Of a DNA stretch of 33,418 bases, positions 1 to 33,418 are shown one piece after another. The first letter of the stretch is position 1; the number at the start of each line of letters is the position of its first letter. Both the position numbers and the translations under genes were made by a program. Source of the DNA: Gammaproteobacteria bacterium (GTDB lineage: Bacteria > Pseudomonadota > Gammaproteobacteria > Chromatiales > Chromatiaceae). The DNA lies in NCBI GenBank assembly GCA_011390365.1, contig JAABSM010000044.1, positions 1 to 33,418 of the forward strand, written 5' to 3'. Below the pieces are notes generated by a model. That model was not told the origin of the DNA and made no database searches. It saw only the letters and a program-made list of their open reading frames with translations.

Positions 1-118
1 AAGCCTTGTCGCTCGGTCGACGGCACATCCTATGCAGAACCAGAAACGGTTGGCGCACCCACGAAATGAGGCGCATCATTCCCGGAGAATGTCATGGTGA
101 CTTAAGTTAATGACATTG
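1..118 (+). mobile_element. Terminal segment of a repeated mobile element, copy 1
   Basis: The sequence from the window edge to the motif TTAATGACATTG recurs without gaps at 33088-33205 at roughly 88% identity by eye. Reading on the plus strand in frame 3, both copies stay open and stop at the same TAA (107-109 here). Several of the differences are synonymous, which suggests the tail of a coding region next to an element end. The last 18 bases (101-118) are matched in inverted form at 183-200 (16 of 18). The interior lies off the left edge, so the family cannot be named. Confidence 0.55.
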
Positions 119-180
119 AGTGGGGAGTGCCCGTGCACGACGATCGCCTCCACTTCGAGTTCCTGATCCTTGAGGGCGCA
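118..180 (+). pseudogene. tag: Fragment of tag (DNA-3-methyladenine glycosylase I)
   Basis: Twenty-one codons read EWGVPVHDDR followed by LHFEFLILEGA. This matches the conserved N-terminal stretch of Tag, which normally continues Q-A-G-L-S-W. Here the match stops exactly at the alanine codon and the sequence passes into an element end containing an in-frame stop (TAG at 193-195). The fragment has no start, no catalytic remainder and no neighbours of its own, so it is a non-functional remnant trapped between two facing element ends. The identification rests on recalled family sequence; the match is short but very specific. Confidence 0.7.
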
Positions 181-182
181 CA

Positions 183-402
183 CAATGTCATTTAGTTAAG
201 CGCAAACCAAATCCACTCTACGCGACGCCATTTTTATTGTAGTTAAATTCATTTACGCTCGACCTCCGCTTTTTCCGCGGGAATGAGCGCCCTGGCCTGA
301 CCGGCTCTACCTCCGCTACAATCTCAGTGAGTAATCGCAAAAGCATCCCCTGCGACCGACCTAACGCGATCCAGCGAATCAAGTCATTCTTCAAGACCGA
401 CA
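183..402 (-). mobile_element. Element end with transposase-tail-like remnant
   Basis: The right boundary motif CAATGTCATTTAGTTAAG (183-200) is the inverted counterpart of the end at 101-118. On the minus strand an open frame of about 61 codons runs from near 403 to a stop at 218. It ends in a basic tail with RPGRSFPRKKRR, which resembles the basic RPGR..PR tails of many DDE transposases. This looks like the 3' end of an insertion sequence in reverse orientation, cut off where the groEL fragment begins. No catalytic DDE residues are in the piece, so the transposase call is tentative. Confidence 0.4.
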
Positions 403-507
<105 letters not shown>

Positions 508-541
508 TCAGCGCCGTTCGCGTCAACCCATGACGATAAAG

Positions 542-566
542 AGCCCCGCCTTGGCGGGGCTTTTTT
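542..566 (+). terminator. Rho-independent terminator of groEL
   Basis: A 9-bp GC-rich stem (AGCCCCGCC / GGCGGGGCT) with a minimal TT turn is followed directly by six T residues, 35 bases after the groEL stop codon. This is a classic intrinsic terminator. Confidence 0.9.
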
Positions 567-805
567 GTGGCTGGGAGATTGCCGGTGAGCCGATCTTCGG
601 GCGTCGAGCGGCCCATGATGCAGGCGGGGATTCTGTTATACTTTTCCGCTGGCAAAGCGAAGAGAATGCCGTGCTCAATGTTCTCGAAGCGGATGGTGGG
701 GCCTCATCAGCCATGAATCCATGGCTCAGCCCGAGTGGCCCTGGCGCGTTACGACATTTATCGCATGGTCAAACCCGTCACATACTGGATACATAGCGAG
801 GACCC

Positions 806-1333
806 ATGACACGCAAATTACACATAGGAGGGCTTGGCCGGGTTGAAGGCTGGGAGGTGCTGGATGCCTTGCCAGGTGAATATGTAGACCACCTGGGGGA
901 TGCCCGGGATCTGTCCCGTTTTGCCGATAACACATTTGCCGCGGTGTATGCTTCCCATGTGCTGGAGCATTTCGACTATAAAGATGTCCTGCGCGAGGTA
1001 TTGGGGGAGTGGTATCGGGTATTGCAGCCAGGCGGGGAGATTTATATCAGTGTTCCCGATATGGAGAAGCTTTGTCGGTTGTTCCTCGACAAGGATAAAC
1101 TGGAACTCCTCGATCGATTCATGGTGATGCGGATGATGTTCGGCGGACATATCGACGAGTATGATTATCATTTAGTAGGATTCGACCAAGATATCCTCGT
1201 TGATTTCATGGTGGGCGCCGGGTTCGTCAATTTTCGTCGGGTCGCGACTTTCGGCTTTTTCGATGACACCAGTCATTACGAATTCAAGGGCACGCCTATC
1301 AGTCTGAATGTCATAGCCTCCAAGCCAGGCTAA
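806..1333 (+). CDS. Small class I SAM-dependent methyltransferase
   Basis: The 175-residue product has the compact methyltransferase layout often seen in polysaccharide and cell-surface clusters: an N-terminal LHIGG..GRVEGWEVLD stretch (residues 5-20) in place of a classical glycine-rich motif I, an acidic DARDLSRFADNTFAAVY segment, then the SHVLEH motif (50-55) and a WYRVLQPGGEIYISVPD segment typical of motifs post-I to III. Family members methylate small molecules or sugars; no substrate can be read from the sequence. The start is supported by GAGGA just upstream. The gene converges on the glycosyltransferase-like gene and overlaps its 3' end by 23 bp. No operon partner is visible on the plus strand. 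Confidence 0.8.
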   Translation: MTRKLHIGGLGRVEGWEVLDALPGEYVDHLGDARDLSRFADNTFAAVYASHVLEHFDYKDVLREVLGEWYRVLQPGGEIYISVPDMEKLCRLFLDKDKLELLDRFMVMRMMFGGHIDEYDYHLVGFDQDILVDFMVGAGFVNFRRVATFGFFDDTSHYEFKGTPISLNVIASKPG

Positions 1334-2741
1334 CCCTTGCAGGATCTTTACCTGCGCATTGGGCTGGATATGTCTGGCAGTTGCCTTGATCACTGAGATA
1401 TTTTGGGTGCGATATGAGGTCTACAATCCGCATGCCAAAATGGTACATCTGCACCATGACGAACAGGTAGAGCAGGGGTTCAATGAGAAACTTCAGGCGC
1501 ATGTTTTCACCCTTTTCGAATAACACCGTCACGAAGAAAATGAAGAGTAGCGGGAGTAGCAGACCGGTATCGCGCCAGGTCCGATGTTTCTGGCAGCGGA
1601 ACAGCGCCCAGTGAATGATCGCGAGACATAGCAGACCCACGAGCCAGAGGTGTGAAAAAAGCCGGTCATACAGAGTCCGCCAAGGCAGTCGATCGACAAT
1701 TCGGTGCTCCGTATAGCGACTGGATGGGGAGAGCCAGATACGCAGGTTGTCCCAGTAATTGACAAGTAGCTCGGACAGGGGCGCGGTCGCCAGGTATGCG
1801 TGGTATTTGTTTAGCAGTTGTCGATGCAAGTCAAGGTAGGCGGAGTGGTTGAAGTTCGGCGTCCCCGTCACTTTGACCTTGCGTGAGAGCACCCCCGGCG
1901 CCCCGGGGGATGCACCCATGCCCTGGTGGCCGAGATGCTTCCAATACGCCTGGTCATCGGCAATGCCTACGGAGCGCGTCAGGTTGGAGCCGGCGAATGA
2001 GGAGGTGCCAAGCAGCCCGAATTGCAGATATTGTTTGCCGAGATAAACGCCGCTGGCGCCGCCGACTACCAGCAGGAATAGCAAGATCTTTCTTTTGGGC
2101 AGTCCGATCAACAGCAAGGTGATTCCCAACAGCAGTATCCAGGGCCACTGAAAGACGGAGCGGGTGAAGAAGAGCAGTAGCGCGACGACAGCCAGGAGCC
2201 AGAAGAGACCGCCGGCCTTATCATCGGCGTGGGAGAGTCGCCAGAGTAAATAGTAGAACCACAGGATCAGCAGACTGGAAACGAAGGTGGTATCCAGCAT
2301 CGTCGCGTAAAATAGTGCCGCGGGGTGAAGGGCGAAGAGCATCGCGGCGGGTACCGCGAATCGATGCGAGGTCAGTTGCTTGAGCCAGAGGTAGAGTAGC
2401 GCCGCCATTGCCCCATAGGCCAGAATCCATGAAAAATAGAGCGCGCCATCCACGGCTTTCACCGTTTGGTCGATCTGATCCGTGTCGATATTGGCGGCGA
2501 GGAGCGCTCTGAAAGCATCAAATAGCGGTGGTTGGATATGCACGTTCGCCAGGCTTTCCCAGGGCGCCTGTCGCAGGTCGCGCAGAGATACGGTCTGCAT
2601 CATGGTCTCGGAGGACCAGAGCTGAAAATAGAACCCATCAATCGCGCAAGGCTGAGCCAGGGCTTCCAGGGTCAGCAACAGCATACTCGCAGCCACCCCC
2701 AGTGTAACAGCGGTAAACCATATCCTTGCATGCCGGCTCAT
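1311..2741 (-). CDS. GT-C-like integral membrane glycosyltransferase
   Basis: The product is a 476-residue polytopic membrane protein with about ten hydrophobic segments. A first membrane helix is followed by a loop with an acidic residue (AIDGFYFQLW), a large loop carrying HIQPPLFDAF, then repeated Leu/Ala/Val helices. This is the layout of GT-C enzymes of the ArnT/PMT type, which transfer sugars from polyprenyl-phosphate donors on the periplasmic face. No signature assigns a substrate. Its ATG overlaps the TGA of the diguanylate cyclase upstream (ATGA), so it is probably translationally coupled and the third gene of that operon. The C-terminal tail overlaps the convergent methyltransferase gene by 23 bp. 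A plain multispanning hypothetical protein is the alternative. Confidence 0.65.
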   Translation of the reverse strand: MSRHARIWFTAVTLGVAASMLLLTLEALAQPCAIDGFYFQLWSSETMMQTVSLRDLRQAPWESLANVHIQPPLFDAFRALLAANIDTDQIDQTVKAVDGALYFSWILAYGAMAALLYLWLKQLTSHRFAVPAAMLFALHPAALFYATMLDTTFVSSLLILWFYYLLWRLSHADDKAGGLFWLLAVVALLLFFTRSVFQWPWILLLGITLLLIGLPKRKILLFLLVVGGASGVYLGKQYLQFGLLGTSSFAGSNLTRSVGIADDQAYWKHLGHQGMGASPGAPGVLSRKVKVTGTPNFNHSAYLDLHRQLLNKYHAYLATAPLSELLVNYWDNLRIWLSPSSRYTEHRIVDRLPWRTLYDRLFSHLWLVGLLCLAIIHWALFRCQKHRTWRDTGLLLPLLFIFFVTVLFEKGENMRLKFLIEPLLYLFVMVQMYHFGMRIVDLISHPKYLSDQGNCQTYPAQCAGKDPARVSLAWRL

Positions 2742-4432
2742 GCCGTATCCCTGTGATGCTTGTCCGCGTCGAAGAAGTCATAGCGATTCTTGCCTGACTC
2801 CTTGGCGCTGTACATCGCCTGGTCAGCCTGGCGCAGCAGGGCGTCCGAGCCGATGTCATGGTGCTGGGGATAGAAGGAGATGCCGATACTGGCGGAGACG
2901 CGGAGCTTCAAGGGGGCGTGTTTTTGCGACTCGTGGAGGATGGGGGCGCTCAACCTTGACAGCAGGCGCTTCACCAGGCCGATGATTTCCTGGGCATTGG
3001 CGAGATCGGAGATGGCGATGACGAATTCGTCACCGCCGATGCGCGCGACCACGTCTTCCTGGCGCACGATCTCCTGCATGCGGCTGGCGGATGTCCTGAG
3101 CACCGCATCGCCGATGTCATGGCCGTGGTTGTCATTGATGTCCTTGAATTCATCCAGGTCGATGTAAAGGATCGCCAGCAGTTTGTTGTTGCGCCGGCAG
3201 CGGTGCATGGCGCTCTGGATCAGTTCGCTGAACAGGAAGCGGTTGGGCAGGCCGGTCAGACTGTCGTGTTTGGCGCTGTACTCCAGCGCCCGCTGGTGCT
3301 CGATGCGCTCGGTGACATCGGTGTTGAAGCCGACGAAGCGGATCGGCTTGCCGTCGGCGGAGAAGAGGGCCTTGCCGCGACCGGTGATCCAGCGCCATTC
3401 TCCGGTTTTGGTACGCATGCGGAAGGTACTCTCGTAGATCCCCTCGCCCTTGGCATTGAGGTACTCCTCTACCTTCTGGAGGGCGTGACCCTTGTCGTCG
3501 GGGTGGATCAGCTCCGACCAGCAGCGAATATCATCCGGCAGTTCGCCCTCCTCGTAGCCGAGCATGGTTTCGAACCTCGCGGAGTGCAGGACATGGTCGG
3601 TTTGCAGGTCCCAATCCCAGAGCCCATCCCGGGTCCCCTCCACCGCCAGCCGAAAGCGGTCTCGCTCCTCCTTGAGCTGCTGGCGCCGCTGTCGCAGTTT
3701 GGACCGGGATGACTTGATGGATCCGATCATGCGATTCATGGTGCGGGAGAGGTGGCGGATCTCCGCCGGCCCCTGCTCTGGCACCGCCTCCAGGGGGATG
3801 CCGTCCTTGTCGCTGCGCGAGATACTGCGCGTCACATGGGTCAGCGGGTCGGCGACCAGACGGCGGATCGACAGGGTCAGGAAGATGACGAGCAGGGTCG
3901 TGATGGCGACGCTGTTGGCGAGGGTGCGAACAATGATGCTCTCCAGTTCGCGCTGGATCGCTCGATCGGTGATGTAGATGGTAACGTCGCCGATCACGCT
4001 GCCATCATCCGCGAAGATGTCCGCCTTGTCGATGTGAACGCACTCCCTCAGGCTGCGTTGCTGGGCGGGATCATTGGGTAGATATTCGATCAGTTCGCCT
4101 TCTGGGCCGCGTAGCGCGCCGCTGACAAAGGCGCCTCCCCCGGTGATTTCACCCATGTTGAAGTCGCGTACCACAATGGCGAAATGGCGCCGCTGCTCCA
4201 GCTCGGTATGGATCAGCTTGACGTACTCGTTGATGGCGTAGGACTGGATATGGTCGGCGATGTTGGTGCGCAGCGACTGGATGCTGGTCGCCGAGCGCGC
4301 TTTCATATCGTTGACGATCTGTTTTTTGGCCTGGTGGTAGTTGTAGGCGGCATCCAGCCCCATCGCCAGCACCACCGAAGAGACGATGGCCACCGCCAGC
4401 ACGAAATAGAGAGAGGCGCGTCGAATATCCAT
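2738..4432 (-). CDS. Membrane-bound HAMP-PAS diguanylate cyclase
   Basis: The 564-residue protein makes the second messenger c-di-GMP from two GTP. Domains in order: membrane helix 1 (about 8-27), periplasmic region (28-170), membrane helix 2 (173-190), HAMP (191-243) with a short coiled linker, PAS with PAC (256-375; LWDWDLQTD and RWITGRGK), and a GGDEF domain (384-555). The active site GGDEF is at 466-470. An allosteric inhibitory I-site RxxD (RQED, 457-460) stands exactly five residues before it, so an active, product-inhibited cyclase is expected. There is no EAL domain. The gene follows the binding-protein gene by 21 bp and overlaps the membrane glycosyltransferase start by 4 bp. The periplasmic domain is the obvious docking surface for the neighbouring binding protein (inference). 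Confidence 0.92.
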   Translation of the reverse strand: MDIRRASLYFVLAVAIVSSVVLAMGLDAAYNYHQAKKQIVNDMKARSATSIQSLRTNIADHIQSYAINEYVKLIHTELEQRRHFAIVVRDFNMGEITGGGAFVSGALRGPEGELIEYLPNDPAQQRSLRECVHIDKADIFADDGSVIGDVTIYITDRAIQRELESIIVRTLANSVAITTLLVIFLTLSIRRLVADPLTHVTRSISRSDKDGIPLEAVPEQGPAEIRHLSRTMNRMIGSIKSSRSKLRQRRQQLKEERDRFRLAVEGTRDGLWDWDLQTDHVLHSARFETMLGYEEGELPDDIRCWSELIHPDDKGHALQKVEEYLNAKGEGIYESTFRMRTKTGEWRWITGRGKALFSADGKPIRFVGFNTDVTERIEHQRALEYSAKHDSLTGLPNRFLFSELIQSAMHRCRRNNKLLAILYIDLDEFKDINDNHGHDIGDAVLRTSASRMQEIVRQEDVVARIGGDEFVIAISDLANAQEIIGLVKRLLSRLSAPILHESQKHAPLKLRVSASIGISFYPQHHDIGSDALLRQADQAMYSAKESGKNRYDFFDADKHHRDTA

Positions 4433-4453
4433 GATGCCGTCGACTCCGAGTAT

Positions 4454-5488
4454 CTAGCGCCTTTCCTCCTCGTTCCGTTCGGTCTCAATGCCCAGCACAT
4501 TGCGCTTGATGGTGGCTAGTTTCTCTTCGATATTGTCCGCGGAGATCGCCAGTACCGGCAGTCGGCCGTTCTTCTCCACCGCCTCGCCGTTGAGGTGGGC
4601 ATCCATGGCGCGCACCGCTTCCCGGCCCATCAGATAGGGTTGCTGCATGGCGGCGCCCACCAGCACTCCCCGGGGGATCAAATCGAGAAAGACGGGTTCG
4701 GCGTCGAAGCAGATCAACAGCACCTGGTCGGCCTTGCCGGCGTCGGCGATGGCGTCGAGTGCGCCGCGATACTTGTCCGACCCTTGCAGCCAGATGGCGC
4801 GCAGGTTCGGATGCTTGTCGATCAGCTCCCTGGCGTAGTCGTAGGTCTCCTGATACGAAAAGGTTACCTGTTGATGTAGATCCGCGCCCTTGATGCCCGC
4901 CTCATCCAGGGCGCTCATGAAGCCGGCGGTGCGCGCCTGACCATTGGCCCGCTTCTGGGGGATGGCGATGATGCCGACGCGACCATCCTGCCAGCCGAGG
5001 GCCTTCATGCGCTCGACCAGGACCTTGCCGATCTCGTAGGCGCCCTGGCGGTTGTCGGAGGAGATGTAGGAGACATATTCGCCGCCATCCGCGCCAATAT
5101 CCGAGATGACTACGGGTATATCAGCCTGCTTCGCCAGCTTGAGGATGGTGACCGCGGCCGAGGAGTTGGTGGGGGAGATGATCAGGCCATCCACCTTGTC
5201 GCGGATCGCCTTTACGGTATGCTTGAGTTCGGTCTTGGCATCATTGCCCGCGCTGTAGGTGTCGATCCGATAACCCCGTTCGCGGGCCGCCGCGCGCACG
5301 CCCCGATCCATGATCTCCCAGAACGGGATCTCCATGTCGGAGACCAGATAGGCCAGGCGTTTTCCCGATTTTTCCGCGGGCTCGCCCGCCACCGGTGGTG
5401 CCGCATGGGCCGCCGCCAGGCCAAGGCAGAAGAGGAGCAGGAAGACCAGCGGCTGAGAAGAAGAGGTGCGCGAAAAAGGGGTGGCCAT
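4454..5488 (-). CDS. Periplasmic sugar-type substrate-binding protein
   Basis: The product is a 344-residue type I periplasmic binding protein of the RbsB/LacI-like class. A signal peptide (hydrophobic LVFLLLFCLGLAAAHA, likely cleaved after AHA near residue 28) precedes the repeated alpha/beta fold: KRLAYLVSDMEIPFWEIM, VDGLIISPTNSSAAV, IPVVISDIGADGG, the hinge-side VGIIAIPQ, and RAIWLQGSDKYRGALDAI. These proteins bind sugars or autoinducer-like ligands and either feed an ABC permease or signal through a membrane partner. No permease or ATPase gene is next to it. A membrane diguanylate cyclase follows 21 bp downstream, so a LuxP-like sensory role is the better inference. The frame is open farther upstream (to 5728). 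The ATG at 5488 was chosen for the signal peptide and a GGAG 11 bases before it. Confidence 0.85.
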   Translation of the reverse strand: MATPFSRTSSSQPLVFLLLFCLGLAAAHAAPPVAGEPAEKSGKRLAYLVSDMEIPFWEIMDRGVRAAARERGYRIDTYSAGNDAKTELKHTVKAIRDKVDGLIISPTNSSAAVTILKLAKQADIPVVISDIGADGGEYVSYISSDNRQGAYEIGKVLVERMKALGWQDGRVGIIAIPQKRANGQARTAGFMSALDEAGIKGADLHQQVTFSYQETYDYARELIDKHPNLRAIWLQGSDKYRGALDAIADAGKADQVLLICFDAEPVFLDLIPRGVLVGAAMQQPYLMGREAVRAMDAHLNGEAVEKNGRLPVLAISADNIEEKLATIKRNVLGIETERNEEERR

Positions 5489-5940
5489 GGTCGAAGGGTC
5501 TCCGTCAGCGAGGTATGCTTGCGGGACCCGAGGATTGCCGACAAACCCTTGCGGGGAGCATTGACGAAGATTCCCTCCGCCATGAGAGGCTATGCCCTTG
5601 TTGCCACCCGCTTCGTCCTGAAGCGCTACGTGAATGGTTGATCGCTCAAGTATCGGAGATTCTTGTTTTCCGCGCAAGGTATAAAACGCGGGGATTTGCG
5701 GGGAAGGGACTGGTGCAACTGCGCACAATATTACGGGTATTGCGTGCGTGGGCAGGCTGATCCTTCAGGCGGGCCGTGATTGAACCCGGTCCGGCTAACG
5801 GTCATGGGCTGGTTCGTCACCCCGAAAAATGAATCGACCCAAGGAGTGGCGCTCCTTCGACGGGCGCTACTCCTTGGTTTCGTCATGGTAACGCCTCAAC
5901 CTCCCCGCGACGTTGGCGCGAACGCGTGTGTGCAGCTTTA
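5489..5940. other. Intergenic region between nif operon end and binding-protein operon
   Basis: There is no convincing coding region in these 452 bases. It must hold the promoter of the minus-strand binding-protein operon (not confidently identified). It also contains the long hairpin at 5839-5877 that ends the nif operon. Confidence 0.6.
5839..5877 (-). terminator. Hairpin terminator after the nif operon
   Basis: Two 14-base arms, CCAAGGAGTGGCGC and GCGCTACTCCTTGG, pair with one G-T-type mismatch around an 11-base loop. On the minus strand the hairpin lies 64 bases past the last nif-operon gene and is followed by a short T-rich stretch (5825-5830 in plus coordinates, AAAAA). Confidence 0.65.
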
Positions 5941-6315
5941 CTACTCCGGCATCGGCAGCAGGCGCGCCTCGCCCTTGACCTCATCGCCCCGCCCCCAGGC
6001 GGTGACCGCCTCCAGGAACCACCTCTTTTTCGACGGGTGGGGTTGGGCGATATCCTGTTCGGCGAAGAAGCTGCCATCGCTGTGGAAGAGGATCTCTCCC
6101 TGTTTCATGCCCCTGGCATTGCGCCATTCACCGACCAGGCTGAACTGGCCATTGCTGGGATCTCTTTCCAGACGATACTCCGCCGCCTCCGGGGCAAGCA
6201 GCGGAACATCCTCCGGAGCGATGCCATTGCGACGGCTCTCCTGTTGCAGTCGTTGCCAGATCGCCGCGGCGAGCGGGGCGACCTCGTCAAAGCGGGCTTG
6301 GGTCTCATGGTTCAT
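5941..6315 (-). CDS. Hypothetical protein at the end of the nif operon
   Basis: The 124-residue protein is not recognised. It has no signal peptide, membrane segment or cysteine. The N-terminal third is helical (MNHETQARFDEVAPLAAAIWQRLQQ). The rest has beta-type segments: YRLERDPSNGQFSLVGEWRN, GEILFHSDGSFFAEQDIAQPHPSKKRWFLEAVTAWGR. This suggests a small soluble alpha/beta protein. It lies 29 bp after the [2Fe-2S] ferredoxin gene on the same strand and before the operon terminator, so it is probably co-transcribed with nifENX and linked to nitrogen fixation. Function is unknown. Confidence 0.7.
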   Translation of the reverse strand: MNHETQARFDEVAPLAAAIWQRLQQESRRNGIAPEDVPLLAPEAAEYRLERDPSNGQFSLVGEWRNARGMKQGEILFHSDGSFFAEQDIAQPHPSKKRWFLEAVTAWGRGDEVKGEARLLPMPE

Positions 6316-6344
6316 GGGGCTATCCCGAAGGTTTGCGGTGCGGT

Positions 6345-6668
6345 CTACCAGAACTCCTTGTCTACTTGCAGACGCGCTACCGGCGTGTCGTTGAGCAGGT
6401 GCTGCTCGAAGATCTCGGCGACATCCTCTTTGGTCACCCGTCCGTACATGATCCCTTCCGGGTAGACCAGTACCGAAGGTCCTTCGCTACAGGGGCCGAA
6501 GCAACTGCTGGTGCAGATCTGCACCTTTTCGAAGGCCTGGCGCTGCTGCAACTGCCAGTAGAACTCCTCCGCCACTTCGGCGGCGTTTTTCTGGCCGCAG
6601 GAGGGGCGGGGGTGGCCCATGGGACGGTTCTGGACGCAGATGAAGACGTGCTTGTCGGGTCTTGGCAT
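6345..6668 (-). CDS. Thioredoxin-like [2Fe-2S] ferredoxin
   Basis: The 107-residue protein has the thioredoxin-fold [2Fe-2S] ferredoxin pattern. Cluster ligands are likely C11 and C24 (CVQNRPMGHPRPSC) and C56 and C60 (SSCFGPC), with an extra C52. The segment GPSVLVYPEGIMYGRVTKEDVAEIFEQHL is the family's C-terminal strand-helix. Homologues occur in nif clusters of diazotrophic proteobacteria, where they may protect or supply electrons to nitrogenase components. AGGAG lies eight bases before the ATG. It sits 63 bp behind fdxB, with a hairpin (6689-6712) in the gap, and 29 bp before the last gene of the operon. The family assignment is secure; the exact electron partner is not known. Confidence 0.88.
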   Translation of the reverse strand: MPRPDKHVFICVQNRPMGHPRPSCGQKNAAEVAEEFYWQLQQRQAFEKVQICTSSCFGPCSEGPSVLVYPEGIMYGRVTKEDVAEIFEQHLLNDTPVARLQVDKEFW

Positions 6669-6688
6669 GATGGTACTCCTGGCATGCT

Positions 6689-6712
6689 GCCCCTCTCGCG
6701 GGGGAGAGGGGC
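6689..6712. repeat. GC hairpin between two ferredoxin genes
   Basis: Arms GCCCCTCTC and GAGAGGGGC form a 9-bp stem with a 6-base loop in the 63-bp gap between fdxB and the [2Fe-2S] ferredoxin gene. It ends about 21 bases before the downstream ATG on the minus strand, close to its ribosome binding site. It could tune the expression of the last two genes or stabilise the upstream message. There is no T-tract. Confidence 0.5.
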
Positions 6713-6731
6713 GGGGTGAGGGCCTGAAAGC

Positions 6732-7073
6732 TTACGCCGCCACGTCCTGAGGTTCATGGGTAAAGCACTTCTTGGGGCAGATGCGGGCGCAGGCGCCGCA
6801 GCCGATGCAGTCCAAGGCGTTCTTCAGGCTCATGACCATGGCGGTGTCATCGGAGAAGCCATCATCATCATCGCCATAGTCGTCATCGTCATCATAATCG
6901 TCGTCGTCATCTTCCAGCCCTTCCACCGAATCCCGCTCGACCAGGTCGAAGACATCCCGGGGGCAGACCTTGAAGCAGCGACCGCAGCCGATGCAGTGGC
7001 CCTGATTGATGTCCATCACGAAGGCGGGGGTGTACTCCTCGCCGCCGCGGGTCAGTCCGATATATACACTCAT
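6732..7073 (-). CDS. fdxB: Nif-specific 2[4Fe-4S] ferredoxin III with Asp-rich insert
   Basis: The 113-residue protein begins with the family signature GLTRGGEEYTPAFV. It carries two 4Fe-4S motifs: C27-C30-C33-C37 (CIGCGRCFKVC) and C89-C92-C95-C99 (CIGCGACARIC). This is the nif-linked ferredoxin III (FdxB type), a low-potential electron carrier tied to nitrogenase or to FeMo-co assembly. The loop between the clusters is enlarged by a run of about 18 acidic residues (54-76, mostly Asp with Tyr/Gly breaks), encoded by gat/gac-type repeats at about 6845-6914. That insert is absent from the short versions I know. The start at 7073 is fixed by AGGAG eight bases upstream; the frame's further 5' extension is repeat-derived. 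Confidence 0.9.
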   Translation of the reverse strand: MSVYIGLTRGGEEYTPAFVMDINQGHCIGCGRCFKVCPRDVFDLVERDSVEGLEDDDDDYDDDDDYGDDDDGFSDDTAMVMSLKNALDCIGCGACARICPKKCFTHEPQDVAA

Positions 7074-7092
7074 CAGTAGTGCTCCTAAATTC

Positions 7093-7241
7093 AAAGATTT
7101 CTGTTTGAACCACGAATGGACACGAATAAACACGAATATTGACGAACCTACCCGCAACGCCAAGGTCATCCTTCGGGTGAGGGACGGAGATGGGGCAAGT
7201 CCCGATTCTATTGGCGTTAATTCGCGTTTATTCGTGGTTAA
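7093..7241. repeat. Paired inverted arms, cacgaata type
   Basis: The left arm (about 7107-7141) is built from repeated cacgaata/cacgaatgga units. The right arm (about 7215-7241) carries the complement (gttaattcgcgtttattcg, then tggtta). Together they can fold into a long imperfect stem within the 183-bp gap between the DUF683 gene and fdxB, inside the nif operon. Short plus-strand reading frames here are translations of the repeat and are not genes. Confidence 0.65.
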
Positions 7242-7256
7242 ATACAGGTCCCAGGT

Positions 7257-7475
7257 TTAACCGTTGGATTTGGCCTCCGCGGCCTTGTAGGCGGCCTCCG
7301 CCTCGGCCCATGCCTTGCAGGCGTCGTAGGTCTCCTGGGCCAGGGCGGGGATCTCTTCATAGGCGGCGGGCAGGCGATCTTCCACCAAGTCGTGCATTTC
7401 GCCGGCCTTTTCGGTGGCGATGCGCTTGGCCTTGCGCACCGCCTTGTTCATGGCTTTCAGCTCTTCAGGGGTCAT
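7257..7475 (-). CDS. Small nif-associated helical protein (DUF683/CCE_0567 type)
   Basis: The product is a 72-residue, almost wholly helical protein: MTPEELKAMNKAVRKAKRIA, a short turn, a middle helix with HDLVEDRLPAAYEEIPALA, and a C-terminal Ala/Glu-rich helix with AWAEAEAAYKAAEAKSNG. This is the pattern of the DUF683 (CCE_0567) family, small metal-binding helical hairpins typically encoded next to nifX and DUF269 genes. The role is unknown, probably in FeMo-cofactor or Fe-S handling. An AGGAG before the ATG at 7475 fixes the start; the longer open frame is not used. It lies 175 bp after the DUF269 gene, with a repeat pair in the gap. Confidence 0.85.
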   Translation of the reverse strand: MTPEELKAMNKAVRKAKRIATEKAGEMHDLVEDRLPAAYEEIPALAQETYDACKAWAEAEAAYKAAEAKSNG

Positions 7476-7491
7476 GGGCTTTTCTCCTTGT

Positions 7492-7640
7492 TTGAACCGC
7501 GGATCTCGCGGAAAACGCAGATGTCTCCATACGACCATTTACGGGTCGGGGTAGTCCCGTGGATGAGCGACATACCCGAAACACGCGATATCCTGCTCGC
7601 CATGAAAATAATCTGCGTAAATCTGCGCTCATTCGCGGTT
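7492..7640. repeat. Paired inverted arms, cgcagat type
   Basis: The left arm near 7494-7521 (gaaccgcggatctcgcgg, then aaaacgcagat) is complemented by the right arm near 7608-7640 (aatctgcgtaaatctgcgct, then cattcgcggttt). The pair occupies the 175-bp gap between the DUF269 and DUF683 genes and has the same design as the pair at 7093-7241. A smaller hairpin (acggg/cccgt) lies in the loop near 7540-7561. Confidence 0.6.
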
Positions 7641-7650
7641 TACCACTTGA

Positions 7651-8112
7651 TTACATACCGGCGACCTTCGGGTGCTGGCCGATGATCTCCAGCGCGACGG
7701 CGAGCAGGGTGTCGGCGTCGTCCTTCATCTTGGACAGGGACGGGAAGCCGAAGCGGTGCACGTCGCGCAGGGTCTTGTCCATCACCACCAGCTTGCCGAC
7801 GGTGATCAGGGCGCGGCCGAAGCCTTCGTGGGTGAGGTTGAGCATGGGCACCGCCATCAGCCCGCACTCCTTTTCGATCATCGCCGAGATGGCATTGAAG
7901 TAGGCCTTGACCCGGGCCATGGTGATCTCGTCCGGATCACCCACCACCGGGATCTCCTTCTTCTTCTCCTTGGTCAGCACGAAGGGGTCGAGAATCTTCT
8001 CCACCGGCCAGTTATCAAAGGTGCCGTAGGTATCCACGGCGCGCATCTGACGCACCATCTCCTTGGCGAAATCGGTCCCCAGGACCGGGTCGTCACTGCT
8101 GATGTCACTCAT
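7651..8112 (-). CDS. NifX-associated nitrogen fixation protein (DUF269)
   Basis: The product is a 153-residue soluble protein of the NifX-associated DUF269 family. Recognisable segments are FAKEMVRQMRAVDTYGTFDNW, EKILDPFVLTKEKKKEIPVVGDPDE, FYNAIS-like YFNAISAMIEKECG, and the C-terminal GFGRALITVGKLVVMDKTLRDVHRFGFPS. The family always accompanies nifENX in proteobacterial nif clusters. It is thought to help in FeMo-cofactor maturation, though no activity is proven. GAGGAAG upstream supports the ATG at 8112. It is separated from the rseC-like gene by 105 bp and from the DUF683 gene by a repeat-filled 175 bp; all run on the minus strand. Confidence 0.92.
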   Translation of the reverse strand: MSDISSDDPVLGTDFAKEMVRQMRAVDTYGTFDNWPVEKILDPFVLTKEKKKEIPVVGDPDEITMARVKAYFNAISAMIEKECGLMAVPMLNLTHEGFGRALITVGKLVVMDKTLRDVHRFGFPSLSKMKDDADTLLAVALEIIGQHPKVAGM

Positions 8113-8217
8113 GCTTGCTTCCTCTTTGTTCAATGAAATCGTTGAGCCGCTCATGGATCGCCGAGCTGCGCTCGGCTGATCCGCATCGGCGCGGCGGTGT
8201 CAAGATCAACCGGCTGC

Positions 8218-8727
8218 TCAGGGTTCTTTAGTCGCTCGCAGGATCTCTCTCTTCTCCAGATCGCTGGAGTGCTCCAATTCGTCAATCCGGATCCGCGGCT
8301 CATTGGCGAAGCCAAGCAGTCGCGGCGCATAGTTCAGCCGTTTATCACCCCGGGCAATGGTTCGCTCCACCCAGGCGAGGCCGCCGATCAGCCCGGCGAT
8401 AGCCAGCAGGCTCTGTAACACTTCACCCAGTTGCAGCGCCGCGCCCAGGGCCGCGGCGAGGATCATCAATCCCAGCGGGACCAGGTAGGCGCGCAGGGAG
8501 GCGGCGGCCAGCACCCGATCGGGTATGCCGATGAGTACCTGCTGTCCGGCCTTCGCCCCGAGGGTGTCGGGCAGGCGCAGGGCGTTGCGCTTGGCGTTGA
8601 ACAGCTTGGCCACCACCGAGGTGGTGCAACTGTCGGCGCCGCAGTGGGAGCAGGCGCTGCGCGGCTGGGTCTCGATCCACAGCTCGCCCTTCTCCGCCTT
8701 GATCACCGTGCCAATTTCTTCAAGCAT
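8218..8727 (-). CDS. rseC: RseC/MucC-family membrane protein inside the nif operon
   Basis: The 169-residue protein has the RseC layout: a short cytosolic N-terminal beta domain with three cysteines (C26, C29, C34; ACSHCGADSC), the VVAKLFNAK..LRLPD segment, then two membrane helices (about 80-100 and 106-122) and a charged C-terminal tail. RseC proteins work with the SoxR-reducing/Rnf-type electron transport system and in sigma-E control. The ATG overlaps the nifX stop (TAATG), so it is tightly coupled to nifX. This is not the usual place for rseC, which normally sits with rnf/rsx or rpoE genes. A role in Rnf-driven low-potential electron supply to nitrogenase is plausible but inferred from position only. 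Confidence 0.85.
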   Translation of the reverse strand: MLEEIGTVIKAEKGELWIETQPRSACSHCGADSCTTSVVAKLFNAKRNALRLPDTLGAKAGQQVLIGIPDRVLAAASLRAYLVPLGLMILAAALGAALQLGEVLQSLLAIAGLIGGLAWVERTIARGDKRLNYAPRLLGFANEPRIRIDELEHSSDLEKREILRATKEP

Positions 8728-9158
8728 TACTCGTCCCACCCCTCCGCTTCCATCTTGTCGAAGCGGCCTGGATCCGTGGGCTGGTGGTCGGCGATGGCGC
8801 GCGCCAGCCAGCGGCTGGGGCCGTCGCGCAGCTCCTCTTGCAGGGCCTCGATCTGGGCGTCAATGGGCGCGCCGGGGGAGACCTTTACCGGCTGAATGCC
8901 CCGCGCCTTGAGCTGATTGATAGCGGAGGCGCCCACCGCCTGGCTGTAGACCGCGATGCAGCCCTCCAGCGCCTCGATCTTGACGCCGAGCTTGTCCTCG
9001 TTGCCGTCCATCTCCAGCTTGCCGAACTCCATCGCCTCGACGAAGCCGGCCTTGTCCTGGTCCACGGCGTAGATGGCGAAGGACTTGGCCGCGCCGAAGT
9101 GCTGGTCGACATGCTTCATGTCAGTGGTGGCGAAGGCCACCTTGATCGCGGTTGCCAT
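8727..9158 (-). CDS. nifX: Nitrogen fixation protein NifX
   Basis: The 143-residue protein belongs to the NifX/NifB-C-terminal (dinitrogenase iron-molybdenum cofactor) family. Segments include MATAIKVAFATTDMKHVDQHFGAAK, the FAIYAVDQDKAGFVEA strand, and the IEALEGCIAVYSQAVGASAINQLKARGIQPVKV core. NifX binds the FeMo-co precursors NifB-co and VK-cluster and passes them to NifEN in the cytoplasm. GAGGAGA precedes the ATG at 9158; the long upstream open frame is an antiparallel shadow of nifN's 3' end. It begins 10 bp after the nifN stop and shares a base with the rseC-like start. Confidence 0.95.
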   Translation of the reverse strand: MATAIKVAFATTDMKHVDQHFGAAKSFAIYAVDQDKAGFVEAMEFGKLEMDGNEDKLGVKIEALEGCIAVYSQAVGASAINQLKARGIQPVKVSPGAPIDAQIEALQEELRDGPSRWLARAIADHQPTDPGRFDKMEAEGWDE

Positions 9159-9168
9159 CCATCTCTCC

Positions 9169-10605
9169 TCAGTGTCGCAGCGAATCAGCTGTAGGCGTCT
9201 TGTCAGGGTCATGGGCGGCCACCTTTGGAGGGTTTTGGCGGTATTCCGGTTTCTGGGCATAGATGGAGCGGTAGGGGTGGATCTCCCCCTTCTCCAGGCC
9301 CAGCATGATATTGGCCAGGTCGAACAGCGCCTGACGACTGCCGCGATAGCCGATCCAGCACTTCTGATAACCGCCCAGGGTGTCGTACTGGGGGAAGCCG
9401 GCGCGCAGCAGCGGGATGCCGAGCCGCTTGGAACTCTCCACGCCATGGGAGTTGGTGATCAGCACCTCCGCGCCCTCTTCCTTGGCGAGCCTCTCCAGAT
9501 CCTCCAGATCGCCGATTTTCACCGATTCGGCGGCGACCTCGGCGAGCACCGGCGCATTCACCGGCGAGACGGCGGCCACCGTCTCGCCGCCGACGCCATG
9601 CACCAGTTCACTCAGGCCCTGAAGCAGATCGGGGTCGGCGGCCAGCGCGAAGCGGGCCATCCCCAGCATGAAATGGCAGTCGAGCATGGCGTCCTGCAAC
9701 TGGGCGCGTTGGCGTTCGATGCGCTCGGGCACCGGTTCGCCGGAGATCTGGTGCAGCGCGGCGATCAACCCATCCACCGCCGCCAGCCCCATCAGATGGT
9801 TGAAGCGATAGTCGGGTACGCCGGTGCGCGCCTTGAGCAGGTCCGCGGCCTTGGCCATGGAGCGACCGATCACCAGGGTGGCGACGGCGTCGCCCAGGGT
9901 CGCCAGCTCCGACACATCCGCGCCGCCGATGGTCAGCGGCGAGAAGTCCTCTTCGCCCAGATGGCCGTCCAGCGAATCGGAGAGATCCGGCAGCACCATC
10001 GGGCGCAGGCCGAAGCGCTCGATCAGGTCCTTCAGCTCCTCCAGGTCGCCGGGGGTGAGGGAGGGGTTGACCAGCACGTTGAGTTGACGCTTGCGCCGCC
10101 CCGGCTGGGTGCCGGCCGCGTCGGCGGCGGGAACCAGGGTGTCGATGATCTCGTGCACCGCCTTGGCGAAGCCGGTCTCCAGGCAGCCGCTGTAGTCGGG
10201 GGTGGAGACGGGCACCACCGGGATGTGATCGAACTCGGGGTGGGCCTTGCGAAAGTTCTTTACCGCCATGCCCATGTCGCTGCCCTGGGTCTCGGAGAGG
10301 CCGGTGGTGGGCACGCCAAGCAGCGAGGGACTGTTCTTTTCGCAGATCGTCTTGAGGCCCTCGACCACGCTCTCCTCGGAACCCATTACCGTGGTGATCT
10401 GATCCATGGCGGTGGTCTGGAGCGGGATCGGCTCCCGGAAGTGACGCACGAAGAAGACCTTGCCGAAGGCGGTGCAGCCCTGGGAGCCGTGCAGCATGGG
10501 GATGGCGCGGCGGAAGCCGAGAAAGGCCAGCGCCCCGCCGATGGTCTGGCTCGCCTTCAGCGGGCTGACCGAGAGGGCCTTGTTGCGCTTGATGATTTCG
10601 ACCAT
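9169..10605 (-). CDS. nifN: FeMo-cofactor assembly scaffold subunit NifN
   Basis: The 478-residue protein is the beta-like subunit of the NifEN scaffold, on which NifB-co is converted to FeMo-co before transfer to NifDK. The N-terminus carries [18 protein letters not shown] and the [10 protein letters not shown] motif, with the cluster cysteine C44 at the position known from other NifN proteins. [14 protein letters not shown] and [13 protein letters not shown] follow, and the C-terminal third has [20 protein letters not shown]. Length agrees with the family (about 430-480). GAGGAG lies upstream of the ATG at 10605; one base separates it from the nifE stop (TGA-C-ATG), indicating coupled translation of the two subunits. 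Confidence 0.97.
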
Positions 10606-10606
10606 G

Positions 10607-12010
10607 TCAGAGCTCCTCTCCGGTGCTGGTTTGGGATGCATGCCAGGGCGCGGGATTGCGCACCGCCGGCCACACCGGGCTTTCGATGGTCAACACCAGT
10701 TGCCGCGCCAGCTCCACCATGCCGGTGTAACCGGCGTAGCCGAACTCCCGCTCCTGATTGATATCGAGAAAGGGGATGCGCGCCTTGAGGGCGGTGTACA
10801 TATTGCGTCCGCCGGCGATCAGCACATCTACGTCGTGTTCGCGGACGATGTTGATCAGATTTCGGGGGTTGCCCTCCTCCAGCATCACCGCATCCTGGCC
10901 CATCAGCTCGCGGATACGCGCCTTGTCGTCCTCGGTGGACTTGCGGGTGCCGGTGGCCACCACCTCCATGCCCAGGTCTTGCAGCGCGGCGATCACCGAC
11001 CAGGATTTGACCCCGCCGGTATAGAGCAGCACCTTGCGCCCCTTGAGCTTCTCCCGCCAAGGGGCCAGCTCTTTGTTGATCTTTGCCTCTTCCCGTTCGA
11101 TCAGCGCCTCGGTACGGGCGGTGAGGTCCGGGTCGTCGATGAGGCGGGCGAAGTCCCGCAGCGCCTGGGAGACATCCCCTACGCCATAGAAGCTGCCCTC
11201 GAACCAGGGCGTCTCGAAAGCCTCCTGGAGCTTGCGGGCGACGTTGATCATCGCCTTCGAGCAGACCATCATGTTCGCCTCGGAGCGGTGCATGGTCTGC
11301 ACCTCTCTGAAGCGGGCGTCCCCCGAAAGGGTGCATAGCACCCGCAGCCCCAACTCATCGAGCAGCGGCAACACATGCCACAGCTCGCCGGCGATGTTGT
11401 ACTCCCCCACCAGGGCGATGTCGTGAATCGTCTTGTCGCCGCTATCCACTCCCTCCGGTAGCGGATCCGGCTCGCGGGTGCCGCAGACATATTTGACCAT
11501 GGACTCGCCGGCGATGCGGTTGCCAAGATTCTTGGTGCCATAGAAACCAGCCGCGTCCACCGGTACCACCGGCACGCCCCAGCGCGTCTGCGCCTCCTTG
11601 CACACCGCGGCGATGTCGTCGCCGATCAGCGCCGGCACGCAGGTGTTGTAGACGAAGACCGCGGCGGGCTGGTGATCCTGCACCGCCTGCTTGATGGAGT
11701 GAAACAGTCGCTTCTCACCGCGACCCATGATTACGTCCTGTTCGGTGAGATCGGTGGTCATGCCGATGCGATACAGCCGCGGCCCGGTGGAGCGGGTGCC
11801 GCGGTTGTCCCACGAACTGCCGGCGCAGGCGATGGAGCCGTGGACGATGTGCGCCACATCGGCGATGGGCAACAGCGCGATCTGCGCCCCGTCAAAGGCG
11901 CAACCCCCGGCGGTAGCGCCTGGCTTGGGCCGGGCGCAGCCCGACTTGGACTTGTTGTTATGGGAGCATGCCGGTTCATCCAGCAGCGCGGCGATCTCTT
12001 TCTGTTTCAT
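10607..12010 (-). CDS. nifE: FeMo-cofactor assembly scaffold subunit NifE
   Basis: The 467-residue protein is the alpha-like subunit of the NifEN scaffold. It begins [15 protein letters not shown]. It contains the cluster-binding cysteines C37 (GGCAFDGAQ), C62 ([14 protein letters not shown]) and the [11 protein letters not shown] cysteine, equivalents of the NifD P-cluster ligands. Further NifE features are [22 protein letters not shown] and the C-terminal [17 protein letters not shown]. The open frame extends to 12232, but that part holds the sigma-54 promoter, so the start at 12010 is correct. It heads the operon nifE-nifN-nifX and onward. Expression is expected under nitrogen-limiting, low-oxygen conditions through NifA (inference from the promoter). 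Confidence 0.97.
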
Positions 12011-12050
12011 GAGTTGGCCTTGCCTCGTTGGGGTGCTTGCGGGGAGACGC

Positions 12051-12066
12051 TGCAAGGGTTGTGCCA
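12051..12066 (-). promoter_or_regulatory. Sigma-54 (-24/-12) promoter of the nifENX operon
   Basis: On the minus strand the sequence TGGCACAACCCTTGCA matches the sigma-54 consensus TGGCAC-N5-TTGCA perfectly. The GC of the -12 element is at 12053-12052, so transcription should start near 12041-12039, about 30 bases before the nifE ATG at 12010. Confidence 0.93.
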
Positions 12067-12111
12067 TGGCTCGATGTTGTTGTCTGAGCGCCAATTGTCG
12101 CGAGGCGGGTT

Positions 12112-12127
12112 TGTCGGGTTTGCGACA
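12112..12127 (-). promoter_or_regulatory. NifA upstream activator site (TGT-N10-ACA)
   Basis: TGTCGGGTTTGCGACA fits TGT-N10-ACA and is also a longer dyad (TGTCG-N6-CGACA). Its centre is about 80 bases upstream of the predicted nifE start point, a typical NifA enhancer distance. Confidence 0.85.
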
Positions 12128-12142
12128 ATGTCGCATTGTCGC
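12122..12142. promoter_or_regulatory. Palindrome overlapping the NifA site
   Basis: A perfect dyad, GCGACAATG-N3-CATTGTCGC, shares its left edge with the right half of the NifA-type site. A related attgtcgc half-site lies at 12094-12101. The overlap suggests a second regulator's operator or a redundant activator site. No factor can be named. Confidence 0.5.
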
Positions 12143-12370
12143 TGTCGCGCGGGGCGGAACATCCGGCTGGCGGATTTTCAACGTGGCGGGCTCTGGGACG
12201 ACGATGGGGTAACGAATCTGCTCCCCAGCCATCTATCGGGTATGGGATCTCCCGAGCTGAAGTTCGGACTCCAGTGCGGCAGGGGTGCATCGGTGAGAGA
12301 GTTTGCCGGTTGGCAATGCCCGGAAGTAACTATTCAGATCGCTGCGCAAAAATGCGCTCTTTGCTTGCGA

Positions 12371-12403
12371 CCAAGGGGGAGAGTGCCGGCCTCTCCCCCT
12401 TGG
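12371..12403. terminator. Strong hairpin downstream of the MBL-fold gene
   Basis: Perfect 13-base arms CCAAGGGGGAGAG and CTCTCCCCCTTGG enclose a 7-base loop. It lies 86 bases past the stop of the minus-strand hydrolase gene and upstream of the nifE control region. There is no clear T-tract on either side, so it may be a terminator-like insulator. Confidence 0.5.
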
Positions 12404-12488
12404 AAACCCCCAAAGGGTTGCGTAACCATCCGCCGCAATCCCGCTATCGCGTGATGTGCTGAATAGTTACAAAAACCGCGGCAAAACA

Positions 12489-13439
12489 TCACCCCACCCC
12501 GCGCTGCAACCAGACGTCCAGCCCCTGGGCGTTGAGATCGGTGTCGGGGCCGATCAGGCGCAGGATCTCTTCCCGCCCCAGTTCGCAACCCCGCTTGCGC
12601 AGGCGTTCGAGTATGCGTTCCTGGATCCGCTCCCGCAACCACGCCTTGCGTCCCTCCCCTTCGGGAGCGCGGCGGGCGAGGTCCGCGTGGAAGTCGATAT
12701 CCTCACGCAGTTGCTCGGCGAGTACGCGCACGTTGTCGACGCGACCGAAGTGGGTCAGATAGATGAATTTCGGATCATGGGAGAGGAGTCGATCGATGGT
12801 GGCGTGCCAGGCATCGGGGTCGAACTGCACCGGCGTGGTGGTGGCCATGATGAAGGCGTCACGATCACCCGCCAGTTCCGGGTAGCCCAGCCCAAAGGTA
12901 TCGCCGGTGAAGAAGCCCTTGGCGGCGGCATCGTAGACGCAGTAGTGGTGGCGGGCGTGTCCCGGGGTGTCGATACAGATCAGCTCGCGGCCGTTGAGGT
13001 CCACCTTGAAGCCATTCTCGGCGGCGATCACCCGCTCTTCGGGGATCGGCTCGATCTCGCCGTAGTACCGCTTGAACCTCTCCTCGCCATAGACGGCGAT
13101 GGTGCCGGCGCGCAGCTTGGCGGGATCGATCATGTGGCGGGCGCCGAAGGGGTGGATCACCAGCTTGGCATTGGGAAAGAGCCCCATCATGCGCCCCGCG
13201 CCGCCGGCGTGGTCGAGGTGGACGTGGGTCGGCATGACGTAGCGCACCTGCTCCGGGGCTATGTCCAGCCGCTCCATCATCATCAGCACCTGGTTCACGC
13301 CATTGGCGGTACCGGTCTCGACGATGGCCGCCTGATCCCCTTCGTGAATCAGGTAGCTGGCGGCCAGGCGCGGGCGCTGGTAGTAGACATCCACACAGTA
13401 GACGCCGTTGCCGTATTCTTCATAGTAGAGTCGACTCAC
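12489..13439 (-). CDS. Metallo-beta-lactamase-fold hydrolase
   Basis: The 316-residue cytosolic protein is of the MBL superfamily. The zinc motif THVHLDHAGG supplies H-x-H-x-D-H (about residues 72-77 from this start), followed by the family's DTPGHARHHYCVYD and FFTGDTFGLGYPEL segments and a C-terminal His (LTHFGR). Such enzymes hydrolyse thioesters, lactones or phosphodiesters; nothing here fixes the substrate. The frame opens with TTG at 13469, but GTG at 13439 is preceded by AAGGGGG at good spacing and is preferred. It is transcribed in the same direction as the nif operon but lies 479 bp upstream of nifE behind a hairpin, so it is probably a separate unit. Confidence 0.85.
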   Translation of the reverse strand: MSRLYYEEYGNGVYCVDVYYQRPRLAASYLIHEGDQAAIVETGTANGVNQVLMMMERLDIAPEQVRYVMPTHVHLDHAGGAGRMMGLFPNAKLVIHPFGARHMIDPAKLRAGTIAVYGEERFKRYYGEIEPIPEERVIAAENGFKVDLNGRELICIDTPGHARHHYCVYDAAAKGFFTGDTFGLGYPELAGDRDAFIMATTTPVQFDPDAWHATIDRLLSHDPKFIYLTHFGRVDNVRVLAEQLREDIDFHADLARRAPEGEGRKAWLRERIQERILERLRKRGCELGREEILRLIGPDTDLNAQGLDVWLQRGVG

Positions 13440-13813
13440 CTCTAATCCCCCTTCGTACACTCGTGTCAAATGCGGGCGCTTGTGTTATGGTTCCGCCCTC
13501 GCGAAAGTGGCCCATTGTAGCAACTTTGCGCGGGATGATTCAGCATAACCGACGCGGTCGAAGAATAGACAGGATTAACGGGATTTTCAGGATGGACGGG
13601 ATTCGGGAATCTCACCGAAGTCCGGAGCGCGAGGCTGGACTCGCGCGTGCTACCTAAAGTGCGCATCCGGGTTTAATGGACAGGATTCACAGGATTTTTC
13701 AGGATGAACAGGATTTCTGTTTAAAGTAACTCTCATGCAAGGTTCTGGCACCCCGGCAGATGAAAGGCCGTACATTCAATGGCCTGCGTGGGCGGCGCAG
13801 CGCGCCTAAGAGG

Positions 13814-13838
13814 GGTTCCCACGCGGCGCGTGGGAACC
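13814..13838. repeat. Palindrome, copy 1 (GGTTCCCACGC type)
   Basis: A perfect dyad, GGTTCCCACGC-GGC-GCGTGGGAACC, with 11-base arms. An identical copy is at 14027-14051, 213 bases downstream. Confidence 0.85.
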
Positions 13839-14026
13839 AGCGGGACTTTGCGCTGGATGATTTAGCATAACCGACGTAGTTGAAGAATAGACAGGATTAA
13901 CAGGATTTTTCAGGATGAACAGGATTTCTGTTTAAAGGAACTTTCATTCAAGACACTGACACCCCCCGCCAATGAAAGGTCCATATAATCAATTACTTAC
14001 AACCAATGGCGCAGCGCGCCAAATAC

Positions 14027-14051
14027 GGTTCCCACGCGGCGCGTGGGAACC
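14027..14051. repeat. Palindrome, copy 2 (GGTTCCCACGC type)
   Basis: This is an identical copy of the dyad at 13814-13838. Both copies are preceded by cgcagcgcgcc and followed by agc, so the duplicated unit is larger than the palindrome itself. Confidence 0.85.
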
Positions 14052-14213
14052 AGCCTTTGTTAATGATCTTTCACGGTAACCGCCAACAACCATGGATACC
14101 GAAGAGCCCCGCAAAGCAACAACAACTTTTCCCAAACAAAAATCCTGTCAATCCTGAGAAATCCTGTTAATCCTGTCTATTCTTCCTGTTAAAAGAACAC
14201 CAAAGAGACAACC

Positions 14214-15029
14214 ATGAGCGATCATTACGCGGTTATCGGCAACCCCATCGAACACAGCAAATCACCGGCGATTCACGCCGCCTTTGCCACCCAGACCGGC
14301 GAGGATGTGGTCTACGGTCGCCTGCTCGGCGACCTTGATGACTTCGCCGGCGATGTGCGGCGGTTTTTCAGCGAAGGCGGCCGCGGGCTCAATGTTACCG
14401 TCCCGTTCAAGGAGCAGGCCTGGCGACTGGCGGATGAGCGCTCCCCGCGTGCCGAGATCGCCGGCGCGGTGAATACCCTGATCCCCCTGAAGGACAGCCG
14501 CGTGCGCGGCGACAACACCGATGGCGTGGGTCTGGTGCGGGATCTGACCCATAATCACGGCTGCCCGCTGGCGGGCGCGCGGATCCTTCTGCTGGGGGCT
14601 GGCGGGGCCTCCCGGGGTGTTTTACGACCGCTGCTGGAGGCCAAACCGGCCCGGCTCACCATCGCCAATCGCACCGCCTCGAAGGCCGCGGATCTGGCCG
14701 TCACCGTCGCCTCCCTGGGCGAGGTTACCGGTTGCGGATTGGACCAATTGGGCGGGCAACGGTTCGACCTGATCATCAACGGCACCGCCGCCGGCCTCAA
14801 GGGGGAAGCGCCGCCTGTGCCGGAGGATGTGCTGAGCGATGGTGGCTGGTGCTACGACATGATGTATGGCGACCAGCCCACCGCCTTTGTGCGCTGGGGG
14901 CTGGAACATGGCGCGTCCAAGGCGATGGATGGCCTTGGTATGCTGGTGGAACAAGCGGCGGAGTCCTTTCTGCTGTGGCGCGGGGTACGTCCTGAAACCG
15001 CATCAGTGATTCGCCAACTGCGCGGCTGA
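14214..15029 (+). CDS. aroE: Shikimate dehydrogenase
   Basis: The 271-residue enzyme reduces 3-dehydroshikimate to shikimate with NADPH in chorismate and aromatic amino acid synthesis. Substrate-side motifs are NPIEHSKSP (10-18), [10 protein letters not shown] with catalytic K66, AGAVNTL, and DNTDGVGL with catalytic D103. The NADPH loop GAGGASRG is at 128-135, followed by the NRT motif of NADP-preferring AroE. Near the C-terminus, [15 protein letters not shown] is typical. Length is normal (about 270). The ATG follows a repeat-rich spacer and a weak AAAGAGA ribosome site. The gene appears to be a stand-alone unit. Confidence 0.96.
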
Positions 15030-15060
15030 CCGCCCACATGCACCTGCAAAAATACAGTTC

Positions 15061-15190
15061 GCCACAGAGACACAGAGAACACAGAGTGTTCGCAAATGCG
15101 GTATAGCCTCATCCGTGGTTATCCCACAGTTGAACCCTCGGAGTCGCGCACTCGTCTGTATTCCCTCTGTGGCCCCTGTGCCTCTGTGGC
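15061..15190. repeat. Paired inverted arms, cacagag type
   Basis: The left arm (15061-15087) is made of gccacagag/acacagag units. The right arm (15161-15190) carries the complement (ctctgtggcc, cctctgtggc). They lie between aroE and the SpmA/SpmB-like gene and match the pair at 21289-21371 in design. Confidence 0.7.
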
Positions 15191-15208
15191 TACAACGATG
15201 AATTCCTG

Positions 15209-16522
15209 ATGAACGCCGTATTCTTCGCCCTGGTCCTCATCGCCTTCCTCACCGCCGCCTGGCGGCAGCTTGGCTGGAATCCCGCCCAGGGCGAGACCTC
15301 GCCCATGGAGGCCCTGTCCAAGGGAATGGTCGACGCCGCCGGCGGCTCGGTGGAGCTGGCGATCGGTCTGGTGGGGGTGATGGCCCTCTTTCTGGGGCTG
15401 ATGAAGGTGGCCGAGGCCGGCGGCATGCTGACCATTATCGCGCGCCTGATCCGGCCGCTGATGGTGCGCCTGTTTCCCGACGTGCCGCCCGATCATCCGG
15501 CGATGGGGGCGATGATCCTCAACATCTCCGCCAACGGCCTGGGACTGGGCAACGCCGCCACCCCGTTCGGCATTCGCGCCATGCAGGAGCTGGACAAGCT
15601 CAACACCCACAAGGGTACGGCGACCAACGCCATGGCCCTGTTTCTGGCCATCAACACCTCCAGCGTCACATTGCTGCCCACCGGCGTCATCGCCCTGCGC
15701 GCCTCCGCCGGCTCCCAGGACCCGGCGGGGATCCTCCCCACCACCCTCTTCGCCACCATCTGCTCCACCGCCGCCGCGATCATCGCCGCCAAGCTCTACT
15801 GTCGTTTCTTTCCGATAAACGCTGAGCCAAACGGCGTGCCGAACCGAGTGACGGATGAAGATATACCGGATCAGAAGGACTCGGCGACCCCCTTGGAAAC
15901 CGCGGTCCCAGAGGATCCCGGGGCCTACCCCGGCTGGGTCTCCGCCCTCGCCCTGCTGGGCCTGCTGGCGCTGGTTCCGATCACCATCATCTGGGGCAAG
16001 GCGATCGCTCCCTGGATCATCCCGGGCCTGATGGTCGGCTTTCTCACCTTCGGCATGCTGCGCGGGGTGCGTATCTACGAGGCCTTCGTGGAGGGGGCCA
16101 AAGATGGCTTCAACGTCGCCATCAAGATCATCCCCTACCTGGTGGCGATCCTGGTGGCGGTCGGCATGCTGCGTGCCAGCGGGGCGCTGGAGCTGCTGGT
16201 CGGCGCTCTGAGCGTCGTCACCGGCCCCCTCGGCCTGCCGGCGGAGGCACTGCCCATGGCGCTACTGCGGCCCCTCTCCGGCTCCGGGGCCTACGGCGTG
16301 ATGGCCTCGATCATCAACGACCCGGCCATCGGCCCGGACAGCTATGTGGGTTACCTGGTCTCTACCCTGCAAGGCAGCACCGAGACCACCTTCTACGTCC
16401 TCGCCGTCTACTTTGGCGCGGTGCAAGTGCGCCGCATCCGTCATGCTTTGGCCGCGGCCTTGACCGCCGATGTGGTCGGCATCATCGCCGCGGTGGCGGT
16501 GTGCGCCTGGTTGTTTGGATAA
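15209..16522 (+). CDS. SpmA-SpmB fused nucleoside-recognition (Gate) membrane protein
   Basis: The 437-residue polytopic membrane protein consists of two nucleoside-recognition (Gate) halves. The first half (about 1-205) resembles SpmA, with the hallmark NISANGLGLGNAATPFGIRAM and AINTSSVTLLPTGVI. The second half (about 235-437) resembles SpmB, with FVEGAKDGFNVAIKIIPYLVAILVAVGML and PLSGSGAYGVM. Between them is a charged linker of about 30 residues. In Bacillus these are two spore-maturation proteins; fused versions are common in non-sporulating proteobacteria, where the transported solute is unknown. The ATG at 15209 follows a repeat pair and lacks a strong ribosome site; no operon partner is visible. 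Confidence 0.9.
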   Translation: MNAVFFALVLIAFLTAAWRQLGWNPAQGETSPMEALSKGMVDAAGGSVELAIGLVGVMALFLGLMKVAEAGGMLTIIARLIRPLMVRLFPDVPPDHPAMGAMILNISANGLGLGNAATPFGIRAMQELDKLNTHKGTATNAMALFLAINTSSVTLLPTGVIALRASAGSQDPAGILPTTLFATICSTAAAIIAAKLYCRFFPINAEPNGVPNRVTDEDIPDQKDSATPLETAVPEDPGAYPGWVSALALLGLLALVPITIIWGKAIAPWIIPGLMVGFLTFGMLRGVRIYEAFVEGAKDGFNVAIKIIPYLVAILVAVGMLRASGALELLVGALSVVTGPLGLPAEALPMALLRPLSGSGAYGVMASIINDPAIGPDSYVGYLVSTLQGSTETTFYVLAVYFGAVQVRRIRHALAAALTADVVGIIAAVAVCAWLFG

Positions 16523-16589
16523 CCTAGCTCATACCCCCGCCCACTGCTCGAACCCGAGCCCTATTCGAGCCCGGGAGGAAAGGTAAAAG

Positions 16590-16979
16590 CTACTCAACCC
16601 TTTTGAACGAAGAGGCCTGCTCATCGATTCCCAAGTCTTCCAGGCGATAGACCCCAGGACCAAAATCCCTCACCCAGCCATCCTGCTCGCCGGCCCTGGT
16701 ATTGTAGTGGGGATATTCGTAGAACCGCCATACGCCTTCCCCGATCTCGATGCGAGAGATCTGATCATCCACCCGCGCGCGCAAGATCTTGGCGTCGCCC
16801 TCCGGCCAATAGCGGTACCAGTCAACGCCAATCCCTAGAAAGCCGCCCTTCATGCAGTCCTCATGCTTGCATAGCTTGAGCGCACCTTCCCGCTTACCGA
16901 TCTCCTGATCCATGATGTTCAGCTTGGAACAACCCGCGACCGCCGTTACCGCGATCAGTAACAAAAAGAATCTCGACAT
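16590..16979 (-). CDS. Small lipoprotein, function unknown
   Basis: The 129-residue product begins with a lipoprotein signal (MSRFFLLLIAVTAVAGC, lipobox ending at C17), so the mature protein should be lipid-anchored and exported. The mature part has a Cys pair in KLCKHEDCMKGG and aromatic-rich segments: GVDWYRYWPEGD, VWRFYEYPHYN. No family is recognised. It is transcribed on the minus strand between the convergent SpmA/SpmB-like gene and the upstream repeat at 16998-17037, apparently alone. Confidence 0.8.
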   Translation of the reverse strand: MSRFFLLLIAVTAVAGCSKLNIMDQEIGKREGALKLCKHEDCMKGGFLGIGVDWYRYWPEGDAKILRARVDDQISRIEIGEGVWRFYEYPHYNTRAGEQDGWVRDFGPGVYRLEDLGIDEQASSFKRVE

Positions 16980-16997
16980 CTCTCACCCCTTTTCATA

Positions 16998-17037
16998 AAC
17001 CTGACATCCACTACACCAACCTGACATCCACTGCACC
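16998..17037. repeat. Two tandem 20-bp units
   Basis: The 20-base unit AACCTGACATCCACTACACC is followed directly by a copy with one change (ACTGCACC). It lies in the promoter region of the minus-strand lipoprotein gene, so it could be a duplicated regulatory site or simple slippage. Confidence 0.75.
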
Positions 17038-17217
17038 TCAATCGCCGCCACACGATCATGGACTCAAGTGTAGTCGGCGGGACGGGAGAAGTTCAATTCG
17101 CAAACCGCGCGAACGTGTTCCACTCTGCAAACCCGCTAAAATTGCGAGAGAAGCGGAAGCGCTGATGGATGGTGACGGCACGACACCGGTGGCACTGGGA
17201 TCAGGCAAGAACCCCGC

Positions 17218-17246
17218 TCATCCTGCAAATCCCGTCCATCCTGTCC
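17218..17246. repeat. Single caggat-type arm before recQ stop
   Basis: The segment tcatcctgcaaatcccgtcc, continuing atcctgtcc, is the same class as the arms at 13563 and 23335. No convincing partner arm was found nearby. It lies just downstream of recQ on the minus strand. Confidence 0.5.
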
Positions 17247-17254
17247 AAAAACCA

Positions 17255-19399
17255 TCATCCACACTCCGCCGCCGCGACACAGCGGATGATGCCGTAGTCG
17301 TAGGCCTGTTCCAGCTCTTCGAAGACCGGCTTCAGGCGATGCTCGGCGCAGGCCTCGGGGTGATTTTCCAGGGCGAGGACGATGGCCTCGTATTCGTGAT
17401 CTTCCAGCTGCACCGCTTCGCGCACGTCGAGCAGGCCCGCCTCGACCGCGTCGGCGAGGTGGTTGTAGATGGTGGAGGGCTTGAGGTCGCGCTTGCGGGC
17501 GATGGCCTCGGCATCCATTCCCTGGGAGAACAGCAGCAGGGTGTGGTTGACGGTGTCGCTGAAGTGGTTGTCGAACAGATCGTCCAGCGGATGCTCGGCG
17601 ACGCAGCGCAGTACCGCCTGGCCATATTCGGCGATCTTGCGCTCGCCCATGCCGCTGATCCGCTGCAGCCCCTCGATGTTGGCGGGGCGCAGGCGGCAGA
17701 ACTGTTCCAGGGTCTGGTCGTGGAAGATGACGTAGGGGGGCACCCCCTGCTCCTCCGCCAGTTGACGGCGCATGCCGCGCAGCGCCTCGAACAGCGCCTC
17801 GTCCTGGGGGCGTAGGCCGCCGCGCACCCGCTCCTTGCGTCTCTTCTCCTTGGGCTGGCGCTCCAGGGTGCGCAGTTGCACCGACTCCTGCCCCTTCAGC
17901 AATGGGCGACAGCGTTCGGTGAGGCGCAGCGAGCCGTAGCCTTCGTCGTCGATATCCAGATAGCCGCGGGCCATGAGCTGACGAAACAGCCCCTTCCATT
18001 CGTGTTCGTTCAATTCCGTGCCTATGCCGTAGGTGCTGAGGCGGTCATGGCCGAATCGGCGGATGCGCTCGTTGTTGCGTCCTAGCAGCACGTCCACCAC
18101 GTAACCGACACCGAAGCGCTGGCCGGTGCGGTAGACGCAGGAGAGGGCCTTCTGGGCGGCGACGCTGGCGTCCCAGGTCTTGGGCGGTTGCAGGCAGTTG
18201 TCGCAGTTGCCGCAGGGCTCATCCCGCTGTTCGTCGAAGTAGGCGAGCAGCGCCTGCCGCCGACAAGAGGTCAGTTCGCACAGCCCCAGCATCGCCTCCA
18301 ACTTGTGCTGGATCACCCGCTTGTACTGCTCCGGGGCGTCGCTGTCCTGGTTCATCTTGCGCAGTGTAATCACATCTTGCAGGCCATAGGCCATCCAGGC
18401 GCTGGCGGGCTGGCCGTCGCGACCGGCGCGCCCCGTCTCCTGGTAGTAGGATTCGATGTTCTTGGGCAGGTTGAGGTGGGCGACGAAGCGCACGTCCGGC
18501 TTGTCGATCCCCATGCCGAAGGCGATGGTAGCGACGATGATCAGCCCCTCCTCCCGCAGGAAGCGCTCCTGGTGGCGCCGGCGCATCTCCACTGGCAGTT
18601 TGGCGTGGTAGGGTACGGCGGTGCGCCCCATGGCGGAGAGCCACTGGGCCACCTCCTCGGTCTTCTTGCGCGACAGGCAGTAGACGATGCCGGCGTCGTT
18701 GGGGTGCTCCTGTTCCAGAAAGCGCCACAGCTCCTGGCGACCGCTGGCCCCTTCGGCGATCTGGTAGCGGATGTTGGGGCGATCGAAGCTGTTGATGTAG
18801 ACGCCGGCCTGATTGAGATCGAGCTGCTGGATGATCTCCCGGCGGGTGCGCTCGTCGGCGGTGGCGGTAAGGGCGATGCGCGGCACCCCGGGAAAGCGCT
18901 GATGGAGCGCCGAGAGTTGCTGGTACTCCTTGCGAAAGTCATGACCCCACTGGGAGACGCAGTGGGCCTCGTCGATGGCGAACAGCGCCAGCGGGCTGCG
19001 CTCCAGCAGCGCCATGCTGCGCTCGGTGAGCAGGCGTTCCGGGGCGACGTAGAGCAGATCCAGGCCGCCATCGAGCAGCTGTTGCTCGATCTCGCCCTGG
19101 CTGCGGTAGTCGAGGGTGGAGTTCAGAAAGGCGGCGCGTATGCCGAGCTGACGCAGGGCGTTGACCTGATCCTGCATCAGCGCGATCAGCGGCGAGACGA
19201 CGATACCGGTTCCCGGGCGGGCCAGCGCCGGAATCTGATAGCACAGGGACTTGCCGCCGCCGGTGGGCATCAACACCAGCGCATCGCCGCCATCGACCAC
19301 GCGCTGGATGATCTCCGCCTGATTGTGGCGAAAGTCGTCGTAGCCGAAGGTGCGTCGCAGGATGTCGCGGGGTTGTGAAAGGGGCTCGGGATGATTCAT
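17255..19399 (-). CDS. recQ: ATP-dependent DNA helicase RecQ with extended C-terminus
   Basis: The 714-residue 3'-5' DNA helicase acts in recombination and replication-fork repair. Walker A MPTGGGKS (44-51), DEAH box (143-146), and the RecQ-specific aromatic-rich loop CVSQWGHDF directly after it are all present. Helicase motifs [18 protein letters not shown] and [12 protein letters not shown] follow, then the Zn-binding cysteines ([17 protein letters not shown]), a winged-helix RQC region and an HRDC domain (about 530-600). A further 114 residues (601-714) hold a helix-turn-helix-like module ([20 protein letters not shown]), which the E. coli enzyme of about 609 residues lacks. The start at 19399 is chosen because RecQ homology begins within 10 residues; the ribosome site is weak. 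Confidence 0.95.
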
Positions 19400-19640
19400 G
19401 GGGTGGCAGTTTACGGGGGAGAATGGCGGAAGCCAAGGTTTGGACGCATGATCTGGGACCTGTGCCTGATCGCCAGCCCGATTAACGGCCACGGGGCTGA
19501 CGAATCTCGACACGGTTCACAGGCCGACGCCGCGCCGCGTTGCGCTCGGCAACCCCGGTGGTTGGCGAAAACCCCAATCGGCAAGGCATCCGGGATCTGT
19601 TACGCTTGCAACACCGTTCACCACCGCCACTGGATACGCC

Positions 19641-20066
19641 ATGGAGTTCTACGTCGCCGTTCCCGTCCGCCTCTCCACCCAGGCCCTGCAACACCGTCTC
19701 ACCATCGACCGCCTACCACAGTGGTGCGCCTCCATCGACAAGGTACTGGAGAGCCGCCACGACAAGGGGGAGATCTACTGCATCTGGGGCCAGTTTCGCA
19801 TCCGCCGCGAGATCGTCCGCGACGGCCTGCGCTTTACCCTTCCCGGCTGCCCCAATGCCCTGCAATGGACGGTAACGGTAGAGGGGGAGAAGGTTCTGGT
19901 GCACCTCACCATCAACCGCCAGCGCCCCGATCCGGAGTTCGTCGAGACCATCGAACAGTTCATCGACGACTGGCGGCAGGGCATAGAAAAGGCCGGCGTC
20001 CCCGCCGCCACCGCCGGTAGCTGCGCCAATGACCGCTGCGGTGAGAGCTTCAGCGGTTTTGGCTGA
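19641..20066 (+). CDS. Conserved-looking hypothetical protein with CxxxxCG tail
   Basis: The 141-residue protein is not recognised. It has no signal peptide or membrane helix. The layout is an N-terminal alpha/beta part (MEFYVAVPVRLSTQALQHRL, LPQWCASIDKVLES), a strand region (GEIYCIWGQFRIRREIVRDG) and a helical C-terminal part with RPDPEFVETIEQFIDDWRQG. A short tail carries two cysteines, SCANDRCGESFSGFG. Codon usage is like that of its neighbours and the frame is uninterrupted, so it is likely a real gene. It stands alone, divergent from recQ and 167 bp before ygfZ. Its ribosome site is weak. Confidence 0.65.
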   Translation: MEFYVAVPVRLSTQALQHRLTIDRLPQWCASIDKVLESRHDKGEIYCIWGQFRIRREIVRDGLRFTLPGCPNALQWTVTVEGEKVLVHLTINRQRPDPEFVETIEQFIDDWRQGIEKAGVPAATAGSCANDRCGESFSGFG

Positions 20067-20232
20067 CATCGACGTCCATCTCCCGGCCCTGCCGTTCCCC
20101 CCCATTGTCCCTTGCCTAACCCGCTTCCGGCCCCAAAGTTGCAGGCTGAACCACAGCAACATGGCAGGGGCGCGGGGTGATCCCGATCGTCTTCCCGCGT
20201 ACAATCGGCAAGAACTTCATGAGGAGCCCGAG

Positions 20233-21273
20233 ATGAATCAACAGTGGAAAGCGTTTCTTGAAGGCCAGGGGGCCCGCTTCGATGAACCCGGCGTCGACGA
20301 GCAGAGAGTCGCCAGCTGGCCCGAAGGCGGATCCGCGGCAAACGGCATCTGCGACCTCTCCCACCTCGGCCTGGCGCGGGTCTCCGGGGAAGACGCCGAA
20401 ACCTTCCTGCAGGGCCAGCTCACCAATGACGTCAAGGCGGTGGATGGCGAGCACTGGCTGCCCGGCGCCTACTGCTCGCCCAAGGGGAGGATGATCGCCG
20501 ATTTTCGCATGGCGCGGCTGGGCGAGGACTTTCTGTTGCAGATGCCGGCGGCGACCCAGGCGCTGGTGATGAAGCGGCTGCCCATGTTCGTGCTCATGTC
20601 CAAGGCCAAGGTCACCGATCCCGCCGACCAGCTGACCTCGTTCGGCTGTTGGGGCGAGGCGGCGGCAACGGCCCTGCAGGGCGCGACCGGCGAACTGCCC
20701 GACGCACCCGGCGGCGCGATGCAACTGGAAGGGGGCGTGGTGATGCGCCTGGCGGGGGAGGTTCCCCGCTACCAGCTGATCGGCGACCCGGTGGTACTGG
20801 AGAGCTTGTGGCAGACGGTAGCGAAGGCGACATCGCCCGCCTCTCATGTCCTATGGCGGCTGCACGACATTCGCGCCGGCTATCCCACGGTATACGGCGT
20901 CACCAGCGAGTCCTTCGTGGCGCAGATGTGCAACCTGCAACGGATCGATGGGGTAAGCTTCACCAAGGGCTGCTTCGTCGGCCAGGAGGTGGTAGCGAGG
21001 ATGAAGTACCTGGGCAAGCTCAAGCGCCAGATGTACATCGCCAGGGCGGAGACGGAACAGCGCCCGCAACCCGGCGACGCGCTTCACTCGCCAACCAGCA
21101 AATCGGGCCAGGGCGCGGGCACGGTGGTGGACGCCGCCCCCTCCCCCGAGGGCGGCTTCGAGCTGCTGGTGGTCGCCGAGATCGCCGCCGCCGAGGGCGA
21201 AGGACTGCACCTGCACGGGGCGGATGGCCCCAAACTGGAGTTGAGCGCACCGCCTTATGGCTTTGAGGAGTAA
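20233..21273 (+). CDS. ygfZ: YgfZ/GcvT-domain Fe-S cluster assembly protein
   Basis: The 346-residue folate-binding protein is related to the T-protein of glycine cleavage. The signature KGCFVGQE (245-252) with C247 defines YgfZ/IBA57, which helps maturation or repair of certain Fe-S enzymes such as the MiaB type in a folate-dependent way. Other family segments are GICDLSHLGLARVSGEDAETFLQGQLTNDV and LLQMPAATQALVMKRLPMFV. The start at 20233 is set by GAGGAG seven bases upstream; the open frame extends farther but without support. No coupled partner is visible. Confidence 0.93.
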   Translation: MNQQWKAFLEGQGARFDEPGVDEQRVASWPEGGSAANGICDLSHLGLARVSGEDAETFLQGQLTNDVKAVDGEHWLPGAYCSPKGRMIADFRMARLGEDFLLQMPAATQALVMKRLPMFVLMSKAKVTDPADQLTSFGCWGEAAATALQGATGELPDAPGGAMQLEGGVVMRLAGEVPRYQLIGDPVVLESLWQTVAKATSPASHVLWRLHDIRAGYPTVYGVTSESFVAQMCNLQRIDGVSFTKGCFVGQEVVARMKYLGKLKRQMYIARAETEQRPQPGDALHSPTSKSGQGAGTVVDAAPSPEGGFELLVVAEIAAAEGEGLHLHGADGPKLELSAPPYGFEE

Positions 21274-21288
21274 GCAAGGAAAAAGATA

Positions 21289-21371
21289 AACCACAGAGCA
21301 CACAGAGAGCACAGAGATTGTTCAAGCGTATTATTCCTCACTCCTCTGTGTGCTCTGTGCTCTCTGTGGTT
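21289..21371. repeat. Paired inverted arms, cacagag type
   Basis: The left arm (21289-21317, aaccacagagcacacagaga, then gcacagaga) and right arm (21344-21371, complement) can form a stem of nearly 28 bases with a loop of about 26. The short units are rearranged between the arms, so pairing is imperfect but extensive. It lies between ygfZ and the ABC transporter genes. Confidence 0.8.
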
Positions 21372-21395
21372 AAGCTTCCCTGATTTCACCCCGCC

Positions 21396-22288
<893 letters not shown>

Positions 22289-22292
<4 letters not shown>

Positions 22293-23308
22293 CCATGTTC
22301 GATCTCCACCGCTTCCTCGCCCTGCTCACCGCCCGCAACCGCGAGTTCCTGCGCGATCGCACCTCGCTGTTGTGGAACGTGATCATGCCGGTGATCATCG
22401 TCTTCGGCTTTGCCTACGCCTTCAACAAGGAGGAGGTGCAGCTGTTCAAGGTGGGCGTTCCCAGCGCCTACGCCATGCAGATCGACTCTCCCATGCGTCC
22501 CTTCTTCGATACCCGCCACATTCAGTTCATCGTCGAGGAGGATATGTTCCACGCCCGGGAACGCGTCGAACGGCATCAACTCGACCTGCTGCTGGACCCC
22601 GAAGGCAACCGCTATTGGGTCAACGATAAATCACCCCGGGGTTATGTGATCGAAAAGCTGCTGCTGGGGGTCGATGGGGATGCCGGGCGCCGCACCCTGA
22701 GCGGCGAACGCATTCGCTACGTGGACTGGCTGATCCCCGGTGTGTTGAGCATGAACGTGATGTTCAGCTCGCTGTTCGGCGTCGGCTACGCCATCGTCCG
22801 CTATCGTCGTAACGGCGTCCTCAAGCGCCTCAAGGCCACCCCCCTGACGCCGGTGGAGTTCCTCTCGGCGCAGGTCATCTCCCGGCTGTGGCTGATCGTC
22901 CTCACCACCATCGCCGTCTACCTGGGCACCGACCTGTTCGTCGGTTTCTCCATGTTCGGCAGTTATGCCTTGCTACTGCTCACCCTGGTGCTGGGGGCAC
23001 TGAGCATGATCAGCCTGGCCCTCATCGTCGCCGCGCGCCTCGCCAACCAGGAGGCGGCCAACGGCCTCCTCAACCTCGTCTCCTGGCCGATGATGCTGCT
23101 CTCCGGGGTCTGGTTCTCGCTGGAGGGCTCGCCGGAGTGGGTACAGATGCTGGCGCAGACCCTCCCCCTCACCCACCTCATCGAAGCGGCGCGCAAGATC
23201 ATGCTCGACGGCGCGGGGCTGATGGCCATCGGCCACCACCTGCTGATCCTGCTGCTGATGTCGGCGATCTGCCTCGGGCTGGGGGCCAGGTTGTTTCGGT
23301 GGGAATAG
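22289..23308 (+). CDS. ABC-2 type transporter permease
   Basis: The 339-residue membrane protein has one N-terminal membrane helix (VIMPVIIVFGFAYAF), a large periplasmic domain (about 45-145) and five further helices at the C-terminal end, the ABC-2 exporter layout. Typical motifs are RYRRNGVLKRLKATPLTPVEFL and the NLVSWPMMLLSGVWFSLEGSPEW region before the last helices. The frame can start at GTG 22289, overlapping the ATPase stop as GTGA, or at ATG 22295. Either way it is coupled to the ATPase gene and forms an exporter with it. Confidence 0.92.
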
Positions 23309-23334
23309 GTCGTTCCTTGCCTTTATTCATGAAG

Positions 23335-23540
23335 AAATGGACAGGATTAACAGGATTTCTCAGGATTCACAGGATATTTTGAGGACTTTCATAACTGACT
23401 TGGACTTTATGGCATCAATGACTTTTTCGCCTACCCTTAGCCATGGCGGCTCTGAGCGTTGGGTATCCGGCGCTATTTGTAAGCCAGCAAAAATGAAATC
23501 CTGTTAATCCTGAAGAATCCCGTTAATCCTGTCTATTTTT
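23335..23540. repeat. Paired inverted arms, caggat type
   Basis: The left arm (23335-23380) contains gacaggattaacaggatt, tcaggatt and cacaggat units. The right arm (23495-23540) is the complement (aatcctgttaatcctg, cgttaatcctgtctattt). The arms lie about 115 bases apart between the permease gene and a convergent lipoprotein gene. Confidence 0.8.
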
Positions 23541-23549
23541 CCCCAAGGA

Positions 23550-24035
23550 TCAACTCCCAAAGCCCCCATCCAAAAAGTCATCCGGCGCGGCCCTGCGCCA
23601 GCTGGCATGGATCAGGTTCCAGTCGCCGCCTTCATCGCGAAAGGTGAGCTCGAAGCGGTAGAGGTCGGCGCGGATCTGAGGCAGGGGTAGCTGGTCGTTG
23701 CCCTGCTGACTGAGCATCCCCATGAGCACGCTGGCGGTTCCTTCGGTGTCGCTGGCCATTTCGACCTTCTGGACCCGGGCGAGGAGGTGGATCTGCTTGT
23801 GGCGCATGATATAGCCGATGATGATGCGTTTAAGCTCCTTGGCCGCGCGGCCATGGTCATCGCTGTAATCATCTGAAACGATGCCCGCCACCTCCATGCT
23901 CTTGCGCGCCTCGGCGGCCAGTTCACCCTGGCGGATGCGTTCGCGGATCTGGTCTTCCGGCGTTACCTCGTCACCGCAGCCGATCAGCAGCAGGGGTAGC
24001 AACAGCGGTAGCGCCCATGTCATCTTCATTTTCAT
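23550..24035 (-). CDS. Lipoprotein, function unknown
   Basis: The 161-residue product has a lipoprotein signal (MKMKMTWALPLLLPLLLIGC, Cys at 20), followed by GDEVTPEDQIRERIRQGELAAEARKSM. The mature part is alpha then beta, with RHKQIHLLARVQKVEMASDTEG and LPLPQIRADLYRFELTFRDEGGDWNLIHASWRRA. The final segment resembles a small NTF2-like or lumazine-type beta sheet. GGAG seven bases upstream supports the ATG. No family is recognised and there is no operon partner; a cell-envelope role follows only from the lipid anchor. Confidence 0.82.
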   Translation of the reverse strand: MKMKMTWALPLLLPLLLIGCGDEVTPEDQIRERIRQGELAAEARKSMEVAGIVSDDYSDDHGRAAKELKRIIIGYIMRHKQIHLLARVQKVEMASDTEGTASVLMGMLSQQGNDQLPLPQIRADLYRFELTFRDEGGDWNLIHASWRRAAPDDFLDGGFGS

Positions 24036-24238
24036 GCCAACTCCAGGTCAAGGATCAGATGGCCTGAATATACAAAATCGTTATGCATAAAGAAAGAGGG
24101 CATCCGTTATCCTGGGAGCTGGTTCACTTTGGCGGCGGCGCTCGCGTTCGAAGACGATTTCCGTCACCGCCCGCCTAAAGGCTCAACCTCCCCTTACCCC
24201 GATCCGCTGTAGCGACCATCCCCCCTCCCCCTTCAAAC

Positions 24239-24336
24239 TTCCCCCTTCCCCCTTCCCCCTTCACCCTTCACCCTTCACCCTTCACCCTTCACCCTTCACC
24301 CTTCACCCTTCCCCCTTCCCCCTTCCCCCTTCCCCC
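24239..24336. repeat. Heptanucleotide tandem repeat at the 3' end of tadA
   Basis: Fourteen perfect 7-base units: TTCCCCC x3, TTCACCC x7, then TTCCCCC x4. On the tadA-coding (minus) strand this is GGGGGAA x4, GGGTGAA x7 and GGGGGAA x3. The G-runs could form quadruplexes on that strand. tadA's last codons and stop lie in the block. Confidence 0.95.
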
Positions 24337-24802
24337 GCTTGCGCCGAAAGAAGTCCCGAAGCATGCAGGCGCACTCCTCTTCGAGGAGACCGCCACGGCA
24401 CGCCAGACGGTGATTGAAGCGGGCGTCGGGGGGGAGCAGGTTGAAGACGCTGGCGGCGCCGCCCTTGGGGTCGAAGGCGCCGAAGACGATGCGTTTGACG
24501 CGCGCGTGGATGATCGCGCCAGCGCACATCACGCAAGGTTCAAGGGTGACGTAGAGGGTAGTATCGGGCAGGCGGTAGTTTTGCGCGGTCCGACCGGCAT
24601 CGCGCAGGGCGACGATCTCGGCGTGGGCGGTGGCGTCATGGGCCGAGATCGGGCCGTTGCGACCGCGGCCGATGATCCGCCCGTCTCGCACCAGTATCGC
24701 CCCCACCGGCACTTCGCCCGCGATCTCAGCCTCCGCCGCCAGCAGCAGGGCCTCGCGCATCCACAGGGGATCCCGGGGATCGAGGTCGTCGAAGCCGCTC
24801 AA
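24296..24802 (-). CDS. tadA: tRNA-specific adenosine deaminase
   Basis: The 168-residue enzyme deaminates A34 to inosine in tRNA-Arg(ACG). Zinc and catalytic motifs are HAE (60-62) and PCVMC with C90 and C93. ALRDAGRTAQNYRLPDTTLYVTLEP and GAFDPKGGAASVFNLL are typical TadA segments. The last residues, KGEGGRGKGEG, are encoded by the heptamer tract, and the stop TGA is supplied by a GGGTGAA unit, so the tail is repeat-derived. The assigned start is TTG at 24802, which overlaps the djlA stop (TTGA); ATG at 24760, facing E. coli Met12, is possible but would remove N-terminal sequence. It is coupled to djlA. Confidence 0.93.
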   Translation of the reverse strand: MSGFDDLDPRDPLWMREALLLAAEAEIAGEVPVGAILVRDGRIIGRGRNGPISAHDATAHAEIVALRDAGRTAQNYRLPDTTLYVTLEPCVMCAGAIIHARVKRIVFGAFDPKGGAASVFNLLPPDARFNHRLACRGGLLEEECACMLRDFFRRKRGKGEGGRGKGEG

Positions 24803-25593
24803 AAGCCCCGCTCTTTCTTGATCCGCTCATAGGCCTGACGGATCTCGTGAGTCTTCTGGGCCGCGACCTTCATCATCTCTTCGGGGAGACCCTTGGCCAC
24901 CAGCTTGTCGGGGTGGTGCTGGCTGAGCAGGCGACGATAGGCGCGCTTGACCTCCTGATCACTGGCGCCGGGGTCGACGTTGAGCAGGGCGTAGGCATCC
25001 GGGAGCTTCGGGCCCTCGCGCGCGGTGGCGCGGCCCGCGCCGCCTTGGTGGATTTCGGCGCGAATCATCTCCTCCAGACGCTCGTATTCGCTCTGGGGAA
25101 AGTGGAGCTTGCGACAGATGTGCCGCAGCAGGCGATCCTCAACCGGGTCGAGCCGCCCATCCGCGTAGGCGGCCTGGAGCTGAATCTCGATGAAGAGACG
25201 AATGAGGGTGCGGCGGCGGTGGCATTCGCGGCGGAACTGTTCCAGCACCGCATCGAGCTGAAATTCGGCGGACTTGCCCTGGGTAAAGAGATCGATGGCG
25301 GTGCGACGCATGGCGTCGTCCAGTTCCATCTGGCGCATCACCGCCCGCGCCATGTCGATCTCGTCTTCCGAGACCCGTCCATCCGCCTTGGCGATGTGCC
25401 CCATCACCGAGAAGGTGGCGGTGAAAAAGGCGGCCTGAACCCGTTCCTTTTCCCCCTCATCGACCTCGCCTTCTGGCAGACGCGCGATGCCCAGATCCAG
25501 GTTGTGACCCACCACCGCGCCAAGCAGCGCGCCAAGGGGGCCGCCCAGCATGAAACCGAATGCGCCTCCCAGTACCTTGCCCCACCAGCTCAT
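24799..25593 (-). CDS. djlA: Co-chaperone DjlA
   Basis: The 264-residue membrane-anchored J-domain protein starts with a glycine-rich membrane segment (GKVLGGAFGFMLGGPLGALL), continues with a TerB-like helical domain (AAFFTATFSVMGHIAKADGRVSEDEI) and ends in a J-domain with HPD (QHHPDK) and a final helix. DjlA stimulates DnaK and affects envelope stress signalling. GGGAG lies about eight bases before the ATG at 25593; the longer frame to 25623 is less likely. Its TGA overlaps the tadA start, so the two genes form a small operon. Confidence 0.95.
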   Translation of the reverse strand: MSWWGKVLGGAFGFMLGGPLGALLGAVVGHNLDLGIARLPEGEVDEGEKERVQAAFFTATFSVMGHIAKADGRVSEDEIDMARAVMRQMELDDAMRRTAIDLFTQGKSAEFQLDAVLEQFRRECHRRRTLIRLFIEIQLQAAYADGRLDPVEDRLLRHICRKLHFPQSEYERLEEMIRAEIHQGGAGRATAREGPKLPDAYALLNVDPGASDQEVKRAYRRLLSQHHPDKLVAKGLPEEMMKVAAQKTHEIRQAYERIKKERGF

Positions 25594-25742
25594 GAAATCA
25601 CTCCCGACGCAGGCCCCGCGCACGGGGCGAATTCACGACCGAAGAAAAACGCGAAACAGCGATCTGCATCAATGGCATCCCGTCCTCATCAGTGTCATAC
25701 TCTTATCCATACATTGGCAAACATCCCGCACAGGAGAGCATC

Positions 25743-26027
25743 ATGACCGCACCGCCGCCGATCATTGGTTCATGGTATCAGCTGCCGGAGGGCGATCTGT
25801 TCGAGGTTGTCGCATGGGATCCCCAGGAGCAGACCGTCGAAATCCAGTTCTATGACGGCACCATCGACGAGTATGACGTGGAAAGCTGGTCGCAACTGGG
25901 TATCCATCCGGCGGAACCCCCGGAGGACTGGTCCGGCTCGCTGGACGTCGTCTCCGAGGATTACGGGGTCGACCTCGACCGCCCGGCCGGGGATTCGCGC
26001 CACAATCCGCTGGACGACATCGACTAG
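25743..26027 (+). CDS. Small acidic protein, probably DUF6763 family
   Basis: The 94-residue acidic protein begins MTAPPPIIGSWYQLPEGDLFEVVAWD and continues as beta strands (TVEIQFYDGTIDEYDVESW) with an Asp-rich tail. The GSWYQ..G..FEVVA pattern is what I associate with the small gammaproteobacterial DUF6763 family; function unknown. The ATG is preceded by AGGAG. The stop codon TAG lies inside the left arm of the inverted repeat at 26023-26124, so the gene end coincides with the edge of a possible insertion and the original C-terminus may have been changed. Confidence 0.75.
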   Translation: MTAPPPIIGSWYQLPEGDLFEVVAWDPQEQTVEIQFYDGTIDEYDVESWSQLGIHPAEPPEDWSGSLDVVSEDYGVDLDRPAGDSRHNPLDDID

Positions 26028-26124
26028 TGCAGCACCCGCCAAGTGACCATGAATAATGCGTGGCATAGGGTATTGATTTTTATATAAATAATGTTGTTGC
26101 TTATTTAACTGGCGCTGCACTAGT
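26023..26124. mobile_element. Possible MITE-like element with 11-bp terminal inverted repeats
   Basis: Perfect ends ACTAGTGCAGC (26023-26033) and GCTGCACTAGT (26114-26124) enclose about 80 bases whose right half is strikingly AT-rich (about 26074-26108) in a GC-rich genome. CGCCA/TGGCG extends the pairing after a 3-base gap. There is no coding capacity. The left end includes the stop codon of the upstream gene. Confidence 0.5.
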
Positions 26125-26300
26125 CCAGCCGCGCGCGAATATCGGAAACCCCCTCTCAGGCACAGCCCCCCCCTCTGAAGGCTTGGTCTGCGCATGGCTC
26201 CGGCACCTTGGCGCGGCCATACGAGTACAGCCGCTCCCGAATAGCCACGGGACAGCGGCGGTCCAGGTTTCCCGCGAACGCCTTCCCGCCAACGCATCCC

Positions 26301-26333
26301 AGCACTGCCAGTCCTTGCAGGACTGGCAGTGCT
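26301..26333. terminator. Perfect 15-bp hairpin between convergent genes
   Basis: Arms AGCACTGCCAGTCCT and AGGACTGGCAGTGCT match perfectly around a TGC loop. It lies between the convergent 94-residue gene and the 1184-residue gene and could act in both directions. No T-tract follows, so a REP-like or boundary element is also possible. Confidence 0.5.
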
Positions 26334-26391
26334 CCAGGAGTCACGCTAACCCCGCCTGATATTCACGGGGCCTGCTGGCCGCGGCTGAGGC

Positions 26392-29300
26392 CTACCCCTG
26401 ATTGCCGACCTCTCGCACCACCCGTATACCGATAATCGGGATATACTCATCCTTGTCCATGCCGGTGCGCTTGGAGTTGCGCATGCTCTGGGCCGGGCGG
26501 TTATAGGCGCTGCCGCGTACCACCCGCAGCTGGCAGTCCCCTTCGAGCCAGGCGCTGCCGTCTCCAGGCGCGTTGCGGTAGCTGGGATTGTAGCAGTCGG
26601 CGGTCCACTCCATGACGTTGCCGGCGGTATTGAACAGGCCGTAGGGGTTGGGTTTGAAGGTGCCCACCGGCGCCGTCGCCTTGCCATCCCACTTGCTGCT
26701 GCAATTGAAACAATTGGCCCGATTGAGGCCGATACTGCCGCCCCACCAGTAGTCGGTCTTGGTGCCGCCGCGAGCGGCATATTCCCACTCCGCCTCACTT
26801 GGCAGGCGATAGGTCTCGCCGGTCTGCTGGGAGAGCCATTCGCTATAGGCCACCGCGTCGTCGAAATTGACGTTTATCACCGGTCGATCGCCGCGTCCGA
26901 AACCATTGTCGTCGGGAAGCCGGCGCCCCGTCGCCCGGGCGAAGGCGTCGTATTCATCAAAGGTCACCTCGTAGGTTCCCATGTAGAAACTGAGGACCCG
27001 CACATGATGGTGCGGATTCTCTTCCTGCAACCAGGGGTCGCCCAGGTTGCCCATGGTGAATTCACCACCCCGAATGTAGCTGAGGGCGGGCGCCTCGCCT
27101 CCGTCGGCCAGCGCCTCGCGATAGGGGGTTCCGGTCTTCGGTTCGCCGGAACGGTCGACGGTGGCCGGCGCTTCTTCCTGGATCGGCGGCTCATCGGTGG
27201 CCGGGGTGTCGCCATCGCCTTCGGTTCCCGTTTCCGCGCCGGTCGTCGCGACGCCGCCGTCCTCCCCGCCAACCGGTGTATCCGGCTGCTCGGAGGGGGT
27301 ATTCGCCACGGGAGGCGCCTTGGGGCCGCCGCCCTGGGTCATGAACCAGTATCCGCCACCACCGCCAACCGCCGCCAACAACAGCAAGGTCACCACCAGC
27401 CCGGTCCTGGACTTGCGCGGGGCGACGTACTCGTTGCCCTCTTCATCGTAGGTTACCGTGCCGCGGCCCTTTTCGTTTTCAACCTGCTCATGCAGGCGAG
27501 ACAGGGCGTCCTCCACCTGGCGGCGCGCCTCTTCCGCCTCCTGACGGCGAAAATCCGCCTCTTCCGCCTCCACCTGGGCGTCGGTAAGGGCGCGCTTGAG
27601 GTCGTGCAGCTCGCCGGAGCGGCTCTCCAGAAACTCCTTGAGACCGGCGCGCTCGCTCTCGGAGCGCTTGAGCTCCTCCTGCTGCTTTTGCAGCTGCTTC
27701 TGCAGGGCCTCCATGCGCCGCATGGCCTGTTGCTGCTTCTCGGAGCCGGCGCCGCCGCCCCGCTCCTTCTCCGCCTGCTTGCGCGCCTCTTCCAGCTCCC
27801 TTTGCAACTTCTCGACCTGGCCGCCGGCCTTGGCCTCCACCTCCTTGAGCTGACGCCGCGCGGCATCCAGTTCGGTGGCCATGCGCTTGCGCTCCTCCTC
27901 CATGTGGCGGGCGCTCTGCTCGGCCATCGCCTGGGATCCCTTGACCTCCTCCAGCTGGCCCTCCAGCGCCGCCAGGGTGCGCTTGTACTCCTCCTCCTGG
28001 GCGCGTTCATTGCGCTCCCGTTCATCCAGCTCTTTCTGCAAGCGGGCGATGAGATCGCCGGAGCTGTCCAGCTCGCCCTGGCGCTGCTCCCGCTCCTTGG
28101 CGATCTTGTCGATCCCGGACTTGGCGCGATCCCGCTCCATGCGGGCCGCCTCCAGCTGATTGCGCAACTCTTCGGTGCGCCGCCTCGCCTCGGCGTCGCC
28201 CTTGGCGCTGCTCTCCTCGATCTCGCGACTGAGCTTGTCGATGCGCACGCCGCTCGCTTCCAGCACCTTACGGCTGGCGTGCTCCTCTTTCTGCAGCTCG
28301 CTGACCCGCTCGATCGCCTTTTCTTGCGTGGCCTGGGCGGCCTCCAGTTTCTTCTTGAGATCTTCCGACTTGGAGCGCTGGCTCTCGATGTCGTCGAGTC
28401 GATTCAAGGCATCCGAGAGTTCGCTCTCCAGGGTGCCGTGGCGCTCTTCCTGGCGGCTCAACTCCTCGTTAAAGGCAAGCTCGGTTTCGCTGGGTCGATT
28501 CTGCTTGCCCTTCCTGCCGTCGTCACCGGTGAGCAACTTGTCCATGCGTGCCAGGCGCTCACGCATCTGCGCCGCCTCCTCGGCATGGGCGCGGGTGCGT
28601 TCCAGTTCCGTATTCTTGGCTGCCAGACTCTCCTTGAGGCCCATCAGGGTCTCACGCATCTTCTGGCGTTCCTGTTCTCGCACGGCCATCGCTTGTTTTT
28701 CCGACTCCCGTTTCGCCTTTGATCGATCTATGGCCGCCTTGGCCTTCTTCAGTTTGTCGAGGTATTCCTTGGAAGCGGTTTCTGCTTCCGCGAGGCGGCG
28801 CTTGAGCGCCTCGACCTCCGTCCCCGTATCGCCGCCGGATCGCTTCGGTTCCGCCGTCTCCGGCCTGGCCGCCGACGCGCCATCCGCCTTGGCAACGGCC
28901 GCGGGCTTGCCGATACGCTCCTCGGGAATGCCGCCCTCAAGGTAAAATGCGTCGTATCCGCGGTCGATCAAGGCAAAGGCGGCGGCGGCGGCGCGCTTGT
29001 CGCCGCTTTCACAGCAAACGTAGGTCTTGCCGTCGTCAAGCCGCTCGATACGCGAACGAAAGCCATCGAACGGGACATTGATCGCGCCCTCCATGGACCC
29101 CGCCGCGAACTCCTCCGGCGTGCGCACATCCAGCCACACCGCCCCCTCCGTGATCCGCCCCTGGGCATCCTTGAGCTTCATGCCGCTGTTCAGCGGCTTG
29201 TGGACGTAACGCAGGAAATCCTCGCGGGAGAGCCTGACCACGACCCCGTCGGTCAACAGGGAGATGGTGGCGTTACGGGGAAAGCCGGAGAGCAGCGCAT

Positions 29301-29946
29301 CCTCGCCAAAGCGATCCCCGGGGCCGAGGCGATTGACCAGTTTGCCGCCGACGACGACATCCGCCTTGCCCTTGTGCATCAGGTAGTAGAAGTCGCCAAC
29401 CTCCCCTTCCAGGATGATCTTGTCGCCCTTGGCGACCTCCATCTCCTCCATCTTCATCATCACGCCCTGGATGCTGGAGGCGGGCAGGCGCTGAAAGACC
29501 TCGGAGCGCAACAGTTGCGTCATCCAGTCGTCGTCTCCGCCGACTTCGTCGGAGACCTCGTAATCGGTACCACCCCCTACGGAGAGCAGCTTGCTCAGCA
29601 AGTGGTTGTCGACCACCACCACCCGCGCACCCTTCCTGGCCTTGGCCGACATCTTGCGCGGGATATCGTGGGCGATGGGAAAACGCGCGGTGGCGCTGCC
29701 GGCGGCGACACTATCCACATCCTTGTCATCCACCTGAAGGATCAGTTCGCCATCCAGCAGGTAGATATTGTGCGGATCCGTATCACCCTGCCGAAACGCA
29801 TACTCCCCCTTGCCCAGATCGCGGAACTCGGAGCTGTCCTTGAGAGTCGTAAGATCTTCTATCGAAAGGGTATTTAGCGGAACCAGATTCTTCAGCAGTT
29901 CCAGCGGATCCGCCTTCTTCTTATCGTCTTTTGAGAAAAAACCCAT
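26392..29946 (-). CDS. Giant chimera: cNMP-binding x2, rhodanese, coiled coil, TM, FGE-like
   Basis: The product has 1184 residues and no signal peptide. Order: a degenerate cyclic-nucleotide-binding fold (about 20-125, no phosphate cassette). A second, intact-looking one follows (145-250) with phosphate-binding cassette FGEDALLSGFPRNAT (213-227). Next is a rhodanese domain (258-345) with active-site loop CESGDKR (Cys312 to Arg318). Then comes a very long charged coiled coil (about 375-825), one membrane helix (849-867), a Pro/Gly/Asp/Glu-rich linker (870-950), and a formylglycine-generating-enzyme/SUMF-like domain (955-1180) with YIRGGEFTMGN, RLPSEAEWEYAARGG and NPYGLFNTAGNVMEWTADCY. The N-terminal part should be cytosolic and the FGE-like domain periplasmic. 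It may sense a nucleotide inside and bind or modify something outside. It stands alone; its 29946 start has a weak ribosome site. Confidence 0.9.
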   Translation of the reverse strand: MGFFSKDDKKKADPLELLKNLVPLNTLSIEDLTTLKDSSEFRDLGKGEYAFRQGDTDPHNIYLLDGELILQVDDKDVDSVAAGSATARFPIAHDIPRKMSAKARKGARVVVVDNHLLSKLLSVGGGTDYEVSDEVGGDDDWMTQLLRSEVFQRLPASSIQGVMMKMEEMEVAKGDKIILEGEVGDFYYLMHKGKADVVVGGKLVNRLGPGDRFGEDALLSGFPRNATISLLTDGVVVRLSREDFLRYVHKPLNSGMKLKDAQGRITEGAVWLDVRTPEEFAAGSMEGAINVPFDGFRSRIERLDDGKTYVCCESGDKRAAAAAFALIDRGYDAFYLEGGIPEERIGKPAAVAKADGASAARPETAEPKRSGGDTGTEVEALKRRLAEAETASKEYLDKLKKAKAAIDRSKAKRESEKQAMAVREQERQKMRETLMGLKESLAAKNTELERTRAHAEEAAQMRERLARMDKLLTGDDGRKGKQNRPSETELAFNEELSRQEERHGTLESELSDALNRLDDIESQRSKSEDLKKKLEAAQATQEKAIERVSELQKEEHASRKVLEASGVRIDKLSREIEESSAKGDAEARRRTEELRNQLEAARMERDRAKSGIDKIAKEREQRQGELDSSGDLIARLQKELDERERNERAQEEEYKRTLAALEGQLEEVKGSQAMAEQSARHMEEERKRMATELDAARRQLKEVEAKAGGQVEKLQRELEEARKQAEKERGGGAGSEKQQQAMRRMEALQKQLQKQQEELKRSESERAGLKEFLESRSGELHDLKRALTDAQVEAEEADFRRQEAEEARRQVEDALSRLHEQVENEKGRGTVTYDEEGNEYVAPRKSRTGLVVTLLLLAAVGGGGGYWFMTQGGGPKAPPVANTPSEQPDTPVGGEDGGVATTGAETGTEGDGDTPATDEPPIQEEAPATVDRSGEPKTGTPYREALADGGEAPALSYIRGGEFTMGNLGDPWLQEENPHHHVRVLSFYMGTYEVTFDEYDAFARATGRRLPDDNGFGRGDRPVINVNFDDAVAYSEWLSQQTGETYRLPSEAEWEYAARGGTKTDYWWGGSIGLNRANCFNCSSKWDGKATAPVGTFKPNPYGLFNTAGNVMEWTADCYNPSYRNAPGDGSAWLEGDCQLRVVRGSAYNRPAQSMRNSKRTGMDKDEYIPIIGIRVVREVGNQG

Positions 29947-30228
29947 CGCTTGATCTCCCGCGGGAGCGGTCTGTCCTTAGAATGTCAATCACGGTGCATG
30001 CGGCGCTGTCCGAACGATACGGCAACACGCGGTAGACTAACGCATTCGCGACGTTTAAGCCAGCCGAAACGATCGTCGCCAAAGCACGATCGGCGGCCCG
30101 TCACACCCTGGCCAGAAGGGCGAGCGATCACTTCGACCTTTGCGCGATTCCCCGTTTCACGTCGCTGGGGATAGCGCCGCGGATTGGGCTACAATAGGCC
30201 ATCGGTGAACCAGGGAGACGCATCGGGA

Positions 30229-31434
30229 ATGCTCGGCGGAGAGGAGATAATCAGGGAGGCGGAGAGGTGCGTGAAGTGCGCCTACTGTCTGCCCCATTGC
30301 CCCACCTACCGGCTACTGGAACGGGAGACGGACTCGCCCCGCGGCCGTATCGAGCTGATACGACGGGTCGCCGAGGGCGGACTCGCCCCGACCGAGGCGG
30401 CGCGATACCTCGACCCCTGTCTGAGTTGTCGCGCCTGTGAACGCTGCTGCCCGTCAAAGGTCGACTACGGCGCCCTGATCGCCGCCGCGAGGGTCCGCCA
30501 GCGCGACGCCCTCTCCCCTGGCCGACGGCTGGCCGCGGATCAGCTCCGGCGTCTGCTCGCGAAGCTGCCCTATTCACCCCTCGCCCCCTGGCTGAGCCGC
30601 ATCGGCTGGCCGCTGGCGAAAGGCCTGGCGGCAAGCGCCGCGCCGCGCCATGCCCGGCTGTTCCGACGTCCTCCCCGCCCCGGCGTCTGGCGAAACCGTT
30701 ATCCGGCAAAGCAACCCAACGGCGCCAGGGTCGCCCTCTTCACCGGCTGCGTCGCGCGGCTGAGCGAAGGTGAAACGGTCAGCGCGGCGATCACCGTCCT
30801 CAACCATCTCGGCTACGAGGTGCTGATTCCCGACAAGCAGTCCTGCTGCGGGGCCATGGATCGCCATGCCGGCGACAGCGAAGCCGAAGCGCGGCTGGGT
30901 CAGAACAATCGCCGCGTCTTCAGCCTACCGGACACCGAGGCAATGCTGTTTCTCGCCAGCGGCTGCGGCCAGCAACTGCTCGAATCCGCGCCGCCGCTGA
31001 CGATTCCGGTTCGCGAAGTCTGCGACTTTGTGGTCGCCAGCACCCATTTCAAACAACTCGCGCCGCGCCCGCTGAAGGCCCGGGCGGCGCTGCACACCCC
31101 ATGCAGCCACAGGAACCTGCCCGAAGCCGACGCCCCCCTGCGCATGCTTACGGCGATCCCGCGACTGGAAACGCGCCCCCTGGATGAAGACGGGCTGTGC
31201 TGCGGCGGCGCGGGACTCTACCTGTTGACCCAACCGACGCTTTCCGACAGGCTGGCGGAGAACAAGCGGCGCCAGATGATCGATGACGGCGCGGATCTAC
31301 TGCTGACCACCAACACCGGCTGCGCATTGCAGCTCAGCGGCAGCCTGGCCGATGGCGCCCCCCGGGTCGTCCATCCCATCGTGCTGCTGGCCGAGCAACT
31401 GGATACGGAAAACACTCAACGAGGCCCGACATGA
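30229..31434 (+). CDS. glcF: GlcF-like Fe-S oxidoreductase subunit
   Basis: The 401-residue protein has two 4Fe-4S motifs: C14-C17-C20-C24 (CVKCAYCLPHC) and the CLSCRACERCC set near residue 65-76. Two CCG domains follow, with SCCGAMDRHAGD and LCCGGAGLYLL. This is the layout of the glycolate oxidase Fe-S subunit GlcF, which hands electrons from the flavoprotein GlcD/GlcE to the respiratory chain. No glcD or glcE is in the window, so the partner is elsewhere or different. The frame opens at TTG 30184; ATG 30229 is chosen because homology begins there and GGGAG lies about 12 bases upstream. The TGA overlaps the AAA+ ATPase start (ATGA). Confidence 0.85.
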   Translation: MLGGEEIIREAERCVKCAYCLPHCPTYRLLERETDSPRGRIELIRRVAEGGLAPTEAARYLDPCLSCRACERCCPSKVDYGALIAAARVRQRDALSPGRRLAADQLRRLLAKLPYSPLAPWLSRIGWPLAKGLAASAAPRHARLFRRPPRPGVWRNRYPAKQPNGARVALFTGCVARLSEGETVSAAITVLNHLGYEVLIPDKQSCCGAMDRHAGDSEAEARLGQNNRRVFSLPDTEAMLFLASGCGQQLLESAPPLTIPVREVCDFVVASTHFKQLAPRPLKARAALHTPCSHRNLPEADAPLRMLTAIPRLETRPLDEDGLCCGGAGLYLLTQPTLSDRLAENKRRQMIDDGADLLLTTNTGCALQLSGSLADGAPRVVHPIVLLAEQLDTENTQRGPT

Positions 31435-32903
31435 AGGAACTCCATGACCTGGAACTGCTCCTCACCTCCCACACGCCGATCATCGTCATCGAATCGATCG
31501 AAGAGCTGCGCCTGATCCGGCTTATCGTCAACCTCGGGCTCAAACTGGAGCTGCCGGTATACCAGTGGGCCGCCACCGAGGGAATGAAACGGGTCGACAT
31601 CGAGATGAACGCCCAGAAGCTGACCGCGGAACCGGTGGAGGCGCTCAAGCACATCAAATCCCTCTACAAGGCAGGCATCTTTCTGATGCTCGACTTCCAC
31701 CCCTATCTGGAAGACCCGATCCTGGTGCGCCTGATCAAGGAGATCGCCCAGGATTTCGAATCCGTGCCGCGCACCCTCATCTTCGTCAGCCACGCCCTCG
31801 ATACGCCGCCCGAGCTGAAGCACATCACCGCCCGCTTCGACCTGCAACTGCCGGACCTGGCCGGCATCAAGTCGCTGATCCGCGAGGAGGCCAAGCGCTG
31901 GCAGACCCGCTATCAATACCGCCGCATCAAGGCCGACCCCGAGGCGGTCGCCCGCCTCGCCCAGAACCTGGTGGGCATCACCGCCACCGACGCCCGCCGC
32001 CTGATCCGCCGCGCGATCGAGGACGACGGCGTGATCAATCACGACGACCTGCCCGAGGTGATGCAGGCCAAGTACCAGCTGCTCAACAAGGACGGCGTCA
32101 TCAGCTTCGAGTACGACACCGCCGAGCTCTCGGACGTGGCCGGCCTGTCCCGTCTCAAGGAGTGGCTGGAACACCGCCGCAAGGCCTTCGAAGGCAACGC
32201 CGGCCGCCTCGACCGCCCCAAGGGGATCATGCTGCTGGGGGTACAGGGCGGCGGCAAAAGCCTCGCCGCCAAGGCGGTCGCCGGCAGCTTCGGCGTACCC
32301 CTGCTGCGCCTCGACTTCGGCTCCCTCTACAACAAATACTACGGCGAAACCGAGAAGAACCTGCGCCAGGCGCTGCGCACCGCCGAGGTAATGTCGCCCT
32401 GCGTGCTGTGGATGGACGAGATCGAGAAGGGCATCGCCCACAGCGGCAACGACGAAGGCGTCTCGCAACGGGTGCTGGGAGGGATGCTGACCTGGATGGC
32501 GGAGAACGACAAGAAGGTCTTCATCGTCGCCACCTCCAACGACATCCAGAAGCTCCCGGCGGAGCTGGTACGCAAGGGACGCCTGGACGAGATCTTCTTC
32601 GTCGACCTGCCCACCCCCAAGGTGCGGGTGGAGATCTTCAAGATCCATCTGCGCCGTCGCAACCTCGCCCCCGGCGGCTTCGACCTGGAGTACATGGCGG
32701 CGTGCAGCGACGGCTTCACCGGCGCCGAGATCGAACAGGCCATCGTCTCGGCGATGTACGCCGCCCACGCCAGCAATCAGCAACTGGATACCGAGCGGGT
32801 CATCACCGAACTGGAACGCACCAGCCCGCTATCGGTGGTGATGGCGGAACAGATCCAGCAGCTCCGAATCTGGGCCGCGGATCGCACCGTGCCCGCGGAT
32901 TAG
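31431..32903 (+). CDS. Ycf46-like AAA+ ATPase
   Basis: The 490-residue protein has an N-terminal non-ATPase domain (about 1-220; begins LHDLELLLTSHTPIIVIESIEE), which is typical of Ycf46 proteins, followed by an AAA module. Walker A GVQGGGKS is at 270-277, Walker B VLWMDE at 325-330, sensor-1 ATSND at 367-371 and the arginine-finger region RKGR at 381-384; the lid follows to about 465. Ycf46 proteins occur in cyanobacteria, plastids and some proteobacteria; their target is poorly known, with roles in CO2 uptake or photosynthesis suggested in cyanobacteria. Here the gene is translationally coupled to the GlcF-like gene, which makes that Fe-S protein its most likely client (inference). Confidence 0.9.
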   Translation: MKELHDLELLLTSHTPIIVIESIEELRLIRLIVNLGLKLELPVYQWAATEGMKRVDIEMNAQKLTAEPVEALKHIKSLYKAGIFLMLDFHPYLEDPILVRLIKEIAQDFESVPRTLIFVSHALDTPPELKHITARFDLQLPDLAGIKSLIREEAKRWQTRYQYRRIKADPEAVARLAQNLVGITATDARRLIRRAIEDDGVINHDDLPEVMQAKYQLLNKDGVISFEYDTAELSDVAGLSRLKEWLEHRRKAFEGNAGRLDRPKGIMLLGVQGGGKSLAAKAVAGSFGVPLLRLDFGSLYNKYYGETEKNLRQALRTAEVMSPCVLWMDEIEKGIAHSGNDEGVSQRVLGGMLTWMAENDKKVFIVATSNDIQKLPAELVRKGRLDEIFFVDLPTPKVRVEIFKIHLRRRNLAPGGFDLEYMAACSDGFTGAEIEQAIVSAMYAAHASNQQLDTERVITELERTSPLSVVMAEQIQQLRIWAADRTVPAD

Positions 32904-33418
32904 GGAAACCCCGGTTATCGATGCGGCATCTGCCTGGAGTACCGCCCTGGGGCCGTACGATAGCCCTTCACGCGCCAAGGCGTATACCATGTCATTCCAT
33001 TAGCGCCACGCCAGGCTCCCGCCCTTGATGCGCCTTGTTCCGGAGCAGGCCGGAAATCGTCGGACCGGCATGGGATGCGCCGAATAAAAGCCTTGTCGCT
33101 CGGTCGACGGCACATCCTATGCAGAACCAAAAACGCTCGGCTTACCCACGAAATGAGGCGCATCATTCCCGGAAAATGCCACGATGGCTCATCTTAATGA
33201 CATTGAACGCGTGTACTCCTTCCCCGAGCCGGGTCGATATCCACGAGACACACAACGGCCACGGCAATGGGACACGATTCGGGTCGCAATGGAAAACAGC
33301 GCCCCATCGCGACGCCGTAACACCTCGCTTACAGGAACGCATTTCCCGCGAAGGGCGGACAGGATCTTGCGCGCCGGCTTCCCGAAGGCGCTGCGCTCCA
33401 CGACCACCACCTCGCCAT
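32904..33418. other. Right-end intergenic region with no credible gene
   Basis: No convincing coding region lies here. Short open frames (32915-33166 minus, 33189-33410 minus) are arginine-rich and overlap the repeat, and I recognise neither. The minus frame from the right edge (EVVVVERSAFGKPARKILSA onward) is open through the edge and could be a gene fragment. ATGTCATT at 32989-32996 resembles the element-end motif in inverted orientation, so a full element of about 218 bp could lie at 32988-33205. Confidence 0.45.
33088..33205 (+). mobile_element. Repeated mobile-element terminus, copy 2
   Basis: This is the second copy of the sequence at 1-118, same orientation, gapless, about 88% identical. 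Divergence starts right after TTAATGACATTGA. The frame-3 reading on the plus strand ends in the same TAA as copy 1. The element end abuts unrelated sequence, as in copy 1, where the tag fragment follows. Confidence 0.6.

Follow-up and report, generated by a model that had tools for sequence, protein, structure and literature searches.

In bacteria, cAMP is known mostly as the ligand of soluble transcription factors. Among proteins with domains resembling the formylglycine-generating enzyme (FGE), PvdO of Pseudomonas is a periplasmic oxidase, as its family name also states, and GldK/PorK of the type 9 secretion ring, where an FGE-like domain has a structural role in the periplasm, are lipoproteins without a sensor, rod or membrane helix. 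Tandem cyclic nucleotide (cNMP) regulators, such as the PKA regulatory subunit and cGMP-dependent protein kinase, carry two consecutive cNMP folds with an intact cassette in the second, accompanied by a kinase or inhibitor segment. These two proteins are the closest solved relatives of the N-terminal module of an 1184-aa protein encoded in the window (a 33,418-nucleotide stretch of contig JAABSM010000044.1 from a Chromatiaceae genome), which likewise has two consecutive cNMP folds and an intact cassette in the second. Unlike the tandem regulators, its first fold lacks the cassette, and the pair is followed by a rhodanese fold, a coiled coil of ~470 residues, one membrane helix and an FGE-like domain (Table 1). 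The FGE-like domain is common to GldK/PorK and this protein, whereas the sensor, rod and membrane helix are found only in the latter; the solved PvdO chain (286 aa) also has no sensor and no rod, both of which are present here. From these sequence features, we consider the best explanation (probability of roughly 40%) to be a protein that crosses the membrane once and whose periplasmic FGE-like domain, borne on the rod, would be controlled by cAMP or cGMP in the cytosol. The layout recurs in many related bacteria, and the family, common as it is, seems undescribed in the literature searched; the earlier note knew of no system with this order of domains, and no description appeared among the matches listed.

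Table 1. Layout of the gene for the 1184-aa protein, in nucleotide positions of the window.
Feature	Position	Strand	Basis
Whole coding sequence, 1184 aa + stop	26392..29946	-	Open frame, ATG start; homologues over full length
First cNMP-binding fold, residues 17-133	29548..29898	-	Domain search and alignments
Second cNMP-binding fold, residues 146-250	29197..29511	-	Domain search and alignments
Phosphate-binding cassette FGEDALLSGFPRNATI, residues 213-228, second cNMP fold	29263..29310	-	Alignment of N-modules
Rhodanese fold, residues 258-342	28921..29175	-	Domain search
Rhodanese loop CESGDKR, residues 312-318; family loop-Cys column is Glu313 here	28993..29013	-	Alignment
Coiled-coil rod, residues 373-845	27412..28830	-	Heptad power, z 11.4
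Rod end before membrane, ~residues 720-849	27400..27789	-	Profile homology among relatives
Single transmembrane helix, ~residues 849-870	27337..27402	-	Hydrophobicity, topology comparison
Pro/Thr/Gly-rich linker to FGE-like domain	27124..27336	-	Sequence
FGE/PvdO-like domain, residues 942-1180	26407..27123	-	Domain search, alignments

The frame, which the earlier note had read as an 1184-residue multidomain protein, is indeed open on the minus strand, and Pfam domains were found in it. A chance origin of the frame is excluded because full-length homologues (63% and 48% identity) and 37 verified loci share the same architecture. These loci come from a survey of homologues, the check named earlier against a fusion artefact, and lie in 12 genomes of the window's own family, Chromatiaceae, and in 25 from 14 further gammaproteobacterial families; with 37 verified fused loci, such an artefact is ruled out. 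As 24 loci (L135-L158) were picked because search rows suggested fused frames, their count is not a frequency. Among the sampled genomes of the class, 178 of 369 match the whole protein or a part of it (E ≤ 1e-40), and seven matches at E ≤ 1e-60 were found in 299 genomes of the phylum (non-class share not given), all in Gammaproteobacteria and including the window's genome. A promoter and terminator scan for the gene gave signal at chance level, and structure predictions from alignments of two and three rows reached a mean pLDDT of 32.3 and 34.7, respectively; both models were discarded.

The Pfam cNMP_binding family matched with a whole-protein E-value of 1e-19 (70.7 bits; curated cut-off 27.5) in two stretches, counted at a threshold of 0.1, and the alignment to cGMP-dependent protein kinase spans both cNMP folds in one stretch (residues 26-253). 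Only the second fold keeps the FGE..PRNAT cassette, with E215 present in 72 and R224 in 70 of the 72 aligned N-modules; the first has no Gly-Glu of the phosphate cassette and shows Pro96-Arg97 in all 72. Pfam and this alignment agree with the earlier reading of two cNMP folds with a cassette in the second alone. The near-invariance of the cassette extends to soluble variants without the membrane helix, which gives the ligand site an importance of its own. The N-terminal head probably senses a cyclic nucleotide in the cytosol. PADLOC matches fall within residues 161-246, in the cNMP fold, and the Pfam scan found no TIR domain beside it of the kind that marks Pycsar TIR effectors; the defence library matches the cNMP fold only, and a defence effector was rejected.

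The Pfam Rhodanese match covers residues 261-341 (E = 1.9e-11; 44.7 bits, cut-off 22.2), confirming the fold, and the C-x5-R string reported earlier is literally present (C312..R318). The claim that the loop is intact is doubtful because the family's loop Cys lies one residue later, in a column that holds Glu313 here. Cys occupies this column in 52 of the 72 N-modules (33/37 fused and 19/35 others). Its loss in the other 20, which include this protein and its congener, is the reason for rejecting the sensing of sulfur status, as proposed earlier, as a conserved function. In this lineage, a structural or binding role is likelier for the rhodanese fold than sulfur sensing.

A pronounced heptad signal runs through residues 373-845 (period 3.5, z 11.4; 0 of 2000 shuffles as high), a stretch of 473 residues with only two prolines, in line with the roughly 450 residues of coiled coil noticed previously. 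The single membrane helix, near residues 849-870, was also read correctly, with one such helix in each of the 37 fused proteins. In 26 of the 37, more Lys and Arg precede the helix than follow it (10 ties, one reversed case), which argues for the cytosol-to-periplasm topology put forward earlier; the expected polarity is absent from the 1184-aa protein itself, in which the net charge is -1 before the helix and 0 after. A cytosolic N-terminus, a single pass and a C-terminal domain outside are thus the supported prediction. Homology of the juxtamembrane end of the rod (~720-849) can be recognised across fused, FGE-only and some sensor-only relatives, as judged by profile score only, its consensus being too loose for a motif.

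In the preferred reading, the product would be a bitopic inner-membrane protein, its cytosolic head composed of two cNMP folds (one with an intact cassette) and a rhodanese fold, followed by a long coiled-coil rod free to change its length in evolution, the membrane helix and, beyond the membrane, a PvdO/FGE-like domain that lacks the FGE cysteine pair. cAMP (or cGMP) would bind the second cNMP fold, the ligand-bound head would change its shape or oligomeric state, the rod would relay this change to the periplasmic domain or else position it, and that domain may hold an envelope partner or exert an action on it. If true, cAMP would gain a post-transcriptional, inside-to-outside output via a rod-tied extracytoplasmic domain. 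The architecture of the 37 loci, the near-invariant cassette, the class III and class I cyclases, the topology and the adjacent split genes speak for this explanation, and the separate halves, the single cyclase contrast, the unpolarised charge of the protein's own helix and the discarded structure models speak against it.

The variability of the rod bears on a static alternative, in which the rod would space a cytosolic partner at a fixed distance from the membrane, with the periplasmic domain as an anchor and the cyclic nucleotide acting in assembly only or as a minor input. The 37 fused proteins have rods of 302 to 1301 residues, a more than fourfold spread (linker length, 49-150 residues), and a signal-transmitting coil might be expected to hold its length more strictly. 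Part of this variation comes from in-frame repeats: tandem repeats (TRF score at least 100, period at least 20) occur in 22 of 65 genes, the periods of the best arrays are all divisible by three, and the best array lies in the rod in 20 of the 22 and in the linker in two (L135 and L140). We nonetheless regard a static tether or scaffold as rather unlikely, given that even the soluble variants that lack the helix keep the cassette almost unchanged.

The gene neighbourhood is where a sensor working in the opposite direction, from outside to inside, would find its partners. Here, the lectin-fold FGE-like domain would bind an envelope or extracellular ligand and report to the cytosolic module and to operon partners, namely a kinase resembling ketohexokinase and a Rieske protein. 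Within three genes downstream on the same strand, a ketohexokinase-like gene was found at 13/37 fused, 9/29 sensor and 14/36 FGE loci, and a Rieske gene at 10/37, 9/29 and 0/36, respectively. However, the three genes downstream in the window and in G003 do not include the kinase gene, nor is it the single downstream gene that can be seen in G001. It occurs next to sensor-only and FGE-only genes alike, which may come from conservation of the slot rather than from function, and the protein has no known output domain; we hold this direction of signalling to be improbable. As an obligate partner, the ketohexokinase is rejected because it lies within this downstream range of three genes for only 36 of the 102 genes examined.

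The C-terminal domain is a strong match to Pfam FGE-sulfatase (residues 952-1178, E = 2.5e-53; 181.8 bits, cut-off 23.3), a domain shared with the aerobic formylglycine-generating enzyme/SUMF1. When aligned to 2q17, 6muj and 6s07, it lacks the FGE cysteine pair, which we take to be the catalytic residues: the first Cys falls within a short insert absent from the family, and the second faces a non-Cys column. An active formylglycine-generating enzyme is therefore rejected, and the earlier reading of a SUMF/FGE-like domain holds, here with that pair missing. The domain has four conserved cysteines of its own (1079, 1082, 1118 and 1138), each present in 52-54 of 55 sequences, and none of 13 aligned members has a Cys beyond C1138. 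Its best solved relative is PvdO (5hha, E = 1.9e-58), which shares two of the four cysteines in the alignment and has no counterpart to the CxxC pair 1079/1082. These likenesses would suit a PvdO-related periplasmic oxidase anchored in the membrane, with its activity or position set from the cytosol, but the score of 143 bits against the PvdO NCBIfam equivalog cut-off of 500 leaves this reading with a small chance. The GldK/PorK equivalog cut-off was likewise missed (104.3 vs. 350 bits).

The earlier comparison with variable FGE-sulfatase proteins, followed up for diversity-generating retroelements, finds no support, as the genome has three RVT_1 places and none lies on the window's contig; a retroelement target was rejected. 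In cyanobacterial VMAP/vWA-MoxR conflict systems, the FGS domain is reported always to lie C-terminal to varied signalling domains (PMC7159879), as the FGE-like domain does here; unlike in those systems, no vWA or reverse transcriptase was present among the nine window proteins scanned, and the protein has one membrane helix.

Of 26 genomes that retain the sensor, 22 have a class I adenylate cyclase, compared with 0 of 14 FGE-only genomes, a comparison drawn from genomes with loci in hand rather than from a random draw. The four sensor-keeping genomes without it encode 13, 5, 10 and 1 class III cyclases, the 13 class III nucleotide cyclase matches being those of the window's genome. On the FGE tree, the link between cyclase and sensor amounts to one phylogenetically independent contrast, perhaps one evolutionary event. 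More tentatively than for the single protein, we suggest a widespread set of gammaproteobacterial cyclic-nucleotide effectors, in which cAMP or cGMP on a soluble double cNMP-rhodanese head might pass a second-messenger signal over the inner membrane and set the state of a periplasmic FGE-like domain via a coiled-coil rod evolvable in length, and in which the head might have been dropped where adenylate cyclase was lost, leaving an anchored ectodomain.

In the same gene slot, the two halves are also found unfused, either side by side as separate genes or one without the other, and their separate persistence is seen in nearly complete genomes. Among 14 FGE-only genomes, a sensor module at E ≤ 1e-15 is missing from 11, and the other three carry only distant ones (28-29%); among seven sensor-only genomes, six have no FGE part at E ≤ 1e-40. 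Since the halves survive separately, obligate coupling is unsupported, which weakens that part of the inside-out device proposed earlier, of which the topology and the cyclic-nucleotide site are supported. Reciprocal loss in one syntenic slot would also fit loosely linked modules, with fusion as an ancestral juxtaposition, each half doing its own job and little gained beyond co-expression, but fused frames persist in 15 families and split halves can remain neighbours, making this quite doubtful. With its fused, split, head-less and tail-less versions, the slot offers built-in natural experiments, through which the role of each part becomes directly testable. In G017 (L051), the neighbouring halves might stem from a frame change within a single gene and were thus not counted as a natural split. 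At three loci, the two parts have stayed together as neighbouring genes; the split sensor and FGE genes are adjacent on one strand in G108 and G230, and in G082 they lie on one strand with one small called frame between them.

The protein is arranged as the earlier note had read it, with two cyclic-nucleotide-binding (cNMP) folds and a rhodanese (together, the sensor or N-module), a coiled-coil rod, a helix and an FGE-like domain. This order was borne out by Pfam domains, by the heptad signal of the coil (period 3.5 power, z 11.4; 0 of 2000 shuffles as high) and by the one hydrophobic helix in the protein, starting at residue ~849. A 572-residue open frame opposite the coil, on the other strand (27004–28722), is probably an effect of composition.

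Features of the gene, its product and the adjoining DNA
Feature	Position	Strand	Basis or description
Coding frame	29946 to 26392	minus	1184 residues
cNMP_binding, two stretches	N-terminal to the rhodanese domain	minus	Pfam
Rhodanese domain	residues 261–341		Pfam
Coiled coil	residues 373–845		composition and heptad periodicity
FGE-sulfatase domain	residues 952–1178		Pfam
Inverted repeat	26301–26333		just downstream of the gene; perfect, 14-base arms, 5-base loop, no T run
DUF6763 protein	25692–26027		downstream of the gene; small family near the locus in 12 synteny-set loci

A fusion artefact, the outcome that would have undone this reading, is ruled out by full-length relatives at 63% identity (the closest, G001, on a contig matching SLIM01000337.1, a Gammaproteobacteria MAG) and 48% identity (the second closest, G003), and by 37 loci at which domain and helix maps of the fetched stretches place the full order in a single frame. 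These loci are the window, L043, L044, L045, L046, L049, L092, L093, L094, L095, L098, L104 and L123, plus 24/24 of a chosen set (L135–L158); 12 of their genomes belong to the window's family and 25 to 14 other families, and all 37 proteins have exactly one helix between the rhodanese and FGE parts. Some part of the protein was matched at E ≤ 1e-40 in 178 of 369 sampled genomes of the class, and at E ≤ 1e-30 in 175 of 211 genomes of the window's family. Among the matches listed for the domain combination and for FGE-like proteins in open-licence full-text papers, no title or abstract opening describes this architecture, an absence that is not proof; PMC7159879, PMC12419801, PMC12604733 and PMC8346489 were also drawn on.

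Three partial forms accompany the fused one, namely sensor-coil proteins without the helix, sensor-coil-helix proteins without the FGE part, and coil-helix-FGE proteins without the sensor (mostly 450–680 residues). In two genomes (G108, G230) the FGE gene directly follows the sensor gene on the same strand, and in G082 one small called frame lies between them. A juxtamembrane profile made from the 37 fused proteins and spanning the end of the rod plus the helix matched 31 of 36 FGE proteins (≥440 residues, no sensor in frame) at E < 0.01 and 12 of 28 sensor-coil proteins (≥480 residues) near their C-termini (E 8e-5 to 1.5e-22), the best heptad-preserving decoy reaching E 2.7. Given these matches, a fused ancestor that was split or truncated looks like the origin of many single-half proteins, and trees of the FGE part (10 label changes over 77 rows, of which L054 and L096 run off contig ends) and of the N-module (7 changes of the fused label over 72 rows), with the root inferred in neither, are compatible with such events. 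A sensor-coil-helix protein at L172 has no Pfam match in its 197 residues from helix to C-terminus (L172:11797-12387), and its ectodomain may have been replaced. Another protein (genome G271) has a 290-residue extension ahead of the first cNMP fold (L139:5090-5959), also without a Pfam match; its first residues are Arg/Ala-rich, perhaps reflecting a wrong start.

Fused, sensor-only and FGE-only genes of the window's family share a recurring neighbourhood of gamma-glutamyltransferase, aspartic protease, ketohexokinase-like kinase and aldo/keto reductase genes (Pfam labels, except the last, which is our own). The kinase matches solved ketohexokinases, presumably the human enzyme, at E about 1e-72, other PfkB kinases reaching 5e-13 at best. 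It is one of the three genes downstream, on the same strand, at 13/37 fused, 9/29 sensor and 14/36 FGE loci, and a Rieske gene is so placed at 10/37, 9/29 and 0/36, respectively, some loci having little or no downstream sequence. The kinase cluster spans 38 loci and the Rieske cluster 19 (both are seen at L046:12939-14166). Neither gene lies beside the window's gene, which neighbours the DUF6763 gene, a TerB-DnaJ protein, an iron-sulfur GlcF-like protein (our label) and an AAA ATPase. The inverted repeat, a candidate repeat element or processing signal, has no exact copy beyond the window's own among 187 loci.

The second cNMP fold alone keeps the phosphate cassette, as had been noted. Its Gly-Glu (E215) is present in 72/72 N-modules and its Arg (R224) in 70/72. 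In the window's protein, Gly-Glu is absent from the first fold, whose Pro96-Arg97 is kept in 72/72. Class I adenylate cyclase was found in 22 of 26 sensor-keeping genomes versus 0 of 14 FGE-only genomes (Fisher p 1.3e-7 by genome, 3.4e-4 by genus), among genomes with loci in hand rather than a random draw. Class III cyclases average 2.64 in 25 sensor genomes versus 0.86 in 14 FGE-only genomes (p 0.0024 by genome, 0.022 by genus), and at least one remains in 10 of the latter 14. Both tests ignore kinship, and the FGE tree holds only one independent contrast. The association is suggestive and may reflect a single co-loss. The sensor-keeping genomes without class I are the window's own, G001, G003 and G230, with 13, 5, 10 and 1 class III matches, and the window's lineage may have swapped its cyclic-nucleotide source. 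Three solo double-cNMP-rhodanese proteins of ~350 residues, all with the cassette kept, lie on other contigs of the window's genome (L060:1147-3305, L061:10457-11512), where two form a tandem pair next to a TsaD-family gene and the third follows genes for biotin ligase and type III pantothenate kinase; such modules are present in other families too.

The rhodanese fared less well. The C-x5-R string described as an intact loop is present, but Glu occupies the loop-cysteine column, with cysteines just ahead (YVCCESGDKR), and the string thus appears to be a shifted or decayed loop; a congener has Gly at that column. The cysteine is in place in 33/37 fused proteins and 19/35 other N-modules. Sulfurtransferase activity or the proposed sensing of sulfur status is doubtful in the window's protein, though not lost at the cysteine in most fused relatives, and the rhodanese would be a structural part.

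The C-terminal domain is FGE-like, as suggested, and lacks both FGE cysteines. Of that pair (LCHDSYC in 2q17 and 6muj), the first sits in a short insert absent from the family, the second faces a non-cysteine column, and 13/13 aligned members have no cysteine beyond C1138. The best solved relative is PvdO (E 1.9e-58), followed by ToxD and FGE. Four other cysteines, two in common with PvdO, are kept in 52–54 of 55 sequences and could be disulfide-bonded or bind a metal.

The sequence shows or predicts the domain order, single pass, intact second cassette, ectodomain lacking the FGE cysteines, variable rod and separable halves. Beyond this, we envisage cAMP or cGMP as the ligand of the cNMP site, and an input from the inside that would control or position the ectodomain outside. 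An obligate coupled device meets its strongest counter-evidence in halves that occur alone. Among 25 genomes, each ≥98% complete, the sensor had no match at E ≤ 1e-15 in 11 of 14 FGE-only genomes and only 28–29% matches in three, and the FGE part was absent at E ≤ 1e-40 from six of seven sensor-only genomes; G157, with a sensor-only locus, carries the FGE part elsewhere. Each half can therefore persist alone. Measured from rhodanese to helix, the rod of the 37 fused proteins is 302–1301 residues long, with a median of 898, and tandem repeats (period ≥20, TRF score ≥100) occur in 22 of 65 genes (14/37 fused, 8/28 sensor-coil), the window's having none. In all 22, the best array has a period divisible by three (e.g., 102 bases x 5.5 in G011), 20 lying in the rod and two (L135, L140) in the linker between helix and FGE-like domain. 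In-frame duplications are evidently what changes the length of the rod, and a spacer or tether therefore fits better than a precise signal-transmitting coil.
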